64,000 nt of DNA, taken from NCBI RefSeq assembly GCF_019059575.1, contig NW_024881586.1, positions 1-64,000 of the forward strand, written 5' to 3'. Each line of letters starts with the position of its first letter. Position 1 is the stretch's first letter. Below the pieces are notes generated by a model that saw nothing but the letters and a program-made list of their open reading frames with translations, was not told where the DNA came from and did not search any database. The translations under genes were made by a program, and so were the position numbers. Source of the stretch: Amphibalanus amphitrite. Taxonomy: Eukaryota; Arthropoda; Thecostraca; Balanomorpha; Balanidae. Shown here piece by piece: positions 1 to 64,000 of this stretch.

Positions 1-1179
1 TTATTTGATGGTCAGAGAGTGAACGTATTTGTTCCATCCAAAACTTTTCTTCTGGCGGCTTTTCTCGGGTGTTTCTTTTACATATTCAAGTTTCATTGGT
101 CGACAAAAACGCACCGATGCTGGTGTGGGATTTTGCCAGATGATTTTGTCCCCTGAGGCGATTTGAAGGGGCACCAGAGTAGTGGAGAGAAGCTGTGCCT
201 CTCGCTTTGTCGCGTCTTTCTGTTTGTACAAGCTCTGTCCACTAGTACCGTCGAAGCCCCACTTGCACTTCATGGTCACGCTCAACGGCATCTCACTTGC
301 AATCTGGTCGATGACGTCTGACTGATGTTTCATGATACGCTCTGCAGTGTGATTTAGGAGGGACTGTAATGGCACGACCGCTTTAAAATCTTCAACTGTG
401 ATTCCATCCGGATAGCACTCTTGTTTGGCTTCTCTTACTACGTTATATGGAGGGAAAATATCTGCATTTTGCCCCTTCGCCCGTGTGCGATCGGTCTGCC
501 AGGTATTCTTTGAGTGTTTGGCCTCTATGAAAACGTCAAGTGCCTGTTCAGATGTATACATTTGTGGGGCACTTGTGGGCTTCTTCAACATGTTCCTTAC
601 TTTGGTGGGCCGGTCTGGTGATTCAGTGATGTACTTCAGGACGTACGCGAGGTCAGTATTACCGTCTGAACTGGCCCTCGAACGAGCGGCATCTAGCAGC
701 TCGTCCGAGCTGCGCCCCCTCAAACTGGACAGCCGAGCACGCTTGCTACTTGGAGCCAGAGTTTCGTAGTCTCGTGACGGGCGACCTGGCCCCCTGCTTG
801 TTGATGGCTCATCTTTGCCTGGCTCGGACTGCACAGGCAGGGGGAACGCTCCGTCCAGCCAACGCCCATGCCTCTGCAAGAAGATGCTCAACACCCTGCA
901 GCTAGCGCCCCAACGACGCCTCAAAACTTTCAAAAATGACACTACCGAGAGGCGGCATTTTTCTTGTTTCACTGCGCAGAAGTCCGCGTTCGTTGCTAAT
1001 TCAATAAACCCTACTATATTCTCGGGTTTTACCTTTGTGATTCCACCGTTCCTTTGCGCAAATTCAAAAAGCTGACGCCGCGAAAGCATGTCTGCCTTCC
1101 TCAAACTTGCGCTGCACTCTATCAGCCTTTGCGATATAAACAAACCAAGCCAAACCTTTCCATCACAATAATGGAACAA
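1..1179 (-). CDS. RAG1/Transib-like transposase fragment
   Basis: Open frame of 392 codons ending in TAA at the window edge. The real start is probably the Met at residue 31 (MLSRRQLFEF). The N-terminal part (30-110) is mixed; 120-165 is a Ser/Pro/Arg-rich linker; 200-390 looks like a folded domain. The block KWGFDGTSGQSLYKQ, with Asp310, followed by an LVPLQ stretch and WQNPTPASVRFCRP, resembles the region around the first catalytic Asp of RAG1-core/Transib DDE transposases. That assignment comes from memory of the family and is not a search result. The frame stops about 80 residues after this Asp, before the later Asp and Glu of the catalytic triad. The copy is therefore truncated, or the rest lies in another exon or frame to the left of the window. 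It could also be a domesticated gene. Confidence 0.5.
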   Translation of the reverse strand: MFHYCDGKVWLGLFISQRLIECSASLRKADMLSRRQLFEFAQRNGGITKVKPENIVGFIELATNADFCAVKQEKCRLSVVSFLKVLRRRWGASCRVLSIFLQRHGRWLDGAFPLPVQSEPGKDEPSTSRGPGRPSRDYETLAPSSKRARLSSLRGRSSDELLDAARSRASSDGNTDLAYVLKYITESPDRPTKVRNMLKKPTSAPQMYTSEQALDVFIEAKHSKNTWQTDRTRAKGQNADIFPPYNVVREAKQECYPDGITVEDFKAVVPLQSLLNHTAERIMKHQSDVIDQIASEMPLSVTMKCKWGFDGTSGQSLYKQKDATKREAQLLSTTLVPLQIASGDKIIWQNPTPASVRFCRPMKLEYVKETPEKSRQKKSFGWNKYVHSLTIK

Positions 1180-1580
1180 ATCGCACCAAATTTGAAACCA
1201 ATATGCCTCGAAATATTGCTAAATTTTGCAGTATTTAATCATATTTGTATTATTCGATTTCAAATGCAGCTTAATGAATAAATACAAAATGCAAATACTT
1301 CAAATCCCAAGTTAACTTTCACCAATGCGATCCGTCTTGTTACGTTATTGCTGGATGTTCCCACCCTGCTGCTCCGGTCACGGCCTCGGTCCCGGTACGG
1401 TCTAGGTCAAATTCACCTGGGTCAAGGTCACGCAACAACAGCTGTTATACCTACGGTTTTGGTTGAAAACGACAGATTAATTTTTGATCGTTCACCATTC
1501 CTTTGCATCCGCTACGATTTTGTTGGCCTGGCTATCCATTCTGCGTCAAATTTTATCCTTTATTTCCACGGCTAACTCTA
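1180..1580. other. No gene seen; AT-rich flank
   Basis: AT-rich sequence beside the transposase fragment. I see no convincing exon, RNA gene or element end here. Confidence 0.4.
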
Positions 1581-2290
1581 CGTTAACTGGACTCAACGCT
1601 AACTGGGCAGCTAACTGGACTCAACGCTAACTGGACAGCTAACTGGACTCATTTTAGTCAGACTCAGAGTCGAGTCAAATTTAACTCATGACCCATGAGT
1701 CGAGCAGAAGCCTGATAGGGTCGCCGCACTTCAGACGTAGTGGTAGGCTGGGTTGTGCTCGACTCATTTTTTTGGGCTGACTCGACTCTGACTTATGTGA
1801 AATCCTAGGTGACTTAACTCTGACTCGACTCACCACTGAAATTTTATTGATTGACTCAGCTCTGACTCAACTCAAGTTACAAATTTATTAGCCTAACTCA
1901 ACTCTGATTCAACTCATTTGAGTCAAAATGAGTCAGAGTTGAGTCAAATATGACTCATGACTCATGAAAATTTGCCTCATTTTACCAAAAGTTGTTGAAC
2001 GGGGGGGGGAGGGGGGCAGTGTGGTCGAATATAGCTCTGAACATGTGTTCTGTCCACGTAACGCTACAGGTAAAGGTGAAATGTTAATGTTTTCTCATCA
2101 GCAAAATCAGTGACTCAACTTTGACTCAAGCCGTATCTAGTTGACTCGACTCTGACTCAAATGATCATCAGTGTGACTCAATTCTGACTTGACTCACATT
2201 CTTGATTTTTACGGCTGACTCAACTCTGAATCGACTCATTTGAGTCAGAATCGAGTCAAATTTGACTCATGACTCATGAGTCAAGCACAA
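1580..2290. repeat. GACTC/GAGTC-rich degenerate repeat
   Basis: It starts with about three imperfect copies of a unit of roughly 37 bp containing GCTAACTGGACTCAAC (1580-1650). It continues as hundreds of bases of GACTCA, GACTCG and TGAGTCA words in both orientations, including palindromic ATGACTCATGAGTCA-type stretches. A G run lies at about 2000-2016. There is no coding potential. It is similar in kind, but not in sequence, to the GGAGTC block near 33 kb. Confidence 0.75.
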
Positions 2291-2419
2291 CCCTGGCTGG
2301 TAGGCTAGACTGCCGTATCAGCGAGCCTAAGGACCATTCAGTATAAAGAGGGTCGGAAGCAGTAGTGGGTCTAACCAGCTCGCCGACGAGCAGTCTAACA
2401 TAGCACTAAGTCTGAAGGG

Positions 2420-3230
2420 AGGTGTAGCTATCATTTGACCCGGCTAACCACAGCATGAGCCATGAATGCCTTCTGAGACTTTAACTTTTCAAAGTTGTAC
2501 AGATTTGCGAAAAAAGAGCGGATTTTTATCGATGAGATGTCGAAATTGGAGGTACCTGTTATTTTTGGAGTCGAACAAAGTTATTGCTAGGGAAGTCGAC
2601 CATTTTCTCCATTGCGCACGCATTGTGTCAAAACGGTGAAAGATATCGACTTCAAACCTTCGCCATCGTGTCCCATGGTCACTTTTATGTGCGTTTGGAT
2701 GGCATATCTGTAACTGGCGCGCTGAGAGTGCCGGAAGTCCGTAGGTTCAAGCCCAACTGCGGCGACGGGTAAAATAAAAATATCCAAAACAGATTGTATG
2801 TTGTGATTATCTACGTTTCTACGCTCCCTATAGGTGCCAATAATACTGCACTGCAGTTCCTCGCTGTGTTGTCCAGAATGAGCATTATTAAGCGACGGAC
2901 ACTTCTCAAAAATAGCGCCGGACGCTGAACCTCTTATGACGTCATAACTTCGCAACCTGACTTGACCCGGTCAAGTTTCGTTTATCAAACTATGACCAAT
3001 ACTTGCCTCAACATCTGTGGGAAGTTTTATTACGACCCATCAAACAATGTAGGTACCACCGGCAGAAAGCCTCCTCAGGCATTAGCACATACTTCGTGAA
3101 CATACGGCCGAAGGCTGTACCTACATACCTCTTATGACGTCATAATTCCATAACTTGACATGATCCGTTTAACTTTTTAACCAAATATGCGCAAAAGGTG
3201 CCCAAAAAGGTATCGCAAATTTCAGTGTGC
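2420..3230 (-). repeat. Interspersed repeat containing TATGACGTCATAA
   Basis: Contains two blocks reading CTCTTATGACGTCATAA followed by a CTTGAC-type run, plus a segment with AAGATATCGACTTCAAACC. Diverged reverse complements of the same blocks, in the same order, occur at about 12180-12840 inside the TTAA-type element. These two regions are old copies of one repeat family in opposite orientation. The palindrome TGACGTCA is a CRE-like octamer, but I see no evidence that it regulates anything here. Confidence 0.7.
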
Positions 3231-5520
3231 TGCACATCCCCGCTTTTGCACCATCGCGAGAACAAAGCCTCGTGTTGACCCTCCCCTGCCTGTTAGAGGA
3301 TATAGAACCCCTCATATTGAAGGCTATATTTCTAAAACTAGCAGGGAAAAGCATAAAAAATCGACTACGGTTGGAAAGTACAACACTAGGCTAATCTTAT
3401 TATGCCGTCAGAATTAGGTGCCCGAAATCACATGTTTGAAAAATATAATTCAAGGTATCCTGAGAATTTCCTCTAATATTTTTGAAACCTGCTGCAAGCT
3501 CACCATATATAGGATCAAACGAGTGATTCCAATGAAGTTGGTTATGAATACGATCACAACATGCCCCGGTAGAAGGTATTGTAAAGTTCAGAGCGCTGGG
3601 CATCCCCGTTTTTGCACTGTCGCGAAAATAAGGTTTCACATCGACCCTCCCCTGACTGTTGTAGGATATAGAACCCCTCATATTGAAGGCTATATTTCTT
3701 AAACTAGCAGGGAAAAGCAGAAAAATCGACTACCGTTGGAAAATACAACACTAGCCCAATCTTATTATGCCGTCATAATTAGGTGCCCGAAATCACATGT
3801 TTGAAAAAAATGTAACTCAATGTATCCTTAGTATTTCCTCTAATATTTTTGAACATGCTGCAAGCTCACTTTTATAGGGTCAAGTGAGTGATCCCAATGA
3901 ATTCGGTTATGAATACGATCACAACATGCCCCTGTAGAAGGTATTGTAAAGTTCAGCGCGCTGGGCATCCCCGTTTTTGCACTATCGCGAAAATAAGGCT
4001 TCGCATCGACCCTCCCCTGCCTGTTGTAGGATATAGAACCCCTCATATTGAAGGATATATTTCTTAAACTAGCAGGGAAAAGCATACAAAATCGACTACG
4101 GTTGGAAAGTGTAACACTAGCCCAATCTTTTTATACCGTCAAAATTAGGTGCCCGAAGTTACATTTTTATAAACGTATAATTTAATACATCTTTAATATT
4201 TCCTCTAATATTTTTGAAACCTGCTGCAAGCTTACTATATATAGGATCAAGTGAGTGATCCCAATGAATTCGGTTATGAATACGATCACAATATGCCCCT
4301 GTAGAAGGTATTGTAAAGTTCAGAGCGCTGGGCATCCCCGTTTTTGCACTGTCGCGAAAATAAGGTTTCGCATGGACCCTCCCCTGCCTGTTGTAGGATA
4401 TAGAAACCCTCATATTGAAGGCTATATTTCTTAAACTAGCAGGGAAAAGCAGAAAAAATCGACTACGGTTGGAAAGTACAACACTAGCCCAATCTTACTA
4501 TGCCGTCATAATTAGGTGCCCGAAATCACATGTTTGAAAGAAATGTAACTCAATGTATCCTTAGTATTTCCTCTAATATTTTTGAAAAATGCTGCAAGCT
4601 CACTTTTTATAGGATCAAGTGAGTGATCCCAATGAATTCGTTTATGAATACGATCACAACATGCCCCTGTAGAAGCTATTGTAAAGTTCAGCGCGCTGGG
4701 CAACCCCGTTTTTGCACTGTCGCGAAAATAAGGTTTCGCATCGACCCTCCCCTGCCTGTTGTAGGATATAGAACCCCTCATATTGAAGGCTATATTTCTT
4801 AAACTAGCAGGGAAAAGCAGAAGAAATCGACTACGGTTGGAAACTACAACACCAGCGCAATCTTATTATGCCGTCAGAATTAGGTGCACGAAATCACATG
4901 TTTGAAAAAAATATAATTCAATGTATCCTTAATATGTCCTCTGATATTTTTGAAACATGCTGCAAGCTTACTATATATAGGATCAAGTGAGTGATCCCAA
5001 TGAATTCGGTTATGAATACGATCACAATATGCCCCTGTAGAAACTATTGTAAAGTTCAGCGCGCTGCGCATCCCCGTTTTTGCACTATCGCGAAAATAAG
5101 GCTTCGCATCGACCCTCCCCTGCCTGTTGTAGGATATAGAACCTCTCATATTGAAGGCTATATTTCTTAAACTAGCAGGGAAAAGAATACAAAATCGACT
5201 ACGGTTGGAAAGTGCAACACTAGCCCAATCTTTTTATACCGTCAAAATTAGGTGCCCGAAGTTACATTTTTATAAACGTACAATTTAATACATCTTTAAT
5301 ATTTCCTCTAATATTTTTGAAACATGCTGCAAGCTGCAAGCTGCAAGCTTACTATATATAGGATCAAGTGAGTGATCCCAATGAATTTGGTTATGAATAC
5401 GATCACAATATGCCCCTGTAGAAGCTATTGTAAAGTTCAGCGCGATGCGCATCCCCGTTTTTGCACCATCGCGAATATAAGGCTTCGCATCGACCCTCCC
5501 CTGCCTATTGTAGGATATAT
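3220..5520. repeat. Tandem array of about 366-bp units, seven landmarks
   Basis: The landmark AGGATATA recurs at 3297, 3663, 4028, 4395, 4763, 5131 and 5512, spaced 366, 365, 367, 368, 368 and 381 bp. The last gap is longer because of an extra CTGCAAG triplication near 5330-5350. Each unit carries CATCCCCGTTTTTGCAC, CGAAAATAAGG and CCTCCCCTGCC words. A small antisense open frame recurs in each unit only because the unit repeats; its length varies and I do not treat it as a gene. A diverged partial unit lies downstream at 6600-6850. Confidence 0.9.
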
Positions 5521-6250
5521 AAATGAAGCAATTTGCAATTTTCAGGGCTCAAACGATAGAAAATTGAATTTTCTACAAGATGGCTATCTCGGATTTTCAA
5601 AATTTTGAGTTTTTGGGGTCCAAAATGTCAAACCAAATTTTGAGAAAAATTTGATTTTTTCAAAAATTTGAATTTTTCAAAAAAATGAGACAAGTTGTCC
5701 TCGGGCATCAAAGGAGGAATCAGCATGCAAAATTTCAAGTCCGTAGCTCAATATTTGGTTGCTATAGAGGGCGCAAAAAGTAACAAAATATCCAATTTTA
5801 TTTTTCAAACTCAAATTTTTGGTACTTATAGGGGTCGTAGAGCAAAACAAAAGACATTTTTGGAATCCTGAGATAAAACTGCATCAGATAGCATGTTTTG
5901 AATTCAAAATTTTGAATTTTGAAAATTTCGAATTTTTAACCCCTTTTTTCACTTTTTCACCATTTTGCGGGGGTCAAATCTCCAAATTCTTGCCACCATC
6001 GTGTTCTACGTCCAAAACTACCCCAAAAACATGTGTCACACGGTATTTAAATGTTATTTTGAAAATTCGACTTTGTGTGACCTTTGGTGACCTGACCTTG
6101 ACCTTGACCTGTGCTCCAATTCGCTTTAGACACAATGAGACTTTTCTTACATCTTTTGGGCACATGCCAAGAAATTTTGAGCTCGCTGCTGTCGGTAGTT
6201 CGGTCTCTGGGGCCCAAAATGAAAACCCCTATTTTTTACCTTTGACCTGA
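5520..6250. repeat. AT-rich repeat with TGACCTTGA words
   Basis: 5520-5960 is rich in TTTGAATTTT/CAAAATTT words without a stable frame. 6060-6275 contains closely spaced TGACCT and TGACCTTGAC words. It continues directly from the 366-bp array and probably belongs to the same composite element. Confidence 0.5.
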
Positions 6251-6269
6251 CCTTGACCTCAAGTTTGAC

Positions 6270-6602
6270 CTGAGAACCAATTTTAAGTACTCATCAGATG
6301 CGTCTTGTTTAGAGCTTTCGTTTGCCGCCTCGCCTGTCCCGCTGCGACTAACCGTTCTCGAGTTATGGGCTGGGGACGTCTGACGGCCCCCCCCCCCCCC
6401 CCAGCAAGTGGTGTTATGAAAATACCCCAGCAAATGCCGGGTTAAAACAAGTTTTAAATGCTAATCGAACACATCTTGTTGAGACCTTTCGATCGCTGCC
6501 ATGCGCATCTCGCTGCGACCATTTGTTCGCAAGTTATAGGCTAAGGACGTTCACTACCCCTCTCCCAACCAGATGGTATAAAAATACCCCAGCAAATGCC
6601 AG
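6270..6602. repeat. Two diverged tandem copies of a ~166-bp unit, plus C run
   Basis: AATACCCCAGCAAATGCC occurs at 6419 and 6585, each time preceded by related sequence (GCTGCGAC, GTTATGGGCT or GTTATAGGCT, GGACGT). The first copy holds a run of 16 C at 6387-6402; the second has CCCCTCTCCC at the same place. Confidence 0.7.
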
Positions 6603-6850
6603 TATAGCTCCTAAACTAGCAGCGAAAAGCAGAAAAAATCGACAACGGTTCGAAAGTACAACACTTGCCCAATCTTATTATGCCGTCAGAATTAGGTGCC
6701 AAAAATAACGTTTTTATATAAGTCTAATTGAATATAAGCTTATGTAGATGTCTGCAACATGTTGCAAACTCACTATTTAGAGTGCAATCAGATGAGTGAG
6801 CCCAATGAAATTGGTTATGAACATGATCACAATAACCGTGTGCATCATGT
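6600..6850. repeat. Diverged partial copy of the 366-bp unit
   Basis: CTAAACTAGCAG, AATCTTATTATGCCGTCAG and GAGTGAGCCCAATGAA match blocks of the upstream array in the same order with many differences. It appears to be an older unit separated from the array by 5520-6600. Confidence 0.7.
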
Positions 6851-7179
6851 GCAGTCGTTTATTTTCACCAATAAGATGTTCATTCATGAGAAAAGAGCAA
6901 TTCAAAATCTAGTCGAAATCGTTCAGATAGCCGCTTCATTCCCTAACCGTCAGTTAGACTGTGTTCGGAGCTGAATATTGGCCGTGACATCGGTCTCATA
7001 CTTATTCACGGCACGGCATCGTATCCTATGATCAATTTCGAGTCTGTGGGTATTAATTTTTTGCACCCTGAGCACGTTTCATTTTTCGGCATTTCTAGCG
7101 CTCCTGGCGGCCGGCCGGCCTACTGTGGGCCGCCCGCCGCCACACAGCATATGGCGGGCCCCAGCGGATAGAACGGTTC

Positions 7180-7450
7180 AATGTGGTCCCGCTGCCAGAC
7201 CGCGCACACCACCGACACACATACAGACGGTCGCATATAGCAGGGCGCCGCGAAAACCACAGACCAAAGAAGCAAGCACTATATCAGAGGGCTGAACACA
7301 CCACCGACACACATATAGACGGTCACATACGAGTACTCGTACATCAGAGAGCTGCACACACCGCAGACACTCATACATCAGAGGGCTGCGCAACCACAGA
7401 CCAAAGAAGTAAGCACTATATCACAGAGCCGAGTGACCACAGGCATACAT
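7180..7450. repeat. Imperfect direct repeats, CACACACCACCGACACAC type
   Basis: Units of about 100 bp share ACACACCACCGACACACAT, AGACGGTC and GACCAAAGAAG. They are partly scrambled and contain no credible reading frame. Confidence 0.6.
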
Positions 7451-7629
7451 AAAGGCCGTTTAATACGCCATGAGGCAGCACAGAAAACAGAATAGAGCAG
7501 AACAAAAGAGAACGGAATAGAGCACGGCAGAATGAAGTTGAACAACATAGAGACACATGGTTAGACACAGACCGCTCAAAATATCGCAGGACAGCGCGAC
7601 CAAAGTCACCGAACGCCTGTCTACCTACC

Positions 7630-7810
7630 CGTCAGTCTACCCAGTCAGTTTGTATGCCCGTCCGTCCGTCTGTCCCGTCTATAAGCGACGGGCAGAGGAC
7701 GCCCGTCCATCTGCCCGCCTGTCCATCGGTCAGCCTGTCAGTATATCAAGTACGTCCGTCTGTTCGTCTATCTGTCCGTCCGTCCGTCCGTCCGTCCGTT
7801 CATCCGTCAC
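7630..7810. repeat. GTCC/GTCT microsatellite
   Basis: Degenerate run of CCGTCCGTCCGT-type words. The purest part is at about 7775-7805. The frames crossing it are Pro/Ser/Val repeats and are not genes. Confidence 0.85.
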
Positions 7811-8872
7811 GGCCTCTCTGGGCCGGCAGCGTTTGAGCTGTTCCGTTCCGCTCCACATGCTACCTGACACGGAGGTGGACGGAGGCAGGAGCTGGGCAGA
7901 GGGGTCGTGAAGTCGCGGACAGGAACATTCCTAGGACATCCTCACAACAGTGTTGTAACTGTTAGGACAAAACAGTAAGGAAACATATCTGGACTGAGCG
8001 GTATCCACTGAGATAGAGCGTCCGCTTTCACTGCGCGAATGCGATCGCCATTCGAGCCATGTTGGATGACTGAGATTACCACATGTTTATAAGCAGTTTG
8101 ACGATGCTTTTAAAGCATGACGGCGCCAAAAACCACGGACAGCCAGCCGGCAGCTCCCAGTTCCATCTAAAGCACCGGTTGTGTACAACGTGAGGGCCAT
8201 AGTGATGACCCACCCCGGGGTGCAGATTTGGACGGTCACTGCACCCGCCCCATGCAGTAGCAGGGCCGTATAAATGAACGGTTCGTTGGTGACCTGATCA
8301 AGGGCGAGACGCCGGCCACCAGTTCCATCCCCAACAGCAGGGATGCTCTATAAACGAACGGTAGCCGCATTGTTGACCGTTGCGGGGGCGGTAGCAGCTG
8401 CCGTCCGGCCGGCCGTGCCACCGGCTGTTACTGACTGTTGGCGCGGTGAAACGCGTCCCGGACCGGGAACGCCGGCTGGTGCCTGAAGCACGCCAATCTG
8501 TCGACGGGTGTCCATGAAACAGCTGGCTTTGGAGCGAGCGAGGCTGACCAGGCACACACCTGTAGTTTCATACCGGCTCTCCTGGGCCAGAAACCCTTAT
8601 GTAGGACAATTTTCAGAATCTCAATGCCCTAATATCTGGTGACTAGATACTTGTCTCAATTTATAAGATAGGTTCAACAGACGGAGTGATTGTGTTGCTA
8701 GACCACAGTCCCCTGAAAGGCCACATCGCTCCAAGCATCCCAAAAGCCCTCAGTCTACACTGACAGATGGGTGACAATCCCGACAGTCCCCTGCAGTCGG
8801 TTGACACGGGTCACGGGCCAGTCGGTAGACCTGCAGTCTCGAGATAAACCCGGGCCACGGGCCTGTCGGGTG
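7811..8872. other. No gene seen
   Basis: GC-rich mixed sequence. Several short frames overlap on both strands, but none has a recognisable domain or splice context. Confidence 0.4.
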
Positions 8873-8880
8873 CCCTTCAA

Positions 8881-11243
8881 TAGGGTTGTTCAAAAAACCG
8901 AATTTTGGAAAAGTATACGGGCTCATGGCTCGTGTGGTGAGGTATTCTTTTCTGAGTCCAACGATGCCCTTTTTTCCGAAAAAAATTAACTGCTTCATGC
9001 TCCCCAAACGGCTTGAAGAGGACCATGTCACGCCCGGCGACCGGCCGGTGTCAATAAGGGCGAGAATTCCCCGCCGCGCGCGGGCGGAGGCGCCTTATCG
9101 GCACCGCGCGCCACGACATCTACCGGGCGGCCGGCCGGGCGGTGGTGGGAGGGAATGAATGCGTGGTCTTCTTTCACATGATAGGGGTGCGCTAGCCATG
9201 TATTGTGGGAGCGGAAAGCTTCAGTGCAACATCGTTGCCTCTGCTGCGGTGTTCTGTGTCGATGGTTCAGAAAATAGGCCAAACAGAACTAAGAAAAGAC
9301 TATGCATAACGCCCGTGACACAGGGCGCAGCTGCCACTCAATGAACCATATCGCTTTGTTCATTAGTCAAGAAGAGAACTCTGAGCAACAGCACAGCTGT
9401 TTGCACTGCTGTTGACAACTTACATTGCTTTTAGACATGACGGTGGCTTGCAGCCCACATATGCTGTTGCCAACTGTATGCGAGAATTTGAAGTTTACTA
9501 AGAACAGCAGGAGCTGGCAAGGTGCAAGGACAGAATATGGAGACCCCGACATCGACGTTAAGTTTAACTTACATTTGCAGTTAAAAAAAAAAAGGATGAC
9601 ATGCCCGGGAATGATGCGGTGGCCATTCTGATTTATGACGAAGTTGGGCGTGAGTAGAGATAATAACGGGAGTACACATACAAGTCAAGCGCCCCTCAAT
9701 CCAACCTTTCGGGCAGCAGCGGCACCAGCCACCCGGCCGTGTCCACCGATGTCGTTCAAGATCCGAATCCAGAGTCGGCATAGAGCACGGCTCTGCCCTG
9801 ACGTGACATATATCCCCGGCGTGTCACGACGGACAGACCAGTACCTCGCCTGTATAAATACAACAATGTATACAGTACCTATACCTTACCTATTTCCAAG
9901 GCTCGTTTTGACTTTTGAGGCGAGAACTAGAAGCGATCAGCGTCCAGTTCAACTTCGACGAAGACTCGTATTCAGACCCGGCAAAGAGAGCACGGCTCAG
10001 CCCTGTTTCCGCGGCTTCTAATGGCCACATCGATACGAGACATCTCCAATCGTCTGTTCTACCTACTACAAAACCAGATTGCTGTGTTGCGATTAGCACG
10101 ATACATTTATTGCGTAGATATCTGTTAAATGCGTAATAAAGTAAACATTGCCATCGTCATTCGCCAAACGGGCGAGGTCATGCATAAGTCTGTCCGTCAT
10201 GACACGCCGGGGATATGTCTCATGTCTCAGGGCGGAGCCGCGCTCTATGCCGGCTCTGGATTCAGGTCTTGAACGACACCGGTGGGCACGGCCGGGCTGC
10301 CGGTGCCGCTGCTGGATTGAGCGACACAATTGATTTATATGTGTACTCCCGCTATTGTCTCTACTCACTTCTCACTTCGTCACTGTCAGGGCGGCCACCC
10401 TGTCATTCCCGGACATGTTATCTTTTCTTTCGAAATGCTAATATAAGTAACACAAACGTCAATCCTGTTGCTTCAGCATTTCACTTCAACGAAACTGCAT
10501 GACATAAGTGACGCCGATGCTGGTCAGAGCCATGCCCCAAAACTTGGGCCAGGCAATGACTGTGCGAGGTCTCCATATTCTGTGCTTGAGCCCCATGCCA
10601 GCTCCTCCTATATCCTTCATAAATTTTCGCATACAGTTGCGCAGCAGCATACCTATTTGGGCTGCGAGGCACCGTCCAAATGCAATGTATGTTGTCAACA
10701 GCAGTGCAAAGAGCTGTTTTATTGCTCCGAGTTTGCAGCTTGATGAATGAACAAAGCGATATGGTACGCTAAGGAGGCAGCTGTATTCTGTAAACGGAAT
10801 GTTTTGAGTAAATTACCCGAATTGTATTGAGTCTTTTATTAGTTCTGTTTGGCTTATTTTTAACAATCGACACAGAACACCGCAGCAGAGGCACCGAGAT
10901 GCTGCACTGAAACTTTCCGCTCCCACAATGCACCCATATCATGTGAAAGAAGGCCACGCATTCATTCCCTCCCACCACCGCCCGGCCGGCCGCCCGGTAG
11001 ATGTCGTGGCGCGCGGTGCCGATAAGGCGCCTCCACCCGCGCGCGGCGGGGAATTCTCGCCCTTATTGACACCGGCCGGTCGCCGGGCGTGACATGGTCC
11101 TCTTCAAGCCGTTTGGGGAGCATGAAGCAGTTAATTTTTTTTTTCGGAAAAAAGGGCATCATTGGACTCAGAAAAGAATACCTCACCACACGAGCCATGA
11201 GCCCGTATACTTTTCCAAAATTCGGTTTTTTTGAACAACCCTA
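8881..11243. mobile_element. Palindromic (foldback) non-autonomous hAT-type element
   Basis: The two ends are inverted copies beginning TAGGGTTGTTCAAAAAA. The element is flanked by CCCTTCAA at 8873-8880 and 11244-11251, an 8-bp target duplication. TAGGG ends and an 8-bp duplication are typical of the hAT superfamily. A 9-bp reading, CCCTTCAAT, is also possible if the first T belongs to the target; that would allow a Mutator-like element. The outer ~300 bp of each arm are almost identical. The inner arms (to about 9850 and from about 10180) still pair, for example GGCGTGTCACGACGGACAG at 9819 against CTGTCCGTCATGACACGCC at 10190, but they have diverged. The centre is near 10060. No transposase is encoded. 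Confidence 0.85.
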
Positions 11244-11252
11244 CCCTTCAAT

Positions 11253-12132
11253 ATGTAACAGGCCAGTCAGTCCGTTGCCCGAGATGCCGTGTCAGCCAGC
11301 AGCCCGGTCACACATCACGAAATCTGGCGTGCAGAACCTTCCGGCAGCCCTCACGAAACCACGTCCCATGACCGTGACTCCGGCACTGTCGGAGACCCGT
11401 GACTGTGACTCCAATTCGACCCCGGCGCTGCAACTCGGCACGGCTACGCTAGATGGGGACGTTTGGTCGTATACTGCAATTATCCTTTCTGGTGTGATAT
11501 CGTTTTGCTTGCGCAAACTGTACAGACATCGCATTGAAAGAAATTCTGCACAGCAGCCTTGCTTAGAGGATGTTTGAATCTCGCTGGCACCTTCAAAACT
11601 CCCCCAACCAAAACACACATACCGACAGCCTTCTAGGCTGGCTCAGTTTCCCGTTACCGCTCGACCGATACGACGGCCGACACGTGCCCAGACCACCGCC
11701 TGCCGAGCGCTGTCCTCACGGCCGACTACCGCCGTGACGGTGCTCCGGCCGCGGCCCAACAATGGCTCAAAGCCGTGACTGATGTCAGTTTGATGGCTGC
11801 GCGCGGAGGCGACAGAGGTGGAACATCGCTGCCCGCCAGCCATGATTGATGGCATCACGGACGTCAGGTGACGTGTGATTCGGCGTGTGACGTGACGCGT
11901 TGTGTAGATCTGACGTGACGCGATACAAAGTGAGTGGTTTGTAAGGTAGCGGTTTGTCGTCAGAAGTGAGCGATAGTCGCGATGCCGTAAACGGAAGGAT
12001 ATTGTACGCTGATGACACAACAGAAAATGACGAAAGGGAAGTTGCGCGCTGGGGTTGAACTGTCATTATTCAGTGCAATTAGTGTAATGAGGGGTTCGTT
12101 GCCTCTCCAATTATCTAAGCCAGCAGACTCTG
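11253..12132. other. No gene seen
   Basis: Mixed sequence between two elements. Short overlapping frames on both strands have no recognisable content. CGTGACG-type words recur at 11860-11920. Confidence 0.4.
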
Positions 12133-12136
12133 TTAA

Positions 12137-13046
12137 CCCTAGAACGCCTAGGGGGGGGTTGTATCAACCCCCCCCCTGAGGTTTTTTCGAAGTGCACGCT
12201 AAACGGCTTGTCGTAGCGGGCTGAAATTTTCAATACCTTATGGGGCAACCTTTGCGCATCTTTTGCCGAAAAAAAATTGATCGGGTCATGTCAGGTCACG
12301 GAGTTATGACGTCATAAGAGGTACAGCCTCCGGCCGGATTTTCACAAACTGAGTGCCAACGCCCGAGGTTTCCTGCCGGTGGTACGGACATCGGTTGATG
12401 GATCGTGATGAAACTTCCCATGCATGTTGGGGCAAGTATTGGCTATCATATGGTATAAGAAATTTGACCGGGTCAGGTCAGGTCACGGAGCTATGACGTC
12501 ACAAGAGGAACAGCGTCCGGTACTATTTTTGAAAAGCGCCCGAACCACTATTTTGCTAATTCTTGTCACCTCAATGGGAATATGCAGCAATATTAGCTTC
12601 TATAGGGAGCAAATGGACCTCCCAAATCAAAAAATACAATCAGATTTCAAAAATTTAAATTTTGATTTTTCGAATTTCTGCCGCCGACTGTGACCTTGCC
12701 GACTTCCGGCGCTCCCAACGCGCCATTTTTAGAGCTAGGGAAACGAAATACATACCAAACGATAGAGAATTGATCAAGGAACACGATAGTGAAGGTTTCA
12801 AGTCGATATCTCCCACCGTTTTGCCGCCATCGCCGCCGAAAGTTGAAAAAAGTCTATTTTTCCGAAAATTTGACCTTTGACCGGTCAAAAGTAGGTCAAA
12901 TGTTGACCTAGGACCAAAAAATATACCACCAATCGCGAGATCTCGTTGAGAGCAATCCGTTGGTTTTTTCCGCTAAGCTCTACGACCTTCCGTTTCGAAA
13001 CGCCAGGGGGGGGGTCGTAACAACCCCCCCCCCCTGGTCGTTCGTG
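12137..13046. mobile_element. TTAA-type (piggyBac-like) short element with hairpin ends
   Basis: The left end is TTAA (12133-12136) followed by CCCTAGAACG, the start typical of piggyBac ends. The right end is CGTTCGTG followed by TTAT (13047-13050), a one-base-decayed TTAA. Each end holds a subterminal hairpin made of a G run, a short TTGTATCAA or TCGTAACAA loop region, and a C run (12151-12176 and about 13007-13034). The 910-bp interior has no transposase. It is largely the TATGACGTCATAA repeat family seen inverted at 2.4-3.2 kb. The superfamily call rests on the left terminus and TTAA only. Confidence 0.65.
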
Positions 13047-13662
13047 TTATGAGAAATGGCCTGGTCGTGCGAGGGTTCATACTTATGCCCATTCCGCTGG
13101 GGCATGCTGAATGAAGGTGGTTTTCGAGCACGCTGTTCTCAAGTATAATCAAATGAAATCGGCGTCGGGCAGAGTGGCTTTCAAAATCGTTCACAGATGA
13201 AGCATGCTTTGAAGGCAATCACCCCCAGGTCCCAACTCTCTACCCGTTCACCAAACAGAACAGAAAACCCAAAGACGGAAAGTGATTGAATTTATGTATT
13301 ATCAATCAACATGCACCAAGCTATACACAACATATTAGGCAACACAGAAGACAATAATGCTTATCCATAAAATCGCATCACGTAGCTAGTTGAGCGAATC
13401 TACGCATCAAACTAGATAAAAAAATGTATGGCAACAAATAAAGACCAACGTTGGTTTTGTATCATGCTGCATTTCTCACCGAAATGCAGCCGGACAAATC
13501 CCTAACGCTGATCAAACAAGGCCCACTGGCTGGCTCACAAACACAAAACGTGCAAGAAAGACTGTCTGGGAGCGCTCGGCGAATCGGCGGCACCCCAGCG
13601 GAAGGTGACAGACAGTCACAGAAGTGCGACCATCAGTCAGTGACAGACAAGAGACACAGAAG

Positions 13663-16600
13663 TCAGTCGTGACCGTGACCGCGGCGCGGGCGGCCGCCGC
13701 AGCACGCAGCACCCACCTGCCACCAGACTGCCGAGCCGGCCGCCGTGGAGTCGCTGTGATGCAGCCAGAGCAGCATCCGGCGCGTCTTCTCGTCACGCCA
13801 CCGCTCACGGTCCTCCGGGTTGGCCGAGGAGCGCAGCTTCACCTTCTGGTCCCAGTACATCCACTCGTCCTGGTAAGTGTCCATGCGGGAGGTGGGTAGA
13901 GGCGGCCGCGGCGGCGCCGCAGCCGACTCGCCCGAACTGCCCTCCGCGAAGATGATACTCTCGAGGTCTGACCAGCAGTTGACCCGAGGTCCACCAGCGT
14001 TGTTCGTGACACCCACGGGAGATGTGATCCGGGTCCGTGGCGAGGTGGCACGGAACGGTCGCGGGCCCGAGTACCTCGGCAGGCGAGCTGTCGAGGCGAC
14101 TGAAGAGCGGGGTTCCACTCGCCAAGAGCCCGGCGCCTCCAGCTCGCTGGTCTGACCGGCACGCTCTGAGTAGAAGGTGGTGCTCGTCTTAGAGAGCGAG
14201 TAGGCTGAGGTGGTGCCCGCTGTAGCGGCGGCAGCGGCAGCGGCTGCAGCGCGGAACAGCGGGGCGCCCTGTGGCGGCGGATCCAGAGAGTCCAGCGGCG
14301 GGTGCAGATGGAAACTGCGGTGGGAGTGTCTGTCACCGCTCTGCTCTGCCGACAGAACGGTCTCCGGACTTCGCACACCCACTGGAGGAGGTGACGTGGC
14401 AGCGGCCACAGCGCGCTCCAGGTGTTCGCTGGGAGCACCGCCACGCTCTGACTCTGACTCCTCAAACTCACACTCGCAGTACGAGTCCGTGTCATAGTCT
14501 GGTGTAGGCACCTCGACCGGGATGTCGCCCTCGTCTGCCGATGTCTCTTCCACCACGGCCAGGGCGGGCGGTATCGCCACCGCCGGCGGGGGAGGCGGCG
14601 GAGGCGGGGGCGGAGGCACGTGGATGAGCCCTGCGCGCGCCGCCTGGAACATACGGGAGAACTGGCTCTCCATCTGTTCACGTTTGAGCGCCACCGAGCC
14701 ACCGTTGGAGAGTTCCCGAACGAGATGGTCGCGCATTCCTTCTGCGGGCTCCGGCTCAGTGTCCGAGGTGTTGAACCGCTCCTTCAGCTTTGACTTGAGC
14801 TCACGCAGCATGGAGTCTCGCTTCTTGAAGCCAATGGGCACGGCGCCCACCTTGGCCAGCCGGTCCAGCTTTTGTTGCATTGCAGGACTGCTTCCGACAC
14901 CTTCTTCAGCAGGTGTCGGCTCCGTTACGTTTTGTTCAACTGCCTCAGCACCCTCACCTCCGACCTCCCCCTGATGGTCTTCAGTTGCTGCGTCTTCCGG
15001 AGCGCTCTCATCCTCCACCTCATGTTCATCGCCCAGCGATATGTCCTCGTAAGCGTTCTCGTCCTGCGCACTCACACCAGCTTCGGCGCCAGCACCCTGT
15101 TCCACTTGCGGCGCACCGGCGCTGGCGCGTTCCGCGTCACTTGCTTCGTCGGAGGTCTGGCGGAACATCTCCTCAGTCAGCGGCACCGGACGGCCGTCTC
15201 GGAACACGAGTGGTCGCCCGTCTGAGCCCTCCTCGTCGCTCGTGCGCACGTACGCACCGCACCAGGCGGCCGTCTGCACCAAACCGCGATTTCGGGTGCC
15301 GTACAGGGGCTCTCCGTGGCGAGAGTCGTACACCAGCAGCTCGGCAGTCGCTGGCGCCGCAGGTGACGTGGGTGAGGCCACAGGTGAGTCACTAGAGGGC
15401 TCGCCCTGAGGAAGCGATACCCGTTCGTACGTACTGTGCGAGACGGGAGCTTGTTCCGCCGCCGGGGCTGTTCTGTCGATTGAGTCGTAGTGGACACGCT
15501 CGTACGCTGCCGGAGACGTGGTTTCCCGTTCTTGGTCGGTTTGCTGATCGCTTGATGTGGTTTGATCATCGTCCTGGCCATGGCCACGCTGAATCTCATG
15601 ACGCGACGGAGTTCTTGAAGCAGGCATCTTCCTCTGCTCGTCGCCGTTGATTGCAGGGTCACTGAGCTGAGCGTAGTGATGGCTAACAGTGTCGGTGCCT
15701 GGCTGCGTCACCTTTTCGTGGCGCCTTCTGGTACTGCAACGGCTGTCCATGTCACCAAGCTGGGCGACGCGTGTAACATCCTCGGTCTGAGGATGTTGGA
15801 CACGCTCCATGTAGATGCTTGGACCGGCACTGGGCGGTCGGGTCATCGTATCGCGGCTGTAGTGACTTGAGCGCAGCGACCCAGCCAGTGACGCCTGACG
15901 TCGTAGGTTCCCAACATACGTCGGCATGGTGCCCTTGGAGATGCTACAGGGCGGTAACAGGTTCGCACCTCTGCTGGAATCCTCGGTGACGGGCAGTTCC
16001 TCATGGTTGGCCGTGTTCTGATCGCCGTCATTGGAATCGGTGAGGACGGCGGAGTCGGGACTGACGCCGTTGGCGACAGGGCTGATCATTTTCATGTTGG
16101 CAGAAACGACTCGTTCTACTGTGTCTTCAGCAGACAGTTTTGGTGTGGCTGACTTCGGAGACGGAGGTGCCTCTGGAGCAGGTCGACTCGTCTCATTCGC
16201 CGTCATGTTCTCCACACTCGGCCCCTTGAAGATGACACTCTCAAAACTGAGGGTGCTGTCGGGATCAGAATCGATCGCCACGTTTAGAATGTGGTCGAAG
16301 TCACGAATTGCCTGCGGAACCTCGAAATCATCGTCGGGCTTTTTCGGTTTTCGGTTGAAGCGAAACAGACGCTTGAAGAAACCGTCCTTTTTGGGCACTT
16401 GCAGCTGAGTTGTTTTGATAACACGCTCAGGCATGAGCTGAACAGAACGTCTGCCGGCTTTGACCTCAACCGATCCGTCGCTCTCGTCCTCTGAAGACTG
16501 GTCATCCGATAGCTGAGCGTTTTCATCTACGGACTCTCCATCATCTTCGTCACCGCCCTCGCCATCCGAAGTTGATGGGGAGCAATTACAAGACGATCCC

Positions 16601-18357
16601 TCCTTGTCTTCATGGACCGAGGGTTCGGAACGCTTTTCAGTCTCTTCTTCTTCAAGGATGGCCTCCGTGCTCGGAGGCTTGGGCTCGAAAATGAGCGAAT
16701 CCAAGCTCCCAAACGTGTCAGCGTCAGTGTTTTGTTCCCTGCTGCTGGAGGTCTTGTTGGAGCCCGAGTTGGCCTTCATGTTCTCCTCCATTGGCACGTA
16801 GATGAGGCCAAGGTTGACGTTGGGCAGCGCTGCCACGTCATCTGCCTCGATCACGCTGCGCAGCGCTGACTTAATCTTTTCTACCCTGTCGTCGCTGTCA
16901 GGCTGCTTCATCGTCTCGGCCAGCTTCTGGCGCAGGTCGCGCACCAGCTGCTCCTTCCTGCCGGCCTTGATGTCCTCCAGAGTCTCCCAGTCGCCAGTGT
17001 AGCCACTCAGTTGCTTTCTCAGCTCGCGAACCTGACGTTGTTTCCGAAGCGTAGCCACACTCACCGGTTGTACCATTTCCACGATTTCAGCACCCAGCTT
17101 CCGCTTCTTCTCGTCATCCAGTCTGGACAGCGCCTTCAGACGATGTTCCTGCTCCATGATGACATGATCAGAGGTTTTCTTAGAAGACTCGGCCGCCGAC
17201 CACGAGTCGCATTCGCTGCGCTCTGAGGCCGCGTCGTTGACCACGTACTCGCGGTGGTGTCCGCGGCGCACGATCGTGGCGGCGCTCGACACAGAACACG
17301 TGTCACAGCCGCACGAAGTGCATGAACATGAGTCCCAGTCAGAGGCAGAAGCGGCATCGAAGCGAGGCCTGCGCGGCGGGGCACCCGCCACTGGCGTGAG
17401 TGTCATTTCGAGCCTGGACACAAACTTTCTGCTGCCACCACTACCACCGTCGCCACCAGAAAAACCGTTCCGAGCTTTCCCTGCACTGTGACCGCCATCC
17501 GCCTCCCGCCGACCGCCCTTCAGGTTGCGTAGGACGTCGGACCGTGACACATACTCGCTCTCGTCAAAGTCGGTGTCCGAGTGTCCCTCGGGGGCACGTC
17601 GCTCCAGGTCACGGCCACGGCGCACGACGCGAACGTCGGCCTCGACGTGCACCTGCCGTCTCTCCTGACCGTGACGTTCGTCGCCCGAGCGCCGCCGTCG
17701 CCGCAACTGCGTCGGATTGCGGTGCAGAGTGGCGATACGCGCCAGGATTTCGGACCGGCTGAGATGGCGCAGCTCGCGCCGCAAACGCTGACTACGAACG
17801 TTGTCCAGCATCTCTTCCCGACTCATGTCTCGCCAAGAGTCCAACCTCACCCGGAAGTCAATGGGCTCGTAGATCTTGTTGAAGTTGTCCTCCTGTTCAG
17901 CCCACGAGTCGTACTCGCTGCCTGCGGTTCTCGGCTCGGGCCGAGTTGCCACTGACACCTGTCGCCGTACCTCCAGCCGACTCGAGTAGAACTCACTGTC
18001 ACTGCCACCACCACCGGCGCCGGCGCGTCTGTCCCCATCATCGCCCGCCGCCCGCTCGTCAGCGGAGAGCTGATCCAGTTCACGTTCGATCTCTCGTTGC
18101 ACCATGCGAGCCACATCAGTCACCACAGCCTCCTCGCCTGCCGCCAGCTCGCGAGGAAAGCTGTCCAGCAGCTGCCGCAGCTGCTCACGCTTCTGTCGCT
18201 TCAGTGAACGACCCACCGAGCCCTTCGATTTGGTCTTCTCGATTGCCTTTAACTTCTCACTCTTCACAGAGCGGGCAGAGTTGACCTCCGTCTTCTGCTT
18301 CCCGGCCGTTTTGCCGCGCCGGAAGCGGGAAGCGAATTCCTTCATGCTCTTCACCAT
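13663..18357 (-). CDS. Large, mostly disordered protein, unrecognised (one long exon)
   Basis: Uninterrupted frame of 1564 codons. The start sits in a strong context (GGCACCATGG). The N terminus is very basic (1-60). Short motifs recur: an SR-x-[DE]-x-L type motif at 125, 178, 199, 270 and 313; [LF][DE]S[LVI]IF at 551, 704 and near 1470; GLI[YH]VP at 517 and near 1245. Other features are a Cys cluster at 343-354 (CSCTSCGCDTC), coiled-coil-like Lys/Arg/Glu/Leu helices at 400-500 and 1150-1240, a Glu/Asp/Ser-rich stretch at 570-635, polyproline near 1250 and polyalanine near 1375. There is no signal peptide or membrane segment. The native exon may end at 13717: there TGGTGGCAG meets GTGGGT, a good splice donor, and the last 18 codons would then be intron. 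This suggests a cytoskeletal or scaffold protein, but that is inference and I do not recognise the family. Confidence 0.8.
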   Translation of the reverse strand: MVKSMKEFASRFRRGKTAGKQKTEVNSARSVKSEKLKAIEKTKSKGSVGRSLKRQKREQLRQLLDSFPRELAAGEEAVVTDVARMVQREIERELDQLSADERAAGDDGDRRAGAGGGGSDSEFYSSRLEVRRQVSVATRPEPRTAGSEYDSWAEQEDNFNKIYEPIDFRVRLDSWRDMSREEMLDNVRSQRLRRELRHLSRSEILARIATLHRNPTQLRRRRRSGDERHGQERRQVHVEADVRVVRRGRDLERRAPEGHSDTDFDESEYVSRSDVLRNLKGGRREADGGHSAGKARNGFSGGDGGSGGSRKFVSRLEMTLTPVAGAPPRRPRFDAASASDWDSCSCTSCGCDTCSVSSAATIVRRGHHREYVVNDAASERSECDSWSAAESSKKTSDHVIMEQEHRLKALSRLDDEKKRKLGAEIVEMVQPVSVATLRKQRQVRELRKQLSGYTGDWETLEDIKAGRKEQLVRDLRQKLAETMKQPDSDDRVEKIKSALRSVIEADDVAALPNVNLGLIYVPMEENMKANSGSNKTSSSREQNTDADTFGSLDSLIFEPKPPSTEAILEEEETEKRSEPSVHEDKEGSSCNCSPSTSDGEGGDEDDGESVDENAQLSDDQSSEDESDGSVEVKAGRRSVQLMPERVIKTTQLQVPKKDGFFKRLFRFNRKPKKPDDDFEVPQAIRDFDHILNVAIDSDPDSTLSFESVIFKGPSVENMTANETSRPAPEAPPSPKSATPKLSAEDTVERVVSANMKMISPVANGVSPDSAVLTDSNDGDQNTANHEELPVTEDSSRGANLLPPCSISKGTMPTYVGNLRRQASLAGSLRSSHYSRDTMTRPPSAGPSIYMERVQHPQTEDVTRVAQLGDMDSRCSTRRRHEKVTQPGTDTVSHHYAQLSDPAINGDEQRKMPASRTPSRHEIQRGHGQDDDQTTSSDQQTDQERETTSPAAYERVHYDSIDRTAPAAEQAPVSHSTYERVSLPQGEPSSDSPVASPTSPAAPATAELLVYDSRHGEPLYGTRNRGLVQTAAWCGAYVRTSDEEGSDGRPLVFRDGRPVPLTEEMFRQTSDEASDAERASAGAPQVEQGAGAEAGVSAQDENAYEDISLGDEHEVEDESAPEDAATEDHQGEVGGEGAEAVEQNVTEPTPAEEGVGSSPAMQQKLDRLAKVGAVPIGFKKRDSMLRELKSKLKERFNTSDTEPEPAEGMRDHLVRELSNGGSVALKREQMESQFSRMFQAARAGLIHVPPPPPPPPPPPAVAIPPALAVVEETSADEGDIPVEVPTPDYDTDSYCECEFEESESERGGAPSEHLERAVAAATSPPPVGVRSPETVLSAEQSGDRHSHRSFHLHPPLDSLDPPPQGAPLFRAAAAAAAAATAGTTSAYSLSKTSTTFYSERAGQTSELEAPGSWRVEPRSSVASTARLPRYSGPRPFRATSPRTRITSPVGVTNNAGGPRVNCWSDLESIIFAEGSSGESAAAPPRPPLPTSRMDTYQDEWMYWDQKVKLRSSANPEDRERWRDEKTRRMLLWLHHSDSTAAGSAVWWQVGAACCGGRPRRGHGHD
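13711..13717 (-). other. Candidate splice donor ending the long exon
   Basis: On the minus strand CAG is followed by GTGGGT, close to the donor consensus. If it is used, the last exonic base is at 13717 and the protein continues in an exon at lower coordinates. Supporting this, the residues after the site (Gly/Arg/His-rich) look unlike the preceding conserved-looking helix. Confidence 0.45.
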
Positions 18358-18860
18358 GGTGCCGGCGGTGCGCGCTGGTGCTCACTGGTGCAGAGTGCAG
18401 TATGGTGCAGTGGTGCGGCGCCGCGCTCCGCCGTCCGCGCGGCCCGCCCGGTCGGCTCCGCGTCTCAGACGACACTGGCAGTGGCTCGGGGCTGACGGTC
18501 CGGAGCCGCCGCGCCGCGCACGCGATTCACGGCGCCAGTCCACCGCCGTTACACGGCCGTCAGGGCGAGAGTTGCCTGCGTCGGCCACCACCGTCGCCGA
18601 TATACTTTCCGAAAACCAGGCAACCATATCGAAGTCAGCGGGGAGGCGAGATGGTGGCTCTGAGAGCGGGGCATGAGAGCCAAGTCGAGAGGAACCGGCG
18701 GAGACGGCCATTCGGTGCGGGGCGCTAGCACCATTCCACGCGTCACCGCGCCGACGAGAGGCGAATTCAGCTGCTCCGGTGAACAGCGAGGCGACGGGGC
18801 GAAACTCGGTGTCGCTACTGTCATTAGTTTAGGGTGTCGCATGTCACAAAGGTAACGCTG
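18358..18860 (-). promoter_or_regulatory. GC- and CpG-rich 5' region of the long-exon gene
   Basis: This stretch lies directly upstream of the start codon and is dense in CpG (CCGCGC, GCGGCC words). No TATA box is visible, so it could be a leader, a TATA-less promoter or both. The small frames on both strands are by-products of the GC content. Confidence 0.35.
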
Positions 18861-21800
18861 ACAGATCCCGCCGTATCCGTGTAGTTCATTTGTCCTCGCC
18901 TTTATCGGCGCCCGGCACCTCGGACCAGAACAAGTTCAGATAAATGATGTGCTTGGCACCAGAGCGTCGAACTCTTCATCTAGTTTAAATAGATTTGATC
19001 GCAGATTTTAAGCAGATATAAAAATGAAAATCAAGGGTACAATAAACAAACAAAAACTTAAACTTCAAATATAAATAACATTTTATTTCATCATAAAAAT
19101 GAATTTCCCGCTATCGCGTCAAACGCTACCACTGAACGTGGCAGTAACAAAATTTTCTTTCAGCAGCTGTGCAGACATTAGCAGGATTAAAAAAGGACGG
19201 CTGAAAAAAAGGTAATGGGTGTGCCGTGTTGCTGTGATGTATCGCGTTGGTGAAAAATTACAGGCCGCATACACATAGGCACATGAACCGTTAGAAACAA
19301 CTTACCACGATACCCGGTCATGCTATTGCTGCCTTCAGGCGTCAAACATACGATCCTTAATGGGACATGAACGTAATAATGCCTTATTATAAACGAATTA
19401 CATGCATATATCGCGCCTTTCAGTTCGCAGATAATAACAGGACTTAAGTGAGAAAATGCGCGATAGCAAGCAACATATGAATTTAGGATGCAAAAGAGTC
19501 ATCAATCATTTTTTTATGGATGGTCCTTGCAGTTAACTATTTACAAAAACATCACACTTTTCCGTGATAAACAAACGCGGAAAGACGTCACATTCGTCCC
19601 ATAAAATGCAAGGTGTAAAATGTAGCAATGACTTGACAACACCGCGTGTTATCTTCCATTGGGAGCATTGCACCGACTGGGCCTCTCACCGGAGCGCTAT
19701 GTCGAGCAGAACAAGCCTCCAACTCGATCGGAGGCAGCCGTAAAATGTTTACATCTCCCAGCTGTTGCTCGGATACCGCTAGTCAGCAGTAGGCCGGCCA
19801 TCCTAACCGCAGCGGCCGCCCGCACCGCGGTCGGGCCAGATTCATGAGCGGGCTGCAAGGGACCGGCAGACGCGCGGTAGTAACGGTCAACCTACGCCAG
19901 CTGTGAGCCGGTCCGCAGCCAGTCCGGACGGCTGACCGCTCCAATTAGAGATAATCGGACACGCCGCGGCGCACCCGTCAGAGACGCCACTCTCTGAGCT
20001 CTCTGTAAGGCCGGTGGTCATGGCGTTAGGTCAGCCCTAACACGAGCGGGAGCCCCCAGCAATGTGCGTCGGTCAACCGTGGACGGCGCCGGGGTGGCCA
20101 TAAAAACGCACCCCTCGGGTCAGCTCACCACGCAGTGCATCCGTTCCTTATCCGATCATCACCTGAGGATCTGACTAATGGGATATAACTACGGCCATCA
20201 GATCCGAGATTGGAGGCAGGGAGGCATCTTCAAAGGCGGAATTAGACGACTTTTACTGAGATATATGGCACTAAAATCAAGCATCATATCATTAACAGAA
20301 TGGTACCCTATCCTTCCTATAGCCGCAGGCGAGGACGGCGCGAGGCCGTCAGTTATGACAAATATGACACTAAAGAGGTTCCATTAGCTCCAGAGTGTAG
20401 GCCTCCCGCCAAGACAGCAGTAGGTGCTGCTGCCGCGCCATCACCCTTACATTTTGTTTGAGCTGGTCCGAACACTGGCAATGACAGGAGACAGCAATAG
20501 CGGTGACAGCAATGACGGAAGGGAGGAGTCGAGATGGGCAGGGAAAGATAAGGGAGTAATTTGCTTAGACGAGAATGAACAAAATAGAATGCATGTGAAT
20601 TGGGGAGATGTGAAGGGGAAGAAGGATGAAAATAAGCAAAAGATATGAAAGGAAAATGAAAATAAAAAAGAAAGAGAGAAATGACGAGGAAGTTAAGGGA
20701 GGAAAGTAGTGGAAAAGGAGGAAGATGTAAGAGGGGAGGCAGAGCCATAGAGAGCAGACTCTCGTGTGCTGCGGACTCCCGTCGAGTGATCGCGGGTGGG
20801 CCGGTGGCAACAGCGGCACCACCCGGCGGCACAATATGAGACATATGGTCCGACCACGCCTCTCCTACCGTCCCGTACCAGACGCCAGCCGGTCAGTGAC
20901 CGAGTTGGGAAAGGATTATAACGGAGCCAGCGGAAACACCTACAGTCCTATACTATAAATATGCAAACAAGGACCACATGTTTTTTAACAGTTTGACCTG
21001 ATACAAGTAAGAAGCTGTTAGAAATGGCAAATGTGATAGTACGGTACTCCAAACCACTACAGCTTTCTCTACCTGGCGAAGCGGAACAGTCAATAGAAAA
21101 TACGCGGAACGGTAAAATGTCATCTGGAATCCTGGAATTCACTGATCAGTAATCAGGACGACAATTCCCAAGTTTTACGACGCCAAAATACACACCGCTA
21201 CATTTGGCAATCCACATTCTCGATTGGTGTGTTTATCACAGCAATTTGCCCTCGGGAAATACCAATAAAGCGTTCAGTGCCGACGACAGCCGTATGTCCG
21301 AATTAGGCCCCAGAGCAGAGACAAAACCCGGGCGGTGCATCGGTCGTAGTGGAGAGAGATAAGGAGCACACTTCACGGCACTCAGTAGACACGACAGAGA
21401 CAAATAATGGCTGCACAGGCGCCGTACCTCACACCGCAGAGAAGATATGTCGGCGCATCTGATTTATGCAGCTACTGCACAACCGGCGAGCGAGACTATC
21501 AAGACGATAGGAACCGGTGATGAGTCAATTAATCCGATTTCATTAGGCAATTTGTGAATGTGGTATTGATGAATGGTGAATGGCCATATTGATAATTGAG
21601 AACATAGGTAGGTTAGACGCAGCCTTCAGATTCCTTTCTTATATGGTAAATTCCAGTGCTAGTTTGGTGTTCAGCACAGTTGACGAATAAAATACCTATG
21701 CATTATTAAGCATGAAAAATAAAGCGAAAAATAAATATGTACACAAGGTACATTACCTACTCTGCAAACAGCCATAAATGTAGCCCCAACATTCATAAAT

Positions 21801-23330
21801 AATTGAATAAACCTGCACCGTGCATGGAATCACAATACATCAACAAGCGACGCTTCAATCCCCTAGGTAATAAGCCCATTTTTCATCTTTCACCTCTCTC
21901 GCGGCACCACTGGCAAAGTGACAGTCTCAGTGGTAGCCTGGAGCGTGCGGAGCGGGATCAGTCAAGCGTCGCAACAGGCCACCACTCAGAGTGTCAGCGC
22001 GGTGAGAGGGCATTTTCATATCAGTCGACATCGCGGCGCGAGAGCTCTGTAATGGCACTGCGGGCCTCGGCGCAGCGTCCGACGAGGGGACACTATCGAG
22101 GCAGTCGGTCGTCTCGCAGCTGCTTTAGTACGTCGGGCTAAGTTGCGTTGGAATGGGTGTGGGTCCGTAAATATGCAGCAATGTGTCAGTCTGCGTGACG
22201 ATTGCAGATACAAAGTACGAGGCTCCAGCAGAGCGTGAAGTGACAGGCGGGGAGCCGGGTGTGAGGGCAAAACAGCAACCTCGTAGTTCGAACACTAGGA
22301 AAACTTCAAATCGCACGTGAACAGGGTCCCGGCAACTAAAAATTTGCATCGTTCCTGACTTCCCTCGTTTTAAGATAAGGTTTGATGGAATATCGACTGA
22401 AGTTTGTATCCTGCCACCTGTCTCCCCCACCGTCCTTCAGTTCAGGGCCGGTACCGAGGTCAGAGCTGCAGGTCTTCCCACTGGAGCGTTCAGTACTTGG
22501 GGGGAAGGGAAACCCTAGTCTCGTCCAAGGAGGGAGTCTCTTGTCTCGTGGAGAAAGGGACCTGCTCAACCTCAAGTCCGAAGCGGGCCCTCATGAATCC
22601 GACATGAGATCCTCAAAAAGTCTACGTTGGGGGCCCTAGTGGAGCGGGCCCCTGGTTCCAAAGGGAGAAGAATGCAGCTCCTCATCCTGCAAAAGTATAA
22701 ATCCAGTGGGTGGATGAACTTCTCGTCCCAAGAAAGAGGGAAACGAGTCTCTTGTCACGTAGGATGAAGGAAATCTCTCCTCTCGTCAGCTGATGGGAAG
22801 TCCCTCACCCCACGATCCGCCACCGCCTGCAGCCGATCGGTCGACCATCACCGACTCGGGGCGGCAGATGGCCAGCTCCGGGGCAGCGCGATGACGGCAG
22901 AACAACGGAAGACCATCAGATAACGGCGGCATCAGAGTCGATCAAACATGATTATACGACAATAAACACATCGATCGCTTGATGATGAAGCAGAGTTTAA
23001 AAACTAAGCTTGCATGTTACGGTCCGGTGAGCGCAAACATGCATTTAAGTAAGTTGCAACATGTTGATTGTTTATGAAAATGACTTATTTTAGTTCCTTT
23101 CTCAATGACTGCGGTGTTTGAGACGTTGATGATTGAGCGAGTGCTTAATAATGTTTTGTGTAGTATGTAGCGTGCTTAGCAACGGCTACCCTACACACAG
23201 GTAGGTTGTTTAAAGATCGGTGAACCCGGAAAGCATCGCTGTTCTACCTTGACATGTATGAGCGCAAAGGAATACATCGAGCATGTTTAAATAAGCGGTG
23301 CAGGTTGGCTGCTGCATTTCTTTGTTCATG
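18861..23330. other. Long stretch without a supported gene
   Basis: 18.95-19.65 kb is AT-rich. A TATA-like CATAAAAA at 20099 lies about 75 bp before an ATG at 20178, but the frame after it shows no domain. A purine-rich tract (A/G on the plus strand) runs at about 20590-20750. Degenerate repeats with TCTCGT and GGGAAA words lie at 22490-22810. I found no RNA gene or clear element ends. Confidence 0.4.
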
Positions 23331-23331
23331 C

Positions 23332-23371
23332 ATGCCAGCCACGGACGTATTTATACGTCCGTGATGCCAGC
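23332..23371. repeat. 24-bp perfect palindrome between 8-bp direct repeats
   Basis: 23340-23363 reads CACGGACGTAT, TT, then ATACGTCCGTG as the exact inverse. It is bracketed by ATGCCAGC at 23332-23339 and 23364-23371. The layout equals a tiny insertion with an 8-bp target duplication. Confidence 0.8.
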
Positions 23372-23730
23372 ATATGTGAGGCATGAGGCAAGCTAGCTTC
23401 CTATGGCTTGAGATATCTTCGGATGAGAAGTGGACACTGACGAGAGTCACGATTTGAAATTCAATTCAAAACCGCGGCAAAATCTAGTGAAGCAGTGGCA
23501 AAAGCAACGCTCGATTGTAATATTTCGGCGCTAAATTAACCAGGTTATTAAAAACAAACTAAATTTCGCATATCAATCAGTCCAAACAGTCAAACTCACA
23601 TCCAATCACTCGATACGAAGAATTCCCGTTCCAAATCAACACCAGCCAGATGGTGTCCGTTCCATTTCCCATCAGTGTGCCAACGGCAGCTCGCGATGCC
23701 GGCACCGGCGCCGGCTCAGCGCTTTGACAT

Positions 23731-24082
23731 GTGTCTCGCGGCCAATCCGTCCTCCGTACCAGCCATGTTCCAGTAACATCACCTCCAGCCATGTCATCAG
23801 CGACCAGTCTGACATCGTCTGACCGGATAGAGGCGACTGGCTCCTCACAGTCAGCCGGCCAGCGCGCCCGGCCCGGCGTGGTGGCCATGCCGGAGAGTTA
23901 CCCCGCCACGCCGCTACCTCCGCTGGTGGAGAGTCGCCACGGCGTGGAAAAGCTGCGCACCTGCTGCTGCCAGGCCGTGTGCGCGGCCGCAGTGGTGCTG
24001 CTGCTGCTCTCAGTCGCCAGCTCCACGCTAGGGTCGTTCACTCGCCGCAGTGCAAGAGGGAATGAAACGAGTAGCGCTGTTG
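23731..24082 (+). CDS. Candidate first exon of a single-pass membrane protein
   Basis: The frame opens with a Ser/Thr/Pro-rich N terminus. The start could be at 23731, or at Met codons 23791 or 23887. A Cys-rich lead (LRTCCCQAVC) follows, then a hydrophobic segment of about 18 residues (AAAVVLLLLSVASSTLGSF) and a basic TRRSARG. A splice donor (G followed by GTAAGC) lies at 24083. Beyond it the frame stays open for 83 codons without recognisable content and is probably intron. The topology would suit a type II membrane protein with a short cytoplasmic tail. No downstream exon was identified, so this is a hypothesis from composition and one splice signal. Confidence 0.35.
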
Positions 24083-27000
24083 GTAAGCATGGAGTGACGG
24101 AGGTTTCATCACCAGGATCCAACGTCTTTGTGACGGCCTCAACAAGTGCGGTACGAGGTACGAATGGGACGTTCACACTGCCGCCGGCAGGAGAAGCACC
24201 CGGGGATGTCTCACCTTCAACAATTATCCAGAGGAGAGCAGTACCATTACACGCATATCCGTGGCCACCACAAGAGGAAAGTGTGGCTCAAATGAGACTG
24301 AGCGCTCCCGAACTGAAGAGACCGAATGGTTAGAAAGGAAGGAACAAGCCTCGTAATGGCAGAGGAGCGGCTGAAGTACAGGCGCATGACCGGCTACAGG
24401 GATACGACAGGGCACAGCCATTGAGGCGGCGCTCTTCTAAATAGCGCCCTAAAGAAGACGGACTTGGGACTCATAAAACCAATACTCGGCGGTTGCGTCA
24501 AACTTCGATGTCAAACCATCCATTTTCGTTTGGGCCCACCGCCGCCACGGGCGGTGCTTTTGCCATCGGAGAAAACTTCTTAGAAGACATCGATCGATTG
24601 GGAGCCAAAATTAGCTGGGTATTACGGACTTCCACCCATTTTGGATTAAAATTCTCCTCGAGAGGTGACAGCCGTAGAAATGATTACAAAAGGCCAAGGA
24701 ACGAAAAAAAGGAGAACCTGAATCAGGTCAAAAAGCAAACTACATCTGCGCCCTCTCCTGGTGCTCGCTCATCATCGGCATCACCACGCCGAGTCTTCTT
24801 CTTCCAAAGCAGCCATCTCCTAATCTCATGAGTGGTGCGGCTGCCATCTCGAGCGGCCGTCTTTCCTGAATATCGCGGCAACCTAGTCTCCGACGCCCGT
24901 CTCCCTCAGCCGTCTCCGCTGAGCGGAAGGAGCGGTGCGGTGCGCCGGATCGCTCGCTGGCCCGTGACCGTCTGACGCGCTCGTGTGGAGCGCCGCTGAC
25001 GAGCGACGAGCCGTGCCAGACGGTACGGGCCGCCTCACGCCCGCCGTGACCTACGTCAGCGGCACTCTCTCGACCGCACCGCGACCGACGGCCTGGCTGG
25101 CCCATCATCGGCTCCAAAGGCTCCGTACCCAACTCACTAACCAGCCAGCGGGCTAACATCGATCTTCGGTCAGAAGTAATCCATCATACGAGATGAGCAT
25201 TATCGGTCATCTACGACAAGGAATATGTTCTCAGTGCTCCAATCGTAGCCACTACACTCGGCCTCCTTTCGGTTCGACGAGTCAACAGAGACGCCAGCGT
25301 CACAACAGAGCCGCCGTCGTCACACCACCAGGGCGTCACGACCTCTGCGTCACGGCCGTGACGGCGCTGCCGTGACAGCAGGACGTTCCCGTGCAGCGGG
25401 GGCGATACGGGCCGTGACACCCGAGCGACAGGGGCCGTGAACCCTGGCCCGGAGACGGAGACGGAGACTGGTGGCGGCGACCCTGGTATGGCATAGAGTG
25501 GGGTGAGCACTGAGCAACATGGAATCACACAAGTAAAACAAAAAACGACAGCGAGGCATAAGTATGCCGTAGTGTGAGCCGTACCCAACTCATCAGCCCA
25601 GACCGAGGCCCCGACTTCAGCAGAGGTAAAGCTGACCTCAGAAGTCGAAGTGAGCCCGGCCTGTGTCCGACTGAGGCCACAAACTGTCAGATGTGTCCCA
25701 GTAACAGCCAACGGACCGTATCAAGAACCCGGCTAAACAGTGCAAGGTGGGCTGCCGACGGCAAAGCAGTCGCGTATGCGCCCAGGCGAGCACGCCATCA
25801 GTATTAGAATCATTCAGGCAAAAGCATTTCAAGAGAGAAAATTCACATCTTACACCTGAGAGAAAATCACATCACGGAAAATTATTCCATGACAGAAACT
25901 CGTGAAAGTTTAAACCAAGTCGTTAAAATATTTTAGGACATAATATCCATTAACGTCAAACATCATTGCACGAAATCTTCATACAACTACCGATTGCTAA
26001 ATTAGACCTGAATATAAAAAACTTGACGTCTATCCACACTACTCGTGCCATTTATGTATAAAACGCAGTCATGACGCTCCACACATCACATAAAAAGACG
26101 CATACCAGAAAGACTACCGTTTCTCACGCGATCCGACAGAGCCTGACCGTCCAGCGTTCACATCTCTCACTCCTAATCAGAGCAGAGAGCGTGTGTCGAC
26201 AGGGTCTCTCACGCGGAGAGCCGAGTCTGTACGCCGTCGGTCCACCGCCCGCTGAATCCACTAACGTTCGATACGCTCCGGCGGGTCTCAACCGCGCTGG
26301 CAAAGCTCCACTTCCGCAGCACAGGCGGGAGATCTGCCCCCCGATTCCCACGAGCCGGAGACGGATTCCATTCTGAGGTAATTCAATTTCGGGTAGGTTC
26401 CGATCGAAAAACAGCGCAGGCTGAGGATAATTTTCGTGAACGGTGTCTCCGCGACTGCCCGACACGGACAATTCCGTGGCGGCAGCGAAATGACGGGCTC
26501 AATTCGTCTGATCCCACGGGATAATGACCTGCCCCGCCTAGCGAGTAACTAAACAACGAGCTCAGGCTAACAGGCTGGAGACATGACAGTTCCCACCGGC
26601 GACAGTCATGTGACATTGGCTTATCACAGCTGCACTGCCGACTGTCAGCACAAAGCAGACGAGCTGCACCTGATATCCTTCCTTGTCTTTCCCGATTCGA
26701 TGCTGTCTACACGCCGCAGGGCCGGGAGACGACAGAATCCAGCTCATCGATCACTCAGAGACCGGCGGACAGACATTTCAGACAGGATCCATGTACGACA
26801 GACACCAGATGGCCGGCATCATCAGCCGTCGGGCAAACACAGCCAGACAGTACAAACAGTATCGCAGTCTGTGATAATGACACGAAACGATGATAAATGT
26901 CTATTGTTGCGGTTAGATTACATGCTTATGTCAGCCCATAGTTTGTTTTCTTCATTTTCAACTTAAAATAAACAAAATTGTATAGCTCTCTTCCTCAAGC

Positions 27001-27404
27001 AAGACCGGTAGCTTTATCCGCCAATCTCCATCAAACATTTGTCGGCGAATGAAGTCGTCAGTCTCGATCAGTCTATACAAAGACGTTACCGAAGATTATT
27101 GGCGTACCATCTGTGCATCGGTAGCAGTATGCGAACGCAAATCATACCAGTCCGTCCGTACATGACAGCCCCGGTTCAACCGTATGCCGTTCGACTCGGT
27201 CCGTCTAGGCTAGTGTCAGTGAGTCGGTTACTCCGCGGGCCGGGTGGGCCCGTGAGTCCGTAAGGTCATCACGGCTGGGTTATCAAGGACTGCGACAGAG
27301 GTTTCCGACCGAGATAACGGGCGCACCCCTCGTGATGCGTCGCCCTGGTTCGGAGGCATACCATTTGAGTGTCAAGGCACACTGTCCTGGTTCAGACCCA
27401 TACC
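24083..27404. other. No supported gene
   Basis: Mixed GC-rich (24.8-25.6 kb) and AT-rich (25.8-26.1 kb) sequence. Frames of 60-166 codons exist on both strands but lack domains and overlap one another. Confidence 0.4.
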
Positions 27405-27725
27405 GCTAGGAATCAGAAATATACCGCCGAAGATCAAAGAGACGCCAACCAGGATCAGTAAAACACAGACCGGAATCAGAGACATACCGCCCTGGAGTCG
27501 CACCGCTCTGGATCAGAGGCACACCGCCCTGGATCAGAGGAACACCGCCCTGGTCCCGCGGCGCCTCAGAACAGCGTGTAGGCGCGGTCAGGGCAGCCGC
27601 CGGCGGGTCCCGACATGGTCCATAGCACCTCTCACTGGACCGCCGGCGCCCCGGGGACCGGACCACGGACCACCGGTGGAGGACCGCCCCGGACCAACGG
27701 ACCACCGGACCGCCGCGGACAGGCA
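27405..27725. repeat. Degenerate minisatellites (GGATCAGA...ACCGCC and GGACC types)
   Basis: 27405-27560 holds imperfect units of about 27-30 bp built from ACCGCC, CTGGATCAGAGG and ACAC. It grades into a GGACC/CCGG-rich block at 27600-27725. Confidence 0.7.
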
Positions 27726-30301
27726 GAACGGACCGGTGTGGATGGGACGGGATTAGGTCAAGCAGCGTGACAGTTGCACTGAGATGGACCCTCTAGTTCG
27801 TCCACCATCTGACTGCATCACTTCAGAAGTTGAACACAGAGTGACCAACTGATCAGACAATAGTCGCAGAGACATGCACAATTGGAAGAAGCCTGCCCTC
27901 ACTTCACTAACCACCAGTCAGGGCTGTCGTTTGATAGAGCAGCGGCGGTGACCGATAGACCCCGATCAGTCGGCCTGCATTCGCCCACAAAAGTGTCCAG
28001 GGCTTGTATACGAACTGCACACGTCAGCTGACGTCACAAAGCACACACCGCCGTACCGTGCCGTGCCAGGGTACCGTGACATTACGTCACACGTCGTGAC
28101 TGGCCACGAAGCCCTAACTTACACCCCTCCTTGTCTTAGTCCCCCTCCGCACTGCCCCAGCCGTCCCTGTCAGCCCCAGGCCAGGCAGGGCACGCGCCCC
28201 CACTAGCTCAAACGCTGTGTCAAGTGGTCCCATGACGTGCCTGGTCTAAGGTGGTAGTTATTCGGCGTGATTATTGACACGGCTGTGGGCGAATAAATCA
28301 GCAGCGTAATGTGCCAATAAGGACGTGACAGCGCAAAAAGTCTGCGGGGTCGTAATTAGAGTTAAAAATGTTAACCATAAGACTAAGTATGGCATGTCTA
28401 ACAAGTACAACAAATGGATGTCACAGCAGAAATTCTGACAAATGTTTTGTCTTTCGAAGAACACTGCAGGGCTAAATCAACGTAAGATCATCCCTGTGAA
28501 CTTTGCCAAGACGGAAAGATCGACTGAAGGACGTTACAGCATCAGTGCAAGCGATTTTGAATGCATGCCCGAAAGAATAACACCATATCGGTGGCTTAAA
28601 ACGTCCATCAAAAGAAGTGATGCATGAAATATTATTCAGGCTTAGTAAACAAATATTGACGGTAGCCAGCATTAACATACAGAAGCAGAGACCCTTCGAA
28701 CTCTTTGACCCCCTGTAAGCAGAGGATACACCATAAGCCTGGATAAAAGAGTTGCGATCCTAATAACGCGGCTAGGCACTACATGAATTCACTTACAAAT
28801 CACACGCATTGCTAGGAACCAATACTATGACAAGCATACTAACGGGAAAACAAGTTGAAATGTCACCCTGACCAGACAACCAGTATTACTGGACTAGGCG
28901 GATCCTCAAAAGATGCCAACTCTGGTCGAACCTGAGCGGCATATGGTCAAGCCGGTCAGGTCGGTCACTTGACCAGACCGCCTGATGCAGTCAAACTCAA
29001 GAAGTTGACCGATTAACAGGTCATTCACCGCACCAGACCACATTACTGGACCTTAGGTCAGCCTGCAGATCAGGTCACGTCAGATCATAGACCAGGAGAC
29101 CACTCCAGACCACATTACTGTCTAGACCGCACAGGCAGACCAGCCCGCCGGTCAGTTCCCAGACGAGCAGACCGCTCCATCCTGACGGGCAGCACCTCCG
29201 CCGGCACCTCAGAGGTCGGCAGACGAATAGCTCCGCCAGCCGGGTCACATTGGTCACGGTCCAGTGCGCTTCATAATGACACCCTCCTCCGACAGGGCGG
29301 GGACGGCGCACAGCCCGGCCAGGTCAGGTCAGGACTGTAGTTCAACGTCACACCTAAGTTACGCTGCGAGATAACACACCCATCACGACAGATGCCAGGG
29401 CGCTTCCGTCACACGGTGCTTAAACCGATCGACCCACATATTTCCGAAAGACCGCTCGGCGCGGATTGGGATTACCCGGCGCCCAATCCTGACGAATGTC
29501 TGCTATTCCGGCAGTGGCAGCGGAGGCGTCTGACCTGAAATTGGCCAGCGCTGTGCGTGGGACGGTCAAGTGGGCATGGCTCAACTGCCGAGCGAAGCCG
29601 TCCGTGTCCGATTGCTCGAGGTCGTCGATAGAGACATTTGAAAAGGCCGAAGACGGTGGGGAGGGGCGGGAGAGAAGTCACCAGCTTCCCGTTGTCTTTC
29701 CTCTGCTTAGCAATGGTGAGGTGTTCTTTTACTACATGCTACGAACGGCACAATGTGGCCTCAGACACGTCAAATTTCGTCATCGTTACGAAACATTCAA
29801 ATTCTACCTCGGACAGCCCGTACGTAAGATGTTGTGGGATAGTGACTGAAATTAGTGAAACCGCAGTACCTACCAAAGAACACATAAACGAGATAGTCTC
29901 GGCGATAAAACTAGGTACTGTAGTCCTCATGTTCTCAGAAGCACACCAATTATACGCATTGGGCGGAATCTCAGCACACTCCGGAACATGAGGTAGAAAA
30001 TTAACGGAGCTTTTTTATTACGCAGCTACGTAAGTACGGCTATATAAGGGTGATATTATCCACACAATGCTGATTTCACAGCATGTGATCAGGGGTCGCC
30101 CTGGCTCTGAACCGTGGATAATTCCAGACCAGCAATTACTCTTAGCCATGCATTTACTTCCTACTGGCTCACCGCGCTCGTTATCTGACGAAGGAAATGT
30201 GCGGCGAAAAAAAAAACTGTGTTTATGTCCGGAGAACACGTGTATCAGCTGATGGAATATAGCAGATAGTATGAAGACGTTGGGCTGACGTATCACGTAA
30301 C
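27726..30301. other. No supported gene; ACCAGACC-rich patch
   Basis: 28900-29340 is enriched in GGTCAGGTC, ACCAGACC and CAGACCACATTACTG words, a degenerate repeat. A TATA-like CTATATAAGG lies at about 30038-30047. No convincing exon was found. Confidence 0.35.
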
Positions 30302-30807
30302 TAGGGGAGAGTGGGGTAATTTGGCCGGTGGTGTAAATTGGCCGCCCCCACCTGTACGATGTCTTATAAAAGTGAGTGAAATAACTCTAGTCTCTATTCA
30401 TTTGTCATGGGTAGAAATAACTGGAGGACAAATGTCAAAACTTTGCCCCTCGTAGTTTTATTCAAAATTAATAAAACGTTAATTTCATTAGAAAATGGTA
30501 ACTTTTACTTCTGTTTACAAAGTTGTATAACATGTAGTATTTGGGCTAAAAACGAATTCAGACATTATAGCGCCATTCTTGGGGGTGTTCAGCGGTTCCA
30601 AGAGCAATTTTATCTAATTCCGTACAGCCGTGATGACTTTATAGACATAAATTTTCAGAATGGCAATATGGGGTAATTTGGCCGGGACTAGTGGGGCAAC
30701 TTGGCCGGTGCGCTCATGGTCACTATGCTGGGACGGCCGAGTTTTCATGGTCAATTGTACCATAAATGACATGATTCATGACCAACTTTGACTACTTTGA
30801 TGCCTTA

Positions 30808-31957
30808 CAGGGTGGGGCAGCATAATCGGGAATGCTTTTTGGGCTCTGGTCATGAGTAGGCATGGCATTATTTTGATAAATTATATCATGGCAATGAAAC
30901 GCCCAAAAGTTGTGCATCATCTGACATGACTACATCCATGAGCATGCAACTTCCTGGAAAAGAGCAGCAAAATAGTTCGACGGTGCTCCAAGTGCTTTGC
31001 GCGCGCCCATAGACACTAATGTTAAACGAGTAAAACAAGAACATTTTGTTTAAAACAATGCCATTCCACGTAAAGGTTGCTGGACAGGTCAACGTGTTAT
31101 CACGGACGATAAGGATTGTGTGGGGATACTTAGGACAAAAAGTTAACGTAATCGTCGTAAAATAACTTTTAGCAGAGGACATACAAGATGACTCACTTGA
31201 ATATAAGGAAGAAGCTCTTGAGCATATTAAAAAGAAACAATGTTCAAAACTTCAGCGACCAAAAATCTTATCACCGACTGGAATACGATAAAAAAGAATG
31301 GCATGCCATATAGGGGATTGTATCGAGTATATTGCAGCGGTCATGCAAAGTAAACATCCTGTTGAGGTGATGGACCTATGGGTGGTCTTCAAGGGAGGTG
31401 CACGTGGTGCACCCTACTTCATCGAGCCCGGATAAAACGAGCACCTCTGGTAAATACATCCACACTCTGGCAGACTCACGTGGAGTCGTCGAAAGAGAGG
31501 ATCACTGACGGTCCAGATCACGTCTTACGAGGACTCTGTCCGTGCTGGTACTGCAGTGAGGACGACATGTTATTGTGTAGGGCACCTCCACCTGAGATGA
31601 ACCAAAAACTTCTGGTCCTTCAACTCCGCCGATTTAAATCCGACCAAATTCTTTATATGGAGCGTTTTTTGGTAGAAGTTTAATGAACAACTTATCATCA
31701 GTAAAAACGGTCTTCAGTGCAAGGTACGAAGCTGATGGGCGATCATGGACAAGCAGGAGGCTGCACGTGCATGCGCGTGCTTTTGGACCCGCCTTGAGAA
31801 GGTCATCGACGCGAAGGGCGGTCAAATAGGATGAGGGATAGGTAAAAGGTGACCGATTGATGGGATGTTGTTAAAATAGTGCTTGGAGCTATATTTTTAA
31901 ATTCATGACCAAATAATCCCGTTTGATATTTATTCCCGATTATGCTGCCCCACCCTG
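30808..31957 (+). mobile_element. mariner-type element nested in the outer TA element
   Basis: Ends are 26-bp perfect inverted repeats beginning CAGGGTGGGGCAGCATAA, flanked by TA at 30806-30807 and 31958-31959. At 1150 bp it is near the usual mariner length. It carries a decayed transposase on the plus strand. Confidence 0.85.
31180..31830 (+). pseudogene. Decayed mariner/IS630-type transposase
   Basis: Pieces in different frames match the family layout in order: a helix-turn-helix-like KKNGMPYRG near 31290, FNSADLNPTKFFIW (compare the SPDLNPxDFFIW motif around a catalytic Asp) near 31620, and a C-terminal IDAKGGQI near 31808. Several stops and frame changes separate the pieces, so no active enzyme can be made. 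Confidence 0.7.
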
Positions 31958-32089
31958 TACTTCCGATTGGTCAACTGTAAGAGCATGTGACGTCATCAAA
32001 GGTTACCAAACGTTTTTTGCTAATAAATCCTTACATAAAAATGATACAGCCGCACAAATGGTCTCATTCTGTTCAGCTCGCCAAGGCGC

Positions 32090-32210
32090 ATCGAATGATA
32101 TGCATGATGACCTTGAAATCACGTGACCTTGAGGTTAAGCGACCTGATGCAACGTGACCTGAGGTCAACCTTTGACCTTGACTTCTCAAGGTCAACACAT
32201 ATATCTTTCG
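32090..32210. repeat. Cluster of TGACCTTGA / TCAAGGTCA words
   Basis: Within about 120 bp there are several TGACCT half-sites, most in the extended form TGACCTTGA, and one inverted TCAAGGTCA. They lie in the outer TA element, outside the mariner insert. These words match binding sites of ERR/FTZ-F1-type nuclear receptors, but function is unproved. Confidence 0.5.
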
Positions 32211-32960
32211 ATGCGGACTGACGAGAGAATTACGATGGTACTCAAAGTTTTGGCCTAGCTTGATTACTTCAAAAGTTATTCGTAAAAAACGGTGATCGCA
32301 TCTAGAGCCGCTAATTTGGCTATTTTGACCCCTGTGACCCCTGAGCCAACCTCCAAAATGCAGCAAATGCGTCATAGGACACACGTCATTGCTGAATCTG
32401 AAGCTGACTCGCAATATAACAGAAAATCCCGACCGCAAACTAACACCGGCCAAGTTGCCCCACACCCCCGGTCAAATAACCCTGCTAGTGGGGCAATTTG
32501 GCCGCCTTGCAGACCTTTGTAATACGTCACAATTTCAATATAAGTAATTACTCTATCATTTCAAGTTCACTGTCCAGTAAAGTAAAATGAATGCGACACC
32601 TGCCAGCGTTGAGAAAATGCAGAAATGTGTCGTCAATTTTAAGTTATATCGTTTTCTAAAAAAAGCGGCCAAATTACCCCACTCTCCCCTACCTGTTTTG
32701 GGGCGGTGAAAGCCTGAGCTGCTCGCCTAGAGGCACACTGATGGAGCTGGTAGCCGACCCGACAGCGACTACAGCGTCATCTATAGCGACACAGCGATGG
32801 TAGCGCCGCCCAGGTACGTATGAACGGTTCGCCAGGATCAGTGTCTGGAATATCACGAATTTTGGTGAAACTGAATGAATATCCAAAAAAGAACCTATTT
32901 GTGCGTCATATGCTTTTGCGATGACATTGACAAAGCTTCAATAACGAAGAGCCAGAATCA

Positions 32961-33233
32961 GGGCTGCGGAGTCGGAGTCGGAGTCGGAGTCGGTCGGAGT
33001 CGTGACCGGAGTCGGAGTCGGAGTCGATTTTAGAAAACCGAGCCGGAGTCGGAGTCGGAGTCACCGAAAATCTGTCGACTCCGCAGCCCTGCTAGGTCTG
33101 CGGAGTCGGAGTCGGGAGTTGGAGTCGATCGGAGTCGACAATTCTGCCCGGAGTCGGAGTCGGAGCTGGTTTTTGAAAGCCGGAGTCGGAGTCGGAGTCG
33201 GAGTCGCCGAAAATCCATCGACTCCGCAGCCCT
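32961..33233. repeat. Two units of GGAGTC repeats with inverted ends
   Basis: Unit 1 (32961-33090) runs from GGGCTGCGGAGTCG to CGACTCCGCAGCCCT. Unit 2 (33095-33233) runs from GGTCTGCGGAGTCG to the same end. Both are filled with GGAGTC hexamers and share GAAAATC before the closing arm. The Ser/Arg- and Asp/Ser-rich frames are artefacts of the repeat. Confidence 0.85.
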
Positions 33234-33263
33234 GGCCAGAATAAACTACAAAAACCTAAAAAG

Positions 33264-33454
33264 TTTCGTGTCCTGACCTTTGCCGACGACGTTCTGGTGG
33301 TCGGCACGGGAAAGGACATGGCCGTTCTCGAGCGTCACATGCAAGAGGCCTTGGATGATATTCTAACAATCTGCCAGAACGCCAGCATGGAAATAAATCC
33401 TGCGAAGGCCACAGCCTGCGTGCTATCTCTGAGTAAGCACTGCCCACCTCCATG
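33264..33454 (+). pseudogene. Reverse transcriptase fragment (FADD box), 5' piece
   Basis: Begins in frame with FRVLTFADDVLVVG, the catalytic YxDD-type box of non-LTR reverse transcriptases. A helix and SMEINPAKATACVLSLS follow, the usual segment after the palm. Sequence before FADD is missing because of 5' truncation. The reading is broken at 33455 by the hAT insertion and resumes at about 36020. Confidence 0.85.
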
Positions 33455-33929
33455 CAGGGGTGTCGTTTTCCGAAAATGATTGGTAGGGCCCAAAGGCGGC
33501 GGCCGGCCACATGTGGCGGGGCTTAAAAGGTAGGGTACCCCCAAATCTGCCTTTCTCATCGGATTTCGGCCACTTATTTTTTCGCCCTGGTCATTGACAA
33601 GACAAACCAAAATCTAAAAAAAAAACATTTTGGAAGTCTAGGTCCTCAACGAGCTCCATGCACAAAACGTGCAGTTAAATAGGCAGTTATAATAGTGTCG
33701 GAGGAATGCACGCCATTCTGAAAGAGGCCCACGCCGACTTAAAAGCACGGCTGTGCTGAAAGGGGCCAGGGACGGTTTTGATGGCCCAAGCCGAATGAAA
33801 AAGACGGCTACGGGGCCAGGAACGGCTTTGAAGGCCCACGCCAATCGCAGGGTTCGACAACTAACGAGGTCTCGAAACACCACGATAGTTAGAAAGACCT
33901 GCTTGCCAAAATAAAAGGATGACGGTACA

Positions 33930-34620
33930 AGCCGGCATTCAGAAAGTTACATGCCCGACCATGAAGAAGCAAAGAGATACGTCATCGACTTATTAGACAA
34001 AAAAGTTCATTTATTCAAATAACCACCGCTAAGACAAACACATTTCGCGCAGCGCTTCGGCCTTCGGGAGAGCCCTCAAAGTCTCCATAATCAATTGGGT
34101 TTTGGACCCATCCCACGTCCAAGACGGCTGCTTTAGTCTCCCTGCAGTCAGCGAAGCTGCCACTGCTAATTTCCTTATGTTGGGGAAGAGGTGGCAACCA
34201 GAGGGTGCAGGGTCCGGAAAAAAGTGGATGCGACAACAACTCGAAGCCACATTTCATCACTTAACTTATCGTCACCCCGCGCAAGTAGGTACGCAGGTGC
34301 GTGGCCGTGGATCAGTTGCACACTTTATGTCAGCTTCCCTATAGCCTCTCCTCGATGTCTATCGAATGGACGCACATCATCAATTGTGCGCCCCTGTTTT
34401 AGAAAGTTGACAAGCAGAGCCCCGTCGGCATACCAAAATGTAACCGCTATCACTTTGCCGACTAACTTCAACTCGTACCACTCATTTGGTGGCCGTTACT
34501 CGGTGTGCACTGTGCTTCCACTTGTGCAACTCGGCACGGTGTCCCTTAGTGTCAACGTGTGACACCCACAATTCCTTTACGGTGACAAGTCAATGATATC
34601 TTCTAGATATTCGATAAGGG
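33930..34620 (-). pseudogene. Decayed mariner transposase inside the hAT element
   Basis: Frame-shifted minus-strand pieces read in family order: VTFWYADGALLVNFL (compare the strand around the second part of the catalytic core), HFFPDPAPSGCHLFPN (compare the SPDLAPSDYHLFP motif) and LRALPKAEALREMCLS near the C terminus. Many stops intervene. No matching inverted ends were located. Confidence 0.6.
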
Positions 34621-34727
34621 ACCAAACACCCCGCTAAGCCTCCTTTCGAGCTTGCCTTTTCTCTGCAGTGTCAGCAAACGGGGGATACATCTTGCAGAGA
34701 TCTTAAACATAGCACGATAGATTCCAG

Positions 34728-34790
34728 TGGCGTAGCCAAGTGGGGGGGGGGGGGGCACAGGGGGCGCGTGCCCCTCCCATCGGGTCCAGG
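34728..34790. repeat. Fragment beginning CAGTGGCGTAGCCA with G run
   Basis: CAGTGGCGTAGCCAAG followed by a run of about 14 G resembles the end of another hAT-like short element. No inverse partner was found, so it may be a solo end. Confidence 0.4.
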
Positions 34791-34919
34791 GGGCCCTTCG
34801 GGTCCCTGCGGCGCCAATCGGCCGCTGAGGGTCCACGCTGGCCATATTTCGTCTCAAAGGGACCCCACAGGGCTCGTCAGAGCATCTCATGGGCCCCTAA
34901 GTGGCGTATTAAGATCTTC

Positions 34920-35835
34920 GTAAGTGCCCCACGCCGGCTTCTTAGAGCCCTTGTCACCAGTTAAGGCCCTAAGAGGCCGCCAAGGGCCCCTTACCAGCCT
35001 GCCCCTCACGGTCTCTGAGAATCTCTTGCTGGCCTCTGAGGGCGCATTGGTGGCCTCGGCTCTGAGGGCCTATTGGTGGCCTCTGAGGGCCCTTACCGGC
35101 CTATTAGGAGCCGGCTCTACGAGCTGCATGCCCGCTTGTGATGGTCCAACCCCAATTCTCTTAGGGCCCCAATAACTGTGAGGAGTGCCTCTGATAGCCC
35201 ACACCGGCGTTTCTGAGAGCCCACGCCGGCGTTTCTGAGGCCCCTTCTCCCCCAGTTCTGAGGGTCTTCATCAGAGGCTCCTAAGGCCCTACACCAGCGA
35301 CTCTGACGGCTCCACTGAGTCCACACTGGTGACTCTGAGGGTCCCAGTGGCGTCTGAGAATACTATTCCGGTCTAAAGGGACCCCCTCGGCGCTCCTGAA
35401 GGCACCACCGTCACCGACCTCTGAGGTCCCCTTGTCGTCCTATGAAGGGCCCGCACCAGCACTCAGCTCAGCAGCTCTAAGGGTCCCACGCATATCTGTG
35501 ATGGCCATAAACCAGTGTATCTGAGGGCCCCGAAACGGCGCTTAAGAGGGCCCTCACCGGCGACTGTGCAGGTCCCACTCCGGCGCCTCTGAAAGCCCCA
35601 CACATATGCATCTGACGGACACCCACCAGTGACTTTTGCGTGGCCCACACCGGCAATTCTGAGGATCCCACCGGAGTCTGAGAGTACCGTGCCGTTCTCT
35701 AAGGACCCCACTGAACTTCTGAAGGTGCTGCCGGCCTCTGAAGACCCTTTGCCGGCCTGAGGAGTGAGGACACCTTGCCGTTCCCTAAGAATCCCCTGCC
35801 GGCTTGCGAAGGGTTCGCGACAGCAGCTCCTACGG
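34920..35835. repeat. Degenerate ~30-bp minisatellite (CTCTGAGGGCCCACACCGGCG type)
   Basis: About 900 bp of imperfect units sharing TCTGAGG, GCCC and CCGGCG words. Related words also occur at 33720-33850 in the same hAT element. No coding content. Confidence 0.75.
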
Positions 35836-36019
35836 CCCACAGGCCACACACATCTGTGACGAATGTACATATATGCTTATTTGCTTATCTGTTTATTTTG
35901 ATTTTTTACCAAGTGACAAAAGATTGGTAGAGCTCAGCGAACACTGGTAGGGCCCAAATAAACATTGGTAGGGCTCGGGCCCTACCAGGCCTATACAAAA
36001 CGACGCCCCTGCCTCCATG

Positions 36020-37406
36020 TCGACTTCGCTACGACGGTCAGCCTATACCCGACACCGAGACCATCACTCATCTCGGCGTTACGCTGGACAGGCGCCTCAC
36101 CTTCGGCGCACACATCGAGAAGGTCGTCTCTCGATGCACCAGGGCACTCGGCACGCTGAAGATGGCTCAGAAGAGGGGCGTCTGCCAGCGGCGCATCGTC
36201 GAACTCTACCGCTCCCTCATCCTGAGCCGTCTAACGTACGGTGGAGAGGTGATTACGGCCAGCCCATCCTCCCTCGAGAGGCTCGACCGCATACAAAACG
36301 CCGCGCTGAGAATCGCAACAGGATGCACTCGCGACACGGCACGACCCACTCTTCGCTATATGGTCGACGTGCGGTCAGTGCCCCAGAAGATCGAGACACT
36401 CAGGGTGACGGCCGTCGCCAAGATCTTGGAAACGCCGGGGCACCCTCTCCGCACCGCTGTCCAGTCCATGACTGACCGAGCCCCTCTGCGTCGTCTTCAG
36501 AGGAGCGGCTGGATCCGTCAGGCATGCGCGACCCTGCGAGACATCAAGGGGCGCCACAGCTTGAGAGCGGGTCCTCAATTCGCAGCGACTCCGGACTGCG
36601 TGTCGGACGCTTGGAATATCATGGCCTGTCACTCACTTGACAGATCATGCCGCGAGTGGCCCCCTGGAGTCGCCAACGCGGCGTTCGAGGCACTTCTCGA
36701 CGAGATCCACGACCGGGACACTGCCACTCTGGTTCTCGCCACCGACGGATCGGTCACTCGTGACCCACCTCGCAGCGGCTGGGGCTGTTTCCTCAGGTAC
36801 GGCGAGTCGACGCGCTGCACATCCGGGGCATGTCGACTGACCCTGTCGAGCATGCGCGCGGAAATGGAGGCGGTCACCCTCGGCCTGTGCGCCGCTCGCG
36901 AGCTCGCCCCAGACGCGGAGCACATTATCATCGCCACCGACTCACAATCTCTCCTCCGGAAACTGGAAACTGGCTGGTCGCCTCCCGAGTGGCAACAGAT
37001 CCCCCAAAGGATAACCTGGCTCTACTGCCCTGGCCACTCCGGGATCTCCATGAATGAAAAGGCCGACCGCTTGGCGGGTGAGGGCTCCTCGGCAACCAGC
37101 AGGATCGTCCTCTCGGCCTCCGACATTAGGCACATCGTGAACGACTACCAAAGAGAAGCGGAAGCGCAAGAAGCACTGCATCGAGGAAGCCGGGAGGTCG
37201 AGAGGATGGTCGAGCGCGGCCTTCGTCGAGGATGGGTCGCCAAGTCGCATCGTCGTGGCGCCGTGGGCAGACTCGCCTGTCAGCTGGCCTGCGGCACCAT
37301 CTCTCGCAGGACACTGGCCGACGTGCAGTCGGTGGGGGGCGCAGAGGCGGCATGGACTCGTATCTTCGGGTCCCGCTCCGCCAGTGAAGCTGCCGCCGAG
37401 GAGTAA
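36020..37406 (+). CDS. Non-LTR retrotransposon ORF2 3' part: RT thumb and RNase H
   Basis: The frame resumes after the hAT insertion with THLGVTLDRRLTF, the conserved segment at the end of the reverse transcriptase palm. A thumb-like helical region follows, then an RNase H domain with all four acidic positions. Counted from the Met at 36162 these are Asp195 (ATDGS), Glu234 (MRAEME), Asp260 (ATDSQS) and Asp302 (MNEKADRLA), and GHSG is present. It ends in TAA within the GTAA tail. I-, Jockey- and Loa-like elements carry RNase H in this position, and I cannot choose between them. Apart from the hAT split and the missing 5' part, this stretch is uninterrupted, so the copy is fairly young. Confidence 0.9.
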
Positions 37407-37430
37407 GTAAGTAAGTAAAAACCTAAAAAG

Positions 37431-39424
37431 GCACCGCAACCGGCGGTAATCGCAATCATTATCGTAACGGATTGACCCCTCACAACGGCAATTCATTATA
37501 TTCCAATGATTACTCATCGCTCATGGATTTACCACCCAAAAGAAATAAAACAGTGCACTTGTTCAATGTTCATGCAAAATAATTATTTATCTTGACATGG
37601 CTGAATGAGTCATTAGAGGTAATTATCACCAAAACCTTGCACCTCGTAATTAAAATGCCACTCAAGGCGCAGCTCCCACCAACAGATGGTAAACTTCCCG
37701 TCATCTCAGCACAATAATAATCACCCGGTATAAAACTGTCTGCAGGATGACACAACTCACTCTGCTAAACGTTCCACCCATACCGATGACACATCAGCCA
37801 CTAAATCGGCCATCACCGCTAATGCATCAGATGCCTCAAGATAATCAGCATGCAAATGCAGCATTGCGCAATGCCGCAGCAGGTGGGCAGATGCAGCCGT
37901 GCCCGTCACCGGCGGTTACTCCGCGAGGTTGACTGTTGCATAGACGAGCATAGGCAAGGGCCCCGAGATCTACTGACTGACGGCTTGAGAGGGTGGCTGC
38001 CAGTCAGTCTTCATATAATGCGCTCGAAAAAACGGAAGCTTTATTAAATCATCAATTAAATGTTTCTAAATATCTTCCTCTGCGGCGCCTTTGTCTCAAC
38101 GCTTGAGACCAGCGCGGGAGTGGCGCCAGGCGGTCCGCTTCCCCCTACCCCCACTCCCCCCCCCCATTACGAGTCGATCGATGTCGACCCCCACTCCGCC
38201 CCCTCCCTCCAGGATGGCCATCGCCCAGCCGCCCAGCAAAACCACGGGTTTTAAACGTTCCTACGACAAGGCTTCGAATCTTGAGACGATGAATTTTCTA
38301 GATATCGTTTTGCCATAATACACAAGCCAAGCAGACGCCATTACATACCCTCACCGCGCAAAGAATATGTAAGCTAGCAAGGGTAACGAATTGAACGTCA
38401 CGTCGTACACAAACGCCAGTGACCGCGGTTGGAAAATGGAAGAGAATCTGGTGACAACACTACCCCCCCCCCCCCCACCGTCCATCGAGCGGCGTCTGCA
38501 CAGAATGAGTGGACGGGTGGCGCCCGGCCCATGATACTATGACTCATCCCAGGGGAGGGTGGGCCAAGGGGGAGTGCATAGTAACGCCCAGGGAGCCACA
38601 CCGAGTGCACGCCATACTGGACAGGGGAGAGCGTACCGCTTTGGCACTACCTTCCGAAGGATATAGAAATATCTCTTCAATATTCATTGTTTTGCTATCG
38701 CGGAGGACAAAAAGGTACATCAGTATTACACCCGTAAATAGCGAATTTCTTATTAGCTCTCGAGGTAGGATACCAACCATTTCACTTTCGAAACAAGTGA
38801 GTTTCGGTCGGTATTTCCGTAAATCTACAAAGGATAACGGCCCTCGTTCATCACAGACCCAACCAAAATTAGGCATCTGTGGCGCTAGTAGCATACATCA
38901 AGTACATTACCAATAATAAGGACTCATAATTCTTCCGAGTGGCGACAAGATGTATCAAACACACAGACAGCAGCGAACTAAGCGCTGTGTTCACCGTAAC
39001 ACCCAGCAATTTCCCTGATCAGGACATCTCCAGAGGAAAACTACAGAACATCACGACTCGAGGATAAGTGAGAACAAGTGTACATTTGCCTGCCGGGGCC
39101 GAAACGCTCCCGTACAGTAACTAGATGAGCTGAGTTTTGCGCTCATTGCACTGTACCAATAAGTTGATACGCTCATTGCACTTTACCAATTGGTTGGTAC
39201 ATTTCGATATATCCGACAGGACTTCATGACCATTCAATGCAGAGACATTGAAATGAGCTAAAAAGTTCCAAACCCTAAAAAGTTCTCGAGAACGGAAGAA
39301 TTATCTCATTCCCTCCGCTCAGCAAATGCCCACAAAAAAAAAAAACACCAACGTCTAAACGACCATGTGCAGAGGATGCTTGGCCCGCTGGAATGACTGC
39401 CCTACTGAACATACACCACTGGCA
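37431..39424. other. No supported gene
   Basis: AT-rich then mixed sequence. C runs lie at 38157-38165 and 38463-38476. Short frames have no recognisable content. Confidence 0.4.
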
Positions 39425-39520
39425 AAGTATGATGATGCGATGGGAGATGTACGTAAAGTAAAGGTGATGCAAGACCATCACCTTTACTTTACGTACATCT
39501 CCCATCGCATCATCATACTT
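39425..39520. repeat. Perfect hairpin, 45-bp arms, 6-nt loop
   Basis: Arms 39425-39469 and 39476-39520 are exact reverse complements. The left arm starts AAGTATGATGATGCGATGGG and ends AAAGGTGATG. The loop is CAAGAC. The hairpin ends exactly where the non-LTR copy begins. Confidence 0.95.
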
Positions 39521-40540
39521 TTTAGATGGTTACGAACTCGAGCGGTGTACGGAGATCAGAGATCTGGGTGTGATCCTGGACTCCAGGCTAACATTTGGCG
39601 CGCATGTTGACGCCTGTGTGAGCAAGGCCAACCGCATGCTAGGTCTACTTATGCGCAGCATGCAGGTCTCACACCGTACCCGGCTGCCGTACTTCGATCA
39701 CCGGGCAGTCATGGCGGCGTACAATGCCCATGTCAGATCGGTTGTGGAATACGCGAGTGTCGTCTGGAGTGGCGCAGCACCTACTCACCTTGCGAGATTG
39801 GAGAGACTGCAACACCGTTACCTGATGTGGTTAGGCGCCAAGACACATAGCCGGTGCTCGATGGACTATGAGTCTCTCCTCCAACATTTTCACTGTATGT
39901 CCATCAAAGGTAGACTTGTTCAGACCGACCTGAAGTTCATACGCTCTGTGTTTGCCGGCCGACTGGACTGTGGGCTACTTGTGACTATGTTTTCGCTGCG
40001 TGTTCCTGGCCGGCGCTCTAGGCAGACGGGCTTGTTCAACGTACCTTTTGGACGGGTTGATACGGTGAAGAACGGCCTCGGCGTACGAGTCCCGAAACTA
40101 GTGAATGAGTTCCTGAACAAATATCCAGACGAGGATTTCTTTCAGCCTAGTCCCCACTGCACCGCGCGCATCCGTGCCTACGCACGAGGCCTTGGTACTT
40201 GTATGACGTAGTCACGTAGGCTGCTATTGTTTGCATTACTTTTATCTTTTGCATTTTTTACAGATCATGTGTCATTTTATTGTTCCTTTTTTATTGTATC
40301 TCAGTGTTTTGGCCTTTTGCCACTTTTATACGAGCTATTGCTGTCTTAAAGTGTCCCGCGGCTTTTTGTCTGTGGTGGGTATAGGCATATGCATGTGCGT
40401 AGGCAGGTGTGATGAAATAGTGTGTGTCTTGTGTGTGTGCGTGTGTGCGTGTGCGTGCTTATATTTTACTTTGACCTCAGCCGTCATTGGGTTTTGCCTG
40501 TGGCTGACAATGCCTAATAAACAATAAACAATAAACAAAG
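39521..40540 (+). mobile_element. Second 5'-truncated non-LTR retrotransposon
   Basis: Starts in the reverse transcriptase and runs through a 3' UTR with a GTGTGC microsatellite (40420-40460). It ends in a repeat tail of AATAAAC units (40515-40540). Sequence and tail differ from the copy at 33-37 kb, so it is another family. Target duplications were not found. Confidence 0.8.
39522..40211 (+). CDS. Reverse transcriptase C-terminal fragment (CR1/Jockey-like)
   Basis: In frame from 39522: LDGYELERCTEIRDLGVILD and then RLTFGAHVDACVSKANRMLG. This is the conserved region after the reverse transcriptase palm, followed by the helical thumb segment (VVEYASVVWSGAAPTHLARLERLQHR appears in pieces at 39730-39820) and a stop at 40209-40211. 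There is no RNase H. The open frame shows the copy is not old, although it lacks the catalytic box and cannot be active. Confidence 0.85.
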   Translation, partial: LDGYELERCTEIRDLGVILDSRLTFGAHVDACVSKANRMLGLLMRSMQVSHRTRLPYFDHRAVMAAYNAHVRSVVEYASVVWSGAAPTHLARLERLQHRYLMWLGAKTHSRCSMDYESLLQHFHCMSIKGRLVQTDLKFIRSVFAGRLDCGLLVTMFSLRVPGRRSRQTGLFNVPFGRVDTVKNGLGVRVPKLVNEFLNKYPDEDFFQPSPHCTARIRAYARGLGTCMT

Positions 40541-40854
40541 GACGACAACATATTCCATCGAACGAGAAGAGTAGTTACGGAGGTCTTGTGAAACAACGCT
40601 GGAAGTCTGAGCGCAGATGGTGTGACTTTGCCACAGCTGCACGTTCGTTGATTTTCCATGACTTTTTAGCAGCTACGGATCCCGCTGCACATTAAACTTA
40701 GCACCATGGACTCAATACCAGCCAAATGGCCCACGCCACGTTAATATCATGATCTATCGAGAAGCTGACAAGTGGCCAGTGATCTCTCGAGAATAGCGCT
40801 GCTCGGAGTGACTAATGTAGGTACGCCGCTACTGCACGACGACCGCGGACTGAC

Positions 40855-40926
40855 CTTTTCGCCGTCATAGTCGTCGTAACTGGTGATGACCGGAACATCA
40901 TCCTGGTACCCTCCGCGGTACATCGT
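40855..40926 (-). CDS. Candidate internal exon (72 bp) of an unrecognised gene
   Basis: On the minus strand a pyrimidine-rich stretch ends in CATCCACAG. Then 24 codons in phase 0 encode an acidic, Tyr-rich peptide (TMYRGGYQDDVPVITSYDD and then YDGEK). AAG followed by GTCAGT closes it as a donor. Both splice signals and the length divisible by 3 support a real exon. Partner exons were not identified with confidence. Confidence 0.5.
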
Positions 40927-41040
40927 CTGTGGATGCAGAAAAACAGTCAGTTACACTGTATTAGAACATTCTCTGGGGGCGCAGAAAACCATCGATGTTA
41001 CACTGTCTCGGTACATTGTCTGTGGGCGCAGAAAACCAGC
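40915..41040. repeat. Three ~50-bp tandem repeats overlapping the exon edge
   Basis: GGTACATCGTCTGTGGATGC (40917), GAACATTCTCTGGGGGCGC and GGTACATTGTCTGTGGGCGC recur, each followed by AGAAAA and then TTACACTGT in the first two. The first copy includes the 5' end of the candidate exon and its acceptor. Confidence 0.65.
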
Positions 41041-41747
41041 CAAGGTAGTGTGAGAAATGTGCATTGTGCAAACCTATCCTTGCTACCTATCCAGTATCCA
41101 TCCAAATGCTTGAAGCCATCCTATTATTATCTTCAGTGCAGATAGGAGTGTTTATGAGACAAATATCCAGTTCCTGAATCCTGGATCCTGCAATAGAGAA
41201 TAAATTTAATACTCTGGTGCTGAAACTCCAAACACAATGCACTAAATTTCTGGCAGATCTAATGAGTGCTTGTAGCTTTATATCATCATCCTGAAACCTA
41301 GTCCATCATTGCAAAGACAAGCATGCCTTCTGGGCAGGCTGCAGCTGAGCTCAAGCATTTCCATTTTACATGGCAAATGTTAGACACATACTGAATGCAG
41401 GGCTGTATGTGATGAGTGGTGGCATTAACTGTGATGGTGCAAACATTAACTCACTTCTTTTCTCATCTAGAATGGAATAAAGCAATAGATAGAAGGCATT
41501 AAAGAAGTAAGAAACATGAATTTCTAAAAAGCAACTACATACTACATCAGTTATCTTGTTGGTATTGATAAAAGTGTGCTGACATGCATAAATAATCTCC
41601 CCCACTTGAAATCATCCAAAAACACAAAATTATAAGAAATCTAACTGTCATTCAATGAACTAAGAACCATAATATTTAACAATTACAGGTTTAAAAAGCA
41701 GGGTGGTACGGCCTGTCACCAACGTTTCTACATCCTTTGCTTTCACA

Positions 41748-41837
41748 TCAGACTGTGTGATAAGCAGGCTTTTCTTCAAACTTAGAATGTTTGCGTGCCT
41801 TTTTGGTGGGCTTTGGCCGACGTGTGACTACTGTCAT
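41748..41837 (-). CDS. Short basic open frame, possible terminal exon
   Basis: A 29-residue frame rich in Lys/Arg (RRPKPTKKARKHSKFEEK) ending in AYHTV and TGA. An AG sits just upstream on the minus strand (AAAATGACAG), so it could be the last coding exon of a minus-strand gene. The preceding pyrimidine tract is poor, and chance is possible. Confidence 0.2.
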   Translation of the reverse strand: MTVVTRRPKPTKKARKHSKFEEKPAYHTV

Positions 41838-42539
41838 TTTGCACCCATTTTGACCTCCAAATGATGCACAAGAACTAATCAAAAATGACCTTTACCAATG
41901 ACCTTTGATAAGCAATTACCCACACATGCAATATATTGCTGTAGGTAAAGCAAATTTCAATGTTGATTAAAAGACATCATATTTTAATGCCTGCTTCATC
42001 AGCATAAGTTAGTTAGTTCTTAGGAATATTTATCAGTTCAGCCAACAAGGCTACACCAAATTAACATGCACCAATAATATAAATGAATGGATTGAACTGT
42101 GCAGCCAACATATTTCCATCCCAACAAGCTGGGCGCAAGATCTGCTGCAAACTAACGCGTCAGAGGCTCGTTCTGTCTCAGGTTGTCTCCTATGATCTTG
42201 AAATGATCTTTTAAGGGTGAACTACCATAGCCACAGAATACAGATAAAGAATAAATAGCTCAGCAGCTTCATATGTAAATGTCGAATCTGCAAAATGTCA
42301 AAAAGTCGTCTGATTTTGATTTACAGGTGGCAAATTGCTTTTGCACTACAGGGCATAAACAGAAGAGACAAGTCACCATAAATCAAAAACGTATAATCAA
42401 AGTCAAATTACCTTATTTATTGTGCATAAATCATCTACCCTCCTCGACTAAAAAAAAATATTCCACGCCCATAAACAGCGACAGCGCCCCTCTCATCCAA
42501 CTTTCACACATCAACACACACGAGCATTAGCGGCGAAAT

Positions 42540-42913
42540 CGGTCGGTAGCGCGCCACGAACGAATCAGTGTTCAATTAGAGGTGAATTAAAGGAAATTGA
42601 ATTATTATTTTGTACTTTTTGTACTGAATTTTAATTTCAAACCTAAGTAAATGCCGTCAAGTCAATTTTTGTGCAAAATATCATGAAAATATCCAAATGG
42701 ATGGAGTGTTTTATATCCGGAAATAATATTTTGTTTCACTATAAACAAACGAAAGCGCGAGTCGCCCCGCTGTTGTTTGTTTGCATTTGGGCAACGTTCA
42801 TTTTCTTGTTTTCAATCTCATTTAACGTTCTATTATCGTTTGTATTGTAAGGTAGACACGAGCAATTTCATCTAGCCCTTAATTTACCCTCATCTCTTAA
42901 CAGAGAAACCGTC
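42540..42913 (+). promoter_or_regulatory. Probable MYCBP 5' region
   Basis: Sequence directly upstream of the MYCBP start. The GC-rich part (GGTCGGTAGCGCGCC near 42540) grades into AT-rich DNA. No TATA box is placed convincingly. The transcript start is unknown. Confidence 0.3.
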
Positions 42914-45900
42914 ATGAATACCTACAAAGTGGTAAGCCTGCGCCATGACTGTCCCAGTCCCCACAATAATTGCTGTTTTATTGCAGAATTTAGAGAGCTG
43001 TTTATAAAAAAAACACTAATTAAATTATACATTTTCATGGATGACTCTGGTACTCACATTATTATCATGGACAGCGCTATGCCAGTACAGCAGCTTGGTG
43101 CTGCAGCCTTGACTGACTGGTTCATGTCAGATCCGACCAGGGCTCCCGTTAGTGCCCAAACACTGATGAGATTGTGTCAACGCCTGATATTGGGTCATTT
43201 CCTCCTCTTACCTCTGTATCTGCACCATTGCGCTCATCACTGCAAGTTTTCTTTAACTAATTGACCAACAATTATGATATTTTATGGAAGAGTCACACTT
43301 TGCAGTTTGCACTTTGCAGACTGCAGTCTGTTGCTCTACATGCATAATGCATATTCATGTAAATTTGAATATATTAAATGCATGCAGGAGACTCAATGAG
43401 ACACCACATTCTAACATCCTCTCTGTTGCTCTGATCTCAGGTGCAGGACTCGAAGAGGGAGGAGTTCCGCAAGTACCTCGAGAAGAATGGGGTGATGGAC
43501 GTGCTGACCCGGTGTCTGGTCAGCTTGTACGAGGAGCCCGAGAAGCCAGCTGATGCTCTGCAGTACGTGCGGAACACGCTGGGCGCCGCCAGCCCAGACA
43601 AGGTGGAGCTGGAGAGCCTCCGATTGGTGGTTGCCGAAATGAAGGAAAAGGTCAGAGAGTGGATGTGCGGCCTGATCCTCGGGGGATAAGGCTGGATGGA
43701 GATTCGATATTTTGGGACTGTTTTCGAGATGGTTTGGCCTTTGGACCTTCCCAGTGAGCCATTTTGACCTTTGGATGAATGCATTTACGATCTTACTTGT
43801 GGCGACGGCTAGAATGACAGTCTGGCCCATTCGAATTTCTGCAGGATTCCTGACCACCGGTAGTTTGAGTAACATTATCTGTGTGGTTGAGTACGGAGTA
43901 TGGAGTGACGAGTGATGACCGTGATGACCGTCCTTATCGGACGGTGGCTGTGTGCACAGGTAGCAGTGTGGCATGGATTGCATGACTTGTATGACGGGTG
44001 TGTGCGACACTAGGCAGTGAGGCACTGACTGTATTCTTGACTCTGTCAGATGAATGACTGCCATGTGTCTGTATCTGTCAGATGACTGACAGATCTGACA
44101 GACATATGACTGTCAGATGACTGTGACAACTATGTGACTGTGTCAGATGACGGTGATGGAGGAGGAGAACAAGGAACTCCGGGAGCGGCTGGCCGGGCTG
44201 ACTGTCATATGACTGTGTCCTGTCAGATGACGGTGATGGAGGAGGAGAATAAGGAGCTCCGGGAGCGGCTGGCCGGGCTGACTGTCATATGACTGTGTCC
44301 TGTCAGATGACGGTGATGGAGGAGGAGAATAAGGAGCTCCGGGAGCGGCTGGCCGGGCTGACTGTCATATGACTGTGTCCTGTCAGATGACGGTGATGGA
44401 GGAGGAGAATAAGGAGCTCCGGGAGCGGCTGGCCGGGCTGACTGTCATATGACTGTGTCCTGTCCTGTCAGATGACGGTAATGGAGGAGGAGAATAAGGA
44501 GCTCCGGGAGCGGCTGGCCGGGCTGACTGTCATATGACTGTGTCCTGTCAGATGACTGTGATGGAGGAGGAGAATAAGGAGCTCCGGGAGCGGCTGGCCG
44601 GGCTGACTGTCATATGACTGTGTCCTGTCAGATGACTGTGATGGAGGAGGAGAATAAGGAGCTCCGGGAGCGGCTGGCCGGGCTGACTGACATATGACTG
44701 TGTCCTGTCAGATGACAGTTATGGAGGAGGAGAATAAGGAGCTCCGGGAGCGGCTGGCCGGGCTGACTGTCATATGACTGTGTCCTGTCAGATGACGGTG
44801 ATGGAGGAGGAGAATAAGGAGCTCCGGGAGCGGCTGGCCGGGCTGACTGTCATATGACTGTGTCCTGTCAGATGACTGTGATGGAGGAGGAGAATAAGGA
44901 GCTCCGGGAGCGGCTGGCCGGGCTGACTGTCATATGACTGTGTCTGTCACTATCTGTCAGATGACGGTGATGGAGGAGGAGAATAAGGAGCTCCGGGAGC
45001 GGCTGGCCGGGCTGACTGTCATATGACTGTGTCCTGTCAGATGACTGTGATGGAGGAGGAGAATAAGGAGCTCCGGGGGCGGCTGGCCGGGCTGACTGTC
45101 ATATGACTGTGTCCTGTCAGATGACGGTGATGGAGGAGGAGAATAAGGAGCTCCGGGAGCGGCTGGCCGGGCTGACTGTCATGTGACTGTGTCCTGTCAG
45201 ATGACGGTGATGGAGGAGGAGAATAAGGAGCTCCGGGAGCGGCTGGCCGGGCTGACTGTCATATGACTGTGTCCTGTCAGATGACGGTGATGGAGGAGGA
45301 GAATAAGGAGCTCCGGGAGCGGCTGGCCGGGCTGACTGTCATATGACTGTGTCCTGTCAGATGACGGTGATGGAGGAGGAGAATAAGGAGCTCCGGGAGC
45401 GGCTGGCCGGGCTGACTGTCATATGACTGTGTCCTGTCAGATGACGGTGATGGAGGAGGAGAATAAGGAGCTCCGGGAGCGGCTGGCCGGGCTGACTGTC
45501 ATGTGACTGTGTCCTGTCAGATGACTGTGATGGAGGAGGAGAATAAGGAGCTCCGGGAGCGGCTGGCCGGGCTGACGGTGGACGCTGACACCGCTGACGG
45601 GGCCGAGGAGGGCGACACAGCCGCCGCCGACTCCACCGCCGCAGACGCCAAGGAGAAAAAGGTATTGGTAATACTAAAGCCTGCGTTCGGACGGGCCGGT
45701 TTTCGCGTGGAATTTCCACGCTGAGGAATTCCGTCCGGGCATCGCGAAATGAGGAATCCCGCGGGATCCCGCGAAACGGGTTTGTCCGAACGGCCGTTTT
45801 CGTTAGGAATTCCTCGGCGTGGAAATTCCGCGCGAAAAACGGCCCGTCCGAACGTACGGAAAGCGCCGCTCTAAAGTGTCCGTTGACTCTCTCAAAAAAG

Positions 45901-46136
45901 GCAGCCACTAGAGAGACGTCTGCGAATGGTGTTTTTTGACGCGCATCTCATGTTAGTGAAGTCGGATTAGATTCGACTCTGGGACGTTGGGTACGAGATA
46001 GCCAAAAACCTGGTTTGTCACTTTCCTGATGCCGCTTGACGTTACGAGGATGTTGAAGTTTGTGTACCATACCATGATTTTTCACAGCTCGGACGGCAAT
46101 CATGTCAACCCCTCCTTTTTCTCTGTGTTGCAGTAA
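42914..46136 (+). CDS. MYCBP: c-Myc-binding protein (MYCBP/AMY-1) homologue, four exons
   Basis: Predicted exons are 42914-42931 (MNTYKV, donor GTAAGC), 43441-43650, 45521-45661 and a stop TAA forming the first three bases of the last exon (46134-46136, after TTTTTCTCTGTGTTGCAG). All joints are phase 0 and the product is about 123 residues; vertebrate MYCBP is about 103. Exon 2 carries the family hallmarks DSKREEFRKYLEKNGV, LYEEPEKPADAL, then LGAA and ELESLRLVVAEMKEK. Exon 3 gives the C-terminal zipper-like helix (EEENKELRERLAGL) and an added acidic, Ala-rich tail. Family members bind the N-terminal region of c-Myc and A-kinase anchoring proteins and also occur in cilia and the nucleus. Intron 2 holds the 18-copy array of the exon-3 acceptor; intron 3 holds a short palindromic element. 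The exon-2 acceptor could also lie 6 nt downstream (CAG before GAC). Confidence 0.9.
44137..45577 (+). repeat. 18-copy tandem array of the MYCBP exon-3 acceptor and 57 coding bases
   Basis: The landmark ATGGAGGAGGAGAA occurs 18 times from 44156 to 45530. Fifteen of the 17 intervals are 80 bp; the other two are 85 and 89 bp. Each unit has the pyrimidine/AG acceptor (TGTCCTGTCAG in most), 57 bp coding MTVMEEENKELRERLAGLT, then GTCATATGAC, which brings an in-frame TGA two codons later. Only the last copy (exon 45521-45661) continues into the tail and a donor. Copies are nearly identical; the first has GAACAAGGAACTCC instead of GAATAAGGAGCTCC and one (45050) has a Glu-to-Gly change. Confidence 0.97.
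45684..45854. mobile_element. Short palindromic element in MYCBP intron 3
   Basis: Arms of 49 bp (45684-45732 and 45806-45854) are inverted with 3 mismatches and begin CGTTCGGACGGGCCG. The 73-bp centre is GC-rich, with another small palindrome (ATCCCGCGGGAT). No clear target duplication was found. It lies 22 bp after the exon-3 donor. Confidence 0.85.
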
Positions 46137-46460
46137 GGAGCGCCACTGGACTCTCCCTGTTCACCAAAGGCTGCCTTCGGGGACGGTCGGCGACGTCTTA
46201 GCTCCATTCCACGGCCGACCTGCCCCTCGTTTTAAGTGACACGTTCGTTCCTGGTTGGTTGTTAGCTAGTTGACCGCGACGGGTGCACCGTGACTCGGGG
46301 AACTGTGTGCCATCGTGATGGTCCGATGCGAGCCAGTGAGACGGTAATTCGCCCAGCTAAGACGAGGCCCGTGACAAGTGCGGCGGACTACCGCTTGGAA
46401 GACACGCCCGGGTATAGAGATAGAGACTGTGTATCGCGTCGCCGTCCTACCGCCGCGCCC
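46137..46460 (+). other. Likely MYCBP 3' UTR and downstream DNA
   Basis: Follows the stop codon at the start of the last exon. No canonical AATAAA was found in this stretch, so the transcript end is unknown. Confidence 0.35.
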
Positions 46461-46572
46461 CGTGATTGGTCGTTGATATGAGCCACGGCCTCCCATTGGT
46501 TGACGGTTTGGGTACGCGTCTCGTGATTGGTCATTGGTGAGAGTCTCGGCCTCCGATTGGCTGATGGTTGGA
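46461..46572. repeat. Two 61-bp repeats bearing five ATTGG (inverted CCAAT) boxes
   Basis: CGTGATTGGTC starts at 46461 and 46522. ATTGG occurs at 46465, 46495, 46526, 46533 and 46556. The spacing and flanks (GTGATTGGT, CCATTGGTT, CGATTGGCT) resemble NF-Y sites. Which gene they would serve is unknown. Confidence 0.6.
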
Positions 46573-47943
46573 TTTCCTGCTCGTTGAAAGGCTGGGATCC
46601 TTACCCTGGGCCGTTCGGAGGCATTTCGTTCCAGAGAGCCAGGTACAAATGGACATTGTTGAGATATGTTTGTATTTTCTTAATCGAGTGTGGTATAACA
46701 ATCACAAATATGATTGGATTGGGAATTATAGCGGAAGAGGCATACGACTTAACATCAAAATATTCATATCCAGGAAAAATGTCCACGTATCTATCTCATA
46801 ACACGTCAAAAATCGTACATATTGCTATACAATACACACGCAGATATTAATAAGCAGTTCACATGGACCAATGGTCGGTTGACCGCGGCAGAATTGGACC
46901 GAGAATGGTCCGAACTGGGACCCCTCGCGGCGCAGAGGACAGGCGGGCTGTCCGTTTGATATACGTAAGGGTGATTATGCCGCCCGAGGACGGCTCACTA
47001 TAGACACATAGGTAGACACACAGCCAGCGACCGGCCGGGCCAGGCAGTGGGAGGCGAGCGGACGACTCGAGAGGCGTGAGAGGCACGCCTGGTATTACAG
47101 CAATACCCGACTCGTAGTAAGGACACGGGTTATAGCGCACTTTGCGGCGCGGTGACCGTCACAGTAGGATTAAACATGGACCCGCCGCCTCACAGCCCTC
47201 AGTCCGCTCCAAATCGGCAGCGCGGCGCTCCCAGACTTGTCACCGAATCTCTGCACGCGAGCGGTATATAAGCAGTCAGCGGGCATGACTCCATCGAGAA
47301 CATTAAACCGTTAACACAGGGACATCTAACGGCGAACACAAGGGTCCAGCGGACATCTTACTCTGAACGCAGGGCTTCAATTCACATCGTTTATGAACGC
47401 AGGGCTACAGCGGACACCACAATAAAATCAAAAAGCACCAATGGACACTTAAGCTGCGAGCACACAGCACCGCTCACAAAACTAACAACTAACGCACGGC
47501 GGTCATCAACGTCCTGATTCATCAATGCAGCAAGAAGCGGAATTACAATCGTATCAACACTCTCACAGTATCAAAAGTAGTTAACTTGATTCTGATATTA
47601 CAGCGCATACACCATTCCAAAAATCCACAAAAACCATAATCCACGACAGCCAACGATAAACGCTGTCTTGGTTCCAAAGGTACACCACATCGGTCGCGTA
47701 CGCCGTACACCCCAATTCTTCCTTTCTGGGCCATTATAAACCCGGGTTTTACATCCACAGCTCTCCTATAGCGGGGTTCACGGCAACATTTATCAATCAA
47801 AGTAGCGCAATCGTGTCAATCAAGTCCCCACAGCACAGTTTCATGCTCCTGACTCGCTTGGCCAGCAATATACATTAGTCTCTTCAGCAAGAATACACGG
47901 TCACTTCTATTCAATTCAGCAAGACCCCACGCCCTTGTCTCTC
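46573..47943. other. No supported gene; TATA-like box
   Basis: A strong TATA motif (GGTATATAAGCAG, core 47265-47272) on the plus strand is followed by non-coding sequence with repeated AACGCAGGGCT words. No exon could be attached to it. Confidence 0.35.
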
Positions 47944-49460
47944 CTATATCTGGCTGCCCGTCTCTCCGTCATGGTCGGGTGCCGACCCGGCCCGGTCCAG
48001 CAGGCCCTGGTTCTCGCTGAGCCAGCGCTCCAGTCGCGCGTGGGTGACGGGCGTCCGTAACAGGTCACTGATGGAGTCCACCTCTGCCTGCTTGGCCTGC
48101 GGGAACGCGGTGAGCGAGGTGAGTAAGGTGGGCATACAATAATTAGCATTGTTTGCACGACAAACAGGAAAAACGGGGTGAACATAGTTAACTGGGGTCT
48201 GGGAAACATAATGCTGTCAGAAAAACAGTGAAGACTGAATACTTCAAACCATGAGTGATCATTGAAAGTGCAAAATGTTTTTGCCGATAAGGAAAGTGAA
48301 CGCATAGACATCACATAAGAGTACGTCGAGATACCAATGCATACCATTCACAACCACTACCCGCACTTACAGCATCAAAGGCCCAACATAAGAATACAGC
48401 AAAGGGAAAATCGCAAGCAAATGCAAACTGAAAGCATGCTCCTCCAGGTGCTATGACCATGCGTAACGTTATCACTGCGCTTCCCAACAGCGGCGATGTT
48501 CGGACGCTTTAGCTCTACCTTGACGGCGCGCTGGAGAGCCAGCAGTCGTAGCATGCCCTCTGTACGTAGCGAGCCGCGGCGCCGGCGACCCTTGAGCGTG
48601 TTCTTCCTGCGCAGAGTCCGCGCCCCGTCACCTGTGCGGGTGGCGGGCCGACTGACTAGGGCGCCGGGCGAGAGAGAGGAGACAGCCAGCCAGCCAGGCA
48701 GGTGGTGTATCGGAGCACACTCGCGGCAAGCGCATATGCAGTAGCGAGAACTAAGTGAATGGTGTACAAGAATGTATTTCCTGACTAAAGACAGCCGAAA
48801 GGTAGCACAGCTAAAATAGAAAATAGTCAAAATGTTTAAATAAGAAGGCAAATAAAACTGGCAAGCAAGCAAACTGGTATCAATCAAGTCAGTAAGCGCG
48901 CAGCATGCATCAGTTCGGTCGGTCGATCATTCCAGGCGGTCGGTCAGTCAGCCGCCTTGCCACGCCCCCATGCTCGCAGTGCCACCGCCACCATTCCCCG
49001 GTCACCCATCACCATAGATCTCACCTGTAGTGGACGTCGGTGGTGCGAGCGAGGCGGCGCCCTCCGCCCGGCCCGCCTCAGTCTGTGTGGCCGAGTCCGC
49101 GTAGCAGCGGTCCGCCCACGCCGGTCCCAGGGACGCAGTCTCGGCAGCGCTGCCTGACATCTGCTCCAGGGAGTATGTATCCGGGGTAAACACGGGTGGA
49201 TACTGGAGACCGTAGCGCGGCAGCACGCGCAGACCCCAGCCCAGCGCCGGGCTGGTTTGTGACTTAGCCAGCGCCGGCGGAGGGGATAGTGTGCCGTGCG
49301 CAGCGATGCCGCGACTGATGCCAGTGGTCTCGGCGCCCGGCCCGGGGCTGGGGCTGCCGGAGGGGGACAGCGGGGCGGACGGGAAGACGAAGTGGGGCGA
49401 GGAGGAGGTGGAGGTGGGAGTGCGCCGCTGCTTCCCGATCATGCTGACTCCCATGGCTGG
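47944..49460 (-). CDS. Three-exon 3' part of an unrecognised gene
   Basis: Minus-strand exons: 49025-49460 (436 nt, ending in phase 1 at ACAG before GTGAGA); 48519-48631 (113 nt, acceptor CCCGCACAG, donor AAG before GTAGAG); and 47944-48096 (153 nt, acceptor CGTTCCCGCAG, ending in TAG). Phases fit at both joints. The first exon is Ser/Pro/Gly-rich and looks disordered. The second is strongly basic (TLRRKNTLKGRRRRGSLRT) and then helical. The third continues the helix (AKQAEVDSISDLL, then RLERWLSENQGLLDRAG) and ends GETGSQI. There is no signal peptide or membrane segment. The first exon may be internal (acceptor TTCGTTACAG at phase 0), or coding may start at its Met (CAGCCATGGG). The family was not recognised. 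Confidence 0.7.
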
Positions 49461-49853
49461 CTGTAACGAACAGACAGACACACAGACGGACGGACGAACG
49501 GGTCAGCACGGGACGGGACTATATACAGCGGCGGAGACGGCACGGGCGGTGAACGCCCGTGCCATAACTTGCTCCGACCCCCACGCTTCCCGACTCCAGA
49601 GTTATACGAGCATTTGTACAAAGCTCTGATATCACGCGAATGAACCGAGCAACATCAAACGAGAAGAATATAACACCGGAGTAAATGACACAGGATACCT
49701 GCACTGAGAACAAAGTAACAACACAATTCAAGCCCCAAGCATACGACATGAGTGTACCGTTTAGCAAAGAAAAACGACAAGAAAAGCGATAAGATTTCCA
49801 AACGAAAACAACACACCATTTACCAACAGGCTGACAACTGAATTTAAGCTCCT
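49461..49853. other. No gene seen; host flank of the BEL cluster
   Basis: Contains a GACGGACGGACGAACGG microsatellite-like patch and a TATATAC word. No exon is evident. It joins the truncated BEL LTR at 49854. Confidence 0.4.
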
Positions 49854-49998
49854 TGTCGCCACGTGTCCTCTGGTATTTCACACGCCAACGACACTTATTT
49901 AGCCGGATTATAAACAAGGACTGTAGGAGAGCGATGGGTAGATAAGGATGGTGAGGAAGACGCCAGCCGCTGCCCGATTCCAGCCTCTCGATGGCGAG
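49854..49998 (-). repeat. Truncated 3' LTR of copy A
   Basis: Matches the last 145 bp of the full LTR at 55944-56088 and then jumps to internal sequence (TTGACCTGGGCGTCA). The break lies within CTCGCCATCGAGAGGC, a word nearly shared by LTR and internal region, so a short-homology deletion is likely. Confidence 0.9.
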
Positions 49999-50032
49999 TT
50001 GACCTGGGCGTCATTTGATTCCGACGCCAAGG

Positions 50033-51358
50033 TCACTGACAGTCCTCTTCTAGGAAGCATAGCTTGATCGCAGGTCTGGTGTAGATTCTCCCGCCAGAGG
50101 TTCTCAGCTCAGCGGACCTCACTATGCCGTCTTCTCCAGGAAATACTCTTGTGATACGAGCCAATGGCCACGACCCCCTGGGCATATTTGTGTCTGTCAT
50201 GAGAACCAGATCACCCTCGCGTAGGTTTCTGGTTTCTCGGTGCCACTTGCTTCTGCGCGACAAAGTAGGCACGTATTCTCGCGTCCATCTCCGCCACACG
50301 TGCTCAGCGACTGCTTCAGCTTGTCTCCAACGCCGACGACTGCTCAAGTCTCCGTTTCTCGTCAGAGCTGGCGCTAGATGATGAGAAGCGTGACCCAACA
50401 GAAAGTGATTGGGTGTTAGCGCCTCGGCGTCAGTTGGGTCGGAGCTTACGTAGGTAAGCGGCCGACTGTTCACCATGTGTTCAACCTCTGCGAACACGGT
50501 CAGCAGGACTTCGTCCGTCAATACCTGTGAGCCAACTACGACTTGCAGGCACGTCTTCACAGATCTGACCATGCGTTCCCACACCCCACCCATGTGGCTC
50601 GCGGCTGGTGGATTGAAGCGCCAGTCAATTTCGTAGGAACTCAGTTTCTCTGGCATCTGCGCCAGAACCCCTCGGAGCTCTTGACGAAGCTCACGGTTGC
50701 TGCCGACGAAGTTTGTCCCACGGTCTGAGAAGATGACTTCCGGCTGCGATCTGCGAGCAAAGAATCTTCTGAGGGCCATGATACAACTGTCTGTATCTAA
50801 TGAGTGGGCCACTTCTAGATGTACAGCTCGCGTCGCCAGACAAGTCACCAACAGTCCGTATCGGGTCTCCGTTTTCCTGAATCTTTTCACATGCAGCGGC
50901 CCGAAGAAGTCGACACCAGCGTTTCGAAATGGCCGTCCAGCTTCGAGTCTCTCCCGAGGGAGATCAGCCATCCGCGGTGGCACAGGGGCGGCCCTGCGAC
51001 GGCGACAGAAGGAGCAGTCACGAAGCTGCGCCTTGATGGCTGAGCGTCCTTGCGGAATCCAGTACTTCTGGCGCACCAAGTTCAGCGTGTGCTCAGCTCC
51101 TGCATGACCATGACGATAGTGTTTGTTCTTGATGACAAGCCGAGCCAGCTCACTTTGCCGTGGGAGGATGATAGGGTGTTTGGCTTCCTCCGAGATGCAT
51201 GCCTTGCCGATGCGTCCCCCGACTCTGATCAGGCCGTCCTCGTCCTGAAACGGGGCCAGAGGAAGCAGAGAACTGGACGTAGGCAGTGGCCGTTGCTGCG
51301 TCAGACAGCGCACTTCTTCAGCGTAGGACTGCGCCTGTTCCTTGGCAACGACCCACAC
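50033..51358 (-). CDS. BEL/Pao integrase region of copy A
   Basis: Open frame of 441 codons. A zinc-binding HHCC-like segment comes first (HYRHGHAGAEHT, later CSFC). The integrase core follows with its acidic residues in VDFFGPLHV, IFSDRGTNFVG and the Glu of MGGVWERMVRSVK. The C-terminal segment typical of BEL elements contains GDLVLMTDTNMPRGSWPLAR. The enzyme would join retroelement cDNA to host DNA. It lies in a different frame from the upstream gag-pol, although BEL elements normally encode one polyprotein, so this copy has a frame break just upstream (between about 51359 and 51420). Confidence 0.93.
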   Translation of the reverse strand: MWVVAKEQAQSYAEEVRCLTQQRPLPTSSSLLPLAPFQDEDGLIRVGGRIGKACISEEAKHPIILPRQSELARLVIKNKHYRHGHAGAEHTLNLVRQKYWIPQGRSAIKAQLRDCSFCRRRRAAPVPPRMADLPRERLEAGRPFRNAGVDFFGPLHVKRFRKTETRYGLLVTCLATRAVHLEVAHSLDTDSCIMALRRFFARRSQPEVIFSDRGTNFVGSNRELRQELRGVLAQMPEKLSSYEIDWRFNPPAASHMGGVWERMVRSVKTCLQVVVGSQVLTDEVLLTVFAEVEHMVNSRPLTYVSSDPTDAEALTPNHFLLGHASHHLAPALTRNGDLSSRRRWRQAEAVAEHVWRRWTREYVPTLSRRSKWHRETRNLREGDLVLMTDTNMPRGSWPLARITRVFPGEDGIVRSAELRTSGGRIYTRPAIKLCFLEEDCQ

Positions 51359-54300
51359 CTCCGCTGCTTGCAGTTCCGAACGTGAGAGTGGTCCGGTGGC
51401 CTTCGGCGGCTGTCCGGCTGGCCTTCATGTTGCGCGTAAAGCGCATCATCCATCCAACGACTCGCTTGAACTTCCCCCAGGATGAAAACCTCGCTGGAAT
51501 CGGTTCCTCTGGTGTGCACTTGGTAGTCGTGAATACCAGCGCGTCCCGCATCTCTTCATCCTGTGCCAGCTGGGCTAGCTCTTCTTGGGGTGGCCACTGG
51601 CTGACGTCCTCCCTCAAGAAGGTGGGACCCGTCAGCCACCTGCCGTCCTGACTGAGCATGAGCACTGAAACCCCTCTGGAACAGTCGTCAGCGGGGTTGA
51701 GCTTCCCAGGAACGTGGAGCCAGCACGCGTTGTGGGTCAGCTCGTGAATCTCAGCCAGTCGGTTGGCCACGAAGGTCTTGAACCGTCGGGTTTCATTACC
51801 AAGGTACTGCTGAACGACCTTGCTGTCCGTCCAGCAGAAGATGTCATCCGGTGGCTGAGTGATCTCACCGAGGACGGTAGCCACCAGACGCGCTCCAAGA
51901 ACGGCTGCTTGCAGCTCCAGACGGACAATTGATAGTCGCTTCAGTGGAGCGACTCGGCACTTGCCGATCAGGAAGCGACAGTGGTGTAACCCATCGCTCG
52001 AAGTTGTCCTCCAGTATACCACAGCGCCGAACGCACTCTCTGACGCATCGCAGAACACATGAAGTTGGCGTCGCAGTGTCCCTGGGCCGCTGGGGTTCAC
52101 GCAGCGTTGCATCACGACTTCGTTCAGCTTCTCTGCTTCACTCAGCCACTCCAACCATTGGCTCAGCTCAGGTTCGGGTAGTGGCTCGTCCCACTCCAGA
52201 TGTTTCCACCAGAGTCGCTGCATCATCATCTTTGCTCTCACGGTAACAGGAGCAGCAATCCCCAGAGGGTCAAAAATTGTTGACACTTTGCTGAGCACAC
52301 CACGCTTGGTTGCACTCACTTCTTTGGCTTGGAGACGAAACCCCAATGTGTCCTCGTCTTCTTCCCATGCGATGCCCAGCGTCTTTTCAGCGGTGTGCGT
52401 GCTCCTGAGACATAGGCTCGCAGAGGCGCTGGCTTTCTCACTCTCTGGAACGCCTTCCAGCACAGCGGGGAAACTGCTTCTCCACTTCGTGAGGTGAAAA
52501 CCTCCTCTCTCCAGTGCCTCCTTCACGTCAGCGTACAGCTGTTTGGCGGCGTCTTCCGTCATGCAAGAGAACAGGCAATCGTCCATGTAGAACGACTTTG
52601 CCAGTTGCTCGGGACTTCTGCTGAGAATCTTGTCTGTCTCCGCTCCATGGTCCAGAAGTGCTTTTCTCAGCACGTAGTTGGCCGTTGCCGGTGATGACTT
52701 CGCCCCAAAGATGACCACCTCCATCTGATAGACGTCAGGCTTGCGGTGTCGCTCCATATCTCGCCATAGAAAGCTCGATGCAGGCTGGTCTTCTGTCCGG
52801 ATCCTCACCTGATGATACATCTGCTTGATGTCCGCGGTCACAGCGATCAGACCTTCCCTGAAGCGCATGATCACCCCAGGAAGGCTTTGTAGTAGATCTG
52901 GACCTGTGATGAGCTTCGAGTTCAGTGATACACCTTGGTATGTTGCCGCAGCGTCAAAAACGATTCTCAGCTTCCCTGGCTTGTTCGGATTCACTACTGC
53001 GTGGTGTGGCAGATACCAACGCTTCTCCTTCGGTTCGTCCGCTTCTTCTGCTGAGAGCTTCCTTGCGTGACCATCCTTCACATATCCGTCGATGATGGCT
53101 TGGTACCTTGTAGCCAGTTCTGGCTGCTTATCGAGTTTCCTCTCGATGGACTGAAGACGTCGGTACGCTTGGTTCCAGTTGTCCGGTAACATCGGTTCGT
53201 CTTCACCCCACAGAAGTCCAGCTTCATATCTGTCCCCCACCTTCCTGGTCTGCTGATCCAAGATTCGCATAGCTCTGAGATCTTCTTGAGATCGTGCATC
53301 AGAGCTGTTGATCATGGTGCCGAAGGCCTCGGTCGTCCACCAGTCTTGGACCAACTCTTGCAGATCCTCCACAGCGTCTTCGGGAGCACGTTGACGCACG
53401 AACATGACTTGCCGCATTGTGCTTGGAATCAGGGTGGATATCGATCCCGTCAGGGTCCAGCCAAAGTCTGTCCGGATAGCGACGGGCATTCCGGGGCCTC
53501 CCACCCTGACCTCTCGCTGCAGCACAGCTTCCAGAATGTTGGCACCAAGTAGGAGCTCGACGTGTGCGCCGTTGTACTGCTGTAGGTCCAGGTCCTGCAA
53601 GTGCTTCCAGCTGCGAAGCTGCTTGCTACTCATGCTGGGTGGGGCCACGTTCAACCTTGGCACAGACCACACCTCGGGCACGACTATTCGATTTCTGCTG
53701 GTCGCTGTGCTCAGAGGACTAACCGTCAGCTGAACTCGAAGAGACGACTGTCTGGTACCGCTTCCTTCGATGTTCTGTAGCTGCAGATTCTCTCGGACTC
53801 CAGGGACCCCAACCTCTTCCAAGACATCTTCACAACAGAGCGATGTCTGCGCTCCCGGGTCCAGCAGTGCTACTACGTCTCTCTCCCCGTTTGGGCCGTG
53901 AATCCGCACCGGCACCAACTGCAGCAGTGTGTCTGTCGTCTCTGTGAGAGCCGTGCCGACGATGCGACTTCCTTCTCGTGCCACTGTTTTTGGTTGTGTT
54001 TGGCTTTCTTCATTACAAGCAGCGCTTCTGTCCACATGTATGAGTCGGTGATGAGATGCATTACATCCATTCAAGTTGCATCGTCTTGCAGAGCGGCAAT
54101 CCCTCATGAAGTGACCCTTGTTCAGGCAGCCCCAACACAGTCGTTCCTTGCTCACTACGACCAGCCTCTCCTCCACCGTCTTCGACTTGAACTCCGTGCA
54201 ATCCTGAAGCTTGTGCTGTTCCTTGCACAGGACACAGAACCAGCGACGTCGGTTGTTTTCCGTCTGGGAAGACGTAGCCGACGTAGTCAGAGTTGTTCGT

Positions 54301-55892
54301 CGCGCCGAGGTCTCCCGTGCACTCGCGGATGGCCTTTTCCTTTCTGGATCGCGGTTGTGGTTGGCTGAGTTTCTCAAGATGGCAGTCTCTGTCTCCAGCC
54401 ACTTGCTGAAGATCTCCAGATCGGGCTGCTTGGGATGCATCTGATGCACTTCTCGTCCCCACTGGTAGGACAACTCCGCAGGAAGCTTCAATACTACTCG
54501 ACGCAGGTTCTCGATGGCTCTCAGATCATTGTAGTGGTTCAGAGCGCGCAGCGTCAGCACAGTGTTGCTAACAGCTGAACTGAACCTCTCCACTGAGGCG
54601 ATGTTGTTGATTGAAGGAGCTGGAGTTGCAAACATGGAGCTGAGATATGCTTGACTGATGTCGCCTTCTCGACCGAAACGCTCGTGCAGCCTTGCCAACG
54701 CTTGGTGATACATCTTGCCATCGAACAAGAATCCCTCGATGGCTTGATGGGCAACTCCATCTACTGCTTGTTGTAGATGCGCCATCCGCTCCGTGTCAGA
54801 GAGAGACGCCTGATCGTGAACCAGTGCTCTGAAGAGGCTGATCCAACGCGGCCACTCACTTGGATCTCCCGTGAACCGCGGCAAGCTGAGACGCGGAACA
54901 CTGTTCGAGAAAGCTGCTGACATCCCATGAGGTGGATGCCCAGGCTTCTCTTGACCTTTGTTGTTTGATGTCCAGTTCTTTGGGTTCAAAGATGAACCAT
55001 CTACTTCCGGTGCTGCCTTGGGTCCGTCGTTCTGGTCTTGTGATCTTGAGTCAACCACATTGTCGGGCGCGTCCCGGCAATTTGGTGTTTCGGTGGCTTG
55101 ATCCAACCCCGTACATTCAGCAGACCCTTTGCTGTCCTTGATGGCGGTGTCATCGAAGTCATGTCGACGGTCCCAATTAAGTTCATCTTCCGCAGCGCGG
55201 TACATATGTAGCTTTCGAGCCGCCCTGGCTCTAGCCCTTTCTGCTTTCTTTAGTTCCAGTGCATCGTCACGTTCTTCTAAGTTCCATTGTTCTTGCTGTC
55301 GTAACTTCTCTGCTTCCAATCGCGCCATTTCTTTCTCCAAGCGTTCTTTTCTGATACGACGTGCCTCTTCGAGCTGTGCTCTAACATCGTTCACCTGGCG
55401 GTCGGCATCATCCAACTCAACTGCCGCTTCTCGTGACCGGACTGAGGCGGCCGTCTCTGCAGACGTGTGTGACCTGGCACGACTTCGAGCGTGACGGGAG
55501 GTGGCAGCTGATGACTTGGCTTCATCCAACCCCTGAAGATACTCCTGGATCTTCCCTTGAATAGCCGACTCTTCTTCTTCAAGATTATCAGCGTATCCCT
55601 GAGCTTCGTCCAGTTCTGCGTCATTGAGTTTGCTTTCATACTCCTGATGAGCTTTTCTCAAATCAGAAAAGGCTTCTTTCAGCCTTCCGTTCACCTCCTG
55701 GATGCGATCGCGGTTCCGCTGTCTTGCTATCTCTGCCTCTAACACCTTGGACACCCTCGTCACGACAGCCCTCTTGATACCACGCAGTCGTCGCAGATCA
55801 GCAAGCTCTTGATCTCTAACATCCTTAAAAGCTCCATCTGCAGTGGGATCGGGCCGTTTGACATCCTTTGCCTCTTCTTTTTCTATCCCCAT
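51318..55892 (-). CDS. BEL/Pao gag-protease-RT-RNase H of copy A
   Basis: Frame of 1524 codons. Residues 1-240 are coiled-coil-rich (Glu/Lys/Arg/Ala). The gag domain is at about 335-510 (LPRFTGDPSEWPRWISLF). Cys-rich zinc-binding motifs lie at about 550-615, including CWGCLNKGHFMRDC. Protease is near 674, where the active-site triplet reads DPG instead of D-[S/T]-G. The reverse transcriptase has TADIKQMYHQVRI and the YMDD box near 1100. RNase H has FCDAS near 1279, the Glu of RLELQAA and the Asp of WTDSK. The C-terminal ~30 residues are read out of the native frame. Start chosen at the ATG 51 bp inside the LTR end. It would copy element RNA into DNA in cytoplasmic particles. Confidence 0.95.
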   Translation of the reverse strand: MGIEKEEAKDVKRPDPTADGAFKDVRDQELADLRRLRGIKRAVVTRVSKVLEAEIARQRNRDRIQEVNGRLKEAFSDLRKAHQEYESKLNDAELDEAQGYADNLEEEESAIQGKIQEYLQGLDEAKSSAATSRHARSRARSHTSAETAASVRSREAAVELDDADRQVNDVRAQLEEARRIRKERLEKEMARLEAEKLRQQEQWNLEERDDALELKKAERARARAARKLHMYRAAEDELNWDRRHDFDDTAIKDSKGSAECTGLDQATETPNCRDAPDNVVDSRSQDQNDGPKAAPEVDGSSLNPKNWTSNNKGQEKPGHPPHGMSAAFSNSVPRLSLPRFTGDPSEWPRWISLFRALVHDQASLSDTERMAHLQQAVDGVAHQAIEGFLFDGKMYHQALARLHERFGREGDISQAYLSSMFATPAPSINNIASVERFSSAVSNTVLTLRALNHYNDLRAIENLRRVVLKLPAELSYQWGREVHQMHPKQPDLEIFSKWLETETAILRNSANHNRDPERKRPSASARETSARRTTLTTSATSSQTENNRRRWFCVLCKEQHKLQDCTEFKSKTVEERLVVVSKERLCWGCLNKGHFMRDCRSARRCNLNGCNASHHRLIHVDRSAACNEESQTQPKTVAREGSRIVGTALTETTDTLLQLVPVRIHGPNGERDVVALLDPGAQTSLCCEDVLEEVGVPGVRENLQLQNIEGSGTRQSSLRVQLTVSPLSTATSRNRIVVPEVWSVPRLNVAPPSMSSKQLRSWKHLQDLDLQQYNGAHVELLLGANILEAVLQREVRVGGPGMPVAIRTDFGWTLTGSISTLIPSTMRQVMFVRQRAPEDAVEDLQELVQDWWTTEAFGTMINSSDARSQEDLRAMRILDQQTRKVGDRYEAGLLWGEDEPMLPDNWNQAYRRLQSIERKLDKQPELATRYQAIIDGYVKDGHARKLSAEEADEPKEKRWYLPHHAVVNPNKPGKLRIVFDAAATYQGVSLNSKLITGPDLLQSLPGVIMRFREGLIAVTADIKQMYHQVRIRTEDQPASSFLWRDMERHRKPDVYQMEVVIFGAKSSPATANYVLRKALLDHGAETDKILSRSPEQLAKSFYMDDCLFSCMTEDAAKQLYADVKEALERGGFHLTKWRSSFPAVLEGVPESEKASASASLCLRSTHTAEKTLGIAWEEDEDTLGFRLQAKEVSATKRGVLSKVSTIFDPLGIAAPVTVRAKMMMQRLWWKHLEWDEPLPEPELSQWLEWLSEAEKLNEVVMQRCVNPSGPGTLRRQLHVFCDASESAFGAVVYWRTTSSDGLHHCRFLIGKCRVAPLKRLSIVRLELQAAVLGARLVATVLGEITQPPDDIFCWTDSKVVQQYLGNETRRFKTFVANRLAEIHELTHNACWLHVPGKLNPADDCSRGVSVLMLSQDGRWLTGPTFLREDVSQWPPQEELAQLAQDEEMRDALVFTTTKCTPEEPIPARFSSWGKFKRVVGWMMRFTRNMKASRTAAEGHRTTLTFGTASSGGVGRCQGTGAVLR

Positions 55893-55925
55893 CTTCTCCT
55901 GTTCAGCTCACTAGTCGCAATCCGG

Positions 55926-55943
55926 CCCGCGGAGGACCAGAAA
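55926..55943 (-). other. Primer-binding site region of copy A
   Basis: Immediately inside the 5' LTR the minus strand reads TTTC and then TGGTCCTCCGCGGGCCGG. The TGG start is complementary to a tRNA CCA end, the usual primer for reverse transcription. The primer tRNA was not identified. Confidence 0.7.
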
Positions 55944-56702
55944 TGTCGCCACGTGTCCTCTGGTATTTCACACGCCAACGACACTTATTTAGCCGGATGA
56001 TAGACAAGGACTGTAGGAGAGCGATGGGTAGATAAGGATGGTGAGGAAGACGCCAGCCGCTGCCCGATTCCAGCCTCTCGATGGCGAGACCACTGTAATC
56101 GGACGGATCAACCGATACTCCGGCGCCTCGATGGCAAGGTTAGCCGGAGCCGACTGGTCGCACCCCTGTCTGAGCGGAGACCCCGCACCCGAGCCTCGAT
56201 GGCAAGACCCGGGGAACGAGTTTAAGCTCAGTGACTCGATGGCGAGACACTGTGGCCGTCTCCCTCACACACCCCGGAAGAGGCCGTGTTATGAGTCCCG
56301 GATGGAAGGAAATGATCGGCTACTCGCACGCTGAGAAGACTCGCTGCTGTTCACTGTCCCGTTCCTTTTTCCACTGGTCCAGCTCCTCTCCACACCAGTT
56401 AAGATATTTCACTTGCTGTATTGTGCACCACCACCACACCACAGCCAGAGCACCACTTCCGCCCACACAGCGAGCACTTCCCCGCCGAGCATCCAGAACG
56501 AACTCCCCTCGAGCCCCGTGCGCCGACCCGAGGTCACCTCGCCGGCGCCCCGAGGGCAGGAGCCCACACAGCCAATCACGGGGCCGCTTACAATGAGCCA
56601 GCTCAGTGCCGGCATAGCCCCGAGCGCCACGTGGTCGGCCGGCCGCCGCATGGCCCGCTCGGTGGTCCCGGGCGGCCCGGCCTGCAGCCGCCGGTGCTAA
56701 CA
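55944..56702 (-). repeat. 5' LTR of copy A (759 bp)
   Basis: Begins TGTTAGCACC and ends GCGACA in minus orientation, with TG...CA ends. It pairs with the LTRs at 56717-57474 and 62296-63054. It carries four GCCATCGAG words in its 3' half. Confidence 0.95.
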
Positions 56703-56716
56703 TCGGTGCGGGGGGA
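56703..56716 (+). other. 14-bp polypurine-tract remnant between facing LTRs
   Basis: TCGGTGCGGGGGGA. The last 13 bases also stand directly before the LTR at 62296, where they are the end of an internal region. So this is a polypurine tract left from an internal region that is no longer present. Confidence 0.8.
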
Positions 56717-57474
56717 TGTTAGCACCGGCGGCTGCAGGCCGGGCCGCCCGGACCTCCGAGCGGGCCATGTGGCGGCCGGCCGACCACGTGGCGCCTGGGG
56801 CTATGCCGGCACTGAGCTGGCCCCATAGCAGGCAGCCCGGTAATTGGCTGCCTGCGCTCTGGCCCTCGGGCGCCGGCGAGGTGACCTCGGGTCAGCGCGC
56901 GGTCATTGAGGGAGTTCGTTCTGGATGCTCGGCGGGGAAGTGCTCGCTGTGTGGGTGGAAGTGGTGCTCTGGCTGTGGTGTGGTGGTGGTGCACAATACA
57001 GCAAGTGAAAATATCTTAACTGGTGTGGAGAGGAGCTGGACCAGTGGAAAAGGGGACGCGACAGTGAACAGCAGCGAGTCTTCTCAGCGTGCGAGTAGCC
57101 GATCATTTCCTTTCATCCGGGACTCATAACACGGCCTCTTCCGGGGTGTGTGAGGGAGGCGGCCACAGTGTCTCGCCATCGAGTCACTGAGCTTAAACTC
57201 GTTCCCCGGGTCTTGCCATCGAGGCTCGGGTGCGGGGTCTCCGCTCAGACAGGGGTGCGACCAGTCGGCTCCGGCTAACCTTGCCATCGAGGCGCCGGAG
57301 TATCGGTTGATCTGTCTGATTACAGTGGTCTCGCCATCGAGAGGCTGGAATCGGGCAGCGGCTGGCGTCTTCCTCACCATCCTGATCCACCCATCGCTCT
57401 CCTACAGTCCTTGTCTATCATCCGGCTAAATAAGTGTCGTTGGCGTGTGAAATACCAGAGGACACGTGGCGACA
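56717..57474 (+). repeat. 5' LTR of copy B (758 bp)
   Basis: TGTTAGCACC...GCGACA. Diverged from the A and C LTRs at scattered sites, for example GATCTGTCTGATT where A and C have GATCCGTCCGATT. GCCATCGAG occurs at 57175, 57215, 57283 and 57333. Confidence 0.95.
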
Positions 57475-57525
57475 TTTCTGGTCCTCCGTGGGCCGGATTG
57501 CGACCAGTGAGCTGAACAGGAGAAG

Positions 57526-60500
57526 ATGGGGATAGAAAAAGAAGAGACAAAGGATGTCAAACGGCCCGATCCCACTGCAGATGGAGCTTTTAAGGATGTT
57601 AGAGATCAAGAGCTTGCTGGTCTGCGACGACTGCGTGGTATCAAGAGGGCTGTCGTGACGAGGGTGTCCAAGGTGTTAGAGGCAGAGATAGCAAGACATC
57701 GGAACCGCGATTGCATCCAGGAGGTAAACGGAAGGCTGAAAGAGGCTTTTTCTGATTTGAGAAAAGTTCATCAGGAGTATGAAACCAAACTCAATGACGC
57801 AGAACTGGAGGAAGCTCAGGGATACGCTGATAATCTTGAAGAAGAAGAGTCGGCTATTCGGGGGAAGATCCAGCTGTACCTTCAAGAGTTGGATGAAGCC
57901 AAGTCATCAGCTGCCACTTCCCGTCACACTCGAAGTCGTGCCAAGTCACACACGTCAGCAGGCACCGCAGTTTCAGTTCGATCCAGAGAGGCTGCTGTGG
58001 AACTGGAGGACGCTGATCGCAAGCTGCGGGACCTCCAAGCTCAAGTGGAAGAGAGTCGTCGGAACATGAAAGAAAGACAGGAATTAGATGAACGCGACAG
58101 GGTGCTACAGCTCAGAATAGCTGAAGAGGCCCGCGACAGAGCTGCTCGGAAGGTGCACATGTATCAGGCTGCGGAAGACGAATTGAACTGGGATCGTCGG
58201 CATGATTTCGACGAAGCAGCTGTCAAAGGAAGAAAGGGATCTGCTGAAGGTGCGGGGGTAGATCAAGCCGCCGAACCACCGCATTGCACGAGCGTACCCG
58301 ACAATGTGCCTGGTCCAAGACCACAAGGATCTAAAGCTGCTCCGGAAGTGGAGGTGGATGGTTCATCTCTGAACCCAGACAACTGGACATCAAGCAGCAA
58401 AGGGCAGGAGAAGCACGGGCATCCACCTCCTGGGATGTCAGCTTTTACAAACAGTGTTCCACGTCTTAATTTGCCGCGGTTCACAGGCGAACCAAGTGAG
58501 TGGCCGCGCTGGATCAGTCTCTTCAGAGCACTGGTTCACGATCAGGCGTCTCTCTCTGACACGGAGCGGATGGCGCATCTACAACAAGCAGTTGATGGAG
58601 TCGCCCATCAAGCCATCGAGGGATTCTTGTTCGATGGCAAGATGTATCAACAGGCGTTGGCAAGGCTGCACGAGCGTTTCGGTCGAGAAGGCGACATCAG
58701 TCAAGCATATCTCAGTTCCATGTTTGCGACCCCAGCTCCTTCAATCAACAACATCGCCTCAGTGGAGAGGTTCAGTTCAGCTGTCAGCACCACGGTGCTG
58801 ACGCTGCGCGCTCTGAACCACTACAATGATCTGAGAGCCATCGAGAACCTGCGTCGAGTAGTATTGATGCTTCCTGCGGAGTTGTCCTACCAGTGGGGAC
58901 GAGAAGTGCATCAGATGCATCCCAAGCAGCCCGATCTGGAGATCTTCAGCAAGTGGCTGGAGACAGAGACTGCCATCTTGAGAAACTCGGCCAACCACGA
59001 CCGCGATCCAGAAAGAAAAAGGCCATCCGCGAGTGCACGGGAGACCTCGGCGCGACGAACAACTCTGACGTCGGCCACGTCTTCCCAGACGGAAAACAAC
59101 CGACGTCGCTGGTTCTGTGTCCTGTGCAAGGAACAGCACAAGCTTCAGGATTGCACGGAGTTCAAGTCGAAGACGGTGGAGGAGAGGCTGGTCGTAGTGA
59201 GCAAGGAACGGCTGTGTTGGGGCTGCCTGAACAAGGGTCACTTCATGAGGGATTGCCGCTCTGCAAGACGATGCAACTTGAATGGATGTAATGCATCTCA
59301 TCACCGACTCATACATGTGGACAGAAGCGCCGCTTGTAATGAAGAAAGCCAAACAGAACCAAAAACAGTGGCACGAGAAGGAAGTCGCATCGTCGGCACG
59401 GCTCTCACAGAGACGACAGACACACTGCTGCAGTTGGTGCCGGTGCGGATTCACGGCCCAAACGGGGAGAGAGACGTAATAGCACTGCTGGACCTGGGAG
59501 CGCAGACATCGCTCTGCTGTGAAGATGTCTTGGAAGAGGTTGGGGTCCCTGGAGTCCGAGAGAATCTGCAGCTACAGAACATCGAAGGAAGCGGTACCAG
59601 ACAGTCGTCTCTTCGAGTTCAGCTGACGGTCAGTCCTCTGAGCACAGCGACCAGCAGAAATCGAATCGTCGTGCCCGAGGTGTGGTCTGTGCCAAGGTTG
59701 AACGTGGCCCCACCCAGCGTGAGTAGCAAGCAGCTTCGCAGCTGGAAGCACTTGCAGGACCTGGACCTACAGCAGTACAACGGCGCACACGTTGAGCTTC
59801 TACTTGGTGCCAACATTCTGGAAGCTGTGCTGCAGCGAGAGGTCAGGGTGGGAGGCCCCGGAATGCCCGTCGCTATCCGGACAGACTTTGGCTGGACCCT
59901 AACGGGATCGATATCCACCCTGATTCCAAGCACAATGCGGCAAGTCATGTTCGTGCGTCAACGTGCTCCCGAAGACGCTCTGGAGGGTCTGCAAGAGTTG
60001 GTCCAAGACTGGTGGACGACCGAGGCCTTCGGCACCATGATCAACAGCTCTGATGCACGATCTCAAGAAGATCTCAGAGCTATGCGAATCTTGGATCAGC
60101 AGACCAGGAAGGTGGGGGACAGATATGAAGCTGGACTTCTGTGGGGTGAAGACGAACCGATGTTGCCGGACAACTGGAACCAAGCGTACCGACGTCTTCA
60201 GTCCATCGAGAGAAAACTCGACAAGCAGCCAGAACTGGCTACAAGATACCAAGCCATCATCGACGGATATGTGAAGGATGGTTACGCAAGGAAGCTCTCA
60301 GCAGAAGAAGCGGACGAACCGAAGGAGAAGCGTTGGTATCTGCCACACCACGCAGTAGTGAACCCGAACAAGCCAGGGAAGCTGAGAATTGTCTTCGACG
60401 CTGCGGCAACATACCAAGGTGTATCACTGAACTCGAAGCTCATCACAGGTGCAGATCTACTACAAAGCCTTCCTGGGGTGATCATGCGCTTCAGGGAAGG

Positions 60501-61833
60501 TCTGATCGCTGTGACAGCGGACATCAAGCAGATGTATCATCAGGTGAGGATCCGGACAGAAGACCAGCCTGCATCGAGCTTTCTATGGCGAGATATGGAG
60601 CGACACCGCAAGCCTGACGTCTATCAGATGGAGGTGGTCATCTTTGGCGCGAAGTCATCACCGGCAACGGCCAACTACGTGCTGAGAAAGGCACTTCTGG
60701 ACTATGGAGCGGAGACAGAAAAGGTTCTCAGCAGAAGTCCCGAGCAACTGGCAAAGTCGTTCTACATGGACGATTGCCTGTTCTCTTGCATGACGGAAGA
60801 CGCCACCAAACAGCTGTACGCTGACGTGAAGGAGGCACTGGAGAGAGGAGGGTTTCACCTCACGAAGTGGAGAAGCAGTTCCCTCGCTGTGCTGAAAGGC
60901 GTTCCAGAGAGTGAGAGAGCCAGCGCCTCTGCGAGCCTATGTCTCAGGAGCTCGCACACCGCTGAAAAGACGCTGGGCATCGCATGGGAGGAAGACGAGG
61001 ACACATTGGGGTTTCGTCTCCAAGCCAAAGAAGTGAGTGCAACCAAGCGTGGTGTGCTCAGCAAAGTGTCAACAATCTTTGACCCTCTGGGGATTGCTCC
61101 TCCTGTTACCGTGAGAGCAAAGATGATGATGCAGCGACTCTGGTGGAAACATCTGGAGTGGGACGAGCCACTACCCGAACCTGAGCTGAGGCAATGGTTG
61201 GAGTGGCTGAGTGAGGCAGAGAAGCTGAACGAAGTCGTGATGCAACGCTGCGTGAACCCCAGCGGCCCAGGGACACTGCGACGCCAACTTCATGTGTTCT
61301 GCGATGCGTCAGAGAGTGCGTTCGGCGCTGTGGCATACTGGAGGACAACTTCGAGCGATGGATTACACCGTTGTCGCTTCCTGATCGGCAAATGCCGAGT
61401 CGCTCCATTGAAGCGACCATCAATTGTCCGTCTGGAGCTGCAAGCAGCCGTTCTTGGAGCGCGTCTGGTGGCTACCGTCCTCGGTGAAATCACTCAGCCA
61501 CCGGATGACGTCTTCTGCTGGACGGACAGCAAGGTCATCCAGCAGTGCCTTGATAATGAAACTCGACGGTTCAAGATCTTCGTGGCCAACAGACTTGCAG
61601 AGATTTACGAGCTGACCTGCAACGCGTGCTGGCGTCGGAATCAAATGACGCCCAGGTCAACTCGCCAACGAGAGGCCGAACCATCGACCCTTCCGTCTGC
61701 TCCCAGTGGCCTCGCCATCGAGGGGCTGGGAGAGACAACACATCAGCATCTCCGCAACCGTGAGATAAACCAGCGAGAATTACACGATCCTGACACAACG
61801 CTTTCAAGCGTTGGAGGACCAAGGGTCCTCTGA
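57526..61833 (+). CDS. BEL/Pao gag-protease-RT polyprotein of copy B, C-terminally deleted
   Basis: Frame of 1435 codons, native to about residue 1369. It has a coiled-coil N terminus (shorter and diverged from A around 180-220), gag domain near 316 (LPRFTGEPSEWPRW), zinc motif near 563, protease near 654 with DLG in place of D-[S/T]-G, and RT with YMDD near 1079. RNase H has the Asp of FCDAS near 1258, then Glu and Asp. At 61632 the sequence after NACW jumps to the 3' end of the internal region (GTCGGAATCAAATGACG), and the last ~66 codons are unrelated read-through. No integrase, so the copy cannot move by itself. Confidence 0.95.
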   Translation: MGIEKEETKDVKRPDPTADGAFKDVRDQELAGLRRLRGIKRAVVTRVSKVLEAEIARHRNRDCIQEVNGRLKEAFSDLRKVHQEYETKLNDAELEEAQGYADNLEEEESAIRGKIQLYLQELDEAKSSAATSRHTRSRAKSHTSAGTAVSVRSREAAVELEDADRKLRDLQAQVEESRRNMKERQELDERDRVLQLRIAEEARDRAARKVHMYQAAEDELNWDRRHDFDEAAVKGRKGSAEGAGVDQAAEPPHCTSVPDNVPGPRPQGSKAAPEVEVDGSSLNPDNWTSSSKGQEKHGHPPPGMSAFTNSVPRLNLPRFTGEPSEWPRWISLFRALVHDQASLSDTERMAHLQQAVDGVAHQAIEGFLFDGKMYQQALARLHERFGREGDISQAYLSSMFATPAPSINNIASVERFSSAVSTTVLTLRALNHYNDLRAIENLRRVVLMLPAELSYQWGREVHQMHPKQPDLEIFSKWLETETAILRNSANHDRDPERKRPSASARETSARRTTLTSATSSQTENNRRRWFCVLCKEQHKLQDCTEFKSKTVEERLVVVSKERLCWGCLNKGHFMRDCRSARRCNLNGCNASHHRLIHVDRSAACNEESQTEPKTVAREGSRIVGTALTETTDTLLQLVPVRIHGPNGERDVIALLDLGAQTSLCCEDVLEEVGVPGVRENLQLQNIEGSGTRQSSLRVQLTVSPLSTATSRNRIVVPEVWSVPRLNVAPPSVSSKQLRSWKHLQDLDLQQYNGAHVELLLGANILEAVLQREVRVGGPGMPVAIRTDFGWTLTGSISTLIPSTMRQVMFVRQRAPEDALEGLQELVQDWWTTEAFGTMINSSDARSQEDLRAMRILDQQTRKVGDRYEAGLLWGEDEPMLPDNWNQAYRRLQSIERKLDKQPELATRYQAIIDGYVKDGYARKLSAEEADEPKEKRWYLPHHAVVNPNKPGKLRIVFDAAATYQGVSLNSKLITGADLLQSLPGVIMRFREGLIAVTADIKQMYHQVRIRTEDQPASSFLWRDMERHRKPDVYQMEVVIFGAKSSPATANYVLRKALLDYGAETEKVLSRSPEQLAKSFYMDDCLFSCMTEDATKQLYADVKEALERGGFHLTKWRSSSLAVLKGVPESERASASASLCLRSSHTAEKTLGIAWEEDEDTLGFRLQAKEVSATKRGVLSKVSTIFDPLGIAPPVTVRAKMMMQRLWWKHLEWDEPLPEPELRQWLEWLSEAEKLNEVVMQRCVNPSGPGTLRRQLHVFCDASESAFGAVAYWRTTSSDGLHRCRFLIGKCRVAPLKRPSIVRLELQAAVLGARLVATVLGEITQPPDDVFCWTDSKVIQQCLDNETRRFKIFVANRLAEIYELTCNACWRRNQMTPRSTRQREAEPSTLPSAPSGLAIEGLGETTHQHLRNREINQRELHDPDTTLSSVGGPRVL

Positions 61834-62295
61834 GTCTGGAGGCTCTCCAGCGTCTCTCCATCTCCAGCGTGGGAGGTATTAGTCTCCGCGAGCGCTGCAG
61901 CGGCCTCGGCGCTGGCGGCGGTGGCCTCCTCGGCCGCCTCAGCACGGGCGGCGGCAACCTCCTCGGCTACACCAGCTCGGGCGGTAGCTTCCTTGGATGT
62001 GGCGGTTTCTGCTTGGGCGCAGCGATTCGTCTAGCAGCGACGACGTCGCCAGTCGCCGTGGTGCGTCGGTGGGGATATACCACTGATCACCATCATTAAT
62101 TGTTGTTTAACGAAGTTCAAGTGTTTTTTTTTTTCTTTCTTCTGTTTCATGTTATACTTGCTGGTGTTTCAAGAAATAGCATCGTATTTGTTGGAATGTG
62201 AAATGGTGTATATGTGTTAGCGACGCGATGTGTACGGCAGCACGCCGGTTACCTTTCGTGAGTGTTGCCCTGCAGTGCAACACGGTGCGGGGGGA
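61634..62295 (+). other. 3' internal region of copy B, non-coding, ending in polypurine tract
   Basis: Includes two GCCATCGAG-type words (61664, 61714), an antisense Ala/Glu-rich frame at about 61850-62010, a T run at 62126-62136 and the final GGTGCGGGGGGA next to the LTR. Copy A has lost most of this part. Confidence 0.75.
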
Positions 62296-63054
62296 TGTTA
62301 GCACCGGCGGCTGCAGGCCGGGCCGCCCGGGACCACCGAGCGGGCCATGCGGCGGCCGGCCGACCACGTGGCGCTCGAGGCTATGCCGGCACTGAGCTGG
62401 CTCATTGTAAGCGGCCCCGTGATTGGCTGTGTGGGCTCCTGCCCTCGGGGCGCCGGCGAGGTGACCTCGGGTCGGCGCACGGGGCTCGAGGGGAGTTCGT
62501 TCTGGATGCTCGGCGGGGAAGTGCTCGCTGTGTGGGCGGAAGTGGTGCTCTGGCTGTGGTGTGGTGGTGGTGCACAATACAGCAAGTGAAATATCTTAAC
62601 TGGTGTGGAGAGGAGCTGGACCAGTGGAAAAAGGAACGGGACAGTGAACAGCAGCGAGTCTTCTCAGCGTGCGAGTAGCCGATCATTTCCTTCCATCCGG
62701 GACTCATAACACGGCCTCTTCCGGGGTGTGTGAGGGAGGCGGCCACAGTGTCTCGCCATCGAGTCACTGAGCTTAAACTCGTTCCCCGGGTCTTGCCATC
62801 GAGGCTCGGGTGCGGGGTCTCCGCTCAGACAGGGGTGCGACCAGTCGGCTCCGGCTAACCTTGCCATCGAGGCGCCGGAGTATCGGTTGATCCGTCCGAT
62901 TACAGTGGTCTCGCCATCGAGAGGCTGGAATCGGGCAGCGGCTGGCGTCTTCCTCACCATCCTTATCTACCCATCGCTCTCCTACAGTCCTTGTCTATCA
63001 TCCGGCTAAATAAGTGTCGTTGGCGTGTGAAATACCAGAGGACACGTGGCGACA
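62296..63054 (+). repeat. LTR shared by copies B (3') and C (5')
   Basis: 759 bp, TGTTAGCACC...GCGACA. It is closer to the copy A LTR than to the copy B 5' LTR. It is followed by TTTC and TGGTCCTCCGCGGGCCGG, the primer site of copy C. Confidence 0.95.
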
Positions 63055-63105
63055 TTTCTGGTCCTCCGCGGGCCGGATTGCGACTAGTGAGCTGAACAGG
63101 AGAAG

Positions 63106-64000
63106 ATGGGGATAGAAAAAGAAGAGGCAAAGGATGTCAAACGGCCCGATCCCACTGCAGATGGAGCTTTTAAGGATGTTAGAGATCAAGAGCTTGCTGA
63201 TCTGCGACGACTGCGTGGTATCAGGAGGGCTGTCGTGACGAGGGTGTCCAAGGTGTTAGAGGCAGAGATAGCAAGACAGCGGAACCGCGATCGCATCCAG
63301 GAGGTAAACGGAAGGCTGAAAGAAGCTTTTTCTGATTTGAGAAAAGCTCATCAGGAGTATGAAAGCAAACTCAATGACGCAGAACTGGACGAAGCTCAGG
63401 GATACGCTGATAATCTTGAAGAAGCAGAATCGGCTATTCAAGGGAAGATCCAGGAGTATCTTCAGGGGTTGGATGAAGCCAAGTCATCAGCTGCCACCTC
63501 CCGTCACGCTCGAAGTCGTGCCAGGTCACACACGTCTGCACAGACGGCCGCCTCAGTCCGGTCACGAGAAGCGGCAGTTGAGTTGGATGATGCCGACCGC
63601 CAGGTGAACGATGTTAGAGCACAGCTCGAAGAGGCACGTCGTATCAGAAAAGAACGCTTGGAGAAAGAAATGGCGCGATTGGAAGCAGAGAAGTTACGAC
63701 AGCAAGAACAATGGAACTTAGAAGAACGTGACGATGCACTGGAACTAAAGAAAGCAGAAAGGGCTAGAGCCAGGGCGGCTCGAAAGCTACATATGTACCG
63801 CGCTGCGGAAGATGAACTTAATTGGGACCGTCGACATGACTTCGATGACACCGCCATCAAGGACAGCAAAGGGTCTGCTGAATGTACGGGGTTGGATCAA
63901 GCCACCGAAACACCAAATTGCCGGGACGCGCCCGACAATGTGGTTGACTCAAGATCACAAGAACAGAACGACACACCCAAGGCAGCACCGGAAGTAGATG
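63106..64000 (+). CDS. BEL/Pao gag N-terminal part of copy C (runs off the window)
   Basis: Open from the ATG at 63106 to the window end, about 298 codons. It encodes the same coiled-coil leader as copy A, with only scattered differences, including the LEKEMARLEAEKLRQQEQWN stretch that copy B lacks. The frame is intact as far as visible. The rest of the element lies outside the window, so its activity cannot be judged. Confidence 0.93.
   Translation, partial: MGIEKEEAKDVKRPDPTADGAFKDVRDQELADLRRLRGIRRAVVTRVSKVLEAEIARQRNRDRIQEVNGRLKEAFSDLRKAHQEYESKLNDAELDEAQGYADNLEEAESAIQGKIQEYLQGLDEAKSSAATSRHARSRARSHTSAQTAASVRSREAAVELDDADRQVNDVRAQLEEARRIRKERLEKEMARLEAEKLRQQEQWNLEERDDALELKKAERARARAARKLHMYRAAEDELNWDRRHDFDDTAIKDSKGSAECTGLDQATETPNCRDAPDNVVDSRSQEQNDTPKAAPEVD

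Follow-up and report, generated by a model that had tools for sequence, protein, structure and literature searches.

We analyzed a 64,000-nucleotide stretch of the Amphibalanus amphitrite genome (contig NW_024881586.1, positions 1 to 64,000; hereafter the window), which carries a MYCBP gene on its forward strand. The coding part of exon 1 (MNTYKV; 42914–42931) ends at a GTAAGC donor, exon 2 spans 43441–43650 (donor AAG|GTCAGA), the 141-nt exon 3 spans 45521–45661 (donor AAG|GTATTG), and the first codon of exon 4 is the stop codon TAA (46134–46136), followed by the 3′ UTR. Spliced translation of these exons gave a product of 123 residues, identical over its whole length (123/123 aa) to the A. 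amphitrite record "c-Myc-binding protein-like" (P0002, an NCBI model), which bore out the gene identity and reading frames proposed in an initial annotation of this DNA. Among relatives, structures have been solved for a flagellar-associated protein (7som) and c-Myc-binding protein (2yy0). A Pfam scan of 20 proteins gave P0002 and a second A. amphitrite model, P0001, one weak match each, below the cut-off.

Several other features were observed in the window. The exon 2 acceptor region (43430–43450) reads CTCAG|GTGCAG|GAC, possible tandem acceptors 6 nt apart; use of the second would lose the Val-Gln pair that is present at this position in P0002. Intron 3 contains a near-perfect fold-back (45684–45854) that begins 22 nt past the exon 3 donor; its 49-nt arms are 94% complementary and are separated by 73 nt. 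The RNA of 45655–45880 folds at −130 kcal/mol (z −10), and the fold-back, which looks like a MITE-type insertion, could affect use of that donor. At 3207–5519, TRF reported 6.3 tandem copies of a 368-bp unit, with 89% matches. Two opposed long open frames, at 51318–55907 on the reverse strand and 57511–61833 on the forward strand, have Pao peptidase, DUF1759, and reverse transcriptase domains (BEL/Pao-type retroelements), and integrase zinc-binding and DUF5641 domains were found at 50033–51424 on the reverse strand.

Intron 2 (43651–45520; 1870 nt given the last acceptor) holds a tandem array that runs to the start of exon 3 and into it (44141–45577, forward strand). TRF reported 44141–45576 with a period of 80, 17.8 copies, 96% matches, and a score of 2648. 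Cutting at each TGTCAG|ATG yielded 18 copies of a 57-nt stretch, starting at 44147, 44227, and so on to 45521, and these two results together confirmed the 18 tandem copies of the initial annotation, the coordinates of which were good to within a few bases. The 57-nt stretch encodes MTVMEEENKELRERLAGLT, with a single exception in copy 12, in which G replaces the second E of ELRERL. Each of the 18 units therefore spans an intron–exon boundary, composed of a TGTCAG acceptor and 57 exonic bases, as had been proposed. The gaps between units had been given as 23 bp; this is true of 15 of the 17 spacers, with one of 28 nt and one of 32 nt. All 17 spacers end in TGTCAG, and 16 start with GT. Copies 1–17 are intronic. 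Copy 18 begins exon 3 and, in agreement with the initial annotation, is the only one from which the acidic tail and the donor at 45661 are reached. The intron stretch just upstream of the array (44043–44140) has three further acceptor-like TGTCAGATGA sites, at 44044, 44076, and 44111.

Reading the array as a long protein was rejected, with open stretches in 44001–45700 of at most 78 codons on the forward strand and 113 on the reverse. Rfam gave no matches at gathering thresholds, and two array units folded only slightly better than shuffled sequences (z −1.9; 7/200 shuffles did as well). The 2-kb bin containing the array (44001–46000) has the strongest GC skew of the window's 32 bins (+0.29), with a G-rich mRNA-like strand. 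G-richness of this strand may promote R-loops and repeat instability.

Splice signals and predicted products of the 18 acceptors

We joined exon 2 in silico to each acceptor. Copies 1–17 all gave 97 residues and then TGA, and copy 18 gave 123 residues. The initial annotation had predicted precisely such a product of about 97 residues from any of the first 17 acceptors, ending in a TGA two codons past the helix unit. The stop was present in 17/17 cases; the codons leading into it had been named as GTC ATA or GTC ATG, and these were found in 16 copies (GTC ATA TGA in 14, GTC ATG TGA in two), the remaining one reading GAC ATA TGA. Exon 3 would measure 221–1515 nt from acceptors 1–17 versus 141 nt from the last, and the upstream stops would lie 155–1449 nt before the exon 3/4 junction, consistent with the earlier claim of a stop far 5′ of this joint. 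A stop codon more than ∼50–55 nt upstream of the last junction marks an mRNA for nonsense-mediated decay (NMD). As the distance exceeds ∼55 nt for 17/17 copies, the products of all 17 upstream acceptors would be predicted NMD targets.

Nothing local favors the last acceptor, because the upstream sequences are near-identical and some of the earlier copies are richer in pyrimidines. Relative to copy 18, the preceding 20 nt show no more than one base difference in copies 2–4, 6–10, and 12–17. Pyrimidines make up nine of the 16 upstream positions in most copies, 11 in copies 5 and 11 (the two preceded by the longer spacers), and eight in copy 1; the corresponding counts for exons 2 and 4 are 12 and 14. 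Copies 2–18 all have a branch-like CTGAC, which starts 34 and 38 nt upstream of the exon for copies 5 and 11, respectively, and 29 nt upstream for the other 15. The motif is formed by the last coding bases of the copy before, and it was absent within 40 nt upstream of copy 1 and of exon 4. CTGAC is frequent by chance, so its branch-like role is suggestive at most.

Acceptors this similar bring to mind a rheostat coupled to NMD. The 18 near-equal acceptors would share spliceosomes, a longer array would lose more transcripts to NMD or to the 97-residue protein, and the dose of full-length MYCBP would be set by array length, variable between barnacles, or by a splicing factor. That 17/17 upstream choices stop two codons past the helix unit agrees with such a device, yet identical stops are automatic when one unit is copied. 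The branch-like CTGAC that each of copies 2–18 receives from its upstream neighbor also fits, with the proviso that it is common by chance. An AlphaFold2 model of MYCBP (28 sequences, mean pLDDT 74.6, pTM 0.34) placed the repeated unit (residues 77–95) within a helix (58–101) and gave the tail (102–120) a pLDDT below 50; the 97-residue form would keep the helix, with the 19-residue unit inside it, but lack the acidic tail. On balance we regard such a rheostat as unlikely, in part owing to the behavior reported for similar arrays in lancelets (see below).

The initial annotation had further argued that the copies compete with each other and do not add up. This is likely in practice but not by necessity. 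Scored with human donor frequencies, the GT at the end of the copies gave about −7 in 16 of the 17 upstream copies (there is none in copy 7), compared with 4.1, 2.8, and 0.2 for the three real MYCBP donors. The copy-end donor, ACT|GTCATA, is very weak, with 71% of the window's GTs scoring the same or better; the exon 3 donor is moderate, with 9% scoring as well. The copies are thus likelier to act as competing acceptors than as additive exons, because the GT at their ends is a very poor donor. On the other hand, skipping one copy would leave an intron of at least 103 nt with GT–AG ends, and the P0001 model adds copies in frame.

A second gene model and variation of the array

P0001 is a second A. 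amphitrite model, 198 residues long, from a contig of 1,236,363 bases, and contains the 19-mer three times. One copy carries ELWERL, one carries TAMEEE, and one is standard; two of them adjoin as GLT|MTV. The odd residues of the ELWERL and TAMEEE copies occur in none of the 18 copies here. The spacer in P0001 has 21 codons and ends in ADCHVTVTVTICQ, the closest spacer in the window being the one before copy 11. P0001 also differs in its end after exon 3 and looks like an automatic model.

Taken at face value, P0001 would point to the 57-nt copies as optional cassette exons, joined in frame by copy-skipping GT–AG introns and lengthening the helix by 19 residues per copy. The 57 nt amount to 19 codons, the spacers start with GT (16/17) and end with AG (17/17), and a protein of 198 aa with three 19-mers, two of them adjoining as GLT|MTV, is what such splicing could produce; the excess of synonymous variants described below is also compatible. 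Set against this are the very weak ACT|GTCATA donor (matched or exceeded by 71% of the window's GTs), the distance of mostly 23 nt between adjacent copies, the automatic appearance of P0001 and its different end after exon 3, and P0002, which lacks extra copies. We judge optional cassettes to be improbable, more so than the rheostat.

We searched the 807.6-Mb assembly (807,550,619 bases) for further copies of the locus. Among the best candidates scored, all 17 matches to exon 3 DNA and all 19 matches to the P0001 protein were at MYCBP on a single contig (C89, that of the window), and with either query no second haplotype was among the matches listed. The 1,236,363-base contig of P0001 was not among the 41 contigs C52–C92 (of 2644 in this assembly, whose numbering roughly follows length), C89 included. 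P0001 probably comes from another assembly. With respect to length polymorphism, this one model differs from the array here in its variants and in having a longer spacer, and it is very likely that haplotypes have different versions of the array, in sequence if not in length. A study of another barnacle describes extreme diversity, about 5% in coding regions (PMC8270832), and against this background haplotype differences of the kind seen in P0001 come as no surprise.

These comparisons also bear on whether the assembler could have expanded a shorter array. The near-identity of the units would fit such an error, but the array is an irregular succession of seven different 57-mers and five different spacers. 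Moreover, P0001, on a different contig and one absent from the 41 of 2644 contigs C52–C92, has three copies, two with residues absent from the copies here, and for this reason we consider an assembly artifact highly improbable, the least probable of the alternatives. The array is very probably real.

Relatives P0003–P0005, P0068, and P0121–P0124 are known as predicted proteins only. P0121 (720-base contig) has 14 in-frame codons before exon 3 that are unlike a spacer or the end of a copy, indicating that no copy lies directly upstream of exon 3 there. P0122–P0124 start at the exon 3 ATG and hence are uninformative on upstream copies. P0068 and P0122 are each on 19,543-base contigs, probably one contig; in P0068 the reading frame continues across intron 2 to LCQMT, a peptide that a TGTCAGATGAC-like site would give.

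Proposed origin and tolerance of the array

We compared the spacer with the intron upstream of the array. The spacer together with its exon flanks aligned to 44055–44087, which resembles it, with a score of 39. The maximum was 22 across 124 other pieces of the window and 32 across 300 shuffles, none of which reached 39. The bare 23-nt spacer scored 23 against the pre-array intron; other pieces reached at most 22, yet three of 300 shuffles attained the same score. The motif TGAC lies at the junction of the exon and intron pieces and is common to both. The three TGTCAGATGA sites already present in the pre-array intron may represent an older generation of small boundary repeats.

The 18 copies comprise seven distinct 57-mers, with a mean pairwise identity of 98%, and neighboring copies were not significantly more similar than in shuffled order (0.11). 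Private variants were found in copies 1 and 18 and in inner copies 5, 8, and 12; the edges of the array are not clearly special, since inner copies have private variants too. Five of six variable exonic sites are synonymous, compared with an expectation of 24%–26% (P about 0.004–0.006 in a post hoc test). In copies 1–17 alone the count was four of five (P 0.013–0.019); with the two amino acid variants of P0001 included it was five of eight (P about 0.02–0.03); and with three-state sites taken as separate events it was seven of eight (P 0.0003–0.0005), all of these likewise post hoc. We prefer the per-site count over that of separate events. The synonymous excess would fit copies recycled through the coding position and would also fit translated copies.

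Other minisatellites were found when twenty 10-kb stretches, drawn from 20 contigs and totaling 200 kb (5 kb of it N), were sampled. Arrays with a period of at least 40 and at least four copies were present in five places (six TRF rows with 69%–90% matches, one scoring above 2000). Since minisatellites are common in this genome, some should hit exon boundaries by chance.

We consider it likely that the MYCBP array of A. amphitrite is a boundary minisatellite of the kind called "mirages" (a name for tandem intron–exon boundary repeats that goes back to a 2002 paper on lancelet Adh3, Nucl Acids Res 30:2871, as cited in PMC3087553), in which the last copy is spliced, stray products go to NMD, and the array is nearly neutral. 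A brief TGAC match would have allowed recombination between exon 3 and an intron end that already had short TGTCAGATGA repeats; the acceptor and 57 coding bases would thereby have been duplicated, and the resulting 80-bp unit would then have spread by unequal exchange. Splicing would occur mostly at the last copy through exon definition, because it alone has the real donor 141 nt downstream of its acceptor. Stray splicing to copies 1–17 would meet an early stop and the mRNA would be removed by NMD, leaving the array nearly neutral. A role of NMD in shielding weakly spliced new introns has been argued previously (PMC2809761).

Gene models provide evidence on both sides of this passive reading. 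P0002, annotated on the window's own contig, has one copy and the tail, matches the 123-aa product of the last acceptor, and would be consistent with the last copy being the boundary at which MYCBP is actually spliced. P0001, in contrast, places two further copies in the protein. Tolerance of the array is more probable than its use as a switch. The initial annotation had proposed a length-variable splicing switch, a suggestion that seems unlikely given the one copy and tail of P0002 and the reported neutrality of lancelet mirages for splicing.

If the last of 18 near-identical acceptors is always chosen, MYCBP would be a natural test of exon definition versus use of the first good AG, with an acceptor sequence held almost constant across choices. 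The array also suggests that boundary minisatellites are not peculiar to lancelets and may arise wherever a genome is rich in minisatellites, with the potential to give rise to new introns or to isoforms that depend on array length.

Comparison with known boundary repeats

The initial annotation knew of no such structure in MYCBP. For barnacle MYCBP this stands within a search of open-licence PMC papers, none of which contained "barnacle" and "MYCBP" together, but the kind of structure has had a name since 2002. Titles and abstract starts of the open-licence PMC papers among the matches listed mentioned no such array, whether in MYCBP or in any arthropod gene. The barnacle array is the first in an arthropod among the literature matches listed, of a kind already described in lancelets.

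Duplications at or near splice boundaries have been linked to intron gain. In the potato RdRp gene, a duplication across the boundary produced a new unit carrying an acceptor, a branch site, and enhancers (PMC4974935). In Drosophila, also an arthropod, tandemly duplicated coding sequence that includes a proto-splice site is proposed as the source of gained introns, and premature stops are reported for 18/18 individual sequences (PMC2891723). As described in these papers, such duplications made new introns, whereas in the barnacle there are 18 copies and no new intron was seen; the Drosophila events duplicate exonic sequence, and the barnacle array an existing acceptor.

Two human VNTRs offer further parallels. 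The FAM20C VNTR lies across an intron–exon junction and is said, second-hand, to affect alternative splicing (PMC5941971); compared by description only, the likeness is that the repeat spans a splice boundary. The VNTR in intron 18 of ABCA7 has 25-bp units, each starting with a splice donor, and retention of one unit leads to a frameshift and a premature stop (PMC5954066). Its length is variable and was associated with splicing and expression, which speaks for a rheostat in the barnacle, and the same report describes no effect of length on NMD. ABCA7 offers an intronic donor and was tested experimentally; the barnacle array offers an acceptor and a coding start. By analogy, ABCA7 indicates that splice sites supplied by a repeat array can have consequences.

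The closest counterparts are the lancelet mirages, described for Adh3, BflGb6, BflGb9, PGBD5, and troponin C (PMC3087553; PGBD5 and troponin C in PMC3902484), which resemble the barnacle array in being tandem boundary repeats with many units keeping splice signals. In each tandem unit of BflGb6, the 3′ end of an intron is joined to the 5′ part of the exon that follows it, and two haplotypes have six and three units (PMC3087553). This is the same boundary as in the barnacle, while BflGb9 has the reverse one. RT-PCR suggested that splicing of BflGb6 was undisturbed, and its authors add that the repeats could yield alternative transcripts (PMC3087553); the normal splicing reported for lancelet mirages argues against a rheostat. 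Splicing of the lancelet globin was assessed by RT-PCR, and that of the barnacle array is predicted from sequence. In the lancelet globin, as described there, edge copies are special, whereas the edges of the barnacle array are not clearly so. Finally, the barnacle array differs from the lancelet mirages as described in having 18 copies and the same kind of stop from each earlier copy.
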